Assembly: GCF_008642295.1 (NCBI RefSeq)
Contig: NZ_CP029190.1
Span: forward strand, 2,638,001 to 2,702,000
Source: Streptomyces venezuelae
Lineage (GTDB): Bacteria; Actinomycetota; Actinomycetes; Streptomycetales; Streptomycetaceae
DNA length: 64,000 bases
Direction of reading: 5' to 3'
How positions within the stretch are numbered: position 1 is the first letter of the stretch; the number at the start of each line of letters is the position of its first letter. Made by a program: the position numbers and the translations under genes. This document shows positions 1 through 64,000 of the stretch, in pieces. Under the pieces are notes generated by a model that had not been told where the DNA came from, searched no databases, and was given only the letters and a program-made list of their open reading frames with translations.

Positions 1-123
1 CCGGACGAGCGGCACAGCATCCTCAGACCCGCGAACGCCGCCGCCTGGCACCGGTGGGTCGCCCAGGCATGTCGCGAGAGGCTCGGCAAGCGGTCGGCCA
101 GAAAGGAATTCAGCGTCAGATGA
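1..123 (+). CDS. 3' end of an upstream gene, function unknown (partial)
   Basis: Frame 1 is open from the window edge for 40 codons and stops with TGA at 121-123, which overlaps the ATG of the YcaO gene as ATGA. This four-base overlap is the same coupling seen at the next junctions, so it is probably the last part of a gene in the same operon. The visible tail is basic (RERLGKRSARKEF). No domain can be named from so short a piece. In a YcaO-TfuA operon it could be another modification enzyme, but that is only inference from position. Confidence 0.5.
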   Translation, partial: PDERHSILRPANAAAWHRWVAQACRERLGKRSARKEFSVR

Positions 124-1397
124 CGATCGTTCATACGCGTGTCCCTGCGAGCCTCGACCGGACCCACTGGTTCCCGCCCGCGGCCGACGCGCCCGCCACC
201 GCCTGCGGCACCTCCCTGCGGACCCGCACGCTGGAAGAGACGGAGGCGCTGGCCCGGGCCAGCTTCACCCGGTGCGGAATCACCCGGGTCGCCGATGTCA
301 CCGAGCTCGATGTCCTCGGCATCCCGGTCTTCAACAGCTTCCGGCCCGCCGCGGCACCCGGGCTCAATACGGTGACCAGCGGAAAGGGCATGACCGCGGC
401 GGCAGCCCGGGTCTCGGCCATGATGGAGGCGATCGAGCGGACCTGGTGCGAACAGCGGGCGGGTGAGCCCCCGCTGCGGGCTTCGTACGCCGAGCTGTGC
501 GCCTCGGGCGTCCCCGCGCTCGACCCCCGGCGCCTGATCCTCAAGCGGGGCCACACCTGGACCGAGGACGCGTCCATCGCCTGGTGGCCCGTACGGGAAC
601 TGGCCTCGAACACCGAGGTGCTCATTCCCGCTCTCGCGGTGTTCGTGCCCTTCCCGAACGAGTGCGGGATGTTCCGGTCGAACACCATCGGCCTCGCCGT
701 GGGCAACAGCCCCCAGGAGGCCCTGCTGCACGGACTGCTCGAGACCATCGAGCACGACTGCACGGCATTCGGCGAGACCCTCAAGAGCGGCTGGAACATC
801 CGGCTGTCCTCGCTGCCGGACGCCGCCCGGGAACTGGTCGGCCGGTTCGGGCAGATGGGGGTCAACGTCCAGGTCTTCGCCTATGTCAACGACATCGGAG
901 TACCGACGTTCTTCGCGACCACCGACGACACCCAGGCCGGCGACGGGATGCTCTTCAACGGCGGCGCGGGCTGCCATCTCGATCCGGTCGTCGCGGTGAC
1001 CCGCGCGCTGACGGAGGCGGCCCAGTCGAGGCTCGCGGTGATCGCGGGCGCACGGGAGGACTTCGCGGGCCAGGCCTACCGCCGCCACTCCTCCTACGAA
1101 GCCCTCCGCGAGATGTACGAGGTGTGGAGCAGCGGGCGGCCCACGGCGGATTTCGACGTGGTCCAGAGCTCGAGCACCGGCACGACGGACGGCGACCTCG
1201 AGGTGGTCCTGGCCGGACTGGAACGCGCCGGGCTCCCGCTGGTCTTCGCCACGGAACTGGCCCCCGACGACCTTCCGTTCTCGGTCACCAAGGTGATCGT
1301 GCCCGGACTCGAGGTCTACCACAACGATCCCGCGCGGCTGGGAACACGCCTGCACCGCGAGATGGTGCGAGCCGGACTCACAAAGGCCCTGTCATGA
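120..1397 (+). CDS. YcaO-domain cyclodehydratase/thioamidation enzyme
   Basis: A 425-residue YcaO protein. YcaO enzymes activate peptide backbone amides with ATP; with a TfuA partner the usual product is a backbone thioamide. Visible family features: SGKG near residues 87-90, the acidic helix MEAIERTWCE near 102-111, LLETIEHD near 205, and an ExxQxR pattern (TEAAQSR) near 300, which in YcaO proteins lines the Mg/ATP site. I chose ATG 120 because it overlaps the upstream stop as ATGA and has AAAGGA a few bases before it; an in-frame start further upstream would only add a low-complexity extension. It overlaps tfuA by four bases. No precursor peptide is visible, so it may lie left of the window. 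Confidence 0.9.
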   Translation: MTIVHTRVPASLDRTHWFPPAADAPATACGTSLRTRTLEETEALARASFTRCGITRVADVTELDVLGIPVFNSFRPAAAPGLNTVTSGKGMTAAAARVSAMMEAIERTWCEQRAGEPPLRASYAELCASGVPALDPRRLILKRGHTWTEDASIAWWPVRELASNTEVLIPALAVFVPFPNECGMFRSNTIGLAVGNSPQEALLHGLLETIEHDCTAFGETLKSGWNIRLSSLPDAARELVGRFGQMGVNVQVFAYVNDIGVPTFFATTDDTQAGDGMLFNGGAGCHLDPVVAVTRALTEAAQSRLAVIAGAREDFAGQAYRRHSSYEALREMYEVWSSGRPTADFDVVQSSSTGTTDGDLEVVLAGLERAGLPLVFATELAPDDLPFSVTKVIVPGLEVYHNDPARLGTRLHREMVRAGLTKALS

Positions 1398-2077
1398 CGA
1401 TCAGCCCCACCATCACGGTGTTCACCGGCCCCTCGCTGCGCCCGGCGGACCTCACCCGGCTCCAAGGCCTCGCCCGGGAACGGAACCGGACGCTCGATCT
1501 GCGGCCCCCGGTCCGCCGGCACGATCTGCTGGCCCTCATCGGCGCGGAGTCCCCTCGTAAAGTCATCATGCTGGACGGGGAGTTCGGCCAGAGTCTCGCG
1601 GTGAGCGTGACCGAGGTGCGGGCCCTGCTGTTCGCCGGGCAGCCGCTGTCCGGCGCGTCCTCGATGGGCGCGCTGCGGGCCGTGGAATGCCGGACGATCG
1701 GGATGACCGGCAGCGGCTGGGTCTACTCGCAGTACCTGAACGGCTCGATCGACTCCGATGGCGATGTGGCGCTGCTGTACGACCCGGAGGACTTCACCCC
1801 CGTCACCATTCCGCTGGTGAACGTCCGCTGGCTGCTGGCGGAACGGGTGCGGGAAGGCGACCTCTCCGCCGAAGAGGCGAGCAGTGCGCTGGAGATCGCG
1901 AAGGCCCTGAACTTCCGGGACAGACGGCATTCCGTTCTGTTGAAGCAGTGGAAGCACGGGCTCCCCGAGGGCGCCGCGGCGGCCCTGGAAGCACATTTCG
2001 CCACCGACCGTCTCGACGACTGGGACCGCAAGAGGCTTGACGCCCTCGAAGTCGTGGAAGCGGCGCTGTTGTCCTGA
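1394..2077 (+). CDS. TfuA-like partner of YcaO
   Basis: A 227-residue TfuA family protein. TfuA proteins pair with YcaO enzymes in thioamide formation, for example in thioviridamide-type RiPPs and on methyl-coenzyme M reductase in archaea, and are thought to help deliver or activate sulfur. The family signature GASSMGALRAVEC is near residues 80-92. Start ATG 1394 overlaps the YcaO stop (ATGA), so the two are translationally coupled. The pairing is the main evidence that the cluster makes a thioamide rather than an azoline; the substrate is not visible. Confidence 0.88.
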   Translation: MTISPTITVFTGPSLRPADLTRLQGLARERNRTLDLRPPVRRHDLLALIGAESPRKVIMLDGEFGQSLAVSVTEVRALLFAGQPLSGASSMGALRAVECRTIGMTGSGWVYSQYLNGSIDSDGDVALLYDPEDFTPVTIPLVNVRWLLAERVREGDLSAEEASSALEIAKALNFRDRRHSVLLKQWKHGLPEGAAAALEAHFATDRLDDWDRKRLDALEVVEAALLS

Positions 2078-2112
2078 TGCTGTCCTGATGCCATTCCAGC
2101 AGGGAAGAACGC

Positions 2113-2865
2113 ATGAACACCTCCGTGACCGAAGAGCAGGTCGCCGCCTATCGCCGCGACGGTTTCGTCCGTATCCCCAACATCATCGACAAGGCCGATG
2201 CCGCCCGTTATGCGAAGGCTGCACTGGCCGCCCGGGACCGGCCCCGTGCTGCTCCGGCTGATCCGACCTTCACCCATGTGATGCAGCTCTGGCAGCAGGA
2301 CGAGACCCTCCGCGAGCTCACCCTCAGCCCCGTCCTGGCCGCCGCGGCCACCGCTCTGGCCGGCATCCCGCTGCGGCTGTACCACGACCATCTCCTGATC
2401 AAGGAACCGCACAACGGTGCCGCCACCGAGTTCCACCAGGATCAGCCGTACTGGCCGCACCTGGGCTCCCGGCACTCCCTGTCCGCCTGGGTCGCCCTCG
2501 TCGACGTACCCGCGACGCGCGGCTGCATGAGCTTCATTCCCGGCTCACACCGCTACCAGGGCCTGCACTCCCAGGACCTGCGCGACGCCGACAACCTGAT
2601 GAAGGCTGCTCCGGAGCTCCTCTGGGAACCGCGGGTCACCGTGCCCCTCCGGGCCGGCGACTGCACCTTCCACCACTCGCTCACCGCCCACACCGCCTCT
2701 CCGAACCTCACCGACGACCCGCGGATCGCCCATGTGGTGGTCTACATGGACGCCGAAACCCGCTTCGACCCCCGGCAGCGCGACACCGGTGTGCCCCTCG
2801 TCGAGGACGACGGCACGACCGAGGGCGTCGCCTTCCCGGACGCCGACTTCCCGAGGCTCCCGTGA
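2113..2865 (+). CDS. phytanoyl-CoA dioxygenase (PhyH) family Fe(II)/2-oxoglutarate oxygenase
   Basis: A 250-residue PhyH-like oxygenase. The iron ligands are visible: the HxD pair in EFHQDQPYW near residue 115 and a distal histidine in FHHSLTAHT near 190, followed by an Arg-containing segment (DDPRIAH) that could bind 2-oxoglutarate. The family hydroxylates or desaturates diverse small molecules and appears in natural product clusters as a tailoring enzyme. It lies 35 bp after tfuA, with an AGGGAAG ribosome site, and overlaps the following transporter gene by four bases (GTGA). I infer that it tailors the YcaO/TfuA product; the actual substrate is unknown. Confidence 0.82.
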   Translation: MNTSVTEEQVAAYRRDGFVRIPNIIDKADAARYAKAALAARDRPRAAPADPTFTHVMQLWQQDETLRELTLSPVLAAAATALAGIPLRLYHDHLLIKEPHNGAATEFHQDQPYWPHLGSRHSLSAWVALVDVPATRGCMSFIPGSHRYQGLHSQDLRDADNLMKAAPELLWEPRVTVPLRAGDCTFHHSLTAHTASPNLTDDPRIAHVVVYMDAETRFDPRQRDTGVPLVEDDGTTEGVAFPDADFPRLP

Positions 2866-4100
2866 AGCCCTGGCTCTCGTTCGTGCGCAACAACTACGGT
2901 TCGCTGAACGGTCCGGCCAGGACGCTCGCCACGCTGCACTTCATCGACAGCGTGGGCGGCGGTATTTTCACCGCCGGTTCGGCTGTCTATTTCATCGCGG
3001 TCGCCGGGCTTCCGGCCGCCCAGGTCGGGCTCGGACTCTCCCTCGCGGGGCTTTCCGGCTTCGTGTCCAGTGTGCTGATGGGTATGGCCGCCGACCGGAT
3101 CGGCGCCCGGCGCCTGCTGTTCATCAGCATGCTGGCGATAGCCGGCGCCTACTGCCTCTACCCTGCGGTCGGTTCGCTGCCGGCGTTCTTCGCCGTGGTG
3201 GGCCTGGTCGGAGCGCTCGAGTGGGGCAGTGGCCCGCTGTTCCACACCTTGATCATGGAGGTGGTGCCGGAAGGCGAGCGGGTCAGCGCACGGGCGGCCC
3301 TGCGCTCGGTGTTCAACATCGGCTTCTCGCTCGGCGCTCTGGCGGCTGCTGCACTCATCGCAGTCGGAGGCTCCGTGATGCAGGCGCTTCCGCTGGGCAA
3401 CGCCCTCTCCTTCCTGCTGGCGGCAGGACTCGTACTGCGGCTGCCGGCCGGCCCTGCTGCACCGTCCACGACGGACCGGGTGTCCCGGTTCCGTGCCCTG
3501 AAGGACACGCCCTTCCTCAGCGTGATCGGCGCATCGAGCCTGCTGGCTCTGCACAGCGCGGTCTTCATGGTCGGAATTCCGCTGTGGCTGGTGACCAGTG
3601 ACAAGCTTCCGCGCAGCTTCGTTCCCGTGGTCTTCGTGCTGAACACCGTCCTGGTCGTGCTCCTCCAGGTGAAGTACGCCAAGGGCTCCGAGACCCTGGA
3701 CGGCTCGGTCAGTGCCGCGCGCAAGGCGGGTCTGATCAGTGCGGCAGGCTGTGTCGTCCTGGTGGTCTGCAACATCACCACGGCATGGGTCGCAGGCTTC
3801 TTCGCGCTGGCGGCGGTTCTCCTCTTCACCTTTGCCGAGCTGTGGCAGTCGTCCAGCGTGTTCGGCCTCGGGTTCGGGCTCGCCCCCGAGTCTGCGAGGG
3901 GTGAATACCTGGGGGCATTCCACCTCCACATGGTCGCCCAGGCCACCGTCGGCCCGGCCGTGGTGTCCTTCCTGGTGATCCACCACGGCTCTTCCGGCTG
4001 GCTCGCCATGTGCCTGATCTTCCTCGCCGGCACCGCCGCGATCGGCCCCGCGGTGCAATGGGCCCGCAAGCCCGAACCGGCAACGGTGCCCGCCGCCTGA
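2862..4100 (+). CDS. MFS transporter, probable exporter
   Basis: A 412-residue polytopic membrane protein with about 12 hydrophobic segments. The loop after the second segment carries a major facilitator motif A-like sequence (GMAADRIGARR near residues 69-79). The GTG start overlaps the PhyH stop (GTGA), so it is the last gene of the coupled RiPP-like operon and most likely exports the product or provides self-protection. It is followed within 50 bp by a strong hairpin that closes the operon. Confidence 0.82.
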   Translation: MKPWLSFVRNNYGSLNGPARTLATLHFIDSVGGGIFTAGSAVYFIAVAGLPAAQVGLGLSLAGLSGFVSSVLMGMAADRIGARRLLFISMLAIAGAYCLYPAVGSLPAFFAVVGLVGALEWGSGPLFHTLIMEVVPEGERVSARAALRSVFNIGFSLGALAAAALIAVGGSVMQALPLGNALSFLLAAGLVLRLPAGPAAPSTTDRVSRFRALKDTPFLSVIGASSLLALHSAVFMVGIPLWLVTSDKLPRSFVPVVFVLNTVLVVLLQVKYAKGSETLDGSVSAARKAGLISAAGCVVLVVCNITTAWVAGFFALAAVLLFTFAELWQSSSVFGLGFGLAPESARGEYLGAFHLHMVAQATVGPAVVSFLVIHHGSSGWLAMCLIFLAGTAAIGPAVQWARKPEPATVPAA

Positions 4101-4119
4101 GCACCCCGCCGACAGCAGA

Positions 4120-4151
4120 AACCCCCGGCCGGTGAGGGTTGGCCGGGGGTT
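4120..4151. terminator. bidirectional hairpin between the RiPP operon and the inositol operon
   Basis: An 11-bp perfect stem (AACCCCCGGCC paired with GGCCGGGGGTT) around a 10-base loop lies between the convergent MFS gene and mmsA. There is no long T-tract, as is common in Streptomyces. Confidence 0.75.
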
Positions 4152-4177
4152 CTGCGGTTCTCGGTGCCGGTCAGGCG

Positions 4178-5677
4178 TCAGTGGTTGCGGGGGAAGCCCA
4201 GGTCGACGCCGATGTGGCCCTCGGACGGGTCGGGCCAGCGGGTGGTGACGACCTTGCCGCGGGTGTAGAAGTGGATGCCGTCGTTGCCGTAGATGTGGTG
4301 GTCGCCGAAGAGGGAGTCCTTCCAGCCACCGAAGGAGTGGTAGCCCACCGGCACCGGGATCGGCACGTTCACGCCGACCATGCCCGCCTCGATCTCCAGC
4401 TGGAAGCGGCGGGCCGCGCCGCCGTCCCGGGTGAAGATCGCCGTGCCGTTGCCGAACGGCGAGGCGTTGATCAGGGCCACGCCCTCCTCATAGGTCTCGG
4501 CGCGCAGCACGCACAGGACCGGGCCGAAGATCTCGTCGCGGTAGGCGTCGGAGTCGGTCTTGACGTTGTCGAGGAGGGACAGGCCGATCCAGTGGCCGTT
4601 CTCGAAGCCGCCAACGGTGTAACCGGTGCCGTCCAGGATCACGTCCGCGCCCTGGTCCGCCGCGCCCTTGACGTACGAGGCGACCTTGTCGCGGTGGGCG
4701 GCCGTGATCAGCGGGCCCATCTCGGAGGTCGGGTCGTTGCCGGGGCCGATCTTGATCTTCTCGGCGCGCTCGCGGATCTTCTCGACCAGCTCGTCGGCGA
4801 TGGAGCCGACCGCGACGACGGCCGAGATGGCCATGCAGCGCTCGCCGGCGCTGCCGTACGCGGCGGAGACCGCGGCATCGGCGGCGGCGTCGAGGTCCGC
4901 ATCGGGGAGGACCAGCATGTGGTTCTTGGCGCCGCCCAGGGCCTGGACCCGCTTGCCGTTGGCGGAGGCGGTGGTGTGGATGTGGCGGGCGATCGGGGTG
5001 GAGCCCACGAAGGAGACGGCGGCGATGTCGGGGTGGGACAGCAGCGCGTCCACGGCGACCTTGTCACCGTGCACCACGTTCAGCACACCGGCCGGCAGAC
5101 CGGCCTCGCTCGCCAGCTCGGCCAGCTTGTTCGCGGCCGACGGGTCCTTCTCGCTGGGCTTGAGGATGAAGGTGTTTCCGCAGGCCACGGCCAGCGGGAA
5201 CATCCACATCGGGACCATCGCCGGGAAGTTGAAGGGGGTGATGCCGGCGACCACACCGAGCGGCTGGCGGATCGCGGAGACGTCGACGCGGTTGGACACC
5301 GAGGTCGACAGCTCACCCTTGAGCTGGGTGGTGATGCCACAGGCCAGCTCGACGATCTCCAGGCCGCGGGCGACCTCGCCCAGCGCGTCCGAGTGCACCT
5401 TGCCGTGCTCGGCGGTGATCAGCTCGGCGATGGCGTCGCGGTTGGCGTCCAGCAGGGCGCGGTAGGCGAAGAGCACCTTGGTGCGGGCGGCCAGCGAGGA
5501 CTGGCCCCAGGTCTGGTACGCCTCCTTGGCGACCTGCACGGCCGCGTCGACCTCGGCGGCGGAGGCGAGCGCGACCTGGGTGGTGACCTCGCCGGTCGCC
5601 GGGTCGGTGACCGGGCCGTAGTTGCCCGACGCGCCCTCGACGGTCTTGCCACCGATCCAGTGGTTGACGGTCTTCAT
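4178..5677 (-). CDS. mmsA: methylmalonate-semialdehyde dehydrogenase (CoA-acylating)
   Basis: A 499-residue aldehyde dehydrogenase, the last gene of the iolC-iolB-iolD-mmsA operon. The enzyme oxidises malonate or methylmalonate semialdehyde to acetyl-CoA or propionyl-CoA, the final step of myo-inositol (and valine) breakdown. NAD-binding segments (ITPFNFPAMVP, FVGSTPIARHI) and the catalytic cysteine in GSAGERCMAIS near residue 285 are visible. Instead of the usual E-L-G-G-K of general aldehyde dehydrogenases it has ALGGAKNHM, typical of the MmsA branch, which lacks the general-base Glu. I chose ATG at 5677, where MKTVNHWIGG matches the usual N-terminus; the longer open frame is only read-through of non-coding sequence. 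Confidence 0.93.
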   Translation of the reverse strand: MKTVNHWIGGKTVEGASGNYGPVTDPATGEVTTQVALASAAEVDAAVQVAKEAYQTWGQSSLAARTKVLFAYRALLDANRDAIAELITAEHGKVHSDALGEVARGLEIVELACGITTQLKGELSTSVSNRVDVSAIRQPLGVVAGITPFNFPAMVPMWMFPLAVACGNTFILKPSEKDPSAANKLAELASEAGLPAGVLNVVHGDKVAVDALLSHPDIAAVSFVGSTPIARHIHTTASANGKRVQALGGAKNHMLVLPDADLDAAADAAVSAAYGSAGERCMAISAVVAVGSIADELVEKIRERAEKIKIGPGNDPTSEMGPLITAAHRDKVASYVKGAADQGADVILDGTGYTVGGFENGHWIGLSLLDNVKTDSDAYRDEIFGPVLCVLRAETYEEGVALINASPFGNGTAIFTRDGGAARRFQLEIEAGMVGVNVPIPVPVGYHSFGGWKDSLFGDHHIYGNDGIHFYTRGKVVTTRWPDPSEGHIGVDLGFPRNH

Positions 5678-5708
5678 TGCTTCTCCTTCGGCCTTCGGCC
5701 TTCTGCCT

Positions 5709-7571
5709 TCACAGGTGGCGACGTCGATCAGCGGCTTGCCGGTCGTACTCTTCGCGGGCCTCGATCGCCGACGTACGGGTCGCGGTCTCGGCCACAGGAA
5801 CATCCCACCACGCCTGTGCGGGGGGCGGGCCCGACACAGTGTCGGGCGTTCGGGTCTGTGTGTAGACACATGTGGGACGGTCCGCCGCACGCGCTTCGGC
5901 GAGGGCTTCCCGCAGGTCACGGACGGTGTGGGCGCGGATGACGGCCATGCCGAGGGAGGCCGCGTTGGCCGCGAGGTCCACCTCGGCCGGGTGTCGGTGG
6001 CGGAACGCGGTGCCGAGCCGCTCACCGCCCACCGCCTGCGACAGGCCGCCGATGGAGGCGTACCCCCCATTGTCCACGATGACCAGTTTGAGTGGGATGC
6101 CCTCCTGGGCGGCGGTGGCCAGCTCGGTGGGGTTCATCAGATAGGTGCCGTCGCCGACCAGCGCCCACACCGGCCGGCCGGGCGCGGCCAGTGCGGTGCC
6201 GATCGCGGCGGGGATCTCGTAGCCCATGCAGGAGTACCCGTATTCCACGTGGTACTGGTCGGCCGAGCGGGCCCGCCACAGCTTGTGCAGGTCGCCGGGG
6301 AGCGAGCCGGCCGCGTTGATCAGGATGTCCGACTCGTCGACGAGGGCGTCGAGCAGCCCGAGGACCTGGGTCTGGGTGGGCCGGGCGTCCTCGTCGGGGG
6401 TGGCGAACGCCTGGCCGGTACGGGTCTCCCAGGCGGCTTTCGCGTCGGCGTACCCGGCCTCGTACGCCGGGTCGACCCGGTACCCGGCCACCGCCTCCCG
6501 GAGTGCGGTGAGCCCTTCCCGCGCATCGCCGACCAGGGGCCGGGCGGCCAGCTTGTGGGCGTCGTACGGGTCCAGGTTGAGGCCGATGAACCGGACGTCC
6601 GGGTCCCGGAACAGGGTCGCGGAGGCGGTGGTGAAATCCGTCAGCCGGGTGCCGGCGGCGATCACCAGGTCGGCCGCGCGGGCCAGCCCGTCGGCGGCGG
6701 CGGTCCCGGTGTGGCCGATACCGCCGACCTCGGCGGGGTGGTCGGGGGGCAGGACGCCCTTGCCGGCCTGGGTGGTGGCCACCGGAATCCCGGTGGCCTC
6801 GGCGAACTCCTGCAGGGCGCGCCCGGCCCGGCTGTGCCGGATGCCGCCGCCGGCGATGATCAGCGGCCGGGCGGCCGACCGGACCGCGCGGGCCGCCGCC
6901 TCGAGTTCCGCGCGGTCGGGGCGGGGCCGGCGCACCGTCCAGACCCGTTCGGCGAAGAACTCCTCCGGCCAGTCGTACGCCTCGGCCTGCACGTCCTGCG
7001 GCAGGGCCAGGGTGACGGCACCGGTCTGCACCGGGTCGGCGAGCACCCGCATGGCCTGGAGGGCGGCGGGGATCAGCGCCTCGGGGCGGGTGATCCGGTC
7101 GAAGTACCGGGACACCGGGCGCAGGGTGTCGTTGACGGACACATCGCCCGCGTACGGGACTTCGAGCTGCTGGAGCACCGGGTCGGCGGGCCGGGTGGCG
7201 AAGGTGTCGCCGGGCAGCAGGAGCACGGGCAGCCGGTTGACCGTGGCGAGGGCGGCGCCGGTGACCAGGTTGGTGGCGCCGGGCCCGATGGAGGTGGTCA
7301 CGGCGTGGGCGGACAGCCGGCCGGACTGCCGGGCGTAGCCGACGGCCGCGTGGACCATCGCCTGCTCGTTGCGCCCCTGGAGGAAGGGCATGTCCTTGCC
7401 GGCCGGCTCCAGCAGGGCCTGGCCGATGCCGGCGACGTTCCCGTGTCCGAAGATCCCCCAGGTGGCGGCGATCAGCCGCTGCCGGTGGCCGTCCCGCTCG
7501 GTGAACTGCCGGGCGAGGAATCCGATCAGGGCCTGTGCGGTGGTCAGTTTCCGTGTCGGGGTCAGCGTCAT
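5709..7571 (-). CDS. iolD: 3D-(3,5/4)-trihydroxycyclohexane-1,2-dione hydrolase (ThDP-dependent)
   Basis: A 620-residue thiamine diphosphate enzyme. IolD opens the diketone ring in inositol catabolism to give 5-deoxy-glucuronate. The ThDP motif is clear: GDGTYLMNPTELATA followed by VDNGGYASIGG near residue 500. The N-terminal pyrimidine domain has the GIFGHGNVAG segment characteristic of IolD. Its ATG overlaps the iolB stop (ATGA on the minus strand). mmsA follows after 31 bp. Confidence 0.93.
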   Translation of the reverse strand: MTLTPTRKLTTAQALIGFLARQFTERDGHRQRLIAATWGIFGHGNVAGIGQALLEPAGKDMPFLQGRNEQAMVHAAVGYARQSGRLSAHAVTTSIGPGATNLVTGAALATVNRLPVLLLPGDTFATRPADPVLQQLEVPYAGDVSVNDTLRPVSRYFDRITRPEALIPAALQAMRVLADPVQTGAVTLALPQDVQAEAYDWPEEFFAERVWTVRRPRPDRAELEAAARAVRSAARPLIIAGGGIRHSRAGRALQEFAEATGIPVATTQAGKGVLPPDHPAEVGGIGHTGTAAADGLARAADLVIAAGTRLTDFTTASATLFRDPDVRFIGLNLDPYDAHKLAARPLVGDAREGLTALREAVAGYRVDPAYEAGYADAKAAWETRTGQAFATPDEDARPTQTQVLGLLDALVDESDILINAAGSLPGDLHKLWRARSADQYHVEYGYSCMGYEIPAAIGTALAAPGRPVWALVGDGTYLMNPTELATAAQEGIPLKLVIVDNGGYASIGGLSQAVGGERLGTAFRHRHPAEVDLAANAASLGMAVIRAHTVRDLREALAEARAADRPTCVYTQTRTPDTVSGPPPAQAWWDVPVAETATRTSAIEAREEYDRQAADRRRHL

Positions 7572-8449
7572 CGGGCCGGGTCCTCCGCTCGGGGCCGCTG
7601 GAAAGGCAGCCTGGGGTCGACCGGCTGCCCCGGCCAGGTGCCGCGGATCCAGGCGTGCTCGGGATGGTCCCGGATCAGCCATGCGCGGGTCCGGCCCGGT
7701 CCGGCCATCACGTTCAGGTAGTACATGTCGTGGCCGGGGGCTGCGATGGACGGGCCGTGCCAGCCGTCGGGGATCAGGACGGCATCACCGGTCCGCACCT
7801 CGGTGAGGATGTCGGTCTTCCCGGCCGGGGAGGGGGAGACCCGCTGGTAACCGAGGCCGGGGGTGTCCCCGTGCGGGGCGATCTCGTAGTAGTAGATCTC
7901 CTCCAGTTCGGACTCCTCTCCCGGGTGGTGCTCGTCGTGCTTGTGCGGCGGGTACGAGGACCAGTTCCCGCCGGGGGTGAGCACTTCCACGGCGATCAGC
8001 CGGTCGCACTCGAAGGTGTCGGCGGCGGCGAAGTTGTTGACCTGGCGCGAGCAGTTGCCCCGGCCGCGCAGCTCGACGGGAACCTCCGCGGCGGCCCCGT
8101 ACCGTGCGGGCAGCCGCCGTTCGCAGCGCGCCCCGGCGAGCGCGAACCGGCCGCCGGCGGCGGAGCGGATCTCGGCCCGGGCATCCCGCGGCAGGTAGGC
8201 GAAGTCGGTGACATCCCCGAACACACTGCCCCGCCCCCGCAGTTCGAACACCTGCCACTGCTCCTCGGTCGATGCCCCGGCCGGCGCCCCGGGCGGCGGC
8301 GGCTCGGCGCAGCGGACCTCGCAGCCGCCGGTCAGCGGCAGTACGATCCACTCCGCATCCCCGCAGTCGAACGCATACGTCTCGGCCGGCGCGAGCTCCA
8401 GCACCCGCAGCCGGGTCAGAGCCATGCCGTGCTCGGCGGTGACCGGCAT
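7568..8449 (-). CDS. iolB: 5-deoxy-glucuronate isomerase
   Basis: A 293-residue cupin of the IolB family, converting 5-deoxy-D-glucuronate to 5-dehydro-2-deoxy-D-gluconate. The metal-binding cupin signature HKHDEHHPGEESELEEIYYYE begins near residue 170, and a later DGWHGPS supplies the second motif. It is coupled at both ends: a TGATG overlap with iolC and an ATGA overlap with iolD. The second methionine at residue 9 is an alternative start. Confidence 0.92.
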   Translation of the reverse strand: MPVTAEHGMALTRLRVLELAPAETYAFDCGDAEWIVLPLTGGCEVRCAEPPPPGAPAGASTEEQWQVFELRGRGSVFGDVTDFAYLPRDARAEIRSAAGGRFALAGARCERRLPARYGAAAEVPVELRGRGNCSRQVNNFAAADTFECDRLIAVEVLTPGGNWSSYPPHKHDEHHPGEESELEEIYYYEIAPHGDTPGLGYQRVSPSPAGKTDILTEVRTGDAVLIPDGWHGPSIAAPGHDMYYLNVMAGPGRTRAWLIRDHPEHAWIRGTWPGQPVDPRLPFQRPRAEDPAR

Positions 8450-9450
8450 CAGCCCAGCACCTCCTCGACCTCGGCGGGATACGGCATCGCACTGGAGCAT
8501 GCCAGCCGCGAGGCCACGATCGCCCCCGCCGCGTTCGCGTACTGCATCACGCGTTCCAGCTGCCAGCCCGCCAGCAGGCCGTGGCAGAGCGCGCCGCCGA
8601 ACGCGTCCCCCGCGCCCAGCCCGTTGACCACCTCGACCTTCACCGGCGGGACCTCCGCCACCGTGCCGTCCCGGTGGACGGCGAGCACCCCCTCGGGGCC
8701 CCGTTTCACCACCGCCAGCTCCACTCCGGCCGCCAGCAGTGCGCGGGCCGCCGCCCAGGGCTCGCGCTCGCCGGTGGCGATCTCGCACTCCTCCGTGTTG
8801 CCGACGGCGACCGTGGCCAGGGCCAGGGCCTGCGCATACGCCCCGGCCGGGTCCCCCGACCAAAGCACCGGCCGCCAGTCCAGATCGAAAACGGTAATCC
8901 CACGCCCCGTCCCGGCCCCCGTCCCGGCCCCCGCCCCGGCCCCGGCCCGCGCTTCCAGGGCGGCCAGGGTCGCCGCCCGGCTGGGTTCCGCGCTCAGCCC
9001 GGTTCCGGTCATCCAGAACACCCGGGCGGCGCGGACCGCCGCGAGGTCCAGCTCCCCGGGAAGGATCTCCAGGTCGGGGGCCTTGGGCTCGCGGCGGAAG
9101 TGGATCGGGAAGCGGTCCGGCGGGAAGATCTCGCAGAAGGTCAGCGGGGTGGGGTAGGCGGCGACCTCGGCGACCCAGCGGTCGTCGACGCCGAAGGCCC
9201 GCAGCTCCGCCCGCAGGTAGGCGCCGAAGGGATCCGCGCCGGTCCGGGTGATCAGCGCGGTGCGCCGGCCCAGGCGGGCCGCCGCGACCGCCACATTGGC
9301 CGCGGATCCGCCGAGGAACCGGCCGAAGGTGTCCACCTCGGCGAGTGGTACTCCGGTCCGGAGCGGGTAGAGATCCACCCCGATGCGGCCCATGGTGATC
9401 AGGTCGAAGCGGTCGCCCGGATGCAGCGGATCGGTCGGATCGGTCGTCAC
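8449..9450 (-). CDS. iolC: 5-dehydro-2-deoxygluconokinase (PfkB family)
   Basis: A 333-residue sugar kinase of the ribokinase/PfkB family. Visible motifs are the N-terminal MGRIGVDLYP and GGSAANVAVAAARLG, and the C-terminal catalytic signature NGLGAGDAFGG, in which the Asp is the base. In this operon it phosphorylates the IolB product. I chose GTG at 9450 because GGAGG lies nine bases upstream; the longer open frame enters the opposite-strand isomerase gene. A short Ala/Gly-rich insertion around residue 165 (codons 8920-8960) is a simple GCCCCGGCC-type repeat in the DNA. Confidence 0.9.
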   Translation of the reverse strand: MTTDPTDPLHPGDRFDLITMGRIGVDLYPLRTGVPLAEVDTFGRFLGGSAANVAVAAARLGRRTALITRTGADPFGAYLRAELRAFGVDDRWVAEVAAYPTPLTFCEIFPPDRFPIHFRREPKAPDLEILPGELDLAAVRAARVFWMTGTGLSAEPSRAATLAALEARAGAGAGAGTGAGTGRGITVFDLDWRPVLWSGDPAGAYAQALALATVAVGNTEECEIATGEREPWAAARALLAAGVELAVVKRGPEGVLAVHRDGTVAEVPPVKVEVVNGLGAGDAFGGALCHGLLAGWQLERVMQYANAAGAIVASRLACSSAMPYPAEVEEVLG

Positions 9451-9499
9451 TGTCAAAGTCCTCCAGTCTCCACGAGCGATGCAGCCTAAGGTGGCCGTT

Positions 9500-10414
9500 A
9501 TGACGTCCTCCCCGCCCGCGTTGACCCGTATCCGTGTCGGTTCGGCACCGGACTCCTGGGGGGTGTGGTTCCCCGACGACCCACAGCAGACCGGCTGGCA
9601 GCGCTTCCTCGACGAGGTCGCCGACGCAGGGTACGAGTGGATCGAGCTCGGCCCGTACGGATATCTCCCCACCGACCCCGACCTGCTGGCGGAGGAGACG
9701 GCGAAGCGCGGGCTGAAGGTCTCGGCGGGCACCGTCTTCACCGGACTCCATCACGGACCCGGGGTCTGGGAGCAGACCTGGGAGCACGTGTCGCGGGTGG
9801 CGGCGCTCACCCGGGCGGTGGGCGCGGAGCACCTGGTGGTGATCCCCTCCTTCTGGCGGGACGACAAGACCGGTGCGCTGCTGGAGGACCGCAAGCTGAC
9901 CGTGGACCAGTGGCGGGACCTGACCCGGCAGACCGAGCGGCTGGGCCGTGAGGTGCGGGACCGGTACGGACTGCGGATCGTGGTGCATCCGCACGCCGAC
10001 ACCCATATCGACACCCCGGACAACGTCAGCCGGTTCCTGGACGCCACCGACCCGGACGCGGTCGCACTGTGCCTGGACACCGGCCACTACGCGTACTGCG
10101 GCGGGGACAGCGTGGAGCTGATCGAGACCTTCGGGGAGCGGATCGGCTATCTGCACCTCAAGCAGGTGGATCCGCGCATCCTCGCCGAGGTGGTGGCGGA
10201 GGAGGTGCCCTTCGGTCCGGCGGTGGCGCGCGGGGTGATGTGCGAACCGCCGGCCGGAGTGCCCGCGCTGGAGCCGGTGCTGGCCGCCGCCCAGAAGCTC
10301 GGAACCGAGCTGTTCGCGATCGTGGAGCAGGACATGTACCCCTGCCCGCCGGACCGGCCCCTGCCCATCGCCCGGCGCACCCGGGCCTATCTGCGCTCCT
10401 GTGGCGCCCGTTGA
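9500..10414 (+). CDS. sugar phosphate isomerase/epimerase, IolE/IolI-like TIM barrel
   Basis: A 304-residue xylose-isomerase-like TIM-barrel protein. The start of the mature fold ([21 protein letters not shown]) and the metal-ligand stretches [12 protein letters not shown] and [13 protein letters not shown] fit the IolE (2-keto-myo-inositol dehydratase) or IolI group. A leaderless start is likely: TAAGGT lies seven bases before ATG 9500. It is divergent from iolC across only 49 bp and is followed by an oxidoreductase, so it should act early in the inositol pathway. Dehydratase versus isomerase cannot be settled by eye. Confidence 0.82.
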
Positions 10415-10427
10415 GGAGGATCCGGTC

Positions 10428-11441
10428 GTGAGCAGCACGCTCGGCATAGCGGTCATCGGTACGGGGCGGATGGGCGCCGACCACGTCCGGCGGATCGGGC
10501 ATTCGGTCGGCGGTGCCCGGGTGGTTGCGGTGGCCGACCCGGACGGCGACCGGGTCAAGGAGGTCGCCGCCGGCCTGGAGGGGGCGAGCGCGCACACCGA
10601 CCCGATGGCCGCGCTGGCCGTCCCCGGGGTGGAGGCGGTGCTGATCGCCGCTCCGGGCCCGGCCCATGAGGAACTCCTGCTCGCGGCCCTGGAGCGGGAC
10701 CTTCCGGTGCTGTGCGAGAAGCCGCTGACCCCCGACCCGGCAGGTGCCCTGCGGGTGGTGGAAGCGGAGCAGCGGCTCGGCCGGCGGCGGATCCAGGTGG
10801 GGTTCATGCGCCGGTTCGACGCCGAGTACGAGCGGCTGAAGGAACTGCTGGACGCGGGCGGGATCGGCCGGCCGCTGTTCCTGCACTGCCGGCACCGGAA
10901 CGCCTCCTCCCCCTCGTTCTTCACCAGCGACATGCTGATCAGCGATTCGGTGGTGCACGAGGTGGACGCCGCGCGCTGGCTTCTCGGGCAGGAGATCACG
11001 GCGGTGTCCGTGCTGTCCCCGGCCCCGTCCGCCGCCGCCCCGGAGGGGCTGGCCGATCCGCAGCTGGTGCTGCTGGAGACCGCGGGCGGCGCGATCGTCG
11101 ACGTGGAGATCTTCGTCAACTGCGGCTTCGGCTACCAGGTGCAGTGCGAGGCGGTCGGCGAGTCCGGCAGCGCCCGGATCGGTGACGGGCACGCGATGGT
11201 GGTGCAGTCCGCGGGCCGCCGCTACGGGGAGATCGTGCACGACTTCACCGAGCGGTTCGCCGACGCCTACGACCGGCAGCTGCGGCGGTGGGTGGCCGCG
11301 GCCTCCCGCGGCCGGGTGGCGGGCCCGGACGCCTGGGACGGCTACGCGGCGGCGGCCGTGTCGGAGGCAGGGCTGACCGCCCGCCGCACCGGCACCCGGA
11401 CCGCGGTCGACCTCGCCGAACGGCCTCCGCTGTACCGCTGA
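10428..11441 (+). CDS. Gfo/Idh/MocA family oxidoreductase, probable inositol 2-dehydrogenase
   Basis: A 337-residue NAD(P)-dependent dehydrogenase. The Rossmann motif [11 protein letters not shown] is near residue 8 and the family signature CEKPL near 99. [15 protein letters not shown] segment near 180 carries the His used for catalysis in this family. The GTG start at 10428 is set by GAGGAGGA directly upstream, 13 bp after the isomerase stop. With iolE-like and iolCBD genes alongside, oxidation of myo- or scyllo-inositol is the likely reaction (IolG type). Confidence 0.83.
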
Positions 11442-11679
11442 TCCCGCCGATACCCCTGATGCCCCGTTCGCCCCCTGTGCCGCTTCCGTCACAGGGGTCG
11501 AGAATTGGTCACACATGTCCGCATCACGCGGGTCTTCCGTCACAGGCATTCGACAACCCCTCCTCCGCCTTCACCGAGAACCGTTCTCCGGGCACAACGC
11601 GAGTGATCGTCAGCGTCCGCGCTCCGGCTCCCCCGACGGCCTCCCGGCCGCCCCCGGGGCGTGGACCAGGAGGTGTGCC

Positions 11680-11880
11680 ATGACCGACCGGAAACTGTGG
11701 TCGTACAAGGAGATCGCCGCCCACATCCGGGTCCAGCCCGACAGCGTGCGCTCCTACCGGAAGCACGGGCTGCTCCCCCCGCCCGACCATGTGGAGGGCG
11801 CCAAGCCCTACTGGTACGCCGAAACGATCCGCGCCTGGGTGGCCCAGCGGCCCGGAAACCGGGGCCGCCGCGAGGACTGA
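11680..11880 (+). CDS. small MerR/excisionase-like helix-turn-helix protein
   Basis: A 66-residue protein consisting almost entirely of one winged HTH: SYKEIAAHIRVQPDSVRSYRKHGLLPPPD, then a Trp/Tyr-rich wing and a basic tail. An AGGAGG site five bases before the ATG supports the start. Such proteins are common in Streptomyces, mostly uncharacterised. It stands alone: 238 bp separate it from the dehydrogenase, with no feature I can name, and a hairpin follows it. Confidence 0.75.
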   Translation: MTDRKLWSYKEIAAHIRVQPDSVRSYRKHGLLPPPDHVEGAKPYWYAETIRAWVAQRPGNRGRRED

Positions 11881-11885
11881 GCCGG

Positions 11886-11918
11886 CCGGGCCGGCCGAGG
11901 CGGGCCCGGCCGGCCCGG
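11886..11918. terminator. GC-rich hairpin between convergent genes
   Basis: A 12-bp perfect stem (CCGGGCCGGCCG with CGGCCGGCCCGG) around a nine-base loop, between the small HTH gene and the convergent MMPL gene. Confidence 0.65.
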
Positions 11919-11957
11919 GTCCCGCCAGGCCCGCCGGTCCCGCCGGCTCCGCCTCCC

Positions 11958-14183
11958 TCACCCGATCCCGGCCGGGACCTTCGCCGGTTCCGCCGGCGCC
12001 GCCGCCGGTTCGCCCTCGCTCAGTCCGAAGCGCTCGTGCAGCCGGCGCAGCGGTCCCGGCGCCCACCAGGTGGCCCTCCCCGTCAGCTTCATCACGGCCG
12101 GCACCAGCAGGCTCCGCACCACCATCGCGTCCATCAGCACGGCCAGCGCGATCCCGAGACCCAGCATCTTGGTGTTGGTCACCCGCGAGGTGCCGATGGC
12201 GACCATCACCACCGCCAGGATCACGGCGGCAGCGGTGATCAGCCCGCCCGTCCGGGCCAGTCCGGCACGGACCGCCCCTTCGTGGTCGCCGGTCCGGTCG
12301 TACTCCTCCTTGATGCGGGATATGAGGAACACCCCGTAGTCCATGGAGAGTCCGAAGGCGATGCAGAACATCAGCACCGGCAGGGTGGTCTCGATGTCCC
12401 CGGTGGCGGTGAAGGAGAGGAATCCGGAGAGGTTGCCCTCCTGGAACACCCACACCACCGCGCCGAACATCGCCGTCAGGCTGAGTGCGTTCAGCAGCAC
12501 CGCCTGGAGGGGGATGAGCACGCTCCCGGTGAGCAGGAAGACCAGCAGCAGGGTGGCCGCCACGATCAGGGCGAGCGCCCAGGGCAGTTTCTCGGCGATG
12601 GCGTCCTGGGCGTCGACCAGGACGGCGGCCTGTCCGGTCACCGCGGTGTCGAAGGGCGCCTCCACCCCGCGGACTTCGGCCACCAGGTCCTGGGTCTGCT
12701 GTCCGACGGCCTCGCCCTCGCCGAGGACGGTGAAGTAGGCGTAGTTCCCGGAGGTCACCGGCCCCTCGGCCCGGACGGCGCCCGGCAGGTCCGCCAGCCT
12801 GGCCCGGTACCCCTCGTACTCCGAGGCGCTGGCCCGCCCCTCCGCCAGGACCACCAGTCCGGCCCCGGGGCTGCCGGGGAATCCGTCCCGGATCTCCTCC
12901 TGCACCAGGTGCGAGGCGGCGGTCCTGGGCAGCTGACGGTCGTCGACGGTGCCGAACTTCACCCCGAGGAAGGGCAGTCCGAGCAGCAGCAGCCCGATGG
13001 TGGTGGCCAGGGCGAACAGCGGTGCCCGGCGCATCACCAGCGTGGCGGACCGGGCCCAGCCCCGCCCCTCGCCGCCGGCCGCCGCCCCGGCGGGCCGGCC
13101 GCGCCGCCACAGCCGCCGCAGGTCCAGGGAGTTGACCCGGTCCCCCAGCAGGACCAGCGCGGCCGGCAGCAGGACCAGCGCGGCGGCAGCCGCGATCAGG
13201 ACGACCGCGATGCCCGCGTAGGCGAAGGAGCGCAGGAAGTACATCGGGAAGAGGAGCATCGCCGAGAGGGCGACCGCGACGGTCAGCGAGGAGAACAGCA
13301 CCGTCCGCCCGGCCGTCCGCAGGGTGGCCCCCACCGCCGCCACCGGGTCCCGGCCGGCGGCCAGCTCCTCCCGGAACCTGCGCACGATGAACAGGGCGTA
13401 GTCGATGGCCAGGCCGAGGCCGAGCGCCGTGGTGAGGTTCATGGCGAAGACCGAGACCTCGGTGAACTCGGTGAGCCCGCGCAGGACCGCGTTGGTGCCC
13501 AGGATCGCGATGATGCCGACGCCGAGCGGCAGCAGGGCGGCGACGGCGCTGCCGAAGACCAGGACCAGCAGCACCAGGGTCACCGGCAGGGCGATCAGCT
13601 CGGCGCGCAGCAGGTCCTCCTGGATGGTGGTGGTGATCTCGCGCTGGACAGCCACCGGTCCGCCCAGGGAGACCTCCACCGGTCCGTGCACCCCCTCGAA
13701 CTGCGGGGCGATCCGGTCGAGGACCTCGGTGGCGGCCTTCTCGTCGCCCAGCACCCGGGCGGAGATCAGCGCCTGCCGTCCGTCCTCGGACCGCAGCGCC
13801 GGCAGTTTGGTCTGCCAGTACGAACCGACTCCGGTGATCTGCCCCTCGGCGGCGAGCCGTGCGGTCAGCCGGTCCGCCTCGGCGGTGACGGCCGGGTCGT
13901 CGACCCCGGCTCCACCGACCTCCGGCCGGGCCTGGACCAGCAGCAGCAGGTTCGGCTGGGAAGCCGGGAACTCGCGCTCCAGCGCCCTGGCCGCATAGCC
14001 GGACCGGGCGTCCGGATCCTCCCAGCCGCCGCTCCCCATCCGGTCGGCCACCCCGCTGCCCGCCACCACGGCCAGGGCCGTGACCAGCAGGGCGAGCAGC
14101 AGTGACAGGCGCGGCCGGGCGGTGACGAGCCGGGTGAAGGCGCCCTCCCCCAACCCCCGCGGCGTCTTCTTGACTTCAGGCAT
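11958..14183 (-). CDS. MMPL family RND transporter
   Basis: A 741-residue RND-type membrane protein of the MMPL family, with 12 predicted transmembrane segments in two blocks, each preceded by a large extracytoplasmic loop (about residues 45-190 and 400-510). Intramembrane charged motifs ALGLGLAIDYALFIVRR and AFGLSMDYGVFLISR mark the two proton-relay helices. MMPL proteins export lipids, polyketides or drugs in actinobacteria. It is divergent from a TetR regulator with palindromes between them, the usual arrangement for a substrate-induced efflux pump. Confidence 0.88.
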   Translation of the reverse strand: MPEVKKTPRGLGEGAFTRLVTARPRLSLLLALLVTALAVVAGSGVADRMGSGGWEDPDARSGYAARALEREFPASQPNLLLLVQARPEVGGAGVDDPAVTAEADRLTARLAAEGQITGVGSYWQTKLPALRSEDGRQALISARVLGDEKAATEVLDRIAPQFEGVHGPVEVSLGGPVAVQREITTTIQEDLLRAELIALPVTLVLLVLVFGSAVAALLPLGVGIIAILGTNAVLRGLTEFTEVSVFAMNLTTALGLGLAIDYALFIVRRFREELAAGRDPVAAVGATLRTAGRTVLFSSLTVAVALSAMLLFPMYFLRSFAYAGIAVVLIAAAAALVLLPAALVLLGDRVNSLDLRRLWRRGRPAGAAAGGEGRGWARSATLVMRRAPLFALATTIGLLLLGLPFLGVKFGTVDDRQLPRTAASHLVQEEIRDGFPGSPGAGLVVLAEGRASASEYEGYRARLADLPGAVRAEGPVTSGNYAYFTVLGEGEAVGQQTQDLVAEVRGVEAPFDTAVTGQAAVLVDAQDAIAEKLPWALALIVAATLLLVFLLTGSVLIPLQAVLLNALSLTAMFGAVVWVFQEGNLSGFLSFTATGDIETTLPVLMFCIAFGLSMDYGVFLISRIKEEYDRTGDHEGAVRAGLARTGGLITAAAVILAVVMVAIGTSRVTNTKMLGLGIALAVLMDAMVVRSLLVPAVMKLTGRATWWAPGPLRRLHERFGLSEGEPAAAPAEPAKVPAGIG

Positions 14184-14234
14184 GACTCGGTGTCCCCTTC
14201 ACCGTGATTGCCAGCCGAAATACACTGGCAAACA

Positions 14235-14278
14235 CGAGCGGTCGCTCGCGTTTTTCAAGAATGCGAGCGATGTCTCGC
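14235..14278. promoter_or_regulatory. putative TetR operators between the MMPL gene and its regulator
   Basis: Two related inverted repeats lie in the 131-bp divergent region: CGAGCGGTCGCTCG at 14235-14248, and GCGAG-CGATGT-CTCGC at 14263-14278. Both share a CGAGCG core. This fits autoregulation plus control of the exporter. Confidence 0.6.
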
Positions 14279-14314
14279 GTTTGTCAATCACCCTTGAGTA
14301 GGAAGGGGTGTGCC

Positions 14315-14983
14315 GTGCGCCAGGAGAAGCCGGCCGCCAGCAAGTCCGCCACGCCGCGCCGGCAGGCCCGCGGGGAGCGCCGGATCGCCCAGCTCCTGGA
14401 CGCCGCAGCCGGGGTGTTCTGCAGAAACGGCTACGCCGCCGCCAGCACGAACTCGATCGCCAAGGAGGCCGGGGTCTCCCCCGGCACGCTGTACCAGTTC
14501 TTCCCGAACAAGGAGGCCATCGCCGTGGAGCTGGGCGGCCAGCTGCTCCAGCGGGCGCACGAGATGCACGGCCAGGCCTTCCTGCCGGAGAACCTCCGGA
14601 AGCCGCTGCCCGAGCTGCTGGATGCCGTCCTCGACCCGGTGATCGCCTTCAACTGCGAGAACCCGGCCTTCTGGGCCCTGATGCACGGCTCCGGTGTCCC
14701 CGGCATCGCCCACGGCCACGAGGCCCTGCACGCGAACCTGACGACCCGGATCCTGGGGGTCCTGCGGACCTTCTGTCCGGAGGCGACGGAGGCGGAGCTG
14801 AACCTCACCGCCAACATGATCCTCGGCATCTTCAAGTCCTCGCTGGACCTGATCCTCGCCACCGAGGGCGACGAGCGCGCCGCCTACATCGCCGAGCTGA
14901 AGACCGTCCTGCTGCGCTACCTGGACCCGATGTTCACCGTGACCGAATTCGAGCGGGAACCGAGGGCGGAGATCCCGCATTAA
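14315..14983 (+). CDS. TetR family transcriptional regulator
   Basis: A 222-residue TetR protein with an N-terminal HTH (IAQLLDAAAGVFCRNGYAAASTNSIAKEAGVSPGTLYQFFPNKEAI, about residues 25-70) and a C-terminal ligand domain. GTG 14315 is preferred because AGGAAGG precedes it by about eight bases; the upstream open frame runs through the operator region. It probably represses the divergent MMPL exporter. Its TAA stop abuts the copper box of the next operon. Confidence 0.88.
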   Translation: MRQEKPAASKSATPRRQARGERRIAQLLDAAAGVFCRNGYAAASTNSIAKEAGVSPGTLYQFFPNKEAIAVELGGQLLQRAHEMHGQAFLPENLRKPLPELLDAVLDPVIAFNCENPAFWALMHGSGVPGIAHGHEALHANLTTRILGVLRTFCPEATEAELNLTANMILGIFKSSLDLILATEGDERAAYIAELKTVLLRYLDPMFTVTEFEREPRAEIPH

Positions 14984-14999
14984 TACCCCCTAGGGGTAT
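14983..14999 (+). promoter_or_regulatory. CsoR-type copper operator with overlapping -10
   Basis: The 17-base palindrome ATACCCCCTAGGGGTAT has the TACCC...GGGTA arms of CsoR (Cu(I)-sensing repressor) boxes. Its right arm overlaps a TATACT element at 14997-15002 that could be the -10 of the copZ-copA promoter, so a bound repressor would block RNA polymerase. No csoR gene is in the window. Confidence 0.78.
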
Positions 15000-15078
15000 A
15001 CTCTGAGGGTGAAGGGAGGACCGTGGACTGACACCCGGTCCTGCCGGCCTACGACAGAGCCCCGAAGAGGAGAACGAC

Positions 15079-15312
15079 ATGACCGCCGAGACGGACACCC
15101 AGACCACCACCGTCTACCGGGTGACCGGCATGACCTGCGGGCACTGCGAGGGCGCCGTGACCGCCGAGATCTCCGCCCTCCCCGGCGTCACCTCGGTCAA
15201 GGCCGTGGCCGCCACCGGCGAGGTCACCGTGGTCTCCGCCGCGCCGCTCACCGAGGACGAGGTGCGCGCTGCCGTGGACGAGGCGGGCTACGAGCTGGCC
15301 GGCACGGTCTGA
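15079..15312 (+). CDS. copZ: copper chaperone, heavy-metal-associated domain protein
   Basis: A 77-residue single HMA domain with the Cu(I)-binding motif MTCGHC near residues 18-23, and the typical beta-alpha-beta pattern. It delivers Cu(I) to the P-type ATPase encoded 108 bp downstream. A GAGGAG site precedes the ATG. The CsoR-like box 80 bp upstream should make it copper-inducible. Confidence 0.92.
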   Translation: MTAETDTQTTTVYRVTGMTCGHCEGAVTAEISALPGVTSVKAVAATGEVTVVSAAPLTEDEVRAAVDEAGYELAGTV

Positions 15313-15420
15313 GCCCCCTGCCCCCCGCCCGCAAGGCCTCTTCCGCAGCACCCCGCCGGACCGTACGGGGCCGGTCTGCATCGGCCCCGTACCGCCCGGC
15401 CCACCCTCTGGAGCCGGACC

Positions 15421-17670
15421 ATGAGCAGCACCCTCGAGGTGGAGCTGACGATCGGCGGGATGACCTGCGCCTCCTGCGCGGCCCGCATCGAGAAGAAGCT
15501 CAACCGGATGGAAGGCGTCACCGCCTCGGTGAACTACGCCACCGAGAAGGCGAAGGTCTCCTGTACGGGCGACGTACAGGTCGCCGATCTGATCGCCACC
15601 GTGGTGAAGACCGGCTACACGGCCGAACAGCCCCCGCCGCCCGCCCTGCCCGCCCCGGCCGCGGACGGCCGCGCCGACGGGTCTGACACGTCCGACGGGA
15701 CCGCCGCGGCTGCCGCGCTGCGACAGCGGCTGCTCGTCTCCGCGGTCCTCGCCGCCCCCGTCGTCCTGCTCGCGATGGTGCCGGCCCTGCAGTTCGACAA
15801 CTGGCAGTGGCTCTCCCTCACCCTGGCCGCCCCCGTGGTGGTCTGGGGCGGGCTGCCCTTCCACCGGGCCGCCTGGACCAATGCCCGGCACGGCGCCGCC
15901 ACCATGGACACCCTGGTCTCCCTCGGTACCCTCGCCGCCTTCGCCTGGTCCCTGTGGGCCCTGTTCCTCGGCCACGCCGGAACCCCCGGCATGCGGCACG
16001 GCTTCGATGTCACGGCCACCCGGACGGACGGCGCCGGCACCATCTACCTGGAGGTCGCGGCCGGGGTCGTGGTCTTCATCCTGCTCGGCCGCCATCTGGA
16101 GGCCCGCTCCAAGCGGAAGGCCGGCGCGGCCATCCGGGCCCTGCTGGAACTGGGCGCCAAGGACGTGGCGGTGCTGCGCGACGGCACCGAGGTACGGATA
16201 CCCGTGACCGCCCTCGCGGTCGGCGACCGCTTCGTGGTCCGCCCCGGCGAGAAGATCGCCACCGACGGCACCGTGGTCGAGGGCTCCTCCGCCGTGGACG
16301 TCTCCCTGCTCACCGGCGAGTCGGTGCCCGCCGAGGTCACGGCCGGCGACCCGGTCACCGGCGCCACCGTCAACGCCTCCGGCCGGCTGGTCGTCGAGGC
16401 CACCCGGGTCGGTGCCGACACCCAGCTCGCCCGGATGGCCCGCCTGGTGGAAGAGGCCCAGAACGGCAAGGCCGAGGTGCAACGGCTGGCCGACCGGATC
16501 TCCGCCGTCTTCGTCCCCGTGGTGCTGCTGATCGCCCTCGGCACCTGGGTGGGCTGGCTGCTCGCCACCGACGACCCGGCCGCCGCGTTCACCGCCGCCG
16601 TGGCCGTCCTGATCATCGCCTGCCCCTGTGCCCTGGGCCTGGCCACCCCGACCGCCCTGCTGGTCGGCACCGGCCGCGGAGCCCAGCTCGGCATCCTGAT
16701 CAAGGGCCCCGAAGTACTGGAATCCACCCGCACCGTGGACACCGTCGTCCTGGACAAGACCGGCACCGTCACCACCGGCCGGATGACCCTGCTCGCCGCC
16801 CACCCCGCCGACGGAGTGACGGAGCAGGAGCTGCTGCGGCTGGCGGGCGCCCTGGAACACGCCTCCGAACACCCGGTCGCACGGGCCATCGCCGCGGGTG
16901 CCGCCGCCCGGACCGGAACGCTGCCCGCCACGGAGGACTTCACCAGCCTCCCCGGCCTGGGCGTGGCAGGCCGGGTCGAGGGCCACGCGGTGCTGGCCGG
17001 GCAGGAGCGGCTGTTCGCCGAGCGGGGCGTCTCCCTCCCGCCGGAGCTCCTGACGGCCCGGCAGGCGGCGGAAGCCGCCGGCGCCACCGCCGTCCTGGTG
17101 GCCTGGGACGGCATCGCCCGGGGCGTGCTGACCGTGGCCGACGCGGTCAAGGAGACCAGCGCCGAGGCGGTCGTACGACTGCGCGCCCTCGGCCTCACCC
17201 CGGTCCTGCTGACCGGCGACAACCAGGCCGTCGCCGACAGCGTGGCCCGCTCGGTGGGGATCGACGAGGTCATCGCCGAGGTGCTGCCGCGGGACAAGGC
17301 GGCCGTGGTCGAGCGGTTGCAGAAGGAGGGCCGTACGGTCGCCATGGTCGGCGACGGGGTCAACGACGCCGCCGCCCTGGCCCGCGCCGATCTGGGCCTG
17401 GCCATGGGCACCGGCACCGACGCCGCCATCGAGGCCGCCGACCTGACCCTGGTCCGCGGGGACCTGCGGGTGGCCGCCGACGCGATCCGGCTCTCCCGAC
17501 GGACCCTGGCCACCATCAAAGGCAACCTGTTCTGGGCCTTCGGCTACAACGTGGCCGCCCTGCCGCTCGCCGCCGCCGGCCTGCTCAACCCGATGATCGC
17601 CGGGGCCGCGATGGCCTTCTCCTCGGTTTTCGTGGTGACCAACAGCCTGCGGCTGCGCTCGTTCCGCTAA
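15421..17670 (+). CDS. copA: copper-exporting P1B-type ATPase
   Basis: A 749-residue heavy-metal ATPase. In order: one N-terminal HMA domain (MTCASC near residues 15-20), transmembrane helices with the CPC ion-binding motif in [13 protein letters not shown] near 400-412, the phosphorylation motif DKTGT near 443, and the hinge [12 protein letters not shown] motifs near 600-645. The CPC plus HMA set points to Cu(I) export. It forms an operon with copZ behind the CsoR-type box. Confidence 0.93.
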
Positions 17671-17947
17671 GGTCGCCTCCCCGGGTTGCACACAAGTCCT
17701 TCACGGGAGACGCAGATCACATTGATACCAACGTAACCATTCGGGGTCTTCGTGGGTCTAATGGGACGATGCAAGGAACGTCTTTGGGGGACGTTTTGCG
17801 GAGGTCTTGGGGGACATCCGGGCATCAGCCGGCCGGGGCGCGTGCCCACGGGGAGCTTTGAGCGGCCCTCCTGACCCGTACGGGTCCCGGCAGACCACTG
17901 AGCGCCTCGGCTCGGGTCCCGTGGGGGGAATCCGTTCCGGGGAACGG
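17671..17947. other. 277-bp gene-free segment with direct repeats; possible tiny leaderless ORF or RNA
   Basis: No gene is assigned. The segment is less GC-rich than its surroundings at the left end. It has TAATGG at 17758-17763 that could be a -10 element, then ATG 17769 opening a 30-codon frame (MQGTSLGDVLRRSWGTSG...) that stops at 17861. GTCTTTGGGGGAC (17780-17792) and GTCTTGGGGGAC (17804-17815) are near-identical direct repeats, and GACCCGTACGGGTC (17873-17886) is a perfect palindrome. It could be a small RNA, a leader peptide or the remains of a gene start; nothing decides between them. Confidence 0.4.
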
Positions 17948-17995
17948 AAAGCGCCCCGCTCGTCGACCCGTGGGGGGATCGGCGGCGGGGCGCTT
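17948..17995. terminator. hairpin downstream of citrate synthase
   Basis: AAAGCGCCCCGC (17948-17959) pairs with GCGGGGCGCTTT (17984-17995), a 12-bp perfect stem with A/T ends, able to act in both directions between copA and gltA. Confidence 0.75.
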
Positions 17996-18044
17996 TTCTC
18001 TGTGCGGAGAGAGCCGTGGGCCGTGGCCCGCGGAAGGTGAGGCC

Positions 18045-19334
18045 TTAGCGGGCCTCGACCGGGACGAAGTCGCGCAGGACCTCGCCGGTGTAGATCTGGC
18101 GCGGGCGGCCGATGCGGGAACCCGGCTCCTTGATCATCTCGTGCCACTGGGCGATCCAGCCGGGCAGCCGGCCGAGCGCGAAGAGCACGGTGAACATCTC
18201 GGTCGGGAAGCCCATGGCCCGGTAGATCAGACCGGTGTAGAAGTCCACGTTCGGGTAGAGGTTGCGCTCGACGAAGTACTCGTCGGCCAGCGCGTGCTCC
18301 TCCAGCTTGAGCGCGATGTCGAGCAGCTCGTCGGACTTGCCGAGGGCCGAGAGGACATCGTGCGCCGCCGCCTTGATGATCTTCGCCCGGGGGTCGAAGC
18401 TCTTGTAGACGCGGTGCCCGAAGCCCATCAGGCGGACGCCGTCTTCCTTGTTCTTCACCTTGCGGATGAAGCTGTCGACGTCGCCGCCGGAGGCCTGGAT
18501 GCCCTCCAGCATCTCCAGCACCGACTGGTTGGCGCCACCGTGGAGCGGGCCCCACAGCGCGCTGATGCCGGCCGAGATCGAGGCGAACATGTTCGCCTGC
18601 GAGGAGCCGACCAGGCGGACCGTGGAGGTGGAGCAGTTCTGCTCGTGGTCCGCGTGCAGGATGAGGAGCTTGTCGAGCGCGTTGACCACGACCGGGTCGA
18701 GCTCGTACTCCTGGGCCGGCACGGAGAAGGTCATGCGCAGGAAGTTCTCGACGTAGCCGAGGTCGTTGCGCGGGTAGACCACCGGGTGGCCGACCGACTT
18801 CTTGTACGCGTACGCGGCGATCGTCGGGAGCTTGGCCAGCAGCCGGATCGTCGAGAGGTGGCGCTGCTTCTCGTCGAACGGGTTGTGGCTGTCCTGGTAG
18901 AACGTGGACAGCGCGCTGACCACGGAGGACAGCATCGCCATCGGGTGCGCGTCGCGCGGGAAGCCGTCGTAGAACCGCTTGACGTCCTCGTGCAGCAGCG
19001 TGTGCTGGGTGATCTCGTTGCGGAACGACGCGAGCTGGTCGACGGTCGGCAGCTCCCCGTTGATCAGCAGGTAGGCGACCTCGATGAAGGTCGACCGCTC
19101 CGCCAGCTGCTCGATCGGGTAACCGCGGTAGCGCAGGATGCCCTGCTCGCCGTCGAGGTAGGTGATCGCGGATTTATAGGCGGCGGTGTTTCCGTAGCCG
19201 CTGTCCAGGGTGACCAGCCCGGTCTGAGCCCGGAGCTTCGAGATGTCGAAGCCCTTGTCACCGACGGTGCTCTCGACCACCGGGTAGGTGTATTCACCGT
19301 CCGCGTACCGCAGTACTACAGAGTTGTCGCTCAC
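18045..19334 (-). CDS. gltA: citrate synthase (type II)
   Basis: A 429-residue citrate synthase, condensing acetyl-CoA and oxaloacetate at the entry of the TCA cycle. The length and N-terminal beta domain (VVLRYADGEYTYPVVESTVG) fit the hexameric NADH-sensitive type. The catalytic segments are visible: LHADHEQNCSTSTVR and GPLHGGANQ near residues 230-270, and MGFGHRVYK near 305. I chose GTG 19334 (VSDNSVVLRY); the longer open frame upstream has no family similarity. It stands alone between a hairpin and a 182-bp upstream region. Confidence 0.93.
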   Translation of the reverse strand: MSDNSVVLRYADGEYTYPVVESTVGDKGFDISKLRAQTGLVTLDSGYGNTAAYKSAITYLDGEQGILRYRGYPIEQLAERSTFIEVAYLLINGELPTVDQLASFRNEITQHTLLHEDVKRFYDGFPRDAHPMAMLSSVVSALSTFYQDSHNPFDEKQRHLSTIRLLAKLPTIAAYAYKKSVGHPVVYPRNDLGYVENFLRMTFSVPAQEYELDPVVVNALDKLLILHADHEQNCSTSTVRLVGSSQANMFASISAGISALWGPLHGGANQSVLEMLEGIQASGGDVDSFIRKVKNKEDGVRLMGFGHRVYKSFDPRAKIIKAAAHDVLSALGKSDELLDIALKLEEHALADEYFVERNLYPNVDFYTGLIYRAMGFPTEMFTVLFALGRLPGWIAQWHEMIKEPGSRIGRPRQIYTGEVLRDFVPVEAR

Positions 19335-19516
19335 GTCATCCCTCACCGACGTAGTGCCTCTTCTTCGAGGTGCCCTGACTGCCTCTACCTTCCCCCATTT
19401 GGCGCAGGAGAGTGCACTCGGGGTCGGCTTTTGGTGCTTCTGACGGCACTGAGTGCCGCCAACCCGCCCATCCTGCCCCGTCCGCGCCACTGTCGAAACC
19501 CTAGATGATCGATCAT

Positions 19517-21745
19517 CTAGGTGATGTTTCCCACCGGTATCCGGCCGGACAGTCGGTGAGCCACCGCCGTGTACCTCCTGCCTGCGGAAACCGTACGCAC
19601 AGCCTGGCCGAGGGCCTTACGGGACCCGACGAGGACGACGAGTTTCTTCGCCCTGGTCACCGCCGTGTACAGCAGGTTCCGCTGGAGCATCATCCAAGCC
19701 CCGGTGGTGACCGGTATCACCACTGCGGGATATTCACTCCCCTGGGAACGGTGGATGGTGACGGCATAGGCGTGGGCGAGCTCGTCCAGCTCGGTGAACT
19801 CGTATTCCACTTCCTCGTCCTCGTCGGTGCGCACGGTCAGCTTCTGCTCGTCCGGGTCGAGCCCGATGACCACGCCCACGGTGCCGTTGAAGACGCCGTT
19901 GGCTCCCTTCTCGTAGTTGTTGCGGATCTGCGTGACCTTGTCCCCCACCCGGAAGACCCGCCCGCCGAACCGCTTCTCCGGCAGCTCTGGCCGCGCCGGG
20001 GTGATGGCCTGCTGGAGCAGGCCGTTGAGGGTGCCGGCGCCGGCCGGTCCCCGGTGCATGGGCGCCAGGACCTGAATGTCCCGGCGCGGGTCCAGGCCGA
20101 ATCGGGCGGGAATCCGGCGGGCGGCGACATCCACCGTGAGCCGCCCGGCCTCCTCGGTGTCCTCCTCGGCGAACAGGAAGAAGTCCGGCAGCCCATCGGT
20201 CAGGGGCGGCAGCCCGGTGTTGATGCGGTGGGCATTGGTCACCACCCCGGACTGCTGGGCCTGCCGGAAGATCCGGGTGAGCCGCACGGCCGGCACCGGC
20301 CCGCCCTCGGCCAGCAGGTCCCGGAGCACCTCCCCGGCCCCCACCGAGGGCAGCTGGTCCACATCCCCCACGAGCAGCAGATGGGCACCCGGTGCCACCG
20401 CCTTGACCAGCTTGTTGGCCAGCAGCAGGTCCAGCATGGAGGCCTCGTCGACCACCACCAGGTCCGCGTCCAGCGGACGGTCCCGGTCGTACGCCGCATC
20501 GCCGCCCGGTTTGAGCTCCAGCAGCCGGTGCACCGTGGAGGCCTCCGCCCCGGTCAGCTCCGACAGCCGTTTGGCGGCCCTCCCCGTGGGGGCGGCGAGC
20601 ACCACCTTGGCCTTCTTGGCCCGCGCCAGCTCCACGATCGAGCGGACGGTGAAGGACTTCCCGCAGCCCGGCCCGCCGGTGAGCACCGCCACCCGGCGGG
20701 TCAGCGCCAGCTTCACCGCCTCCCGCTGCTCGGCCGCCAGCTGGGCCCCGGTCCGCCCGGCGAGCCAGCCCAGCGCCTTGTCCCAGTCCACCTCGCGGAA
20801 GGCCGGCATCCGGTCCTCCTCGGCGTACAGCAGGCGGCGCAGCTGCCCGGTCAGCGACAGCTCGGCCCGGTGGAAGGGCACCAGGTACACCGCGGTGAGC
20901 GGCGGACCGCCCTCCGGATCCGGCACCGGCTCCCGGACCACCCCCTCCTCGTCCGCGGCGAGTTCGGCCAGGCATTCGATGACGAGTCCGGTGTCCACCT
21001 GGAGCAGCTTCACCCCGTCGGCGATGAGCCGCTCCTCGGGCAGGAAGCAGTGGCCCTGGTCGGCGGACTGGGAGAGGGCGTACTGCAGGCCGGCCTTGAC
21101 CCGCTCGGGGCTGTCGTGCGGAATGCCGACGGCCTGGGCGATCCGGTCCGCGGTGAGGAAGCCGATGCCCCAGACGTCGGCGGCGAGCCGGTAGGGCTGG
21201 TTCTTCACCACCGAGATGGAGGCGTCCCCGTACTTCTTGTAGATGCGGACCGCGATGGAGGTGGAGACGCCGACGCCCTGGAGGAAGACCATGACCTCCT
21301 TGATGGCCTTCTGCTCCTCCCAGGCGGCGCCGATCAGCTTCGTCCGCTTGGGCCCCAGACCCGGCACCTCGATCAGCCGTTTCGGCTCCGTCTCGATGAC
21401 GTTCAGGGTCTCGGTGCCGAAGTGTTCGACGATCCGGTCGGCGATCTTCGGGCCGATGCCCTTGATCAGGCCGGAGCCGAGGTAGCGGCGGATGCCCTGG
21501 ACGGTGGCCGGCAGCACGGTGCGGTAGTTCTCCACGGTGAACTGCCTGCCGTACTGCGGGTGGGAGCCCCAGCGGCCCTCCATCCGCAGCGATTCGCCGG
21601 GCTGCGCGCCGAGCAGCGCACCGACCACCGTGAGGAGGTCCGCGCCACCGCGGCCGGTGTCGACCCGGGCGACGGTGTAGCCGCTCTCCTCGTTGGCGTA
21701 CGTGATCCGCTCGAGCACCCCTTCGAGCACTGCCATGTTGGACAT
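19517..21745 (-). CDS. recD2: RecD2-type ATP-dependent DNA helicase
   Basis: A 742-residue superfamily 1B 5'-3' helicase. It has the long N-terminal extension that defines RecD2: an OB-like region (residues 1-85) then helix-hairpin-helix segments (GSGLIKGIGPKIADRIV, LIEVPGLGPKRTKLI). The helicase core has Walker A GGPGCGKSF near 360, VVDEASM near 440, and the C-terminal IHRSQGSEYPAVVIP and NLLYTAVTRAKKLVVLVG motifs. RecD2 acts without RecBC, in repair and replication-fork maintenance. ATG 21745 is used; a second Met three codons on is possible. Confidence 0.92.
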   Translation of the reverse strand: MSNMAVLEGVLERITYANEESGYTVARVDTGRGGADLLTVVGALLGAQPGESLRMEGRWGSHPQYGRQFTVENYRTVLPATVQGIRRYLGSGLIKGIGPKIADRIVEHFGTETLNVIETEPKRLIEVPGLGPKRTKLIGAAWEEQKAIKEVMVFLQGVGVSTSIAVRIYKKYGDASISVVKNQPYRLAADVWGIGFLTADRIAQAVGIPHDSPERVKAGLQYALSQSADQGHCFLPEERLIADGVKLLQVDTGLVIECLAELAADEEGVVREPVPDPEGGPPLTAVYLVPFHRAELSLTGQLRRLLYAEEDRMPAFREVDWDKALGWLAGRTGAQLAAEQREAVKLALTRRVAVLTGGPGCGKSFTVRSIVELARAKKAKVVLAAPTGRAAKRLSELTGAEASTVHRLLELKPGGDAAYDRDRPLDADLVVVDEASMLDLLLANKLVKAVAPGAHLLLVGDVDQLPSVGAGEVLRDLLAEGGPVPAVRLTRIFRQAQQSGVVTNAHRINTGLPPLTDGLPDFFLFAEEDTEEAGRLTVDVAARRIPARFGLDPRRDIQVLAPMHRGPAGAGTLNGLLQQAITPARPELPEKRFGGRVFRVGDKVTQIRNNYEKGANGVFNGTVGVVIGLDPDEQKLTVRTDEDEEVEYEFTELDELAHAYAVTIHRSQGSEYPAVVIPVTTGAWMMLQRNLLYTAVTRAKKLVVLVGSRKALGQAVRTVSAGRRYTAVAHRLSGRIPVGNIT

Positions 21746-21812
21746 GGCACGACGTTACCGCCGTGGGCCGACAGCCCGTCGGGCCTGTGGACAACCCCGG
21801 GAGCAACACCAA

Positions 21813-21840
21813 GGGGGCCCGGCCTGATGGCCGGACCCCC
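21813..21840. other. stem-loop in the recD2/DUF937 divergent region
   Basis: GGGGG-C-CCGGCC, loop TGAT, GGCCGG-A-CCCCC: a 12-bp stem with one C-A mismatch. It sits between divergent starts, so it is not at the end of either gene. It may be a leader attenuator, a terminator of upstream antisense transcription, or chance. Confidence 0.45.
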
Positions 21841-22011
21841 TCACGGTTACCCCTCCCGTGCCGGACTTCCCGATCCCCCCGGATCCTCCCCCGGAAGTAC
21901 CGACGCAACGTATGACCCTCGATCCGGGCAGACGGTTGCACGCCGAATCGGAGATTTATTTTTCCGTGACCCAAGGTGCCGTCAAAAGCACGCAGCCGTA
22001 GCGTTTCCGGC

Positions 22012-22488
22012 ATGAGCGAACCCTCACTCCAGGACGACGTACTCCACGAGCTCGGCGACGACCGGCTCACCGAGATCGCGACCCTGCTCGGCACCGACGC
22101 CGTCGGGGCCCGGGAGGCCGTCGCCACCACCGTCGACACCATGACCGGGGACCTCCGCCGGACGGCCGACGCGGACGACGACGACGGCCGGGAGGTCCGG
22201 GCCGCCCTCGCGGAGGTCTCCGAACCCCGCCCCCAGGGCGTGGCCACCCTCGGCGGCGGCCTGCTCGGCGGCGGCATCATGGCCGGGGTGCTCGCCAAGG
22301 CCGCCAAGCCGGTCGCCAACGCCGTCGCGAAGAAGACCGGTCTCCCGGTACCCGTCGTCGGCAAGGTGATCGAGATGCTGATCCCGGTGATGCTGGCCGT
22401 CTTCGCCAAACGCGCGGCCGGCAAGGGCCCTTCCGTCGAGTCCGACCTCGGCGACCTGCTGGGCACCGTCCTCGGCGGCAAGAAGTAG
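22012..22488 (+). CDS. DUF937 family protein
   Basis: A 158-residue protein: an N-terminal acidic helical part (DDVLHELGDDRLTEIATLLGTD), then a Gly-rich turn region (GVATLGGGLLGGGIMAGVLAKAA) and a hydrophobic segment (VGKVIEMLIPVMLAVFA) followed by a GDLLGTVLGGKK tail. This is the usual layout of DUF937 proteins, whose function is unknown. ATG 22012 is chosen because the DUF937 fold begins there. Confidence 0.78.
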   Translation: MSEPSLQDDVLHELGDDRLTEIATLLGTDAVGAREAVATTVDTMTGDLRRTADADDDDGREVRAALAEVSEPRPQGVATLGGGLLGGGIMAGVLAKAAKPVANAVAKKTGLPVPVVGKVIEMLIPVMLAVFAKRAAGKGPSVESDLGDLLGTVLGGKK

Positions 22489-22534
22489 CCGGCTACCGGG
22501 GCCCGCCGGTGCCCGGCCGCCTACAGTTGTCCCC

Positions 22535-23044
22535 ATGGCTGAGAAGGTGCGCCTCCGCGACCCGGAGCCCGGCGACCTGGGCTGGATCGTCCAGCGGCAC
22601 GGCGCGCTGTACGCCGCCGAGTACGGCTGGAACACCGACTTCGAGGGCCTGGTCGCGAGAATCGTCGCCGACTTCGCCCAGGACCACGACCCGCATCTGG
22701 AGCGGGTGTGGATCGCCGAGCTGGACGGACGCCCGGCCGGCTCGGTGATGTGCGTACGGGAGGACGGGGCGCCCGGCACGGCGCGGCTGCGCCTGCTGCT
22801 GGTGGAGCCGGAGGCCCGCGGCCACGGCATCGGCGCCCTGCTGGTGGACACGGTGGTGGAGTTCGCCCGTTCGGTCGGCTACCGCGAGCTGGTGCTCTGG
22901 ACCAACGACGTGCTGGCCTCGGCCCGTTCCCTCTACGAGCGCGCCGGGTTCACCCTCATCGCCGAGAAGGAGCACCGCTCGTACGGGGTGACCCTGACCG
23001 GCCAGGACTGGCGGCTGCCGCTCCAGGAGAGCTCCCCGCGCTGA
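22535..23044 (+). CDS. GNAT family N-acetyltransferase
   Basis: A 169-residue single-domain GNAT. The acetyl-CoA pyrophosphate loop is EARGHGIGALLVD near residues 93-105, preceded by the beta-4 strand LRLLLVEP, and the final helix has SARSLYERAGFTLIAEKEH. The first line (RDPEPGDLGWIVQRHGALYAAEYGW) is typical of the MarR-associated GNAT group. Its last 89 bp overlap the convergent EamA gene on the other strand. Confidence 0.88.
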   Translation: MAEKVRLRDPEPGDLGWIVQRHGALYAAEYGWNTDFEGLVARIVADFAQDHDPHLERVWIAELDGRPAGSVMCVREDGAPGTARLRLLLVEPEARGHGIGALLVDTVVEFARSVGYRELVLWTNDVLASARSLYERAGFTLIAEKEHRSYGVTLTGQDWRLPLQESSPR

Positions 23045-23960
23045 CCCCGGCGGGCGGTGCCGGGACCGCGGAGTCCGGTGCCGGGACCCCGGCCGGCCGC
23101 GCCGGGGCGCTGCCCCCGAACGAGGTCAGCGCGACCCCGCCGACCAGCAGCACCGCCGCCGCCCAGCGCAGCCCGGACACCCCCTCGCCCAGCACCAGGG
23201 CCGCCGAGGACATCCCGAAGACCGGCACCAGCAGCGAGAACGGTGCCACCGAGGTGGCCGGGTAGCGGCGCAGCAGGTACCCCCAGGCGCCGAAGCCGAC
23301 CACGGTGGAGATCCAGGCGACGTAGGCGATGACCCCCACCCCGGACCAGTCCAGGGCGCGCAGCGCGGCCAGGTCCCGGTCCGGCCCCTCCAGCAGCAGC
23401 GAGAGCGCGAGCAGCGGCAGCACCGGCACGGTGCACACCCACACCATGAAGTTGAGCGCGTCGGGCGGGGCGGCCTTGCGGGTGAGCACGTTCGACACGC
23501 CCCAGCAGAGGGCGGCGCCGACCACCAGGGTGAAGCCCAGTACGGGACCGGAGGCGCCCTCGTCCACGGCGGCCACCCCGATCCCGGCCAGCGCCACCGC
23601 CATCCCGAGCAGCCGCACCCGGCCGGGCCGTTCGCCGAGCACCACCGCGGCGAACACGGCCGTGAACACCGCCTGGACCTGGAGCACCAGGGAGGACAGG
23701 CCGGCCGGCATCCCGGCGTCCATACCGGTGAAGAGCAGCCCGAACTTGGCGATCCCCAGGGCCAGGCCGACACCCAGCACCCACCTCCAGGCCACCTTGG
23801 GGCGGCCGACGAAGAACACCGCGGGGAGGGCGGCGACCAGGAACCGGAGGGCGGACAGCAACAGGGGCGGGAAGTGGTCGAGTCCGATCTCGATGACGAC
23901 GAAGTTGAACCCCCAGACGGCGGCGACGAGCACGGCGAGGGCGGTGTGTACGGGGCGCAT
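22956..23960 (-). CDS. EamA/DMT family transporter
   Basis: A 334-residue drug/metabolite transporter with ten hydrophobic helices in two EamA repeats (about residues 5-135 and 145-285), then a Pro/Ala/Gly-rich cytoplasmic tail of about 45 residues whose codons overlap the 3' end of the GNAT gene. Homologues such as YdcZ/RhtA/EamA export amino acids or purines. MRPVHTALAVL at 23960 is taken as the start; an earlier ATG at 23993 is possible. Divergent from a LysR regulator that probably controls it. Confidence 0.85.
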   Translation of the reverse strand: MRPVHTALAVLVAAVWGFNFVVIEIGLDHFPPLLLSALRFLVAALPAVFFVGRPKVAWRWVLGVGLALGIAKFGLLFTGMDAGMPAGLSSLVLQVQAVFTAVFAAVVLGERPGRVRLLGMAVALAGIGVAAVDEGASGPVLGFTLVVGAALCWGVSNVLTRKAAPPDALNFMVWVCTVPVLPLLALSLLLEGPDRDLAALRALDWSGVGVIAYVAWISTVVGFGAWGYLLRRYPATSVAPFSLLVPVFGMSSAALVLGEGVSGLRWAAAVLLVGGVALTSFGGSAPARPAGVPAPDSAVPAPPAGVSAGSSPGAAAASPGRSGSPRTSGAPSRR

Positions 23961-23983
23961 GTACCGAGCATCGGTGCGCACAT

Positions 23984-24025
23984 CATGTAGCACCAGCGCG
24001 AGTTCCTTCGCTGTTGGATGTAGCA
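23984..24025. promoter_or_regulatory. direct repeat in the LysR/EamA divergent region
   Basis: ATGTAGCA occurs at about 23984 and again at about 24018, flanking AGCG-N10-CGCT-like arms. Paired half-sites between a LysR gene and its divergent target are the usual arrangement for this family, but the consensus is not certain here. Confidence 0.4.
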
Positions 24026-24064
24026 GTGCTTACGAATCCTGCGCTGGGCGCCTACCCTGGCCGC

Positions 24065-24970
24065 ATGCTCGATCTCGCCCGGCTGCGCGCCCTGCACGCC
24101 GTCGCCCTGCACGGTTCGGTCGCGGGCGCGGCGGCGGCCCTCGGCTACACCCCGTCCGCCGTCTCCCAGCAGATCGCCAAGCTGGAACGCGAGACCCGGA
24201 CCACGCTGCTGGAGCGGCGCGGGCGCGGGATCGCGCTCACCGAGGAGGCGCAGCATCTGGCGGACACCGCACAGCAGCTGCTGGCCATCATGGAGCGGGC
24301 CGAAACCACGCTGGAGGAGCGGCGGGGGCAGCCGGGCGGCCTGCTGCGGGTGGCCGCGTTCGCCTCCGCCGCGCGCGGCCTGCTGCCGGGTGTGCTGGCC
24401 GGACTCGCGGTCCGGCACCCCGCGCTGGACATCCGCCTGACCGAGGTGGATCCGCATCTGTCGGTGGACCTGGTGGCCCGGGGGGTCACGGATCTGGCGG
24501 TCGCGCACGACTGGGACATCGCCCCGCTGCCGGCCCCGGACGGGGTGAAGCAGGCCTTCATCGGGGCGGAGCGGTGCGATCTGATCGTGCCGGAGGGGCA
24601 CGCCTTCGCCGGGCGGGCCGAGGTCCGCCGGGAGGAGCTCGGCGGACAGCGGTGGGTCTGCCAGCCGCCCGGGCGGGTCTGCCACGACTGGCTGGTACGG
24701 ACGCTGCGGTCGGCCGGGTTCGAGCCGGATCTGGTGCATGTGGCGGAGGAGAACCACACGCTGATCGCGCTGGTGGCGGCGGGGCTGGGAGTGGCGGTGG
24801 TACCGCGGCTGGGGACCGGGCCGCTGCCGAGCGGCGCGGTGTCCGTACCGCTGGAGCCGGCGCCGGTGCGGAGGGTGTACGCGTTGTGGCGGAGCGGGGC
24901 CGCCCGGCGGCCCGCGATCACCGAGACGGTCCGCGCGCTCCAGGCCCACTGGCCCCCGCCGGGCTGCTGA
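24065..24970 (+). CDS. LysR family transcriptional regulator
   Basis: A 301-residue LysR protein: N-terminal HTH (LARLRALHAVALHGSVAGAAAALGYTPSAVSQQIAKLE, residues 4-42), linker helix, and two-lobed periplasmic-binding-like effector domain (about 90-290). ATG 24065 is preferred: TACCCT lies six bases upstream, the leaderless arrangement. It is divergent from the EamA exporter gene and probably regulates it in response to an exported metabolite. Confidence 0.88.
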   Translation: MLDLARLRALHAVALHGSVAGAAAALGYTPSAVSQQIAKLERETRTTLLERRGRGIALTEEAQHLADTAQQLLAIMERAETTLEERRGQPGGLLRVAAFASAARGLLPGVLAGLAVRHPALDIRLTEVDPHLSVDLVARGVTDLAVAHDWDIAPLPAPDGVKQAFIGAERCDLIVPEGHAFAGRAEVRREELGGQRWVCQPPGRVCHDWLVRTLRSAGFEPDLVHVAEENHTLIALVAAGLGVAVVPRLGTGPLPSGAVSVPLEPAPVRRVYALWRSGAARRPAITETVRALQAHWPPPGC

Positions 24971-25078
24971 CCCGGCCCCCCGCCCCTTCCCGAAACCGGA
25001 GGTGCGCTCGAACGCCGCGCGGGCCGGTATCACCGCGCAATACCGCCCCGCCGACGCCCACGGCGGTAGCGTGCCCGG

Positions 25079-26902
25079 GTGCCGAATCTTGCGCCGAAAC
25101 GTGCGTCGCGTCGCAGTCTGCTCGCCGCTGCCGCCGCCCTGGCTGCCGGGGCGGCAGCGGCCGTCCCCCGCCGCGCGGCCGGGGAACCGCCCCCGGACGA
25201 CGGCCGGAACGCGGGCCCCGCGCACCGCCCGCAGCAGTTGCTGGCCCGGATGAGCCTGGCCGAGAAGGTCGGCCAGCTGTTCGTCAGCCGGGCGTACGGG
25301 CATTCGGCGACCGACCCGGAGCCGGCCGACGCCGAGGCCAATCTGACGCACTTCGGGGTCCGCACCGCCGCCGAGCTCGTCGCCCGGTACCACCTCGGCG
25401 GGGTCATCTACTTCGCCTGGGCCCACAACACCCGCACCCCGCCGCAGATCGCCGGCCTCTCCAACGGCCTGCAGCGCGCCGCACTGGCCGGCCCCGCCCG
25501 CATCCCGCTGCTGATCTCGACCGACCAGGAGCACGGGATCATCGCCCGGATCGGCAAGCCGGCCACCCTGCTGCCCGGCGCGATGGCCCTCGGTGCCGGG
25601 GGTTCCACGGCCGCCGCCCGCCGCGCCGCCCGGATCGCCGGCACCGAACTGGCGGCCCTCGGCATCCGCCAGGACTACGCCCCGGTGGCCGATGTCAATG
25701 TCAACCCGGCCAACCCGGTCATCGGCGTACGGTCCTTCGGCTCGGACCCGCGCGCGGTCGCGGAGCTGGCCGCCGCCCAGGTGCGCGGCTACCAGGGGGC
25801 CGGCATCGCGGCCACCGCCAAGCACTTCCCGGGGCACGGGGACACCGCCACCGACAGCCATGTCGGCCTGCCGGTGATGCACCACACCCGGGCGCAGTGG
25901 GAGGAGCTGGACGAGCCGCCGTTCCGGGCGGCGGTACGGGCGGGCGTGGACGTGATCATGACCGCGCATATCGTCGTACCGGCCCTGGATCCTTCCGGGG
26001 ACCCGGCCACCCTCTCCCGGCCCATCCTGACCGGCATCCTCCGCGAACGCCTCGGTTTCCGCGGGGTGGTGGTCACGGACGCCCTCGACATGGCCGGCGT
26101 ACGCCAGAAGTACGGTGACGACCGGGTCCCGGTGCTGGCCCTGAAGGCCGGCTGCGACCAGCTGCTCAACCCGCCGGACCTTCCCCTCGCCTACCGCAGC
26201 GTGCTGGCCGCGGTCGAGTCGGGCGAGCTGACCGAGCGGCGGATCGATGAATCGGTCCTCCGGATTCTGGAACTCAAGGCCCGGCGGGGCCTGTTCACCG
26301 ATCCGTACACCTCGCCCGAGCGGGTGACGGCCACCGTCGGCACCGCGGAGCACCTGGCAGCCGCCGACGAGATCGCCGCCGGTACGACCACACTGCTGGC
26401 CAATCCGCGGGCGCTGCTGCCGCTCGACCCGGGCACCCGGCCCCGGCTGCTGGTCACCGGCGCCGACCCGGCCTCCCCCAGCGGGACCACCGGCCCGCCG
26501 ACGGCCGTCCTGGCCCGCGAGCTGACCGCCCTGGGGTTCACCGCCACGGCGGTCCCGGCGGACCGGGCGCGGGCCGCGGCCCCCGGCCACGACGCCCTGC
26601 TGGTCTGCACCCTCAATGTGCCGGAGGGCGAGAGTCCGCAGCGCACGCTGGTGACGGAGCTGATCGCGACCGGCGTTCCGGTGGTGGGGGTGGCGATCCG
26701 GAACCCGTACGACGTGGCCCGGCTGCCGGAGTGCGCGGCGAGCGTGGCCACGTACTCCTGGACCGATGTGGAACTGCGGGCCGCCGCCCGGGTCCTGGCC
26801 GGGGCGGTACGCCCGGCCGGCCGGCTCCCGGTCCCGGTGCCCGGCCGCTACGCACTGGGCCACGGTCTCGGCTATGGAGACCGCGGCCCAGATCCTGCCT
26901 AG
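25079..26902 (+). CDS. glycoside hydrolase family 3, NagZ-like beta-N-acetylglucosaminidase, secreted
   Basis: A 607-residue GH3 enzyme. The N-terminus is a twin-arginine-type signal (RASRRSLLAAAAALAAGAAAA). The NagZ signature KHFPGHGDTATDSH lies near residues 245-258; in NagZ the His and Asp of this loop take part in acid/base catalysis. The nucleophile region VVTDALDMAGV is near 330, with the catalytic Asp. A C-terminal alpha/beta sandwich (about 430-600) follows, as in the larger actinobacterial and Bacillus members. It probably trims GlcNAc from muropeptides or chitin outside the cell. GTG 25079 looks leaderless. Confidence 0.88.
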   Translation: MPNLAPKRASRRSLLAAAAALAAGAAAAVPRRAAGEPPPDDGRNAGPAHRPQQLLARMSLAEKVGQLFVSRAYGHSATDPEPADAEANLTHFGVRTAAELVARYHLGGVIYFAWAHNTRTPPQIAGLSNGLQRAALAGPARIPLLISTDQEHGIIARIGKPATLLPGAMALGAGGSTAAARRAARIAGTELAALGIRQDYAPVADVNVNPANPVIGVRSFGSDPRAVAELAAAQVRGYQGAGIAATAKHFPGHGDTATDSHVGLPVMHHTRAQWEELDEPPFRAAVRAGVDVIMTAHIVVPALDPSGDPATLSRPILTGILRERLGFRGVVVTDALDMAGVRQKYGDDRVPVLALKAGCDQLLNPPDLPLAYRSVLAAVESGELTERRIDESVLRILELKARRGLFTDPYTSPERVTATVGTAEHLAAADEIAAGTTTLLANPRALLPLDPGTRPRLLVTGADPASPSGTTGPPTAVLARELTALGFTATAVPADRARAAAPGHDALLVCTLNVPEGESPQRTLVTELIATGVPVVGVAIRNPYDVARLPECAASVATYSWTDVELRAAARVLAGAVRPAGRLPVPVPGRYALGHGLGYGDRGPDPA

Positions 26903-26912
26903 CGGGAGCGGA

Positions 26913-28352
26913 TTACGGGCGCAGCTGCGCCTCGCGCTCCAGCTCGTCGCTCCGGTCGAGCTGCGCGTCCGCCTTGGCCAGCGGCTGCGCCTTGCGGGCG
27001 TCGGCCTGGACCGCGGCGGGGGCGACCCCGGCCCACTCCAGGATCTTCGCGGTGGCGAGGGCCTTCTCACCCTCCATGAGCTTGGAGACGTTGGCCCCGT
27101 GGTTGGCACCGGGGGCGGTCATCACATAGCTGTCCTTCGCGCCGTAGCCGAGCCGGAACGGTTCGGCACCCCACGGGTCGTTCTGCCCGTAGACGAAGAG
27201 CATCCGGTGGGCGTTGTTCTGCACCCAGGTGTCCACATCGCGCATCGCGCCCGGCTGGAAGGTCATCGGGATGTCGCGGGGCACGAAGTTCCGCGGCGGC
27301 TGGTAGCCGTAACGGCTCAGGTTGCCCAGGTGGGGCTGCTTGATGTCGGGCGAGCCGAGCTGGGTGCCGGCCTGGAAGTAGTACGGGGTGTAGGTGTTCA
27401 GGCCCTGGTCGGAGTAGGCGGAGAAGCCGGAGATGGCATCGATGCTGTCCCAGATCTCCTGATCGGTGGCGGTGGCCGCGACCGGGATGGAGCCGCAGTC
27501 GGAGACCAGGCTGTACTGCCAGAAGGCCCACACGTAGTCGAGGACCACGGCCTCGTAGGCCTTGTCGAGGTTCCCGACGGTGGTGAAGGTCCAGCCGTTC
27601 TCGGCCGCGGCGGCGGCGTACTTGGCCTCCAGCGGCTCACGGCGCACCAGGGCCTCGCGCTGGACGTTGTTCAGCTTGTCGCGGCACTCCTTGGTGCCGA
27701 CCTTCCGGAAGAACCGGTCGTACGCCGAGTCCTCGTTGTTGACCACGTCGTTGGGTGCGACGTACGCGACGACCCCGTCCATGTCGCGCGGGTAGAAGCG
27801 CTCGTAGTACGTGGCGGTCATACCGCCCTTGCTGCCGCCGGTGGAGAGCCACTTCTTCGAGTAGATCTTCTTCAGGGCGCCGAAGATGCGGTGCTGGTCG
27901 CTGGCGGCCTGCCAGATGTCCAGCTTGCCCCAGTCGGCCGGTTCGGCGGGCCGGGACGGCGTGAAGAAGCGGTACTCCATCGACACCTGGTTGCCGTCGA
28001 CGATGGTCGTCGGCTCACTGCGGCGGGGGCTGGTGCTGACGTTGTAGCCGGAGGTGAAGAAGACCGTCGGGCGGTTGGTGTCCTTGTGCAGCAGGGTGAT
28101 CCGCTGCTTGAAGGTGCCCTGCGAGGGCTTCCGGTGGTCGACCGGCTGCTCGTAGTTCAGTACGAAGAAGCGGTAGCCGGGGTACGGCTTCTCCTCGATC
28201 AGGCTCATCCCCGGTATCGCGAGGATCTGGTCCTTGATGTCCGGGCCGTCCGCGGGCCCGGCGGCGGTGGCCGCCGAGGCCGTGAAGCCGGCCGCGCCCG
28301 CGGTGCCGATCAGCATCACGAGCGACAACAGCCATCTGAGCGCCTTGCGCAT
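26913..28352 (-). CDS. secreted S37-family (PS-10) tripeptidyl aminopeptidase
   Basis: A 479-residue serine peptidase of the Streptomyces S37 family. A Sec signal peptide (LLSLVMLIGTAGAAGFTASAATA) ends near residue 30. The nucleophile elbow is GGSKGG near residues 192-197, with the following TATYYERFYPRD typical of the family; candidate acid and His residues are in VYGQNDPWG and APGANHGAN near 400-430. These enzymes release tripeptides from protein N-termini for nutrient uptake. It converges on the GH3 gene with a gap of only 10 bp. Confidence 0.88.
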   Translation of the reverse strand: MRKALRWLLSLVMLIGTAGAAGFTASAATAAGPADGPDIKDQILAIPGMSLIEEKPYPGYRFFVLNYEQPVDHRKPSQGTFKQRITLLHKDTNRPTVFFTSGYNVSTSPRRSEPTTIVDGNQVSMEYRFFTPSRPAEPADWGKLDIWQAASDQHRIFGALKKIYSKKWLSTGGSKGGMTATYYERFYPRDMDGVVAYVAPNDVVNNEDSAYDRFFRKVGTKECRDKLNNVQREALVRREPLEAKYAAAAAENGWTFTTVGNLDKAYEAVVLDYVWAFWQYSLVSDCGSIPVAATATDQEIWDSIDAISGFSAYSDQGLNTYTPYYFQAGTQLGSPDIKQPHLGNLSRYGYQPPRNFVPRDIPMTFQPGAMRDVDTWVQNNAHRMLFVYGQNDPWGAEPFRLGYGAKDSYVMTAPGANHGANVSKLMEGEKALATAKILEWAGVAPAAVQADARKAQPLAKADAQLDRSDELEREAQLRP

Positions 28353-28441
28353 TCACCCTCCCCTTGAGTTCACTGCGGTCGCCGTGAACCTACGGGGTCA
28401 ACGGGCCGGTGAACAGACCCGGTTGGCCCCTGGGGGCGGGT

Positions 28442-28843
28442 TCAGCAGAGAATCCAGCCAGAGGAGACCGAGCCGGACCCGACCTCGCCGCGAACGTACA
28501 CGCAGCGGCTCAGCGCATACACGGACACCGGGCCGGCGAACCGGGTGAACCGGCCGCCGTCCTTGACCGGGACCCCGCCGCGGGGCTGAACGGAGACCGA
28601 CATGTACTGGCGGACCCCGCTGCGGTGGGGGACGGTGACGGCGCACGCGTGGGTGCGGGTCTTGTAGACCCGCACCTCGCCGGTCGAGAACGGCAGCGTT
28701 TTGACGAGCCGTCCGGCGCAGCCGCCGGTGGCGGCCTGCGCGGGGGGCGCGGTGAACAGCCCGACGGCGGCCAGGCCCACGCCCGCCGCGCACACTCCCA
28801 GGGCCCTGGTCAGCCGGCCCGTCCTGCCCCACCCTTGGAACAC
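28442..28843 (-). CDS. secreted SapA-like (spore-associated protein-like) small protein
   Basis: A 133-residue secreted protein. A signal peptide ends at PPAQA-ATGG near residue 37, leaving about 96 residues with four cysteines (GGCAG, HACAV, SRCVY, final C), enough for two disulfides. The pattern CAVTV...MSVSV...FTRFAGPVSVYALSRCV resembles, as far as I recall, the S. coelicolor spore-associated protein SapA (TYAGPVYVYAKGQCV). I chose GTG 28843 because GGGGG lies just upstream and the signal peptide starts soon after; longer open frames add non-coding sequence. Function unknown; possibly cell-surface or spore coat. Confidence 0.68.
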   Translation of the reverse strand: MFQGWGRTGRLTRALGVCAAGVGLAAVGLFTAPPAQAATGGCAGRLVKTLPFSTGEVRVYKTRTHACAVTVPHRSGVRQYMSVSVQPRGGVPVKDGGRFTRFAGPVSVYALSRCVYVRGEVGSGSVSSGWILC

Positions 28844-28922
28844 GCTTACCCCCGTCGGTCGGTCGTACGTACAACCCAAGTGCGTACTCACGTACGACGC
28901 GCGGCCCGGCGGGATGGTTGCA

Positions 28923-31900
28923 TCAGGCCGCGGCGTGCTCGTCCTCACCGACGAAAGTGCGCCACAGACCGGCGTACTGCCCGCCGAGGGCCAGGAGTTC
29001 GGCGTGCGTGCCGTCCTCGACCACCCGGCCGCGGTCCATCACCACGACCCGGTCGGCGCGGGCGGCCGTGGTGAGCCGGTGGGCCACCACCAGGGTGGTC
29101 CGCTTGCCGGCCAGCCGGTCGGTGGCCTGGTTGACCAGGGCCTCGGTGGCCAGGTCCAGGGCCGCGGTGGCCTCGTCGAGCAGCAGCACGTCCGGGTCCA
29201 CGAGTTCGGCCCGGGCCAGGGCGATCAGCTGGCGCTGGCCGGCCGAAAGGTTCCTGCCCCGCTCGGTGACGGTGTGGAGGTAGCCGCCGTCCAGGGTGGC
29301 GATCATGTCGTGGGCCCCGACCGCACGGGCGGCGGCCTCCACCTCGGCATCGCTCGCATCGGGCCGGCCGTACGCGATGGCGTCCCGGACGGTCCCCGGG
29401 AAGAGGTACGACTCCTGGGGGACCACACCCAGCCGGTGCCGGTACGCCGTCAGATCGAGCTCGCGCAGGTCGGTGCCGTCGGCGGTGACCCGGCCCGAGG
29501 TCGGGTCGTAGAACCGGGCGACCAGCTTGACCAGCGTGGACTTGCCGGCTCCGGTCTCCCCGACGAAGGCGACGGTCTGCCCGGCGGGAATCCGCAGGTC
29601 GATGCCGCCCAGCGCCTCGCCCTTCTCCCCGCGCTCGTCGGCGGTCCCGTACCGGAACCGGACGTCCTCGAAGGCGATCTCCCCGCGGAGCTCGGTGAGC
29701 TCGCGGGGCGCAGCGGGCAGCGGGGTGCTGGTGGGCTCCTGCAGCAGGCCCTGGATACGGCCCAGCGAGACGCTGGCCTGCTGGTATCCGTCGAAGACCT
29801 GGGAGAGCTGCTGGACCGGGGCGAAGAACAGGTCGATGTAGAGGAGGTAGGCGACCAGCGCGCCGGTGGTCAGGGTGCCCGCCTCGACCCGGCCCGCGCC
29901 GACGATCAGCACGGCCGCGGCGGCCACCGAGGACAGCAGCTGGACGAAGGGGAAGTAGACCGATATCAGCCACTGGCCGCGGACCCGGGCCTGCCGGTAG
30001 GAGTCGCTGCGCTCGGCGAACCGGGCGGCGCCGGACCGCTCGCGCCCGAAGGCCTGGACGATCCGCAGCCCGGAGACGGACTCCTGGAGGTCGGCGTTGA
30101 CCACGCTGACCCGGTCGCGGGCCAGTTCGTAGGCCTTGACCGATTTCCGGCGGAACACGATCGTGCCGACGACGAGCAGGGGCAGGGTGGCGAAGACGAT
30201 CAGGGCGAGCTCGACGTCGAGGACGAGCAGGGCGACCAGGATGCCGAAGAAGGTGAAGACCGAGACCACGGCGGTGACCAGCCCGGTCTGGAGGAAGGTC
30301 GACAGGGCGTCCACATCGGTGGTCATCCGGGTCATGATCTTGCCGGTGAGTTCGCGCTCGTAGTAGTCGAGGCCGAGGCGCTGGAGCTGGGCGAAGATCT
30401 TGACGCGGAGGGCGTAGAGGACGCGCTCGCCGGTCCGGCCGGTCATCCGGGTCTCGGCGAACTGGGCCGCCCACTGGGAGAGGACCACGATCAGCGCGAG
30501 GGCGGACGCGGCCCAGACCGCGCCGAGGGCTGCCTTCTCCACACCGTCGTCGATGCCGTTCCGGATCAGGATGGGCAGCAGCAGGCCGGCGCCGGCATCG
30601 ACGGCGACCAGGCCGAGGCTGACGGCGAGCGGGGCCCAGAAGCCGCGCAGCAGCCGGCGCAGGCCGTAGCTCTGCTCCGGGGCGACCGCCCGCTGTTCGT
30701 CGACCTCGGGGGTGTCGTCGGCCGGCGGCAGCGCGGCGACCTGGGCGAGCAGCTCGGGGGTGGCCGGCATGCCGGAGACCGCCCCGGCCATGGTGTGACC
30801 AGGTCCGGGCGCGATGCCGGCGGAGGGGGCGCTGTCCTGGCCGTCCCCTCTGCTCACGGGGTCCGGCTCCTGGCGCCGCCACAGTTCGGGGGTGACCCCG
30901 TCCACCAGCCGGCGCTTGGCGCTGACCGGCTCGGAGTCGATCTCCGCCTCGATCTCCAGATCGCGTTCGAGGAGCTCGCGCTCCAGACCGGCGAGGACGG
31001 CCGCCTCGGTCTCGGGGGTGCGCGGGGAGCCGGCGGCGAGCGCATCGGGGTCGGTGAGCAGCCGGCGGAACAGCGCGGAGTCCCGTTCGAGCTCCTCGTA
31101 CGTACCGAGGGCGGCGAGCCGGCCCCGGTCCAGTACGGCGATCCGGTCGGCGAGGGCCAGGGTGGAGCGGCGGTGGGCGATGAGGAGGGTGGTGCGGCCC
31201 GCCATGACCGAGCGCAGGGCCTCGTGGATCTCGTGTTCGATACGGGCGTCGACGGCGGAGGTGGCGTCGTCCAGGAGCAGCAGCCGGGGGTCGGTCAGGA
31301 TGGCGCGGGCCAGTGCGATCCGCTGGCGCTGGCCGCCGGACAGGGTGAGTCCGTGCTCGCCGACGGTGGTGTCGTAGCCGGCCGGCAGGGCTTCGATGAA
31401 CCCCTCGGCCTGGGCGGCGCGGGCGGCGGCGCGGATCTGCTCCTCGGTGGCCTCCGGGTGCCCGTAGGCGATGTTGGCGCGGACGGAGTCGGAGAACAGG
31501 AAGGAGTCCTCGGGGACCAGCCCGATGGCGGCCCGCAGGGAGGCGTGGGTGAGCTCGCGGACGTCGTGGCCGCCGACCCGGACGGTGCCGTGGGTGGCGT
31601 CGTAGAACCGGGGCAGCAGCAGGGAGACGGTGGACTTGCCGCTGCCGGAGGCACCGACGACGGCGACGGTCTCGCCGGGTGCGATGCGCAGGGAGAAGCC
31701 GTCGAGCACGGGCCGGTCGGGGTCGTACCCGAAGGAGACCTCGTCGAATTCGACGGTGGCGGGAGCGTCGGCGGGGAGTTCGAGGGTGCCGTCCTGGAGG
31801 GTCGGCTCGGTGTCGATGAGCTCCAGGACGCGTTCGACGCCGGCCCGGGCCTGCTGGCCGACGGTGAGGACCATGGCGAGCATCCGGACCGGGCCGACGA

Positions 31901-32777
31901 GCTGGGCGAGGTAGGTGGAGAAGGCGACGAAGGTGCCGAGGGTGACCTGGCCGCGGGCGGCCATCCAGCCGCCGAGGGCCAGCATGGCGACCTGGGCGAG
32001 GGCGGGTACGGCCTGGAGGGCGGGGGTGTAGCGGGAGTTGAGCCGGATGGTCCGCAGCCGGCCGGCGAACAGCCGGCGGCCGGCCTCGCGGAGCTTGCCG
32101 GTCTCCTGCTCCTCCTGGCCGAAGCCCTTGACCACGCGGACGCCGGTGACGGCGCCGTCCACCACGGTGGCGACCTGGGCGGCCTGGCCCTGGGCGTACC
32201 AGGTGGCGGGGAAGAGCTTCTTGCGGCTGCGCTTGGCGATGAACCAGAGGGCGGGGGCCATCAGGAGGGCGATGAGGGTCAGCAGCGGCGAGAGCCACAG
32301 CATGATCCCGAGGGAGATCCCGAAGAGCAGGAAGTTGCCGATGGTCATCGGCAGCATGAAGAGCAGACCCTGGATCAGCTGGAGGTCACTGGTGGCCCGG
32401 CCGACGACCTGTCCGGTGGACAGCTCGTCCTGGCGCCGCCCGTCGAGCTTGGTGAGGGTGCCGTACATCTCGGTGCGGAGGTCGTGCTGCACGTCGAGGG
32501 CGAGCCGGCCGCCGTAGTAGCGGCGGATGTACGTCAGCACGTACACGGCTATCGCGGCGGCTATGAGCATGCCGGCCCAGGGGCCCATGGGCTTGGTGTG
32601 GTCCCCGATGACATCGTCGATGATCACCTTGGTGACCAGGGGCACCAGGGCCATGACGGCCATTCCGGCGAGCGAGGAGCCGAGCGCGAGCAGCACGTTC
32701 GCCTTGTACCGCCAGGCATAGGCGGCCAGCCGCCTCCCCCAGCCCTGCCCTGTCCCGGCTGTGTCTGCCGCCGTCAC
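28923..32777 (-). CDS. fused two-module ABC exporter (TMD-NBD-TMD-NBD)
   Basis: A 1284-residue protein with two complete ABC exporter halves in one chain. TMD1 is about residues 15-300, NBD1 about 335-570 (Walker A GASGSGKST, signature LSGGQ, Walker B LLLLDDATSA), an acidic/Pro-rich linker about 575-690, TMD2 about 695-985, NBD2 about 1010-1284 (GETGAGKST, LSAGQ, VLLLDEATAA). NBD1 has Asp where the catalytic Glu of Walker B should be and NBD2 has an altered signature, so one ATP site is probably degenerate, as in heterodimeric exporters such as TM287/288. GTG 32777 has GGAGG seven bases upstream. Likely a multidrug or lipid exporter. Confidence 0.9.
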   Translation of the reverse strand: MTAADTAGTGQGWGRRLAAYAWRYKANVLLALGSSLAGMAVMALVPLVTKVIIDDVIGDHTKPMGPWAGMLIAAAIAVYVLTYIRRYYGGRLALDVQHDLRTEMYGTLTKLDGRRQDELSTGQVVGRATSDLQLIQGLLFMLPMTIGNFLLFGISLGIMLWLSPLLTLIALLMAPALWFIAKRSRKKLFPATWYAQGQAAQVATVVDGAVTGVRVVKGFGQEEQETGKLREAGRRLFAGRLRTIRLNSRYTPALQAVPALAQVAMLALGGWMAARGQVTLGTFVAFSTYLAQLVGPVRMLAMVLTVGQQARAGVERVLELIDTEPTLQDGTLELPADAPATVEFDEVSFGYDPDRPVLDGFSLRIAPGETVAVVGASGSGKSTVSLLLPRFYDATHGTVRVGGHDVRELTHASLRAAIGLVPEDSFLFSDSVRANIAYGHPEATEEQIRAAARAAQAEGFIEALPAGYDTTVGEHGLTLSGGQRQRIALARAILTDPRLLLLDDATSAVDARIEHEIHEALRSVMAGRTTLLIAHRRSTLALADRIAVLDRGRLAALGTYEELERDSALFRRLLTDPDALAAGSPRTPETEAAVLAGLERELLERDLEIEAEIDSEPVSAKRRLVDGVTPELWRRQEPDPVSRGDGQDSAPSAGIAPGPGHTMAGAVSGMPATPELLAQVAALPPADDTPEVDEQRAVAPEQSYGLRRLLRGFWAPLAVSLGLVAVDAGAGLLLPILIRNGIDDGVEKAALGAVWAASALALIVVLSQWAAQFAETRMTGRTGERVLYALRVKIFAQLQRLGLDYYERELTGKIMTRMTTDVDALSTFLQTGLVTAVVSVFTFFGILVALLVLDVELALIVFATLPLLVVGTIVFRRKSVKAYELARDRVSVVNADLQESVSGLRIVQAFGRERSGAARFAERSDSYRQARVRGQWLISVYFPFVQLLSSVAAAAVLIVGAGRVEAGTLTTGALVAYLLYIDLFFAPVQQLSQVFDGYQQASVSLGRIQGLLQEPTSTPLPAAPRELTELRGEIAFEDVRFRYGTADERGEKGEALGGIDLRIPAGQTVAFVGETGAGKSTLVKLVARFYDPTSGRVTADGTDLRELDLTAYRHRLGVVPQESYLFPGTVRDAIAYGRPDASDAEVEAAARAVGAHDMIATLDGGYLHTVTERGRNLSAGQRQLIALARAELVDPDVLLLDEATAALDLATEALVNQATDRLAGKRTTLVVAHRLTTAARADRVVVMDRGRVVEDGTHAELLALGGQYAGLWRTFVGEDEHAAA

Positions 32778-33054
32778 GTGATGCCTCCCCGTCTCCCCGT
32801 CCGTCCGGTCCTGCCGGAATCGCCAACACGGGCGGGGCCGGTTTTCATCCCGCCGCAACAATCGAACGCGCTGACGGAGCGGGAGGCGAGCGGGGCTCGT
32901 GCGTTCGGGGGGTGCGGGGGGTCAGGCGGCGGCTCACGCGGCGCCGGGCGGCGCCACCGCGCCGACACTGCGGTGCTCGCCCGCGCGGCGGCGCCGTCCG
33001 GCGCCGGGGGCCGGCGGCACAGCTGCCGAGCGGGCCGAGTACAGGTGACCGCGC

Positions 33055-33258
33055 TCACCGCCGATAGTTCGCCTTGTCGAGGAGCACATCGAAATCGCCG
33101 CGCTCGCCCATGGCGGCGAGCTCCTCAAGCGCCCGCAACGCAGCCTCGGTCTCGGTCTCGGCCAGCGCGTCGTCGTCGGGTTCCACAGGGAGAGGATGTC
33201 GCCACCCGCAACCTGCCGTCACCCCTTCGGGGGCTTTCCGCCCATTCGGCCCAGCCAT
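33055..33258 (-). CDS. possible small acidic protein, unknown
   Basis: Up to 67 codons; GTG starts at about 33222 or 33186 would give 55 or 43 residues. The C-terminal half (DDDALAETETEAALRALEELAAMGERGDFDVLLDKANYRR) reads like a helical acidic protein with genome-typical codon use, but the N-terminal part is less convincing. It is divergent from the toxin-antitoxin pair and overlaps its upstream region. No family recognised. Confidence 0.38.
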   Translation of the reverse strand: MAGPNGRKAPEGVTAGCGWRHPLPVEPDDDALAETETEAALRALEELAAMGERGDFDVLLDKANYRR

Positions 33259-33286
33259 ACACTGGAGTAGCTATACGTTCCGCTGC

Positions 33287-33670
33287 ATGGACGAGCCATT
33301 CGACATCGAGATCGAGCCGGAGGTCCGGCTGTGGCTGATGAACCTTTCGGACGCGGACTACCTGGTGGCCGAGCATGTGGTCGGGCTACTGCTGGACAGT
33401 CCCACCACTCTGGGAGAGCCGTATGCGCGACATCTGGGGAACGGGGTCCGCGAACTGCGGTTCGATCTGGGGCACGACCGCGAGGCCGTACGCATCTCGT
33501 ACTGGCTTGCCCCGGGACGACGGATCGTCCTTCTGACGGTCTTCCGTAAAACGAAGCAGCGCGAGGAGGCCCAGGTGGCACGCGCGAAACTGGCCAAGGA
33601 ACACTGCAAGGCCGAGCACGGTCACGCAACTGACGTCTACATCCGTGACACGAAGGACGGAGCGCTGTAA
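33287..33670 (+). CDS. type II toxin, RelE/HigB-like (phage Gp49-like family)
   Basis: A 127-residue protein of the Gp49-like/HigB group, RelE-fold mRNA interferases that cleave translated mRNA. Family-type segments: GEPYARHLGNGVRELRFDLG (residues 45-64) and RISYWLAPGRRIVLLTVFRKTKQ (73-95), with basic residues in the final helix AKEHCKAEHG. ATG 33287 fits the length of the family. The stop overlaps the antitoxin ATG by one base (TAATG), so the two are translationally coupled, toxin first as in higBA. Confidence 0.82.
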   Translation: MDEPFDIEIEPEVRLWLMNLSDADYLVAEHVVGLLLDSPTTLGEPYARHLGNGVRELRFDLGHDREAVRISYWLAPGRRIVLLTVFRKTKQREEAQVARAKLAKEHCKAEHGHATDVYIRDTKDGAL

Positions 33671-34014
33671 TGGTCAGCCACGCTCAGTGGAAGCTCACCC
33701 GTGACAGGAAGATCGCCGAGGGGCTTACCGAAAGCCCCGAGGTGACCAGGCGCCGCGAGGAGATCCGGCTCGCGTTCGAACTTGGGCAGGCCGTTTACGA
33801 CCGGCGGGCCGAGCTCGGGATTTCGCAGACCGAGCTGGCCCGGCGGGCCGGGATGACCCAGCCGCAGGTTTCGAAGCTGGAGCTCGGCGGGACCGTGCCG
33901 ACCGTGCCGTTGCTCGCCCGGCTCGCCCGGGCCATGGAGTCCGAGCTGAACCTCACGCTGGTCGGCGAAACCTCACGGGTGGCGTTCACCGCCGTTGCGG
34001 ACGAGGCGGCCTGA
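33670..34014 (+). CDS. XRE-family antitoxin, HigA-like
   Basis: A 114-residue antitoxin with a central XRE HTH (AVYDRRAELGISQTELARRAGMTQPQVSKLELGGTVPTVPLLARLARAMESEL, about residues 40-93). It should neutralise the HigB-like protein encoded immediately upstream and repress their shared promoter. The short N-terminal helix (EVTRRREEIRLAFELGQ) is the likely toxin-binding part. It ends 6 bp from the convergent TPP enzyme gene. Confidence 0.83.
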   Translation: MVSHAQWKLTRDRKIAEGLTESPEVTRRREEIRLAFELGQAVYDRRAELGISQTELARRAGMTQPQVSKLELGGTVPTVPLLARLARAMESELNLTLVGETSRVAFTAVADEAA

Positions 34015-34020
34015 GCCTGC

Positions 34021-35715
34021 TCACAGGTGGGTCGGGGCGAACATGCGGAGGGTGGTCGGGAGGACCAGGACCGAGGGGCCCGGGGTGGCGAGGGAGCGTT
34101 TCAGGTCGTCCGCCAGGGATTCCGGGGTGGTGGTCGCCGCCGGGATACCGAAGGAGGCCGCCAGGGCGACGAAGTCCGGGCGGGTGAGCTCGGTCGCGGT
34201 GGGCCGGCCGTACGCGTCGGTCATGTACTCGCGCAGGATGCCGTAGCCGCCGTCGTCCACGATCAGCCAGGTCACGTCCAGCTCGTGCTGCTTCGCGGTG
34301 GCCAGTTCGGCGAGGGAGTACATCGCGCCGCCGTCCCCGGAGACCGCCAGTACCGGGGTCCCCGGTTCGGCCACGCAGGCGCCCAGCGCCGCCGGGAAGG
34401 CGTAGCCCAGCCCGCCCGCGCCCTGCGCCGAGTGCATGGTGTTGGGGTGCCGCGCGTCGAAGGCCGACCAGGCCCAGTACGACAGGATCGTCATGTCCCA
34501 GAAGGACGGGGAGCGGGGCGGCAGCGCCGACCGGATCGAGGTCAGGAGCTGCTGCTCCAGGCCCTGCTCCTGGCCGAGGCCCTGGGAGGCCAGCCGGGCC
34601 GCGATCTCGGCGAGGACCAGCCGGACCCGCTCCGGCGCGTACGGGTCCTCGCGCTCCCCGGCCGTCTCCAGCAGCGCCTGCAGGGCGAGCCGCGCATCGG
34701 CGTGGATGCCCAGCGCGGGATGGTTGGACTCCAGCTTGCCGAGGTCCGCCTCGATCTGGATCACCCGGCCGCCGGGGAAGAAGGTGTGGTAGTTCGAGGA
34801 CAGTTCGCCCAGGCCCGAGCCGACCACCAGCAGGACGTCCGCGTCCTCCAGGAAGTCCGTCATATGGCGGTCCTCCAGCCAGGACTGGAGAGACAGCGGG
34901 TGGGTCCACGGGAAGGCGCCCTTGCCGCCGAAGGTGGTCACCACCGGGGCGCTGAGACGCTCCGCGAGCTGTTTCAGCTTGCCCGCCGCGTCGGAGCGGA
35001 TGACCCCGCCGCCCGCGATGATCACCGGCCGGGCCGCCGTCTCCAGCCAGTGCGCGGCCAGCGCGGTCAGCTCGGGCCGCGGGGCGAGCTCGTGCGGGGT
35101 CGCGTCCCCGACCGTGACCTGTGGGAGCACCGTCTCCGCGCGGAGCACGTCCTCGGGGATCTCCACCCAGACCGGACCGTGCGGGGCGGTGAGCGCGGAC
35201 TCCCAGGCCTCGGCGATCACCGACGGGATCTGGGACTGGGTCCGGGCGATGTGGACCGATTTCACCACCTCGCGGAAGGAGGCCGACTGGTCCCGCAGCT
35301 CGTGCAGATGGCCGCGCCGGCCGCCGCCCAGGCCCGCCACCGGCACCTGGGAGGAGATGGCCAGTACGGGCGCGGAGGCGGCAGCCGCCTCCGCCAGGGC
35401 CGGCAGGGCGGTCAGTGCGCCCGGCCCGGTGGACAGCAGCAGCGGGGTCGCCTCGCCGGTCAGCCGCCCGTATGCATCGGCCGCGAAGGCGGCGTTGTTC
35501 TCCACCCGCAGGGTGATCAGGCGCAGGTCGGAGCGGCCGACGGCGTCGAAGAGGGCGAGCGCATGCTGCCCGGGGATGCCGAACGCGGTGGTCGTGCCCA
35601 GGCCGCGCAGCGTTTCCACGACCAGGTCTCCGCCGGTCCGGCCGGGCGGCGGCGCGAGCGCTGCCGCCCGCTGGGCCTCGGTGGGACGGAGTACCAGGTC
35701 GTGGTCGTGCGTCAC
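34021..35715 (-). CDS. thiamine diphosphate-dependent enzyme, acetolactate synthase-like
   Basis: A 564-residue ThDP enzyme with the N-terminal pyrimidine domain (TAFGIPGQHALALFDAV; the activating Glu is in RVENNAAFAADAYG near residue 75), a central domain, and the C-terminal ThDP domain with GDGGAMYSLAELATA...VDDGGYG near 455-485. The second Asp in VDD replaces the Asn usual in GDG-N motifs. It is not the biosynthetic acetolactate synthase, since no ilvN is nearby. It follows the agmatinase gene by 6 bp, so the two form an operon; the substrate may be a 2-oxo acid from guanidino or polyamine metabolism, which is inference only. Confidence 0.85.
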   Translation of the reverse strand: MTHDHDLVLRPTEAQRAAALAPPPGRTGGDLVVETLRGLGTTTAFGIPGQHALALFDAVGRSDLRLITLRVENNAAFAADAYGRLTGEATPLLLSTGPGALTALPALAEAAAASAPVLAISSQVPVAGLGGGRRGHLHELRDQSASFREVVKSVHIARTQSQIPSVIAEAWESALTAPHGPVWVEIPEDVLRAETVLPQVTVGDATPHELAPRPELTALAAHWLETAARPVIIAGGGVIRSDAAGKLKQLAERLSAPVVTTFGGKGAFPWTHPLSLQSWLEDRHMTDFLEDADVLLVVGSGLGELSSNYHTFFPGGRVIQIEADLGKLESNHPALGIHADARLALQALLETAGEREDPYAPERVRLVLAEIAARLASQGLGQEQGLEQQLLTSIRSALPPRSPSFWDMTILSYWAWSAFDARHPNTMHSAQGAGGLGYAFPAALGACVAEPGTPVLAVSGDGGAMYSLAELATAKQHELDVTWLIVDDGGYGILREYMTDAYGRPTATELTRPDFVALAASFGIPAATTTPESLADDLKRSLATPGPSVLVLPTTLRMFAPTHL

Positions 35716-35721
35716 GTGCGC

Positions 35722-36696
35722 TTACTCGCCCTTCGGGTTCGCCTTCGCCGCCGCGATCTGCCGCGACATGATCGTCGTCAGCTCGTACGCGGTGTGGGAG
35801 GCCGCGACCGAGGTGATCTCGGCGTGATCGTACGCCGGGGCGACCTCGACCACGTCCGCGGAGACCAGGTTGCAGGAGGAAAGACCGCGGATGATCTCCA
35901 GCAGCTCGCGGGAGGTCATGCCGCCCGCCTCCGGCGTGCCGGTGCCGGGCGCGTGGGCCGGGTCGAGCACGTCGATGTCGATGGAGATGTACAGCGGACG
36001 GTCGCCGATGCGCTGGCGCAGCTGGTCGGCGACCTCGTCGGCGCCACGGCGGTAGACGTCCGCGGAGGTCACGATGCCGAAGCCCATCTTGGCGTCGTCG
36101 TCGAGGTCCTGCTTGCCGTACAGCGGGCCGCGGGTGCCGACGTGGGACAGCGCCTCGGTGTCGAGGATGCCCTCCTCCACGGCGCGGCGGAACGGGGTGC
36201 CGTGGGTGTACTCGGCGCCGAAGTAGGTGTCCCAGGTGTCCAGGTGCGCGTCGAAGTGCAGCAGGGCCACCGGGCCGTGCTTCTTCGCGACCGAGCGGAG
36301 CAGGGGCAGCGCGATGGTGTGGTCGCCGCCGAGGGTCATCAGGCGGGAGCCGGCGTTCAGCAGGTCGTCGGCGGCGGCCTCGACCGTCTCGACCGCCTCG
36401 TTGATGTTGAAGGGGTTCACGGCGATGTCGCCGGCGTCCGCGACCTGCGCGAGGGCGAAGGGGGAGGCGTCCTGGGCCGGGTTGTACGGGCGCAGCAGAC
36501 GGGAGGCCTCGCGGATGGCGTTGCCGCCGAAGCGGGCGCCGGGGCGGTAGGAGACGCCGGAGTCGAAGGGCACGCCGACGACGGCGACGTCGGCGGAGCC
36601 GACCTCGTCCAGTCGGGGCAGCCGGGCGAAGGTGGCCGGCCCGGCGTACCGCGGGATGCGGGAGGAATCGACGGGGCCGCGCGGCTGCGTGCTCAT
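35722..36696 (-). CDS. agmatinase / guanidino-acid ureohydrolase
   Basis: A 324-residue member of the arginase/agmatinase family, binuclear Mn hydrolases that release urea. The metal-ligand motifs are intact: GGDHTIALP near residue 120, FDAHLDTWD near 145, and [19 protein letters not shown] near 235. The sequence PGTGTPE is typical of agmatinases and guanidinobutyrases rather than arginase. The start at 36696 gives the normal length. It is first in a two-gene operon with the ThDP enzyme and divergent from a PucR-type regulator. Confidence 0.88.
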
Positions 36697-36812
36697 GGGG
36701 TGCCTTCCTGACGGTGCTGCGGTGGTGCGGTGCTTCGAGCGTAAGCGGCGCGCAGCCGGGCGCGAAGTGTAGGTTTTATCCATGGCGCAGCCCTGATATG
36801 TGCGGAGCATCC

Positions 36813-38273
36813 ATGCAGACCTCTCCCGGCTCTCACGGAGCGGCAGCCCCGGCCGCACCGCCGACGCCCGCCGTGGGGCTGGCCGCGCTGCTCGGCGAGC
36901 GGGAGCTGGGGCTGCGGCTGGTCGCCGGGCCGCCGGAGGCCGCGGTGCACGGCGTACACGCCTCCGAGATGGCCGACCCGACCCCGTACCTGCTGGGCGG
37001 CGAACTGCTACTGACGGCGGGCGCCTGGACCGGGGACCCGGCCGCGTACGTGGCCCGGCTCGCCGGGTCCGGGGTCGCAGCCCTCGGCTTCGGCGTGACC
37101 CCGGTGCACGAGCGGGTCCCGGAGGCGCTGCTCACCGCCTGCGCGAAGGCCGCGCTGCCCCTGGTGGAGGTGGAGCCGGGTACTCCGTTCACGGCGGTCG
37201 CCCGCACGGTGTGGCGGCTGATGGCGGAGTCCCGTACCCGCGAACTGCGCCGGGTGACCACCGCCCAGCAGTCCCTGGCCGCCGCCGCGTCCCGCCCGGA
37301 CCCGGTCCCGGCGGTACTGACCCGGCTGGCGGCGGCCCTGGACGGCCACGTCGAACTCCTGCCGGGCGGGGCCCGCCCGGTGGGCTCGTCGGAGCGGATG
37401 CCGCCGCCGGAGGTCCGTACGGCCCTGGCGGCGCTCGCCGCACGGGTGGGCGGCGCGGGCCCGGCGACGGCCACGGACACCACGGCGGGCTGGCACCTCT
37501 CCGCGTACGCGCTCACCCGCCGCCCGGAAGGACCGGAACCGCCCACCGCCGCCGTACTGGGGGTGGCGGTGCCCGGGGCGCGCGGGGCCGGGGACCACAC
37601 CATCGCGTCCGTCGCCGCCGTACTGCTCAGCCTGCTCACCGCCGAGCGGCCCGCCACGCCCGGACCGGAGGCCGCCGCCCTGACGCGGGTGCTGCTCGGC
37701 GACCCGGGGGCGGGAGCCGGCGCGCTGCCCGGGCCGGGCCCCTGGACCGTTGTCCACGCCACCGGTACGGGCGACCCGGCGGCGCTCGCCGCGGCCCTCG
37801 GGACCGGGCTCGCGGCGCCGGGCGCGCCCGGAACCCCCGGCGCGCCCGGCCCCGTACGCCTGATCACCGCCCGGGACCCGGCCCCGCAGCCGGGCTGGCG
37901 GCTCGGGGTCAGCGCGCCCGCCGGCGCCGACGGGCTGGTCTCGGCGGACGCCCAGGCCGCCGGCGCGCTGCGCAGGGCCGAGGCGGCCCGGGCCCCGCTG
38001 GTCCGCCACCAGGAAGGGGGTCTGGCCTCCCTGGTCCCGCCCGCGGAGGCCGCGGCCCACGCCCGCGCCCTGCTGGCCCCGCTCAGCCCGGCGCAGGCCG
38101 ACACGCTGCGGGCCTGGCTGGCCCATCACGGCAGCTGGGACCGGACCGCGACCGCCCTCGGAATCCACCGCAACACCGTCCGCCAGCGCGTGGCACGCTG
38201 CGCCGTCCTGCTGGGCCGGGACCTGGACGACCCGGACGTCCGGATGGAGCTGTGGTTCGCCCTGCGTCAGTAG
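36813..38273 (+). CDS. PucR family transcriptional regulator
   Basis: A 486-residue PucR-type regulator. It has an N-terminal ligand domain ([19 protein letters not shown]...[11 protein letters not shown], about residues 20-150) and a C-terminal HTH_30 ([32 protein letters not shown], about 435-470). PucR proteins usually activate catabolism of purines, amino acids or related nitrogen compounds. ATG 36813 with GGAG upstream is preferred over ATG 36798. It is divergent from the agmatinase/ThDP operon over 116 bp and is the obvious candidate to control it. Confidence 0.85.
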
Positions 38274-38274
38274 C

Positions 38275-38709
38275 TCAGAACGTCCGCTCGGTACGCCAGG
38301 TGGCCTGGCTGGAGGGGTTGTTCAGATCGAAGGTGGTGCCGGAGAGCCGCCGGTCGGGGCCGCGGACGCCGGTGTACCGGCCGACGGGGCCGTGGTTCCA
38401 TTCCACGATGAAGTAGATGTCGTTGCCGTTCACGTTGCCTTCCCGCAGGGTCCCCACCGTGTTGCCGGAGGAGACGGAGCCGAAGAGGTTCCCGTTGGCG
38501 TCCTGACGGAAGTTCACGCGCACGGTCGCGTTGGACTGGTAGACGTACCACTCCCCGCTCGCGTTGAACGCGGGCGCGAGGACCGCGTGCGCTGCGTTCG
38601 GAGCGGCGGCGCCGTTCGCCGGGGCGGCGAGGCCGCCGCCGGCGAGGGTGAGGAGCAGGGCGGCGGCGGTCGTGGTGAGGAACCTGCGGGTGCGGCTTGT
38701 ACGGAACAT
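38275..38709 (-). CDS. small secreted protein, unknown function
   Basis: A 144-residue exported protein with a basic N-terminus and hydrophobic core (MFRTSRTRRFLTTTAAALLLTLAGGGLAA), cleaved near residue 32. The mature part is rich in Asn, Tyr and Val (ASGEWYVYQSNATVRVNFRQDANGNLFGSVSSGN) and ends with TTFDLNNPSSQATWRTERTF, a beta-strand-rich pattern with no cysteines. A CTGGAGGG site precedes the ATG. I do not recognise the family. Confidence 0.7.
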   Translation of the reverse strand: MFRTSRTRRFLTTTAAALLLTLAGGGLAAPANGAAAPNAAHAVLAPAFNASGEWYVYQSNATVRVNFRQDANGNLFGSVSSGNTVGTLREGNVNGNDIYFIVEWNHGPVGRYTGVRGPDRRLSGTTFDLNNPSSQATWRTERTF

Positions 38710-38807
38710 GGGCCCTCCAGGGGCGTCCAGGACGATCGACCCCGTTGCACGATGCACGGGTGTCTCGCGCCGGGCCTACCCACGCGAAGCGTGCCGGAGC
38801 CGTTGAT

Positions 38808-39092
38808 TCACCCGAATGGCCCGTTCACGCGGTCGGCCCGGCTCACCGCGATCCGGTGCACGTCGCGCAGCGCCTCGGCCATCCGTCCGGCCAGGAAGTG
38901 GAGTTGGTCGCGGGTGATGCGCTGGTCGGTGAGCATGTCCTCGGCGTGCTCGATGAGGCTCGCGGCCATGCCGAGCTGTACGAGCTCGATCTTGTCGGCG
39001 TACCGGGAGAGGAACCCGGCCCCGTCCCCGACGAGATAGCAGGGCTTCCCGTCCGTCCCGACCCAGGGCAACAGCCTGCCGATTCCGTCCAT
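38808..39092 (-). CDS. conserved-type Streptomyces hypothetical protein next to an XRE/DUF397 pair
   Basis: A 94-residue soluble protein, mostly helical (ELVQLGMAASLIEHAEDMLTDQRITRDQLHFLAGRMAEALRDVHRIAVS). No known domain. ATG 39092 has GGAG six bases upstream; longer frames run into the promoter region. Its divergence from the XRE regulator over 113 bp resembles many actinobacterial XRE/DUF397 loci, where such small genes are the probable target. Confidence 0.65.
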   Translation of the reverse strand: MDGIGRLLPWVGTDGKPCYLVGDGAGFLSRYADKIELVQLGMAASLIEHAEDMLTDQRITRDQLHFLAGRMAEALRDVHRIAVSRADRVNGPFG

Positions 39093-39205
39093 GCTCCGGC
39101 TCCACTTCTCCGTGTGTAGCGATCCGCTCACACAGTGAGACGGGCCGGAGTAGGCTCGCCAGGGGGCAGGGCGTGACCACACTTCCGTCACAGGGGAGTT
39201 GACGC

Positions 39206-40000
39206 ATGGGCAGCATCTACGGCGACTGGCTGAGGACCCAGCGGAAGGCGGCGGGCCTGACGCAGCAGGACCTGGCGGACGCGGCGATCATGACGCGGAC
39301 GCACATCGCCCACATCGAGGGCGGACGCAGAGTCCCGTCTCAGGAGGACGCCAGGCGCCTGGACCAGGCCCTGAACACGGGAAACGTGCTGAGCAGTTTC
39401 CTTCCGCAGGACGACGACACGGTCGCGAACTACTTCGAGCCCGCCCGCCAGCTGGAGCAGCAGGCCATCGAGATCCACGAGTTCGCGCTGTCGTACGTAC
39501 CCGGCATCCTCCAGACGGAGAGCTACGCACGTGCGGTGATCGGTGGGGGGTATCCCCCAAAGAGTGACGAGGAGCGTGACCGGCACGTCGTCACGCGGCT
39601 TGAGCGGTCCAAAATCCTTGACGATCCAGTGACGCCCGTCGTGTGGGCGCTGCTGGATGAGGCGGTGCTGCGGCGCCCGTTCGGCGGACCTGAGGTCATG
39701 GCCAGTCAGATCGGGCACATCCTGGCGCTGACCGAGAACGGGCGGATCCGAACGCATGTGATGCCGCTCGGCCTCGGCGGGTACCCGCTTCTTGACGGCA
39801 TGCTGTCGCTCATGTGGTTCGAGGACCAGCCGCCTGCCGCGTACAGCGAGGGGGTGTCCATCGGCAGGGTGCACGATTCTCCGCACCTGGTCCGGCAGTT
39901 GCAGGCCAGATACGCTCTGGCCCTGGGCGATGCGCTCCCGCAGAGGGAGTCCTTGGCCCTCATGAGGACGATCGCGAAGGAATACGAGCAGCATGAATGA
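39206..40000 (+). CDS. XRE family regulator with DUF5753-type C-terminus
   Basis: A 264-residue protein with an N-terminal HTH (YGDWLRTQRKAAGLTQQDLADAAIMTRTHIAHIEGGRRVPS, residues 5-45) and the larger C-terminal domain common to Streptomyces BldB/DUF397 partners (LSYVPGILQTESYARAVI, VVWALLDEAVLRRPFGGPEVM, PLLDGMLSLMWFED). These pairs (for example WhiJ-like) control developmental or conditional genes. It overlaps the DUF397 gene by eight bases. Confidence 0.88.
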   Translation: MGSIYGDWLRTQRKAAGLTQQDLADAAIMTRTHIAHIEGGRRVPSQEDARRLDQALNTGNVLSSFLPQDDDTVANYFEPARQLEQQAIEIHEFALSYVPGILQTESYARAVIGGGYPPKSDEERDRHVVTRLERSKILDDPVTPVVWALLDEAVLRRPFGGPEVMASQIGHILALTENGRIRTHVMPLGLGGYPLLDGMLSLMWFEDQPPAAYSEGVSIGRVHDSPHLVRQLQARYALALGDALPQRESLALMRTIAKEYEQHE

Positions 40001-40193
40001 GCACACCGTCATGGACGCCGCATCGCTGACCGGCTGGCGCAAGTCCTCCTACAGCAACAGTGAATCCGGCAGCTGCGTCGAGGTCCGGGACGGCCACACC
40101 GCCGCCGTGCCCGTCCGGGACTCCAAGAACCCGCACGGGCCCGCCCTCCTCATCCCCGCCGCCGCGTGGACGGCCTTCGTCAAGGCCCTGTGA
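39993..40193 (+). CDS. DUF397 protein
   Basis: A 66-residue DUF397 protein with the usual landmarks: LTGWRKSSYSNSESGSCVEV, VPVRDSKNPHGPALLIPAAAWTAFV. In Streptomyces it works with the upstream XRE regulator. It overlaps that gene by eight bases at the start and the opposite-strand caspase gene by 14 bases at the end. Confidence 0.9.
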   Translation: MNEHTVMDAASLTGWRKSSYSNSESGSCVEVRDGHTAAVPVRDSKNPHGPALLIPAAAWTAFVKAL

Positions 40194-41958
40194 CGCCGTC
40201 ACCCAGCAGCCGCTTGCTCTCCCGTTCCACCGCGACCCGCCCGTATTTGTTGACCAGGGCGAGGTAGAACAGCCCCGGCGCGGTCGGCGACCACAGGCCC
40301 GCCCGCTCGGGGTCGAAGATGAAGCGGATCACCGGCTCGATCTCGAAGTCCACGAGCTCGTGCCGGTCGTGCTCCCACTTGTCGGAGACCCCGCGCGAGC
40401 GCCGTTCCACGAACTCGCGCGAGGTCACCCGGCGCAGCCGGGCCAGGAACAGCGCGCCCCACTGGTGGGTGCTCTTGTCGATGGTCAGCGCCAGCATGCT
40501 CAGCCGGTACTCGTCCGTGCTCAGCGCCAGCTCCTCGCTGAGCCCGCGACGCGCCACGTTGAAGATGTTGGGCGCCTGGCGGGCGGAGTTGTCGACCACC
40601 CGGGACAGCGCCTCGTTGGCCGAGGAGTTCCACGTCCCCGGGTGCGATCCCACCATCTGGCTGCGCCGCGACACGATCAGCTTCTCGTCGCGCGTGATCA
40701 CCGCGACGTTCGTACCGAACGACGAACTCATGAACGGCTCGACGTCGAGCGGGTCCTCGTACGGGTCGATGTACCGGCTCTTGGGCGTGCTGCCGTCCCG
40801 GAACTGCCGGTCGAGCTGCTGGGTGGCAAGGAAGGTGTAGTAGTCGGAGTTCTGGAACTGAATGTAGATCTCCGGGGATTCGGTCTCGGCGACCCGCCCG
40901 ATCGTGATCCGTTCGACGGCGTAGTTGAGGCCGTTCCAGAAGTACGGCTTGCCCGCCGCCTTCAGGCCGTCCTGTTCCGCCGCGATCTCGTCGCGCCACT
41001 CGGCGAGCTCCTCCGGCAGCTCCACGCCCTCGTCCACGGCCCTGACGTGCAGCGAGGTCTCGGGGATGGTGCTCTCCCCGTCCCCTTCCACGATGAGCAG
41101 ATCGGTCCGCATCGGGCCCCAGGTGAACGGTTCCCAGGAGGCGCTCGCCCCGGGCGCCGGCACCGCTGCGGCGGTACCGGCCGGCGTGGTGGGCACCGGG
41201 GCGGGAGCGACCGCGCCGGCCCGGTTGCGTACGAGGGCCAGCTGGCCGCCCAGCGCGTGGTTGTGCCGGTCGGGCAGGGGGAAGCCCTTGGCGACCAGGT
41301 CGCGGCTGACCCGGTGGAAGATCGTGTCCATGTCGAGCACCCCGGCGGCGCCCTCGACTCCCGTCTCCAGGGTGCGGATGAGTTCCCCGGTGAACGCGGT
41401 GTAGTCGGCGTCCGCCGGTGCCTTCGCGAGGGGCCGGCTCGGGCTGGTGGCGGCCCACACCACCGTCCCCTGCACGTCGGTGTTGACCGATCCCATCACG
41501 CTCGCCGTGGCCTCGCTGGCGGCGCGCCCGCTGTAGCAGCAGTCGAGGATGATGATCCGCTGGGCGGCCTGGGCCTGGCCCATCAGGACGGCACGGCGCA
41601 CCCACTCGTAGTGGACGGCGTTGTACCGCTCGGAGCCGGGGCGGTGCCGGGTGCCGGTGAGGCCGAGGTAGAGGCCGTCCTCGTCGGCGAAGCCGTGGCC
41701 GGCGTAGTAGAAGATCAGCGTGTCGGTGGCCCGGTCGGCGGCCGATTCCAGGGCGGCCATCGCCTCGTCGGCGTTGCCCGGGTCGCGTACCACCTGGCAG
41801 TGCTCGGGCGGCAGGCCGAGGTGGTCGGGGCTGAGCAGGATGCGGTGCAGCGCCCGGAGGTTCCCGTCCACCGATTCCAGGGCCGGGTGGTGGTCGTACC
41901 GGGAGAGGCCGACCAGTACCGCGCGCGAGCGCTCGACGTCGGGAAGCCTGGAGCTCAC
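40180..41958 (-). CDS. caspase-like (C14) protease fused to a Nudix-like domain
   Basis: A 592-residue protein. Residues 10-245 are a caspase/metacaspase fold: the His of FYYAGHG (H88) and the Cys of ILDCCYSG (C141) form the dyad. A Pro/Ala linker (about 248-275) leads to a C-terminal half with a Nudix-like segment: VAVITRDEKLIVSRR then RRGLSEELAL (470-479), which resembles the REUxEExGU box, with Gly for the first Glu and Ala for Gly. Caspases of this kind (EACC1-associated) occur in bacterial conflict and defence-type systems as peptidase effectors. No signal peptide. The neighbouring DUF397/XRE pair could regulate it, but nothing in the sequence proves it. Confidence 0.83.
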   Translation of the reverse strand: MSSRLPDVERSRAVLVGLSRYDHHPALESVDGNLRALHRILLSPDHLGLPPEHCQVVRDPGNADEAMAALESAADRATDTLIFYYAGHGFADEDGLYLGLTGTRHRPGSERYNAVHYEWVRRAVLMGQAQAAQRIIILDCCYSGRAASEATASVMGSVNTDVQGTVVWAATSPSRPLAKAPADADYTAFTGELIRTLETGVEGAAGVLDMDTIFHRVSRDLVAKGFPLPDRHNHALGGQLALVRNRAGAVAPAPVPTTPAGTAAAVPAPGASASWEPFTWGPMRTDLLIVEGDGESTIPETSLHVRAVDEGVELPEELAEWRDEIAAEQDGLKAAGKPYFWNGLNYAVERITIGRVAETESPEIYIQFQNSDYYTFLATQQLDRQFRDGSTPKSRYIDPYEDPLDVEPFMSSSFGTNVAVITRDEKLIVSRRSQMVGSHPGTWNSSANEALSRVVDNSARQAPNIFNVARRGLSEELALSTDEYRLSMLALTIDKSTHQWGALFLARLRRVTSREFVERRSRGVSDKWEHDRHELVDFEIEPVIRFIFDPERAGLWSPTAPGLFYLALVNKYGRVAVERESKRLLGDGVTGP

Positions 41959-42229
41959 CGGCGGGCCTCCCCCGCGTCGGCTCCTTCGCCGGCTTCATCC
42001 GTCGGCTCCAGCAGGGCGCGGACCTGGTCGGCGTCGGCCCGGCCGGTGGTTTCGCCACTTCCGGCAACCCGGCCGCCGGGCGGCGGCCCCGGGCGGGCGG
42101 CTCGGGGCGCGCCCCGGCCCGTGCCGAGGCCCAGGGCGCCCCGCCGGGGCCGGAGCCGGGCGGCACGCCGCGCACCCGGCCGGGCCGCGGGGCCGGGCCG
42201 CAGGCGGGGTCGCCCCTACGATGCCCGGT

Positions 42230-43279
42230 ATGCCTGGCACATCCGGTAAGCCCGGTACGTCCGAAGCCCTGCCCACCCCATGGAGCCGCGCCCTCCGGGA
42301 GCGCATCGCGCCGGCCGGGCGGCTGGTCGTGTGCGCCGCCGTCCCCTGGTACCTGTGCCTGTGGTTCGGGACGAGCACCGCGCCCGTGCCCGCCGCCCTG
42401 CCCGCCGTACTGATCCTCCGGGCGGACCTGTTCGCCGCACCCCGGCTGGCCCTGGAGCGTCTGGTGGGGGTGGTGGTGGGCGTGCTGCTGAGCGTGACCG
42501 TGCTGCACTGGCTGCCGGTGTCCTCGGCCTCGTTCATGCTCGTCCTGCTGTGCGGCACCGCCGGGATGTACCTGTTGCGCCACGACGGCTCCCCCAACCA
42601 GCAGGTGCTGATCACCGCGCTGATGATCTACACCACCCCGGTGGCCGGCTACCCCCTGGCCCGCCTGGTGGAGAGCGCGGTCGGCATCGCCGTCGTGGCC
42701 CTCCTCGGCCCGCTGCTGTGGCCGCCCGACCCGTACCGGGAGGCGGCGGCCGGCCTGGAGGCGTACCGGGCGGACCTCGGCGCCCGGCTGGAGCGGATCT
42801 CCGGGCGGCTCCGCACGCCCCGGGCCCCCGGCGAGCCGTACGCCGCCGAGTCCTTCGCCCTGTGGCACCGCCCGTACGAACTGTCCGCCGCCCTGGACCG
42901 CAGGGCGCGCCGGCTCCGCCTGCCCACCGCACCGCCGGACGGCCTGCGCGACCGGCTGCGGCTGGCCGGGCGTACGGCGCTCAGCCTCCAGTACTTCACC
43001 CGGGAACTGGAGGCCAGAGATCCAGGACCCGAGGACCGGGCGGTACGCGAGCTCGCTCCGGTACTGGAGGCCACCGCCCGGGCCCTGGACACGGCCCTGC
43101 GCGGCGACGGCCACTCGGCCGGGCCGCCGGCCGGGCTGGAGGCCGAGCTGCGCCGCGCCACCGAGCTGGAGGCCGCGCACCGGGCCGCCCACCCCGGCAG
43201 CGGGGACGCCCTGCTGCGTTCCGGGCTCCGCCTCACCCAGCAGGCCCTCGCCGGGCAGCCCCCCGCGCCCGGCCCCTGA
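42230..43279 (+). CDS. FUSC/aromatic acid exporter-type membrane protein
   Basis: A 349-residue protein with about six hydrophobic helices in the N-terminal half (PAGRLVVCAAVPWYLCLWFG, RLVGVVVGVLLSVTVLHWLP, FMLVLLCGTAGMYLL, VESAVGIAVVALLGPLLW), then a soluble helical C-terminal half of about 175 residues rich in Arg/Leu/Ala. This is the layout of FUSC-like (fusaric acid/aromatic acid exporter) proteins. TACGAT seven bases before ATG 42230 suggests a leaderless start; ATG 42221 is the alternative. The 271 bp upstream hold no other gene I can see. Confidence 0.72.
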   Translation: MPGTSGKPGTSEALPTPWSRALRERIAPAGRLVVCAAVPWYLCLWFGTSTAPVPAALPAVLILRADLFAAPRLALERLVGVVVGVLLSVTVLHWLPVSSASFMLVLLCGTAGMYLLRHDGSPNQQVLITALMIYTTPVAGYPLARLVESAVGIAVVALLGPLLWPPDPYREAAAGLEAYRADLGARLERISGRLRTPRAPGEPYAAESFALWHRPYELSAALDRRARRLRLPTAPPDGLRDRLRLAGRTALSLQYFTRELEARDPGPEDRAVRELAPVLEATARALDTALRGDGHSAGPPAGLEAELRRATELEAAHRAAHPGSGDALLRSGLRLTQQALAGQPPAPGP

Positions 43280-43328
43280 GGCGCCCGCGGCTCCCGGCTC
43301 TGGACACGCCCGACAACCCGCCGGTAAC

Positions 43329-43356
43329 TTATGTATGAGCAAGCGCTTAGACATAA
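43329..43356. promoter_or_regulatory. putative operator upstream of the acyl-CoA dehydrogenase
   Basis: GAGCAAGCGCTTAGAC contains a perfect 8-bp palindrome AAGCGCTT (43341-43348), and TTATGT and ACATAA flank it. CAAGCGCTTG-like palindromes are common targets of TetR regulators of fatty acid genes in actinobacteria. No adjacent regulator gene is present, so the protein could act from elsewhere. Confidence 0.5.
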
Positions 43357-43388
43357 GCGGCGGACCGCCGCGAGGAAGGGAGCCGGCC

Positions 43389-44546
43389 GTGCGCCGTACG
43401 GTATTCAACGAGGACCACGAGGCGTTCCGCGAGACGATCCGCGCCTTCATCGAGGCCGAGGTCGTCCCCGTCTACGACGAGTGGTTCGCGGCCGGCCAGG
43501 CGCCGCGCGACTTCTACTACAAGCTCGGCGAGCTGGGCGTCTTCGGCATCAACGTGCCCGAGGAGTTCGGCGGGGCGGGCCTGGACACCCACAAGTTCGA
43601 GGCCGTCCTCTACGAGGAGACCTCGCGCGCGGGCGTCAACTTCGGCGGCTCCGGCGTGCACGTGCTGCTCGCCCTCCCCTACATCAAGATGCTCGCCGAC
43701 GACGAGCAGAAGAAGCGCTACCTCCCCAAGTTCGTCTCCGGCGAGGAGATGTGGGCCCTGGCCATGACCGAGCCGGGCACCGGCTCGGACGTCGCGGGCA
43801 TGAAGACCACCGCCAAGCTCTCCGAGGACGGCACGCACTACGTCCTCAACGGCGCCAAGACCTTCATCACCGGCGGTGTGCACGCCGACCGGGTGATCGT
43901 CTGCGCCCGTACCTCCGCCCCGTCGGCCGAGGACCGCCGCTTCGGCATCTCCCTCTTCGCCGTGGACACCAAGTCCGAGGGCTACTCCATCGGCCGCAAG
44001 CTGGACAAGCTGGGCCTGCGCACCTCCGACACCGCCGAGCTGGCGTTCGTCGACGTGAAGGTGCCGGCCGAGGACCTGCTCGGCGAGGAGAACAAGGGCT
44101 TCTACTACCTCGGCGCCAACCTGCCCTCCGAGCGCTGGGGCATCGCCTTCGGCGCGTACGCGCAGGCCAAGGCCGCCGTCCGGTTCGCCCAGCAGTACGT
44201 GACGGAGCGCACCGTCTTCGGCAAGCCGGTCGCGCACTTCCAGAACACCAAGTTCGAGCTGGCCTCCTGCCAGGCCGAGGTGGACGCCGCCGAGGCCGTC
44301 GCCGACCGCGCCCTGGAGGCCCTGGACGCCGGTGAGCTGACCGCCGCCGAGGCCGCCTCCGCGAAGCTGTTCTGCACCGAGGTCGCGCACCGGGTCATCG
44401 ACAAGTGCCTCCAGCTGCACGGCGGCTACGGCTACATGAACGAGTACCCGATCGCCCGCCTCTACGCCGACAACCGCGTGAACCGCATCTACGGCGGCAC
44501 CAGCGAGGTCATGAAGTCGATCATCGCCAAGTCGATGGGCCTGTAA
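43389..44546 (+). CDS. acyl-CoA dehydrogenase
   Basis: A 385-residue FAD-dependent acyl-CoA dehydrogenase that introduces the alpha,beta double bond in beta-oxidation. Signatures: ALAMTEPGTGSDVAGM near residue 128, the RTVFGKPVAHFQNTKFELA segment near 275, and QLHGGYGYMNEYPIARLYADNRVNRIYGGTSEV at the end (the FAD/CoA region). GTG 43389 has AGGAAGGGAG upstream and gives the normal family length; an earlier ATG at 43335 would add a non-homologous leader. It is 6 bp from the TesB gene, so the pair is an operon. Confidence 0.9.
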   Translation: MRRTVFNEDHEAFRETIRAFIEAEVVPVYDEWFAAGQAPRDFYYKLGELGVFGINVPEEFGGAGLDTHKFEAVLYEETSRAGVNFGGSGVHVLLALPYIKMLADDEQKKRYLPKFVSGEEMWALAMTEPGTGSDVAGMKTTAKLSEDGTHYVLNGAKTFITGGVHADRVIVCARTSAPSAEDRRFGISLFAVDTKSEGYSIGRKLDKLGLRTSDTAELAFVDVKVPAEDLLGEENKGFYYLGANLPSERWGIAFGAYAQAKAAVRFAQQYVTERTVFGKPVAHFQNTKFELASCQAEVDAAEAVADRALEALDAGELTAAEAASAKLFCTEVAHRVIDKCLQLHGGYGYMNEYPIARLYADNRVNRIYGGTSEVMKSIIAKSMGL

Positions 44547-44552
44547 GCAGCC

Positions 44553-45425
44553 TTGAACGCAGCACTGGGCGAACTCCTCGATCTGCTCGACCTGGAGCAG
44601 ATCGAGGAGAACATCTTCCGCGGCACCAGCCGGTCCGCCGTGGTGCCGCGGGTCTTCGGCGGCCAGGTCGCCGCGCAGGCGCTGGTCGCGGCCGGCCGCA
44701 CAGTGCCCGGGGACCGGCTCGCGCACTCCCTGCACTCGTACTTCCTGCGGGCCGGGGACCCCGGTGCGCCGATCGTGTACATGGTGGACCGGATCCGCGA
44801 CGGGCGGTCCTTCACCACCCGCCGGGTGGTCGCGGTCCAGCACGGCAAGCCGGTGTTCCACCTCTCCGCGTCCTTCCAGACGTACGAGGAGGGCCTGGAC
44901 CACCAGGCCGCGATGCCGGCCGCGCCGGACCCGGAGTCACTGCCCACGGCCGCCGAGGCGCTGCCCGCCTACCGGGAGACCTTCCGGGATCCGGGCACCG
45001 TGGAGCGGCTGCTGGAGGCGCGGGGCGCGGTGGACCTGCGGTACGCCACCACCCCGCCGTGGGGTTCGGTCGGCGAACCGATCGAACCCCACACCCAGGT
45101 CTGGTTCCGCACGGCGGGCAAGCTCGCCGACGATCCGCTGCTGCACGTCTGCCTGGCCACCTACGTCTCGGACATGACCCTGCTCGACTCGGTGCTGCTG
45201 GCCCACGGGCGGGGCGGCTGGGCGGTCGGCGACGTGGTCGGGGCCTCGCTGGATCACGCCATGTGGTTCCACCGGCCGTTCCGGGCCGACGAATGGCTGC
45301 TGTACGACCAGGAGTCCCCTTCCGCGCACGGCGGGCGGGGGCTGGGCCAGGCCCGCATCTACACCCAGGACGGGCGGCTGGCGATCACGGTCATCCAGGA
45401 GGGCGTGGTCCGCGTCCCGCGCTGA
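44553..45425 (+). CDS. tesB: acyl-CoA thioesterase II
   Basis: A 290-residue TesB double-hotdog thioesterase that hydrolyses medium and long acyl-CoAs. Family landmarks: FRGTSRSAVVPRVFGGQVAAQALVAA (residues 23-48), HSLHSYFLRAGDP, RRVVAVQHGKPVFHLSASFQ, and the second hotdog LDHAMWFHRPFRADEWLLYDQESPSAHGGRGL near residue 230 with the catalytic Asp. TTG 44553 is the start. Coupled with the acyl-CoA dehydrogenase upstream, suggesting control of acyl-CoA pools. Confidence 0.88.
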   Translation: MNAALGELLDLLDLEQIEENIFRGTSRSAVVPRVFGGQVAAQALVAAGRTVPGDRLAHSLHSYFLRAGDPGAPIVYMVDRIRDGRSFTTRRVVAVQHGKPVFHLSASFQTYEEGLDHQAAMPAAPDPESLPTAAEALPAYRETFRDPGTVERLLEARGAVDLRYATTPPWGSVGEPIEPHTQVWFRTAGKLADDPLLHVCLATYVSDMTLLDSVLLAHGRGGWAVGDVVGASLDHAMWFHRPFRADEWLLYDQESPSAHGGRGLGQARIYTQDGRLAITVIQEGVVRVPR

Positions 45426-45433
45426 CCCCCGCC

Positions 45434-45467
45434 GGCCTGCCGGGCGACCCCCACCGCCCGGCAGGCC
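45434..45467. terminator. hairpin between convergent tesB and DUF4253 genes
   Basis: GGCCTGCCGGGCG (45434-45446) pairs with CGCCCGGCAGGCC (45455-45467), a 13-bp perfect stem with an eight-base loop. Confidence 0.72.
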
Positions 45468-45482
45468 CCGCCGCCCTCCTGT

Positions 45483-46298
45483 TCAGTCCCACCAGAAGGT
45501 CCACTGCCGGGAGCCCGGCAGCTCCTGGGCGTACTCCCGGAGGGAACCGGCGCCCTGCCAGATGTTGTCGGGAGCGAAGGCGAAGTGCTCGGCGGCCACC
45601 GCGAGGGACTCGGCGGAGGTGCGGGGCGGGGCCGCCACCGACAGGTCGAGCAGGTCGAAGCCGAGCGCGACCACGCGCGCGCCGTACCGCTCCTCCCAGG
45701 AACGCAGCACCGCGCCGAGCCGTGCCGTGTCGTTCTCGTGGTTCGTGGGGCCGGTCCAGCCGATGGCGGCCGGTATGTCGGCGCTCCGGGTGGCCGGGAC
45801 GAGCCCGAGCCGGGGGTTGCGCAGCCGCCCGCTCGCGAGGAGCGCTTCCGCCGTCCCGGCCGCCTCGGCCTCCGGGTCGGCACCGGCCGCGCCCGGCGCC
45901 GCCAGGCCCGCCCAGCTGCGGCCGAACGGGGCGATCAGCTCCGCACCCTCCCCCTCCGGGTCCTCGTCCTCCGCCTCGTCCGGGACGACGGCCTCCCAGT
46001 ACTCGCGCAGCACCACCTCGACATGGTGGTCCTCGGGGTCGGACATCCGGCCGGGCAGCAGCCGGTCCGTCCACCACTCCGCCGGCCCGTGCGTGTCGTG
46101 GAGCAGTACGGGCAGCAGCCCGGCGGACTCCGCCGCCGGGCGGAGCTGCGCCCAGCTGCCGGGCTCCGCCGTCTCGTCGGCCAGCCACAGCAGCGGCGCG
46201 CCGCCCTGCGCGATCACCGACCCGGCCGGCAGGCCGAGTCCGTCGGGCAGGGCGGACAGGGCGGACAGGGCGGACAGGGGATGCGAAGGCGTCGTCAT
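45483..46298 (-). CDS. DUF4253 domain protein
   Basis: A 271-residue protein with the DUF4253 landmarks in its C-terminal half: NPRLGLVPATRSADIPAAIGWTGP, VLRSWEERYGARVVALGFDLLDLSVA, and AAEHFAFAPDNIWQGAGSLREYAQEL...WTFWWD. Function unknown; DUF4253 proteins are small cytosolic proteins often found with SUKH-type immunity neighbourhoods, though none is seen here. TAACTT seven bases before ATG 46298 fits a leaderless start. The first codons hold a 9-bp tandem repeat giving LSALSALSAL. Confidence 0.78.
   Translation of the reverse strand: MTTPSHPLSALSALSALPDGLGLPAGSVIAQGGAPLLWLADETAEPGSWAQLRPAAESAGLLPVLLHDTHGPAEWWTDRLLPGRMSDPEDHHVEVVLREYWEAVVPDEAEDEDPEGEGAELIAPFGRSWAGLAAPGAAGADPEAEAAGTAEALLASGRLRNPRLGLVPATRSADIPAAIGWTGPTNHENDTARLGAVLRSWEERYGARVVALGFDLLDLSVAAPPRTSAESLAVAAEHFAFAPDNIWQGAGSLREYAQELPGSRQWTFWWD
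46250..46280. repeat. GGACAGGGC tandem repeat inside the DUF4253 gene start
   Basis: About three and a half copies of the 9-base unit GGACAGGGC, in frame, encoding Leu-Ser-Ala repeats on the minus strand. As the unit is a multiple of three, copy-number changes would not shift the frame. Confidence 0.75.
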
Positions 46299-46351
46299 GG
46301 CACCGAAGTTACCGACCGCCACTGACATCGCCGGGCGTCCGCCCGGCACGG

Positions 46352-47143
46352 TCAGGCGGCGGGCTCGCCGAGCCCCGCGGCGCCCAGCAGGTAGGCGACC
46401 AGGAGGTCGTAGTAGCGGGGGTCGCGGACGTGGTCGTCCAGCGGGACGGCGACCTGGAGGGTGCCTTCCGCTTCGCCGAGGAACAGCGCCGGGTCGTTGC
46501 AGTCGGCGTAGCCGACCGCGTCGAGGCCGCGCTGGGCCGCGCAGCCCGCCCAGCCGTGGTCGGCGACGACCAGGTCCGGCTGGGGCCGGCCGGCCGCGGC
46601 CAGGCCGTCGAGGATCGCCGCCATCGGTTCCGGCGAGTGGGTGTGCCACAGGGTCGCGCCGCGCTCCAGGACGGCCACGTCGGCGAACTGCCACACCGAG
46701 CCCTCGTCCGCCATCAGGCCGGCGGGGATGACCACGATCTCGCAGCCGGCCTCCCGCAGGGCGGCGGCGGTGGCCCGGTGGACGTCCAGCAGGCCGCCCG
46801 GGTGGCCGGTGGCCAGCAGGACGCTCTGCTGGTCCAGCGCCGCCTTCCGCAGCCGGGCCGCCATCCGGTCCAGCCCGTCCACGGTCAGCTCGGGGTCGAT
46901 GGTGTCCTGCCCGAACCGGTGGGCCGGGTCGTCGACCACACCGACGCGCTCGGCCATCACGGCGAGCACGTCCTGCTCGTCGGTCCAGCGGTCGCCCAGC
47001 TCCAGACCCAGCCAGTAGTGGCGGTCGCCGTTGGCGAGCTTGCGGTAGTGGGAGAGGTTGTTCTCCCGGGGAGTCGCCACGTGGCCCGCGATACGGGTCC
47101 GGACGAGGTGGTCGATGAGTTCCGCGCGGCTGGGTATCGGCAT
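46352..47143 (-). CDS. putative phosphatase-like protein, unknown substrate
   Basis: A 263-residue soluble alpha/beta protein. Notable segments: TGHPGGLLDVHRATAAALREAGCEIVVIPAG (Rossmann-like), VWQFADVAVLERGATLWHTHSPEPM, and PDLVVADHGWAGCAAQRGLDAVGYADCNDPALFLGEAEG. I recall this conserved actinobacterial protein being annotated simply as a phosphatase; no HAD DxDx motif is obvious, so the name is weak. CAGAAT seven bases before ATG 47143 suggests a leaderless start. Confidence 0.6.
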   Translation of the reverse strand: MPIPSRAELIDHLVRTRIAGHVATPRENNLSHYRKLANGDRHYWLGLELGDRWTDEQDVLAVMAERVGVVDDPAHRFGQDTIDPELTVDGLDRMAARLRKAALDQQSVLLATGHPGGLLDVHRATAAALREAGCEIVVIPAGLMADEGSVWQFADVAVLERGATLWHTHSPEPMAAILDGLAAAGRPQPDLVVADHGWAGCAAQRGLDAVGYADCNDPALFLGEAEGTLQVAVPLDDHVRDPRYYDLLVAYLLGAAGLGEPAA

Positions 47144-47645
47144 GCGCCCCATTCTGCCGCCGCCCACCCCTCCCCGTCCGCCCCGTCCCGCCAACCGGGA
47201 CGGGCCGGGCACCTGGGACCGCCTGCTTCCCCGCCCGGCGGAACGACCGTCCAGCCCGGCCAGCCGGACGACAGCAAGGCCGCAGGGGCCCGGCTCGCCC
47301 GGGTCACCCCGGGGACCGGCCGGAGGCCGGGGACGGCCGCAACGGCCCGGCCCCGCCGGGCGGGACGACTGGTCAGCCCGGAACGCTCGGCCGAGCCGGA
47401 CGGGGAGGGGTGGCCGGATCGGCCGGGGCGCCCACGGGGGACGGCCGGAGGCCGCGGACGGGCGAACGGCTCGGACGGCTCGGACGGCTCGGACGGCTCG
47501 GACGGCTCGGACGGCTCGGACGGCTCGGACGGCGGGGAACGGGAAGGGCCGCGGCCCGGTCTCGGCCCTGCGGCCGGGACGGCGGCAGCCGGGGCCGCGT
47601 CAGGGCCACGTGGGCCGGGCCTGGCCCGGAGTCGCCGGGCGGGCC
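47144..47645. other. 502-bp gene-free region with a 9-bp tandem repeat
   Basis: Lies upstream of the phosphatase-like gene and downstream of the TetR gene. Open frames across it exist on both strands, but they are low-complexity Gly/Arg/Pro or Ser/Asp repeats with no ribosome site, so I call no gene. The repeat itself is listed separately. It is far more GC-rich than an ordinary intergenic region and may be a decayed stretch. Confidence 0.55.
47464..47533. repeat. GGACGGCTC 9-bp tandem repeat
   Basis: Six perfect copies of GGACGGCTC (47473-47526), with one variant copy before (GAACGGCTC) and a partial after. Not CRISPR: units are adjacent with no spacers. Confidence 0.92.
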
Positions 47646-48233
47646 CTAGTGAGGAGCCGCGCTCAGTGCGGCGAACGCGCCGTTGGCCAGGCGGCGGAGG
47701 AGGGATTCGGTGGCCTCGCGGCCCAGTGAGCCCAGGTGCGGGGTCGAGTTCAGGAGGCCGAAGACCGCGTGGACCGCCACCCGCGCCTCCGCCTCCGGCG
47801 CATCCGGGTGGAGTTCCCGTACGACGTCCACCCACAGCTCCACGTACTGCCGCTGGAGCTGCCGGACCAGCTTGCGGTCCGCATCGCGCAGCCGGTCCAG
47901 CTCCCGGTCGTGGACGGTGATCAGCGCGCGGTCGTCCAGGGCGAAGTCGATGTGCCCGTCCACCAGGGAGGCCAGGACCTCCTCCGGGCGCCCGGCCGCC
48001 TCGGCGACCCGGTGCCGGCCGCCCGTGAGCAGCCGCTCGCTGATGCCCACCAGCAGCTCGGCCAGCATCGCGTCCTTGCCCGCGAAGTGCCGGTAGAGGC
48101 CGGGGCCGCTGATGCCCACGGCCGCGCCTATCTCGTCGACCCCGACGCCGTGGAATCCGCGCTCGGCGAAGAGACGAGCGGCCTCGTTGAGGATCTGCTC
48201 GCGACGGGTGGGGACGGCCGCTGATGTGGTCAT
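47646..48233 (-). CDS. TetR family regulator of the leucine-degradation operon
   Basis: A 195-residue TetR protein: HTH at residues 10-55 (ILNEAARLFAERGFHGVGVDEIGAAVGISGPGLYRHFAGKDAML) and a C-terminal TetR ligand domain of the sort that often binds acyl-CoAs (VVRELHPDAPEAEARVAVHAVFGLLNSTPHL). It is divergent from the carboxylase gene with two matching operators in the 93-bp gap, so it very likely represses itself and the operon. Confidence 0.88.
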   Translation of the reverse strand: MTTSAAVPTRREQILNEAARLFAERGFHGVGVDEIGAAVGISGPGLYRHFAGKDAMLAELLVGISERLLTGGRHRVAEAAGRPEEVLASLVDGHIDFALDDRALITVHDRELDRLRDADRKLVRQLQRQYVELWVDVVRELHPDAPEAEARVAVHAVFGLLNSTPHLGSLGREATESLLRRLANGAFAALSAAPH

Positions 48234-48257
48234 GGGAACCCATTCTAGACAGGGGCC

Positions 48258-48304
48258 GTTAGCGCTCGTTAACCTATGCGGGTCATGCGTTAACGCTCAT
48301 TAAC
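48258..48304. promoter_or_regulatory. twin TetR operators before the leucine operon
   Basis: GTTAGCGCTCGTTAAC (48258-48273) and GTTAACGCTCATTAAC (48289-48304) are direct repeats identical in 14 of 16 bases, 31 bp apart (about three helical turns). Each is an imperfect palindrome with GTTA/TAAC arms, suited to a TetR dimer. Confidence 0.78.
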
Positions 48305-48326
48305 CGAGGGCAAGGGAGCTCACGGG

Positions 48327-49943
48327 ATGCAGCAGGCACCAGTGCTTCACAGCGCCGCCGATCCGGCGTCCGAAGCCTGGCGGACCAATGAGGCCGCCCA
48401 CCGCGCACTCGCGGAGGGCCTCCGGACCCGCCTGGAGACCGCCCGCCTCGGCGGCGGCGAGAAGGCCCGCGCCCGGCACACCGCCCGCGGGAAGCTCCTC
48501 CCCCGGGACCGGGTGGACACCCTCCTGGACCCGGGCTCCCCGTTCCTGGAGCTGGCCCCGCTGGCCGCCGAGGGGATGTACGGCGGCGCGGCCCCCGCCG
48601 CCGGGGTGATCGCGGGCATCGGCCGGGTCAGCGGCCGGGAGTGCGTGGTCGTCGCCAACGACGCCACCGTCAAGGGCGGCACGTACTACCCGATGACCGT
48701 CAAGAAGCACCTGCGGGCCCAGGAGGTGGCGCTGGAGAACCGTCTCCCCTGCGTCTACCTGGTCGACTCCGGCGGCGCCTTCCTGCCCATGCAGGACGAG
48801 GTGTTCCCGGACCGCGAGCACTTCGGACGGATCTTCTACAACCAGGCCCGGATGTCCGGTGCCGGCATCCCGCAGATCGCCGCCGTGCTGGGCTCCTGCA
48901 CGGCCGGCGGGGCGTACGTCCCCGCGATGAGCGACGAGGCGGTCATCGTGCGCGGCCAGGGCACGATCTTCCTGGGTGGCCCGCCGCTGGTGAAGGCCGC
49001 CACCGGCGAGGTGGTCACCGCCGAGGAGCTGGGCGGCGGCGAGGTCCACTCCCGGACCTCCGGCGTGACCGACCACCTCGCCGAGGACGACGCGCACGCC
49101 CTGCGGATCGTCCGGAACATCGTGGCCACCCTGCCCGAGCGCGGTCCGCTGCCCTGGCCGGTCGAGCCGGCCGAGGAGCCGAAGGTGGACCCGTACGGGC
49201 TGTACGGCGCGGTGCCGGTGGACTCCCGCACCCCGTACGACGCCCGTGAGGTCATCGCCCGGATCGTGGACGGCTCGCGCTTCCAGGAGTTCAAGGCCGA
49301 GTTCGGCACCACACTGGTCACCGGCTTCGCCCGGATCCACGGCCACCCGGTGGGGATCGTCGCCAACAACGGCATCCTGTTCTCCGAGTCCGCCCAGAAG
49401 GGCGCCCACTTCATCGAGCTGTGCGACCAGCGCGGCATCCCGCTGCTGTTCCTCCAGAACATCTCGGGCTTCATGGTCGGCCGCGACTACGAGGCCGGCG
49501 GCATCGCCAAGCACGGCGCCAAGATGGTGACGGCCGTGGCCTGCACCCGGGTGCCCAAGCTGACCGTGGTCGTCGGCGGCAGCTACGGCGCCGGCAACTA
49601 CTCGATGTGCGGCCGGGCCTACTCCCCCCGGTTCCTGTGGATGTGGCCCAACGCCAAGATCTCCGTGATGGGCGGCGAGCAGGCCGCCTCCGTGCTGGCC
49701 ACGGTCAAGCGGGACCAGATCGAGGGCGCGGGCCAGGAGTGGCCGGCCGAGGACGAGGACGCCTTCAAGGCGCCGATCCGCGCCCAGTACGAGGAGCAGG
49801 GCAACGCGTACTACGCCACCGCCCGGCTCTGGGACGACGGGGTCATCGACCCGCTGGAGACCCGGCAGGTGCTGGGTCTGGCCCTGACCGCGTGTGCCAA
49901 CGCCCCGCTGGGCGAGCCCGGCTTCGGCATCTTCCGAATGTGA
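48327..49943 (+). CDS. acyl-CoA carboxylase beta subunit, methylcrotonyl-CoA type
   Basis: A 538-residue carboxyltransferase subunit. It transfers the carboxyl group from biotin to an acyl-CoA. N- and C-terminal halves of the crotonase-like fold are clear ([101 protein letters not shown]). The SGFMVG and [13 protein letters not shown] segments are typical of methylcrotonyl-CoA carboxylase. With HMG-CoA lyase and an acyl-CoA dehydrogenase in the operon, the leucine pathway is the best reading. Confidence 0.88.
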
Positions 49944-49954
49944 GGACTTCTTCC

Positions 49955-51976
49955 ATGTTCAGCACGGTCCTTGTGGCGAACCGGGGCGAGATCGCGGTCC
50001 GCGTCATCCGCACCCTGCGGGAGCTGGGCGTGCGTTCGGTGGCCGTCTTCAGCGACGCGGATGCCGATGCGCGGCACGTACGGGAGGCCGACACGGCCGT
50101 CCGGATCGGCCCGGCGGCAGCCGCGGAAAGCTACCTGTCGGTGGCGAAGCTGATCGACGCGGCCCGGCGGACGGGCGCGGAGGCGGTCCACCCCGGCTAC
50201 GGCTTCCTGGCCGAGAACGCGGCCTTCGCAGAGGCCTGCGCGGAAGCCGGGCTGGCCTTCATCGGCCCGCCCGCGTCGGCGATCTCCCTGATGGGAGACA
50301 AGATCCGGGCCAAGGAGACGGTGAAGGCGGCCGGCGTGCCGGTGGTGCCCGGCTCCTCCGGCAGCGGCCTCTCCGACGCCGAACTGACCGCGGCGGCGCG
50401 CGAGATCGGCATGCCGGTGCTGCTCAAGCCCTCGGCGGGCGGCGGCGGCAAGGGCATGCGGCTGGTCCGCGACGAGGCGGTGCTGGGCGAGGAGATCGCC
50501 GCGGCCCGCCGCGAGGCCCGGTCCTCCTTCGGTGACGACACCCTGCTGGTGGAGCGGTGGATCGACCGGCCCCGGCACATCGAGATCCAGGTCCTGGCGG
50601 ACGGCCACGGGAACGTGGTCCACCTCGGCGAGCGCGAGTGCTCCCTCCAGCGCCGCCACCAGAAGATCATCGAGGAGGCGCCGTCCGTCCTGCTGGACGA
50701 GAAGACCCGGGCGGCGATGGGCGAGGCCGCGGTGAACGCGGCGCGCTCCTGCGGGTACGTGGGCGCCGGTACGGTCGAGTTCATCGTGCCCGGCGGGGAC
50801 CCGTCGGCGTACTACTTCATGGAGATGAACACCCGGCTCCAGGTCGAGCACCCGGTGACCGAGCTGATCACCGGCCTGGACCTGGTCGAGCAGCAGCTGC
50901 GGGTCGCGGCCGGCCAGGCGCTGTCCTTCGGCCAGGACGAGGTCCGGCTGACCGGGCACGCGATCGAGGCGCGGGTCTGCGCGGAGGACCCGGCGCGCGG
51001 GTTCCTGCCCTCGGGCGGCACGGTGCTGGCGCTGACCGAGCCCTCGGGCGGCCGGGTCCGCACGGACTCCGGGCTGCTGGCCGGCGTACCGGTGGGCAGC
51101 ACGTACGACCCGATGCTGTCGAAGGTGATCGCGTACGGGCCGGACCGGACCGCCGCGCTGCGGACGCTGCGGGCCGCGCTGGCGGACACGGTGATCCTGG
51201 GCGTCCAGACCAACGCGGGCTTCCTGCGGCGGCTGCTGGCCCACCCGGAGGTGGCGTCCGGCGACCTGGACACCGGCCTGGTGGAGCGCGAGCTGGCGGG
51301 GCTGCTGCCGGAGGGCGTACCGGCGGAGGTGTACGCCACGGCCGCGCTGCTGGCGGCCACGCCCGGACCCGCCACGCCCGGACCCGCGGCCGGCTGGGCG
51401 GACCCCTTCGGGGCGGCCGACGGCTGGCGCCTGGGCGGTACCCCCGCCTGGACGGTGCACCACTTCCGGCTTCCGGGCCAGGATCCGGTGGAGGTCCGCA
51501 CCCGGATGGCCGGCTCCGGTCACGAGGTGCTCCTCCCGGGGGCGGGCGCCGCGGCGCCCGCCCGGATCGTCCTGCTCGGGAGCGACCGGGTCACCGTCGA
51601 ACTCGACGGGGTCACCCACTCCCTCAGCCACGCACCCTCCGCGGAGGGGACCTGGCTCGGCCGGGACGGCGACAGCTGGCACGTCCAGCGGCACGACCCC
51701 GTCGCGGAGAAGCTGACCGGCGGCGGCCGGGCCGGCGCCGACACCCTCGCCGCCCCCATGCCCGGCACCGTCACCGTGGTGAAGGTGGCGGTCGGCGACA
51801 CTGTGGCCGCCGGCCAGAGCCTGCTGGTCGTCGAGGCGATGAAGATGGAGCACGTCATCTCCGCCCCGCACGCCGGCACCGTCACCGAGCTCGATGTGAG
51901 CCCCGGCAGCACCGTCGCCATGGACCAGGTGCTCGCCGTCGTCACCCCGGACCCGGACGAGGAGGAGACCCGATGA
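49955..51976 (+). CDS. acyl-CoA carboxylase alpha subunit (biotin carboxylase + biotin carrier)
   Basis: A 673-residue protein: biotin carboxylase domain ([21 protein letters not shown]..., residues 1-445, with the ATP-grasp Gly-rich loop [12 protein letters not shown] near 155 and [14 protein letters not shown] near 285), a middle region, and a C-terminal biotinyl domain with the biotinylated Lys in VEAMKMEH near 632. ATG 49955 follows the beta-subunit stop by 11 bp. Its stop overlaps the lyase ATG (ATGA). Confidence 0.92.
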
Positions 51977-52914
51977 CCGTACCCGGACTGCCCATGACCG
52001 TGCCGGACCCCGGCCTCCCCGCCCGGGTGCGGATCCACGAGGTCGGCGCCCGCGACGGGCTGCAGAACGAGCAGGCGGCCGTACCGACCGAGGTGAAGGC
52101 CGAGTTCATCCACCGGCTGGCCGCGGCCGGGCTGACCACCATCGAGGCCACCAGCTTCGTACACCCCAAGTGGGTCCCGCAGCTGGCCGACGCCGAGGAG
52201 CTGTTCCCCAGGCTCTCGGACCTCGACGGGGTCGCCCTGCCCGTGCTGGTGCCCAACGAGCGCGGGCTGGACCGGGCCCTGGAACTCGGCGCCCGCCGGA
52301 TCGCCGTCTTCGGATCCGCCACCGAGACCTTCGCCGCCCGCAACCTCAACCGCACCGTCGCCGAGTCCCTCGCGATGTTCGAGCCGGTCGTGGCCCGGGC
52401 CAAGGACCGGAAGGTTCACGTCCGCGGCTATCTCTCCATGTGCTTCGGCGACCCCTGGGAGGGCCCGGTCCCGGTCCACCAGGTGGTGCGGGTGGCCAAG
52501 GCCCTGCTCGACCTCGGCTGTGACGAGCTGAGCCTGGGCGACACCATCGGGGTCGCCACCCCCGGGCACGTCCAGGAGCTGCTCAGCAGCCTCAACGAGG
52601 AAGGCGTCGGCACCGACCGGATCGGTGTGCACTTCCACGACACCTACGGACAGGCCCTGTCCAACACCCTCGCCGCGCTCCAGCACGGCGTGACCACCGT
52701 CGACGCCTCCGCCGGAGGCCTCGGCGGCTGCCCGTACGCCAAGAGCGCCACCGGCAACCTCGCCACCGAAGACCTGGTGTGGATGCTCGAAGGCCTCGGC
52801 ATCGACACCGGTGTCGATCTGGCCGCCCTCACCGCCACGAGCGTGTGGATGGCCGAACGGCTGGGCCGGCCCAGCCCCTCCCGTACCGTCCGCGCCCTCT
52901 CCCACAAGGAGTGA
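51973..52914 (+). CDS. hydroxymethylglutaryl-CoA lyase
   Basis: A 313-residue HMGL-like TIM barrel that cleaves HMG-CoA to acetoacetate and acetyl-CoA, the last step of leucine degradation. Seen: [14 protein letters not shown] near residue 20, [17 protein letters not shown], the HFHDTYG metal site near 225, and the catalytic-Cys loop GGLGGCPYA near 255. ATGA overlap with the carboxylase alpha subunit; eight bp to the dehydrogenase gene. Confidence 0.92.
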
Positions 52915-52922
52915 CCCCAGCC

Positions 52923-54083
52923 ATGTCCCTCGACCACCGGCTCACCCCCGAGCACGAGGAACTCCGCCGCACCGTGGAGGAGTTCGCCCACGACGTCGTC
53001 GCGCCGAAGATCGGCGACTTCTACGAGCGGCACGAGTTCCCGTACGAGATCGTCCGCGAGATGGGCCGCATGGGCCTGTTCGGGCTGCCCTTCCCCGAGG
53101 AGTACGGCGGCATGGGCGGTGACTACCTCGCCCTCGGCATCGCCCTGGAGGAGCTCGCCCGCGTCGACTCCTCGGTCGCCATCACCCTGGAGGCCGGGGT
53201 CTCGCTCGGCGCGATGCCGATCTACCGGTTCGGCAGCGAGGAGCAGAAGCGGGAGTGGCTGCCGAAGATGTGCTCCGGCGAGATGCTGGGCGCGTTCGGC
53301 CTGACCGAGCCCGGCGCGGGCAGCGACGCCGGCGGCACCCGCACCACGGCGGTCCGGGACGGCGACGAGTGGGTGATCAACGGCTCCAAGTGCTTCATCA
53401 CCAACTCCGGTACGGACATCACCGGCCTGGTCACGGTCACCGCGGTGACCGGCCGCACCGAGGACGGCCGGCCGCTGATCTCCTCGATCATCGTCCCGTC
53501 CGGGACGCCCGGGTTCACGGTGGCGGCCCCCTACTCCAAGGTCGGCTGGAACGCCTCGGACACCCGCGAGCTGTCCTTCGACGGCGTCCGCGTGCCGGTG
53601 GCCAACCTGGTGGGTCAGGAGGGCCGCGGCTACGCCCAGTTCCTGCGGATCCTCGACGAGGGCCGGATCGCGATCGCGGCCCTGGCCACCGGTCTGGCCC
53701 AGGGCTGTGTGGACGAGTCGGTGAAGTACGCCAAGGAGCGCAGCGCGTTCGGGAAGCCGATCGGCGAGAACCAGGCCATCCAGTTCAAGCTGGCGGACAT
53801 GGAGATGCGGGCGCACATGGCCCGGATCGGCTGGCGGGACGCGGCCTCCCGGCTGGTGGCCGGGGAGCCGTTCAAGAAGGAGGCGGCGATCGCGAAGCTG
53901 TACTCCTCGACGGTGGCCGTGGACAACGCGCGCGAGGCCACCCAGATCCACGGCGGGTACGGGTTCATGAACGAGTACCCGGTGGCCCGGATGTGGCGGG
54001 ACTCCAAGATCCTGGAGATCGGCGAGGGGACCAGCGAGGTGCAGCGCATGCTGATCGCCCGCGAACTGGGCTTCGCCGGCTGA
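52923..54083 (+). CDS. acdH: acyl-CoA dehydrogenase, isovaleryl-CoA type
   Basis: A 386-residue acyl-CoA dehydrogenase: GAFGLTEPGAGSDAGGTRTTA near residue 130, ITNSGTDITGLV, YSKVGWNASDTRELSFDGVRVP, RSAFGKPIGENQAIQFKLADMEM, and a terminal ATQIHGGYGFMNEYPVARMWRDSKILEIGEGTSEVQ. In this operon (carboxylase, HMG-CoA lyase) isovaleryl-CoA oxidation fits best. The position just before desE matches the acdH gene I recall in S. coelicolor, which is implicated in branched-chain amino acid catabolism. Confidence 0.87.
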   Translation: MSLDHRLTPEHEELRRTVEEFAHDVVAPKIGDFYERHEFPYEIVREMGRMGLFGLPFPEEYGGMGGDYLALGIALEELARVDSSVAITLEAGVSLGAMPIYRFGSEEQKREWLPKMCSGEMLGAFGLTEPGAGSDAGGTRTTAVRDGDEWVINGSKCFITNSGTDITGLVTVTAVTGRTEDGRPLISSIIVPSGTPGFTVAAPYSKVGWNASDTRELSFDGVRVPVANLVGQEGRGYAQFLRILDEGRIAIAALATGLAQGCVDESVKYAKERSAFGKPIGENQAIQFKLADMEMRAHMARIGWRDAASRLVAGEPFKKEAAIAKLYSSTVAVDNAREATQIHGGYGFMNEYPVARMWRDSKILEIGEGTSEVQRMLIARELGFAG

Positions 54084-54104
54084 GCCGGCACCCCGCTCCC
54101 CCAC

Positions 54105-54143
54105 CCATCCATGGTGAGGTTAGGCTAACCTCACCATGGATGG
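54105..54143. promoter_or_regulatory. extended iron box (DmdR1/IdeR operator), 39-bp perfect palindrome
   Basis: The core TGAGGTTAGGCTAACCTCA (54115-54133) is a near-consensus DmdR1/IdeR iron box (TTAGGTTAGGCTAACCTAA). The symmetry continues ten more bases on each side (CCATCCATGG ... CCATGGATGG), so 19-base arms surround one central G at 54124. It lies 58 bp before desE and 21 bp after acdH. Fe(II)-bound DmdR1 should repress desE-desF here. Confidence 0.93.
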
Positions 54144-54200
54144 CGGCCGGCGGTCGCCCCGGCACCCGCGCACCCGCGCATCGCACGAAAGCAGACAGCC

Positions 54201-55214
54201 ATGCCCAAGTCCCGAGCCGCTCTCCTCACCCGCCGCGGGGTCCTGACCGCCGGCAGCGCCCTCTGCCTCGGCGCCGTCCTGGTCGGGTGCGGCTCGGGAA
54301 GCGCCGACGACAAGGGCGGGGCCTGGTCCTTCAAGGACGACCGCGGCCAGACCGCGAGCACCAAGGGCACCCCGAAGAACGTGGTGGCCTTCGTCGGCAC
54401 CGCCGCCGCGCTCCACGACTTCGGCGTCGAGGTCAAGGGCGTGTTCGGCCCGACCAAGACCGCCGACGGCAAGGCCGACATCCAGGCCGGCTCGCTCGAC
54501 GTCAACAAGGTCGAGATCCTCGGCAACGCCTTCGGCAAGTTCAACATCGAGAAGTACGCGGCCCTCAAGCCCGATCTGCTCGTCTCCAACGTGTGGGAGA
54601 AGGACACCCTCTGGTACGTCCCCGAGGAGTCCAAGGACAAGATCGGCAAGCTGGCACCGAGCGTCGGCCTCTTCTCCGGCCCCGACACCACCATGCCCAA
54701 GGCCATCGCCCGGAACGCCGAGCTCGCCGAGGCGCTGGGCGCCGACCTGAAGTCCAAGAAGACCACCGAGGCCAAGGCCCGCTTCGAGAAGGCCTCCGAG
54801 CGGCTGCGCCAGGTCGCCAGGGCCAACCCGGGCATCAAGGTGCTGATCGGCTCCGGCGACCCCGACCACTTCTACGTCTCGGTGCCGGACAAGGCCGCGG
54901 ACACCAAGTACTACAAGGAGCTCGGCGTCGAGTTCGTCGAGCCCCAGAACCCCGACGCGGCCGGCTTCTTCGAGCCGCTGTCCTGGGAGAACGCCGGCAA
55001 GTACCAGGCCGACCTGATCATCCTGGACAACCGCACCGGCACGCTCCAGGACAAGGACCTGCGCGCGGGCAAGCCCACCTGGGCGGGCCTGCCGGCGGTC
55101 AAGGCCAACCAGGTCGCCCCGCGGTTCGCCGAGCCGATCTTCTCCTACGACGCCTGCGCCAAGCTCCTCGAGGACCTGGCCGCCACCCTGGAGAAGGCCA
55201 AGAAGACCAGCTGA
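54201..55214 (+). CDS. desE: ferrioxamine-type siderophore-binding lipoprotein
   Basis: A 337-residue ABC transporter substrate-binding lipoprotein. A twin-Arg-like N-terminus (LTRRGVLTAGSALCLGAVLVGCG) ends in the lipobox LVGC, with the lipidated Cys near residue 30. The periplasmic-binding fold is of the helical-backbone siderophore type (NVVAFVGTAAALHDFGVEVKG..., FNIEKYAALKPDLLVSN). The iron box upstream, the SIP-type reductase downstream and the acdH/hexosaminidase neighbours match S. coelicolor desE, the ferrioxamine receptor. It needs a separate permease/ATPase, none of which is in the window. Confidence 0.87.
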   Translation: MPKSRAALLTRRGVLTAGSALCLGAVLVGCGSGSADDKGGAWSFKDDRGQTASTKGTPKNVVAFVGTAAALHDFGVEVKGVFGPTKTADGKADIQAGSLDVNKVEILGNAFGKFNIEKYAALKPDLLVSNVWEKDTLWYVPEESKDKIGKLAPSVGLFSGPDTTMPKAIARNAELAEALGADLKSKKTTEAKARFEKASERLRQVARANPGIKVLIGSGDPDHFYVSVPDKAADTKYYKELGVEFVEPQNPDAAGFFEPLSWENAGKYQADLIILDNRTGTLQDKDLRAGKPTWAGLPAVKANQVAPRFAEPIFSYDACAKLLEDLAATLEKAKKTS

Positions 55215-55302
55215 CGCCGGCCTCGGCGCCGGCCCCCGAGACCGGCGCCGGCGCACCCGTGCGCACCCGTACGACCGCAGCACTCCCGGGGGGATCCACC
55301 GC

Positions 55303-56193
55303 ATGACCGAGGACGGGGCAGCCGCCGCCCACTTCCGCTTCTTCGCGCTCGAGGTGCTGCGCACCCGCCGCCTGGGCCGCTCCTTCCTGCGGGTCACCTT
55401 CGGCGGCGACGCCCTCGCCGGCTTCCGCTCCGGCGGACACGACCAGAGCCTGTCGCTGTTCCTCCCGCCCCCGCACCGGGAGCACACCGAACTCCCGTCC
55501 ACCGACGAGCAGACCTGGTTCGCGGCCTGGCGGGGCATGCCGGACGAGGAGCGGCCGGCGATGCGCTCGTACACGGTGCGCGAGCAGCGGCGCACCGCCG
55601 AGGGCGTGGACGAGCTCGACATCGACTTCGTCCTGCACGGGGACTCCTCCCCCGCCTCGCACTGGGCGGGACGCGCCGTGACGGGCCGCCGGATCCTCGC
55701 CATCGGCCCCGCCGTCGCCGAGAACAAGTCGGTCCGCTTCCGGCCGCCGGCCGGTACGGACGCGTTCTGGATCTACGCCGACGAGACGGCGCTGCCGGCC
55801 GCCGCGGCCATCCTTCAGACGCTGCCGGCAGACCTCCCGGTCACGGCCTTCCTCGAAGTGCCGCACGCCGACGACCGGCTCGACCTCACCGCCCCGGCGG
55901 AGGCCCGCATCACCTGGATCGTCCGGGAGGGCGCCGGCCCCGAGCGCACCGAGCAGGTGCTCGGGATGGTGCGCCCGGCCGCGTTCCCCGAGGCGAAGGC
56001 CCCGTACGCGTGGATCGCGGGCGAGTCGGGCACCGTACGGGCGGTCCGCCGGCACCTGGTGCAGGAACGATCCCTCGACCGGCGCGCGGTCCGCTTCACC
56101 GGCTACTGGCGGCTGGGCGCCAGCGAGGAGCAGCTGCTGGCGGAGGCCTACGCCGGCCAGGCTCCGAGCGAGGAGCCCGAAGCGGCCCTGTAG
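55303..56193 (+). CDS. desF: siderophore-interacting protein, ferri-siderophore reductase
   Basis: A 296-residue SIP-family flavoprotein that reduces ferric siderophores to release iron. The FAD motif RSYTVR is at residues 88-93 and the NAD(P)H domain has RILAIGPAVAENKSVRF, DETALPAAAAILQTLP and YAWIAGESGTVRAVRRHL. It follows desE by 88 bp, in one iron-controlled operon. Its TAG stop is formed by the TA end and first G of the fold-back element that follows, so the C-terminus may have been altered by that insertion. Confidence 0.87.
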   Translation: MTEDGAAAAHFRFFALEVLRTRRLGRSFLRVTFGGDALAGFRSGGHDQSLSLFLPPPHREHTELPSTDEQTWFAAWRGMPDEERPAMRSYTVREQRRTAEGVDELDIDFVLHGDSSPASHWAGRAVTGRRILAIGPAVAENKSVRFRPPAGTDAFWIYADETALPAAAAILQTLPADLPVTAFLEVPHADDRLDLTAPAEARITWIVREGAGPERTEQVLGMVRPAAFPEAKAPYAWIAGESGTVRAVRRHLVQERSLDRRAVRFTGYWRLGASEEQLLAEAYAGQAPSEEPEAAL

Positions 56194-56355
56194 GGGGTGT
56201 CCGGTGGATCAGGGCCGGAAGGCCCGGGTCGTCTGGTGCCGTGGATTGCAAGGCGGAGGAGGGAGTCGACGCGGAGCGTCGGCGACCGACGACAACGCGG
56301 CAAGCCGCGGTGCCAGGCGGGCCGGGCCCGGCCCTGATCCACCGGACACCCCCTA
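56191..56355. mobile_element. 165-bp fold-back (MITE-like) element with 28-bp perfect terminal inverted repeats
   Basis: TAGGGGGTGTCCGGTGGATC... (28 bases, 56191-56218) is repeated exactly in inverse at 56328-56355. The outermost TA on each side could be a duplicated TA target, as in IS630/Tc1-like elements, leaving ends GGGGGTGTCC/GGACACCCCC. The inner part is also partly self-complementary (for example CTGGTGCCGTGG against CCGCGGTGCCAG), so the whole element could fold into one long hairpin. No reading frame of its own. It occupies the place where desABCD would be expected. Confidence 0.85.
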
Positions 56356-56370
56356 AGGCCCCCTGGTTGT

Positions 56371-56416
56371 CCGGGCGCGCGTCGATACGGTCCCTCGACG
56401 CGCGCCCGGCTTTTTT
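56371..56416 (+). terminator. strong rho-independent terminator
   Basis: A 15-bp perfect stem (CCGGGCGCGCGTCGA with TCGACGCGCGCCCGG), nine-base loop, then CTTTTTT. It ends rightward transcription from desE-desF and may once have closed a longer des operon. Confidence 0.9.
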
Positions 56417-56435
56417 GTGCGCGGGCCGTGCGGGC

Positions 56436-58019
56436 CTACGGCCAGGGGACGTCGGGGGCGCGGAAGTAGCCGATGTCCTGGGCGGTCAGCCGCGGGCCGT
56501 GCGAGGCCAGGCGCTGGGAGTACGCGGCCCAGTCCAGCTTGGCGGCCGGGGACCAGCCCAGTTCCGCGATGCCCAGCACCCGCGGGAAGGCCATCAGCTC
56601 CAGGTCGGCCCGGGTGGCGATGGTTTCCGTCCAGAGCGGGGCCTCCACCCCCAGCACCGCGGACTCCGGGACCCCGGCGAGGTGGGTCCCCGGGTCCCAG
56701 GCGTAGGACCGCCGCACCGGGACATGGCCCGCCCAGGCCAGCCCCAGCGCGGTGTCCTTGTCGTACTTCATGTCCAGGTAGGCGCGGTCGGCCGGGGAGA
56801 GGATCAGCCGGTGGCCGGCCTTCGCAGCCGCCGCCACCCGGTCCCGCTCGGCCGCCGGGGTCTTGTCGTGGCCCCACCACTGGAGCACCGCGCCCGGCGC
56901 CGGCTCCGCCGCCGCCAGCTGATGCCAGGCCACCACCGTCTTGCCCTGGCCGGCCACCGCCTCCTGGGCCCGCTTCATGAAGGCCGCGTAGTCCGCCGCC
57001 GGGGTCGCATGGGCCTCGTCGCCGCCGATGTGCAGGTACCGGCCCGGGGTGAGGGCGGCGAGTTCCCGCAGCACGTCCTCGACGAACTCGTAGGTGACCT
57101 CCTTGGACACGCACAGGGAGCTGAAGCCGACCTTGATCCCGGTGTAGCGGTCCGGGGCCTTGCCGTCGCAGTTCAGCTCCGGGTAGGAGGCGAGGGCGGC
57201 GTTGGTGTGGCCGGGCATGTCGATCTCCGGGACCACCTCCACGTACCGCTCGGCCGCGTACTCCACCAGCTCGCGGTAGTCGTCCTTGGTCCAGTGGCCG
57301 CCGGGGCCGCCGCCGACCCCGCCCACCCCGCCGTACTCGGCGAGCCGCGGCCAGGAGTCGACGGCCAGCCGCCAGCCCTGGTCGTCGGTCAGGTGTACAT
57401 GCAGCTTGTTGATCTTGTACTGGGCGAGCTGGTCGAGGTACCGCTTCACCTGCGGGACCGTGAAGTAGTGCCGGGCGATGTCGATCATCGCGCCGCGGTA
57501 GGCGAAGCGCGGCCGGTCGGCGACCGTGCCGCCTGGGACCTCCCCGGCTCCGGAGGCCGGCACCAGCTGGCGCAGCGTCTGCCCGGCGTAGAACAGCCCG
57601 GCCGGGGTGCGGGCGGTCAGGGTCACGGCGGCGGCGGTGGACTCCAGCCGGTAGCCCTCCTCCGCCAGCTCTGCCGCGGACTCGTCCAGCCGCAGCAGGA
57701 TTCCGTCGCCCGCACCGCCGTCCACCACGGGCAGCGGCAGCCCGCTGGGGCCGCGCAGCTGTTCGGCGAGCCGCTCGCCGATCTGCCGCACCTCCTCGGA
57801 GCCGGTACCGGTACGGATCACCGTGCCCGGGACCAGGCGGTAGCCGGCGCCGCCGGGACGGACGGCGGCGGGGGCGGGCAGGATGCGTTCGTACGGCGGG
57901 GGCTCGGCATGGCGGAGCAGCTCCCCGGATTTTGCGTCGTCGGCACCGCTGGGCTCCGTACAGGAGACCGCCGCCGTGAGGATCAGCAGGACACCGAGTG
58001 CGCGCAGGACCCGTCTCAT
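56436..58019 (-). CDS. beta-N-acetylhexosaminidase, GH20 lipoprotein
   Basis: A 527-residue GH20 enzyme. Lipobox AVSC with the Cys near residue 20. A GH20b domain (about 45-170) precedes the catalytic barrel (about 175-520). The catalytic Asp-Glu pair is in LHIGGDEAH near residue 330, with the substrate-binding YRGAMIDIARHYF near 185 and HVHLTDDQGWR near 220. It releases terminal GlcNAc/GalNAc, for example from chitobiose, outside the cell. ATG 58019 fits the signal peptide; the longer frame on this strand is non-coding. Confidence 0.92.
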   Translation of the reverse strand: MRRVLRALGVLLILTAAVSCTEPSGADDAKSGELLRHAEPPPYERILPAPAAVRPGGAGYRLVPGTVIRTGTGSEEVRQIGERLAEQLRGPSGLPLPVVDGGAGDGILLRLDESAAELAEEGYRLESTAAAVTLTARTPAGLFYAGQTLRQLVPASGAGEVPGGTVADRPRFAYRGAMIDIARHYFTVPQVKRYLDQLAQYKINKLHVHLTDDQGWRLAVDSWPRLAEYGGVGGVGGGPGGHWTKDDYRELVEYAAERYVEVVPEIDMPGHTNAALASYPELNCDGKAPDRYTGIKVGFSSLCVSKEVTYEFVEDVLRELAALTPGRYLHIGGDEAHATPAADYAAFMKRAQEAVAGQGKTVVAWHQLAAAEPAPGAVLQWWGHDKTPAAERDRVAAAAKAGHRLILSPADRAYLDMKYDKDTALGLAWAGHVPVRRSYAWDPGTHLAGVPESAVLGVEAPLWTETIATRADLELMAFPRVLGIAELGWSPAAKLDWAAYSQRLASHGPRLTAQDIGYFRAPDVPWP

Positions 58020-58071
58020 GAGCACAGGTATAGGCCAACTGCCTTGCTCCACACGATGGGAGAATCGCCGG

Positions 58072-58956
58072 ATGGCGGAAATCATCCAAAAGGACGGCAC
58101 GTGGATCTTCGACGGGGACACCGTGCGCATCGTGCCCGGCCGGGACAAGGGGACCGGACTGCTGCGGCAGACACTCGGCGAGGTGGCCGTGCCCCTGCGG
58201 GCCGTGGCGGGCATCTCCCACGAGCCCGGCCGCAAGGCGGGCCGGCTGCGGCTGCGGCTGCGTGACGGCGCGGACCCGCTGCTCCACCTGACGGCCGGGC
58301 GGCTGCCCGAGGCCTCCGATCCGTACCGGCTGACCGTGGAGGCCGACCGGACCGGGGTGGCCGAGTACTTCGTGGACGAGGTGCGCAACGCCCTGCTGCT
58401 GGACCAGGTCGACCCCGGCCCGGCGGACGGGTGGCTGCTGCCGGGGCCGGCCGTGCCGATCACGGTGGGGGCGGGCGACGGAACGGCCTCGTTCGACGGG
58501 ACGCGGGTGTCCCTGGAGTGGAACTGGAAGACGGAGGACGCCAAGGCCTCCGGCGGGACCCGGTCCTTTGCGGTGGCGGACATCAGCGCGGTGGAGTGGT
58601 ACCCCGCGGCAGGGCTGGAGAACGGCTGGCTCCGGTTCTCCGTGGCCGGGAGCGGGTCGAAGGCTCCGGAGCCCAAGTACGACCCGCACGCCGTGGAGCT
58701 CTTCGGCTTCAAGAAGGACCCGCTGATGGCGCTGGTCGGGGCCGCGGTGCTGGCCCGGATGCCGCATCCGTCGGCCCCGCGGGATGAGGCACCGCCGGCC
58801 GTGCCGGCCGTGCCGACCCCTCAGGCCGCGGATACCGCGGACGATCACGATGCACTGCTGCGGCGGCTGCGCGAGCTGGGCGAACTGCACCAGGCGGGGG
58901 TGCTCACCCCGGAGGAGTTCGCCGCGGCCAAGGCGGCGGTACTGCGCCGTTTCTAG
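58072..58956 (+). CDS. DUF4429 (two copies) + SHOCT domain protein
   Basis: A 294-residue protein with two DUF4429 repeats, each starting with a strand-rich D-G-x-x-x-W/F pattern (IIQKDGTWIFDGDTVRIVP at 4-22; GDGTASFDGTRVSLEWNWK at about 135-155), and a C-terminal SHOCT helix (LLRRLRELGELHQAGVLTPEEFAAAKAAVLRRF). DUF4429 is a PH-like fold of unknown function, SHOCT probably an oligomerisation element. The first ATG after a good spacer is used. Confidence 0.83.
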   Translation: MAEIIQKDGTWIFDGDTVRIVPGRDKGTGLLRQTLGEVAVPLRAVAGISHEPGRKAGRLRLRLRDGADPLLHLTAGRLPEASDPYRLTVEADRTGVAEYFVDEVRNALLLDQVDPGPADGWLLPGPAVPITVGAGDGTASFDGTRVSLEWNWKTEDAKASGGTRSFAVADISAVEWYPAAGLENGWLRFSVAGSGSKAPEPKYDPHAVELFGFKKDPLMALVGAAVLARMPHPSAPRDEAPPAVPAVPTPQAADTADDHDALLRRLRELGELHQAGVLTPEEFAAAKAAVLRRF

Positions 58957-58962
58957 ACGCAG

Positions 58963-58978
58963 ACAGGTCTGGACCATT
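58963..58978. promoter_or_regulatory. DasR-like (dre) operator
   Basis: ACAGGTCTGGACCATT compared with the dre consensus A(G/C)TGGTCTAGACCA(G/C)T differs at three positions (3, 9 and 15). DasR is the GntR-type repressor of GlcNAc/chitin metabolism whose effector is glucosamine-6-phosphate. It lies just before the hairpin at 58979 and 385 bp upstream of glmS, which makes that compound. Confidence 0.6.
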
Positions 58979-59008
58979 AAGATCCTGCCCGAATTCGGGC
59001 AGGATCTT
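58979..59008. terminator. hairpin after the DUF4429 gene
   Basis: AAGATCCTGCCCG / AATT / CGGGCAGGATCTT, a perfect 13-bp stem followed by T, between the DUF4429 gene and the next short gene. Confidence 0.78.
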
Positions 59009-59021
59009 TGCGTTCCGAGGC

Positions 59022-59318
59022 ATGAGACGTCAGTATCTACGGGTGCTCGACCGCCGCCCGTCGCATGACGATCTTGTCGACCACCTGGTGCGCAGCACCG
59101 CGCTCCAGCGCGGGGAGGCGGCCCGGGTGGTGCTCGACGTGCTGGCGTACTTCGACGAGACGACCGAGGAGTTCGTCCGCCGCCGCCACCGCGAGCTCCA
59201 GTCCGGCGGTGCGGTGAACGCGGAGATCTTCGACCGGATCGCGGCCGAACTGCCGCACCGCGCCGTGGCGCCCCCGGAGCTCTCGCTCCGGCAGCTGCGC
59301 CGGATCGTCTACGGCTGA
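59022..59318 (+). CDS. conserved-type hypothetical protein upstream of glmS
   Basis: A 98-residue basic, mainly helical protein: VLDRRPSHDDLVDHLVRSTALQRGEAARVVLDVLAYFDETTEEFVRRRHRELQ..., ending LSLRQLRRIVYG. No motif recognised. It starts right after the terminator hairpin and ends 49 bp before glmS, so it may be cotranscribed with it. Confidence 0.65.
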   Translation: MRRQYLRVLDRRPSHDDLVDHLVRSTALQRGEAARVVLDVLAYFDETTEEFVRRRHRELQSGGAVNAEIFDRIAAELPHRAVAPPELSLRQLRRIVYG

Positions 59319-59367
59319 GGCAGTCGGCCGAGCACACACACCGGAACTTCAGGAGGGGCACAACCAC

Positions 59368-61185
59368 ATGTGCGGAATCGTCGGTTACATCGGCAAGCGT
59401 GACGTGGCACCACTGCTGCTCGAGGGCCTCCAGCGGCTCGAGTACCGCGGCTACGACTCCGCGGGCATCGTCGTCAACAGCCCGAAGGCCGGCGCGCTCA
59501 AGATGGTCAAGGCCAAGGGCCGGGTCCGGGACCTGGAGGCGCGTGTCCCCAAGCGCTTCGCCGGCACCACCGGTATCGCCCACACCCGCTGGGCCACCCA
59601 CGGCGCCCCGAGCGACATCAACTCGCACCCGCACCTGGACCCGGAGAACAAGGTCGCCGTCGTCCACAACGGCATCGTCGACAACGCCTCCGAGCTGCGC
59701 GCCAAGCTCGAAGCGGACGGCGTGGTCTTCGCCTCCGAGACCGACACCGAGGTGATCACCCACCTGATCGCCCGCTCCACGGCCGACTCCCTGGAGGAGA
59801 AGGTCCGCGAGGCGGTCAAGCTCATCGAGGGCACCTACGGCATCGCCGTCATGCACGCCGACTTCACCGACCGCATCGTGGTCGCCCGCAACGGCTCCCC
59901 GGTGATCCTCGGCATCGGCGAGAAGGAGATGCTCGTCGCCTCCGACGTCGCCGCGCTGATCGCCCACACCCGCCAGGTCGTCACCCTGAACGACGGCGAG
60001 ATGGCCACCCTGAAGGCCGACGACTTCCGCACCTACACCACCAGCGGTACGAAGACCACCGCCACCCCGGAGACCGTGGAGTGGGAGGCCGCCTCCTACG
60101 ACATGGGCGGCCACGACACCTACATGCACAAGGAGATCTCCGAGCAGCCCGACGCGGTCGACCGCGTGCTGCGCGGCCGGATCGACGACCGCTTCAACAC
60201 CGTGCACCTGGGCGGCCTGAACCTGGACCCGCGCGAGGCGCGCGGCATCCGCCGGGTGAAGATCCTGGGCTGCGGCACCTCCTACCACGCGGGCCTGATC
60301 GGCGCCGGCCTGATCGAGGGCATGGCCCGGATCCCCGCCGACGCCGAGCCGGCCTCGGAGTTCCGCTACCGCAACCCGGTGGTGGACCCCGACACCCTGT
60401 ACATCGCGGTCTCCCAGTCCGGTGAGACGTACGACGTGCTGGCCGCGGTGCAGGAGCTCAAGCGCAAGGGCGCGCGGGTGCTGGGCGTGGTCAACGTGGT
60501 CGGCTCCGCGATCGCCCGCGAGGCGGACGGCGGCGTGTACGTGCACGCCGGCCCGGAGGTCTGCGTGGTCTCCACCAAGTGCTTCACCAACACCGTGGTG
60601 GCCTTTGCGCTGCTGGCCGTCCACCTCGGCCGGATCCGGGACCTGTCGGTGACCGACGGCAAGCGGATCATCGAGGGCCTGCGGAAGCTGCCCGCGCAGA
60701 TCCAGGAGATCCTGGCGCAGGAAGAGGACATCAAGAAGCTGGCGGCGGAGTACGCGGACGCCAAGTCGATGATGTTCATCGGCCGGGTCCGCGGCTACCC
60801 GGTGGCCCTGGAGGCCTCCCTCAAGCTGAAGGAGATCTCCTACATCCACGCCGAGGCGTACCCGGCCTCCGAGCTCAAGCACGGCCCGCTGGCGCTGATC
60901 GAGCCCTCGCTGCCGACGGTCGCGATCGTGCCGGACGACGACCTGCTGGAGAAGAACCGCGCGGCGCTGGAGGAGATCAAGGCCCGCAGCGGCCGGATCC
61001 TGGCGGTGGCCCACCGCGAGCAGGAGAAGGCCGACCACACCATCGTCGTCCCGAAGAACGAGGACGAGCTGGACCCGATCCTGATGGGCATCCCGCTCCA
61101 GCTCCTGGCGTACCACACGGCCCTGGCCCTGGGCCGGGACATCGACAAGCCGCGCAACCTGGCGAAGTCCGTCACCGTCGAGTAG
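59368..61185 (+). CDS. glmS: glutamine--fructose-6-phosphate aminotransferase (isomerising)
   Basis: A 605-residue GlmS. The N-terminal class II glutaminase domain begins MCGIVGYIGKRDVAP with Cys2 as nucleophile, then HTRWATHG near residue 75. Two SIS sugar-isomerase domains follow (KILGCGTSYHAGLIGAG near 300; RVRGYPVALEASLKLKEISYIHAEAYPASELKHGPLALIE near 475-510), and the C-terminus ends LAKSVTVE. It makes glucosamine-6-phosphate for peptidoglycan and, through DasR, a signal. An AGGAGG site precedes the ATG. I see no glmS ribozyme upstream. Confidence 0.95.
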   Translation: MCGIVGYIGKRDVAPLLLEGLQRLEYRGYDSAGIVVNSPKAGALKMVKAKGRVRDLEARVPKRFAGTTGIAHTRWATHGAPSDINSHPHLDPENKVAVVHNGIVDNASELRAKLEADGVVFASETDTEVITHLIARSTADSLEEKVREAVKLIEGTYGIAVMHADFTDRIVVARNGSPVILGIGEKEMLVASDVAALIAHTRQVVTLNDGEMATLKADDFRTYTTSGTKTTATPETVEWEAASYDMGGHDTYMHKEISEQPDAVDRVLRGRIDDRFNTVHLGGLNLDPREARGIRRVKILGCGTSYHAGLIGAGLIEGMARIPADAEPASEFRYRNPVVDPDTLYIAVSQSGETYDVLAAVQELKRKGARVLGVVNVVGSAIAREADGGVYVHAGPEVCVVSTKCFTNTVVAFALLAVHLGRIRDLSVTDGKRIIEGLRKLPAQIQEILAQEEDIKKLAAEYADAKSMMFIGRVRGYPVALEASLKLKEISYIHAEAYPASELKHGPLALIEPSLPTVAIVPDDDLLEKNRAALEEIKARSGRILAVAHREQEKADHTIVVPKNEDELDPILMGIPLQLLAYHTALALGRDIDKPRNLAKSVTVE

Positions 61186-61217
61186 CCCGCACCGGGCAGC
61201 GCCCCGGCGACGACAGC

Positions 61218-61253
61218 GGAACGGCCCCGTGCATCCCTGCACGGGGCCGTTCC
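61218..61253. terminator. hairpin between glmS and the convergent YaaH-like gene
   Basis: A 16-bp perfect stem (GGAACGGCCCCGTGCA with TGCACGGGGCCGTTCC), loop TCCC; serves both convergent genes. Confidence 0.85.
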
Positions 61254-61278
61254 CGTCCCGCCGGACGGGTACCGGGGT

Positions 61279-61845
61279 TCAGCTCGCGGCGACCGCGCCG
61301 CGGCGCGACCGGCCCAGAGCCATCGGCCAGTTGGCCAGCGCGGCGGTGGCGCCGTACCAGGCGAGCAGACCCGAGACCGCGGCCACCCAGCCGCCGGCCT
61401 TGGCCAGGCCACCGCTCTCCGCGAAGGCGCTGATGGCCAGCAGGAGCAGGGACAGGGTGAGCAGGGCGTACATGCCCTGGCCGAACAGGCCGCCCGAGGA
61501 GGCGACCGTGAGGCTCAGCGCGAGCAGCGCGAAGAGCACCAGAAACGTTCCGCCTGCTTCCGCGGAGACCTCGGCCCCGGCTCCCTTGGCCCAGGTGAAC
61601 CAGAAGACGCCCAGGCCCGCGAACGCGGTGCCGTTGAATCCGTTGCCGCCGCGGTACTCGAGGAGCCCGAGGAGGAAGAGGGCGGCGCCGCCGACGTACA
61701 TGGCGAGGAGGACGGAATCGGCCGCCGAGACACCGTCGATCACTCCGGTGTGGCCGATTCCGAATGCGAGAAGGGTGAGACCCAGGGCCAGGTGCCCCAG
61801 GGTCGAAGTCGTGGCCGTGCTTCCCGCAGAGACGTCATTGTCCAC
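61279..61845 (-). CDS. GPR1/FUN34/YaaH family transporter
   Basis: A 188-residue membrane protein with six hydrophobic helices, the size of bacterial SatP/YaaH acetate-succinate transporters. Family-like features: LGHLALGLTLLAFGIGHTG near residue 15, and FAGLGVFWFTW near 75. The classical NPAPLGL motif is changed to LGHLALG, so substrate is uncertain. Confidence 0.8.
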   Translation of the reverse strand: MDNDVSAGSTATTSTLGHLALGLTLLAFGIGHTGVIDGVSAADSVLLAMYVGGAALFLLGLLEYRGGNGFNGTAFAGLGVFWFTWAKGAGAEVSAEAGGTFLVLFALLALSLTVASSGGLFGQGMYALLTLSLLLLAISAFAESGGLAKAGGWVAAVSGLLAWYGATAALANWPMALGRSRRGAVAAS

Positions 61846-61954
61846 GGCGGGGCTCCCTTCGATCTGCAGTTTTGTGCTGCTACCCAGCGAGTTTTATGTA
61901 CCCTTCACACCGGGTCACAACCGCACAATGCGCAGTCAAGCCGTCACGGAGCGA

Positions 61955-62488
61955 TTACGGAATGACAACGACGGGCCGCTGGGCGCGCTTGGCCAGCCGG
62001 CCGGCCACCGAGCCGAAGATCCGCCCCACGATCCCGTGCGTGGAACCGACCACGATCGCGTCGGCCGAGTACTCGCGGCCGACCTCCTCCAGCTCGTGGC
62101 AGATGTCCCCGCCCCGCTCGACCAGGATCCACGGCACCTCGGCCAGATAGTCGGCACAGGCCAGTTCCAGCCCCAGCACCTCGGTGCGGTGGTCCGGCAC
62201 GTCGACGAAGACCGGGGGCTCGCAGCCGGCCCACACGGTGGTGGGCAGCCGGTTGGCCACATGCACGATGATCAGACCGGATCCGGACCTGCGGGCCATC
62301 CCGATCGCATACGCGAGCGCCCGTTCACTGGAGGTGGAACCGTCGAAACCCACCACGACTCCGTGCCGGAAGGCCGGATCGCAGGGGTGGGGGCGGGTGT
62401 CCTCCGCGGCGCGCAGGTCGGCCGACGCGGCGTCGGAGACGCGCTTGCGCTTGCGGTCCGCGGGTTCGGGGAATTCGTGACCGGCCAT
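61955..62488 (-). CDS. universal stress protein (UspA family)
   Basis: A 177-residue single UspA domain with a Lys/Arg/Asp-rich N-terminal extension of about 40 residues. The ATP-binding pattern is present: VVVGFDGSTSSERAL near residue 45 and VVGSTHGIVGRIFGSVAGRLAKRAQRPVVVI at the end. ATG 62488 gives this layout. Confidence 0.87.
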   Translation of the reverse strand: MAGHEFPEPADRKRKRVSDAASADLRAAEDTRPHPCDPAFRHGVVVGFDGSTSSERALAYAIGMARRSGSGLIIVHVANRLPTTVWAGCEPPVFVDVPDHRTEVLGLELACADYLAEVPWILVERGGDICHELEEVGREYSADAIVVGSTHGIVGRIFGSVAGRLAKRAQRPVVVIP

Positions 62489-62795
62489 GAATGTCTCGGC
62501 GTTTGGATCCTCGGGAATCAACGGGCGGATGGCGACGCAGGGTGACGGAGCTCTGTCCGGGAAGCATCTTCCCAGGCCCTTACCCACCAGGGTACGGCGA
62601 CACTCCTGTCCTGGACAGGGCTTGCCGCCCTTGGAGAGCGTCCCAGGGAGCATGCCGGAGCCGGACCTCCTTGGCAATGGCGGATGCCCCCTACAGGCAG
62701 TGACGAGCCACCCGGTCGCACAGTGACCGAGCCCGCCGGACGGCGTTGGACAAGAGTCCGAGCCGTGAAGGAAGAGCCCGCAGGGGAGTACAGCC
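62489..62795. promoter_or_regulatory. 307-bp divergent promoter region with palindromes
   Basis: No gene. Holds GGGAAG-CAT-CTTCCC (62559-62573) and the perfect 15-base palindrome CCTGTCC-T-GGACAGG (62605-62619), which could be regulator sites for the stress protein gene and/or the following gene. No regulator assigned. Confidence 0.45.
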
Positions 62796-63125
62796 GTGTC
62801 AGGCCGTCCGGTTCACCCCGTCCACGCCGCCCAGCCGCCCGCGCCGCCCGCCCGCGAGGACCCCGCGGGGGACGTGGTGCGCTGGGCGGCGTTCAGCTGC
62901 CTGCTCGTACCGGTGGTCCTCGTCGTCTACGGGACCTCGTACGGCGGGGCGGCGGTGGCCACCCTCGGCCTGTCGGCCGTCACGGCCGCGTGCCGGGTGA
63001 TGCTGCGCCACGCGGAGAAGACCCAGCGGGCCGCGGTCCAGGTGCATCGGGGCCGGCACTCGCGGACCGGGACGGGTACGCACCGCGGCTGTCATGCGGC
63101 GGGTGGGGGCTCCCCGCACGACTGA
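62796..63125 (+). CDS. small membrane protein, unknown
   Basis: A 109-residue protein with a Pro/Ala-rich N-terminus and two closely spaced hydrophobic segments (VVRWAAFSCLLVPVVLVVYG and GGAAVATLGLSAVTAACRVML, residues 27-70), then a basic Arg/His/Gly tail. The GTG start at 62796 has GGGGAG upstream. No named family. Immediately upstream of the adpA regulatory region. Confidence 0.65.
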   Translation: MSGRPVHPVHAAQPPAPPAREDPAGDVVRWAAFSCLLVPVVLVVYGTSYGGAAVATLGLSAVTAACRVMLRHAEKTQRAAVQVHRGRHSRTGTGTHRGCHAAGGGSPHD

Positions 63126-63500
63126 CCGGTTCGTACACCCGCGCCCGCATGTTTTCAGCCAACTTCACATTCGGACGCACCCCCTGCCGGAATGCCCCCT
63201 CAACCGTCCCACCATCAGCAACAACCGCGTGAGGGGGGCGTGGAGACCCTATGGGTACTGGCCACGGACGGACGTCCCGCTTCCCCCCAAGGTCGCGGAG
63301 TGGAACGCTTCCTGATCGAATGCTTTTCGCCAAGTTGCCAAGTCGACATAGCGCTGCGTGCTGAACTTGTCACGCCGACACCACGCGACGCAGTAGATTC
63401 GATCATGTATTTACGGCGGGGGATCACGTGCAAGGCCGAGGGGATACGTGCAGGTGCGACCAGACCAAGGAGTCGCGACACCCAAGGGGGGCTTAGCGCC
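63126..63500 (+). promoter_or_regulatory. adpA upstream region (375 bp without genes)
   Basis: Long non-coding leader in front of adpA, as expected for this highly regulated gene. TAGATT at about 63392-63397 could be a -10 element. Direct GCCAAGT-type repeats lie near 63330-63340. I could not identify a clear AdpA (TGGCSNGWWY), ArpA or BldD site by eye. Confidence 0.6.
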
Positions 63501-64000
63501 ATGAGCCAGGACTCCACCGCCGTCGTCGCGGACGCCGGCCGGAAGCTCGCGGGGCGCCGCCGCAGGGAAATCGTCGCGGTGCTGCTCTTCAGCGGCGGTC
63601 CGATCTTCGAGAGTTCCATTCCACTCTCCGTGTTCGGCATTGACCGGCAGGACGCGGGAGTTCCACGCTATCGACTGCTCGTGTGCGCCGGGGAGGACGG
63701 TCCGCTGCGGACCACCGGCGGACTCGAACTGACGGCACCGTACGGGCTGGAGGCGATCGCCCGGGCAGGCACCGTCGTCGTTCCGGCCTGGCGGTCCATC
63801 ACATCGCCACCGCCTCCGGAGGCCCTCGACGCGCTGCGTCTGGCCCACGAGGAGGGCGCCAGGATCGTCGGACTGTGCACGGGTGCCTTTGTGCTCGCCG
63901 CCGCCGGTCTGCTGGACGGCCGGCCCGCGACGACGCACTGGATGTACGCGCCGACGCTGGCCAAGCGGTACCCGTCCGTCCATGTCGATCCGCGCGAGCT
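63501..64000 (+). CDS. adpA: AdpA, AraC-family master regulator (5' part, cut by window end)
   Basis: The first 166 residues: MSQDSTAVVADAGRKLAGRRR..., then a DJ-1/PfpI-like (GATase1) domain (VAVLLFSGGPIFESSIPLSVFGIDRQDAGVPRYRLLVCAGE; GARIVGLCTGAFVLAAAGLLDGRPATTHWMYAPTLAKRYPSVHVDPRE), with the conserved Cys in GLCTGAF. The AraC HTH lies beyond the window. The sequence matches, as I recall it, S. coelicolor/S. griseus AdpA almost word for word, the regulator of aerial growth and secondary metabolism; its bldA-dependent TTA codon would be downstream and is not visible. The gene is simply truncated by the edge. Confidence 0.93.
   Translation, partial: MSQDSTAVVADAGRKLAGRRRREIVAVLLFSGGPIFESSIPLSVFGIDRQDAGVPRYRLLVCAGEDGPLRTTGGLELTAPYGLEAIARAGTVVVPAWRSITSPPPPEALDALRLAHEEGARIVGLCTGAFVLAAAGLLDGRPATTHWMYAPTLAKRYPSVHVDPRE

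Follow-up and report, generated by a model that had tools for sequence, protein, structure and literature searches.

Apparent deletion of desABCD with retention of desE-desF in Streptomyces venezuelae, one case of a recurrent loss of desferrioxamine biosynthesis

Desferrioxamine is usually regarded as near-universal in Streptomyces. In Salinispora, Bruns et al. reportedly described in 2018 the replacement of desferrioxamine by salinichelin. The des locus of S. coelicolor (SCO2780-2785 in the numbering of PMC12161575) resembles the Streptomyces venezuelae locus analysed here in its desE-desF pair, its iron box and its hexosaminidase flank; in S. venezuelae, however, desABCD appear to have been deleted, and the desD terminator alone seems to be left. 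Salinispora, as told in PMC9851318, is similar in the repeated loss of the desferrioxamine pathway and in the presence of another siderophore pathway. Our case differs in that it concerns Streptomyces, the receptor and the reductase are kept in place, partial clusters exist as possible intermediates, and both pathway markers occur together in some Streptomyces relatives (G039 and G042). Streptomyces strain A, described in PMC13061897 as a case of siderophore piracy, also makes no desferrioxamine and may use that of others, but it has and transcribes desABCD, whereas these genes are apparently deleted here. The desJGH locus, as presented in PMC12161575, shares with our strain the genes for a SIP reductase and a penicillin amidase flanking an iron box; in our strain, in contrast, desH is missing and there is no desABCD to supply the proposed substrate. 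PMC13293324 reports a desferrioxamine cluster in 987 genomes, with desE in 771 of them, and mentions uptake through another receptor in the event of cluster loss. Among the listed titles and abstract openings of mostly non-subscription literature, no description was found of repeated desABCD loss with desE kept in Streptomyces.

The window, which is the whole stretch of 64,000 nucleotides that was analysed, harbours the features listed in Table 1. The strain possesses a DesE-type binding protein related to S. coelicolor DesE (top PDB match 2x4l/6enk, E 3e-102) together with an iron box. This iron box has two mismatches to the consensus TTAGGTTAGGCTAACCTAA; the pattern search with the reversed pattern as control gave no matches genome-wide. 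DesF is 75-81% identical to the proteins of clade members, and the GH20 hexosaminidase neighbours the site in relatives too. The distance from desF to the hexosaminidase gene is about 240 bp, and therefore there is no room for a desABCD remnant of whatever length. An earlier note on this DNA had described desE-desF and the iron box as present and desABCD as missing at their usual place; desF, in this description, runs directly into a fold-back element, behind which come a terminator and the hexosaminidase gene. This was confirmed by the Pfam assignments, the PDB match, the pattern search and the sequence of the junction. The usual order in Streptomyces, which the note had given from desE onwards (ACD, desE, desF, desA, desB, desC, desD, hexosaminidase), was also found in relatives, for instance in L033 and in the S. 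katrae loci L040 and L041.

Table 1. Features of the desE-desF locus and of its junction with the hexosaminidase gene (positions in the window).
Feature	Position	Strand	Description
Iron box (DmdR/IdeR-type)	54115..54133	.	Upstream of desE, within a longer palindrome; from pattern search
desE	54201..55214	+	Ferric-siderophore binding lipoprotein, 337 aa, intact; Pfam Peripla_BP_2
desF	55303..56193	+	Siderophore-interacting FAD reductase, 296 aa, intact; Pfam SIP + FAD_binding_9
MITE-like fold-back element	56191..56355	.	At the desF stop codon; 165 bp including the TAs, 161 bp between them
Putative relic of the desD transcription terminator	56371-56409, T-run to 56416	+	Hairpin with loop TACGGTCCC; conserved motif at 56384-56398
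Beta-N-acetylhexosaminidase gene (GH20)	56436..58712	-	Far flank of the missing desABCD; Pfam Glyco_hydro_20, 20b; maximal ORF, true start further in

A hairpin with the same loop as the one at the junction stands directly 3' of desD in six of the seven close relatives with desABCD. The motif GATACGGTCCCTCGA, which corresponds to the hairpin loop and the inner stem, follows desD within about 30 bases, exactly in L040, L041 and L164 and with two mismatches in L165 and L168. L166 carries a variant hairpin after desD, recognised by eye, and in L167 the hairpin was not found after desD. The outer stem varies in sequence yet pairs, and folding of the sequences of our strain and five relatives predicted the hairpin in all of them. 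A 17-base form of the motif has one exact copy in the genome, at the junction, and one copy elsewhere with two mismatches; the reversed control gave one match. The terminator motif was not found in TBY4 (L035), AP-93 (L037) and G012 (L162), which lack desABCD. For this comparison, informative junctions came from seven out of ten relatives; of the seven that carry desD, one was neutral. The earlier note had proposed comparing the junction with close relatives, and their hairpin and desABCD at the site point to a derived junction. The hairpin standing here without desD is interpreted as a fossil of the desD terminator, and the desEF-hexosaminidase junction as a deletion scar. By sequence comparison, the deletion would have spanned approximately from the desF stop to the desD stop.

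The fold-back element has the ends TA-GGGGGTGTCC...GGACACCCCC-TA. Its family, with GGGGGTGTCCGG ends and targets that are often TA or CTAG-like, shows at least 36 matches in the genome. At least seven are near full length, including the element itself, and the other six have 71-83% identity; these counts are lower bounds because the scoring covered 40 of 134 candidates, and a single copy may give matches on both strands. The desF copy is flanked by TA on both sides, which is not so at every copy; several other copies are in TA or CTAG-like sites, with L132 and L134 as exceptions. The element is short and repeated, possesses terminal inverted repeats and a target duplication, and has no coding capacity, as expected for a MITE. 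The simplest reading is an insertion at the desF stop codon. The MITE was also considered as the cause of the deletion, but this is unsupported; the flanking TAs fit a simple insertion. Another copy of the family, at 388480, lies about 6 kb from two divergent short IucA/IucC-type synthetases with an adjoining methyltransferase (L005:8632-11800, C1:395 kb).

The search of the genome, one contig of 7,525,322 bases (7.5 Mb), with the families PF00282, PF13434, PF13523 and PF04183 found no orthologue of DesA, DesB, DesC or DesD. PF00282, PF13434 and PF13523 had four, ten and eight matches, respectively. These were compared, in 43 own-genome loci covering all matches except the two weakest of PF13434, with DesA and DesB from L033 and L041 and with DesC from L033. 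DesA and DesB found their best counterparts, at 36-38% and 39-40% identity, in a decarboxylase-hydroxylase pair at 5.60 Mb, and DesC found its best counterpart in an acyltransferase at 2.00 Mb (30%); the remaining matches of the three families among these loci had lower scores or none. PF04183, the NIS synthetase family, had three matches, none of them DesD-like. The match at 2.00 Mb is nearest to the aerobactin synthase IucA and shares 22% identity over 342 residues with a Streptomyces DesD, and the two matches at 395 kb are 26-29% identical to DesD over partial length. The DesD of S. katrae as query gave a single match in the genome (35% over 134 residues, E 2e-5). PMC12161575 provides a rule for a desferrioxamine biosynthetic locus, namely the four families within 5 kb, and the family searches revealed no such locus in this genome. 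The search that the earlier note had called for thus recovered no intact desABCD elsewhere. Copies of these genes could lie on plasmids outside the assembly.

In a marker tree of four flanking genes from 39 loci (LG+G4, SH-aLRT only, computed quickly and with several weak forks), our strain is sister to ten genomes, with SH-aLRT values of 100 for the eleven and 99 for the ten. Seven of the ten have desABCD at the site, and the genes are absent in TBY4, AP-93 and G012. Given this position beside seven keepers, the loss in our strain is independent of the other three, if losses are irreversible. Streptomyces sp. AP-93 has other genes, spanning about 5.5 kb (L037:9947-15445), in the place where desABCD would be. 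Across the whole marker tree, 29 of the 39 loci hold all four genes at the site. The state of desD changed at least seven times by parsimony among the 26 loci from genomes surveyed genome-wide; the 39-locus tree gives eight changes, one of which is an artefact because L036 was scored as lacking desD owing to the end of its contig. All or part of desABCD is missing in nine of the 26 genomes compared at the site, a partly hand-picked set (20 genomes hand-chosen from 60 for this comparison) that gives no frequency. Partial clusters were found in S. lasiicapitis (L052; desA and desC only), NRRL B-1347 (L057; desA, a shortened desB and desC) and MUM 203J (L080; only desB), and desE is kept in the three of them. 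In G012 and G044, desF could not be found next to desE. G014 stands outside the 26 genomes, as one tree gene is missing from the stretch used; its desE has the ACD gene on one side and glmS on the other, desABCD being absent, and the marker of the NRPS cluster described below is present. The loss of desferrioxamine genes with uptake genes kept is one case of a recurrent event and not unique to our strain.

The earlier note had also considered that the biosynthetic genes moved elsewhere. This would require the pair at 5.60 Mb (decarboxylase and N-hydroxylase, L027:8650-11523) to represent A and B, and the pair far away at 2.00 Mb (IucA-like synthetase and acyltransferase, L004:8234-11130) to represent D and C. 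Both pairs exist, and in structure comparisons the L027 hydroxylase matches diamine hydroxylases, the DfoA type included. However, their identities to DesA, DesB, DesC and DesD reach 38, 40, 30 and 22%, versus at least 59% for DesD orthologues in other genomes, the 2.00-Mb synthetase is nearest to IucA, and no iron box at up to five mismatches was found in L004 or L027. Moreover, the 5.60-Mb hydroxylase has some match at E 1e-60 in 80 of 80 genomes and a relative at 65% identity or more in 75 of 80, DesD present or not; therefore it is not a DesB replacement, and the pair was rejected as a substitute for DesAB. On these searches, relocation was rejected as highly improbable. The place of the L004 pair presumably recalls SCO5799-5801, and the L027 and L004 pairs might belong together as the halves of a single conserved hydroxamate pathway. 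Equally hard to credit is an ancestral desEF-hexosaminidase junction with desABCD inserted in other lineages. It is compatible with the tree counts, which cannot tell gain from loss, and with the nine partly hand-picked genomes without all or part of the cluster at this place, but not easily with a desD terminator hairpin standing without desD, with the partial clusters of the three named genomes, or with the prevalence of the complete set across the tree. The tree alone does not separate gain from loss; the relic and the partial clusters favour loss.

The uptake genes show few departures from conserved positions. Of the 74 columns that do not vary among the 38 other rows, DesE departs at two; DesF departs at one of the 60 columns that are constant across its 30 other rows. 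The DesE tree is congruent with the marker tree and places our strain as sister to the same ten genomes (support 98/93), and thus a horizontal replacement of desE was rejected. The DesE of our strain is 59-64% identical to each of 15 others compared, and its end branch in the tree is 0.40, versus sister paths of about 0.31-0.40 (summed by hand). Among 60 same-genus genomes chosen by the search tool, DesD (at least 59% identity) is present in 46 and absent in 14. DesE (at least 50% identity) is present in 11 of the 14 DesD-less genomes and in 38 of the 46 with DesD, so DesE generally outlasts the cluster; both proteins are absent in G010, G019 and G028. In seven of these 11 genomes desE lies beside FecCD permeases at another locus (G002, G018, G021, G031, G035, G051 and G060), and in four it lies at or near the canonical place (G012, G014, G030 and G044). 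Our strain possesses a FecCD permease pair at 5.82 Mb, preceded by an iron box that has three mismatches. These permeases are 67-73% identical to the permeases adjoining desE in S. cinnamoneus, and HAD and DUF1015 genes adjoin them, as they also do at the loci of that species and of others where desE and the permeases lie together. In PMC12161575, DesE is proposed to partner SCO1785-1787, of which the 5.82-Mb permease genes would be orthologues. Another iron box lies between genes that by eye resemble haem-uptake genes of the HtaA type (L182:6482-10617, C1:5.27 Mb), which would represent a further iron source.

The genome encodes an NRPS hydroxamate siderophore cluster at 6.50-6.53 Mb, including a formyltransferase, an ornithine hydroxylase, a binding protein, an ABC exporter, a permease and an NRPS of 5197 aa with four A domains. 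Three iron boxes with 2-3 mismatches were found in the cluster. The formyltransferase, at E 1e-90 or better, was used as marker and detected in 32 of 79 genomes; G110, whose match coordinates coincide with those of G018, was dropped from the marker survey and the 79-genome tables. At the canonical site, the marker is present in nine out of nine losers of all or part of desABCD versus three out of 17 keepers (Fisher p 7e-5). In six phylogenetically independent pairs, a mean of 4.7 pointed in the same direction and none in the opposite one (sign test, median p 0.0625). The association is absent in the other 53 genomes (5/14 versus 15/39); in all 79 genomes the marker occurs in 14 of 23 without DesD and in 18 of 56 with DesD (p 0.024). 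The pattern at the site is reminiscent of the Salinispora replacement told in PMC9851318, a parallel that is at most tentative.

At 2.308 Mb, a desJ-like gene for a SIP reductase and a desG-like gene for a penicillin amidase, separated by an iron box with two mismatches, are present without desH or desABCD (L186:7386-10299, C1:2.308 Mb). In all of the 29 other loci compared, out of 43 other genomes with desG, desH follows desG. A search of the 22 further DesD-less genomes did not find the desJ-desG pair; DesG (E 1e-100) is present in 43 of 56 genomes with DesD versus one of 23 without, the one being our strain. The simple test of this link gives p 1e-9, and six independent pairs give a mean of four in the same direction and 0.2 in the opposite one (median p 0.125), so that relatedness weakens the simple test. 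The phylogenetic profile links DesG to DesD, consistent with the published role of DesG. The protein of our strain retains the GSNGW motif, which we take to hold the catalytic serine, and departs at eight of 211 otherwise invariant columns, the second most of 30. With desJ-desG still present, related chemistry may persist. DesG and DesJ might now process imported ferrioxamines by amide hydrolysis and reduction, an idea that we regard as improbable; if true, the strain would dismantle the captured desferrioxamine, beyond merely stripping its iron.

These genes are also relevant for a very recent loss, after which desE, desF, desJ and desG would simply not be gone yet. The retention of desG in our strain alone among DesD-less genomes, the absence of desH and the departures in DesG agree with it. 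Nonetheless, no surplus of change is seen at the conserved columns of desE and desF, and DesE is about equally common in DesD-less and other genomes; we consider this reading unlikely. Alternatively, DesE could be kept to serve the NRPS hydroxamate siderophore of the strain itself, or another xenosiderophore, instead of pirated ferrioxamine, in line with the distribution of the NRPS marker among losers and keepers at the site. The NRPS cluster, however, comes with a binding protein, an exporter and a permease of its own, and DesE keeps 72 of the 74 invariant columns, in an alignment whose other rows are mostly from desABCD strains, which makes this alternative quite unlikely.

The explanation that we favour as highly likely is that desABCD were deleted, the uptake genes kept and the ferrioxamines of neighbours used, next to an own NRPS siderophore. 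The ancestor would have held desE-desF-desABCD at the site, and a deletion that began near the desF stop and ended near the desD stop would have removed the four biosynthetic genes and spared the desD terminator. The iron box that L041 shows in front of desA would have gone with them, and the MITE was probably inserted later. Judging from the missing genes, the strain would be unable to make desferrioxamines. Under iron shortage DesE would still be expressed and may pass the ferrioxamines of neighbours to the unlinked FecCD permease pair, and DesF may reduce the ferric complex, as the conserved genes and iron boxes suggest. The need for an own siderophore is probably met by the NRPS hydroxamate cluster. 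The proposal of the earlier note that synthesis was lost and uptake kept is sustained by the lack of an orthologue, the relic and the relatives, whereas its term "cheater" holds only in part. The genes for the siderophore whose receptor is kept are absent from the one-contig genome; nevertheless, the strain is not without siderophore genes of its own, and the term is too strong because the iron-boxed NRPS cluster is present. As far as the genome sequence indicates, the strain is a probable ferrioxamine pirate with another siderophore cluster of its own.

The finding of 14 out of 60 same-genus genomes without DesD, 11 of them with DesE, bears on the view of desferrioxamine as near-universal. 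With loss at the site in several lineages and partial stages in named strains, the genus lends itself to studying how public-good producers turn into users, and it offers a recognisable scar and a ready comparison set.
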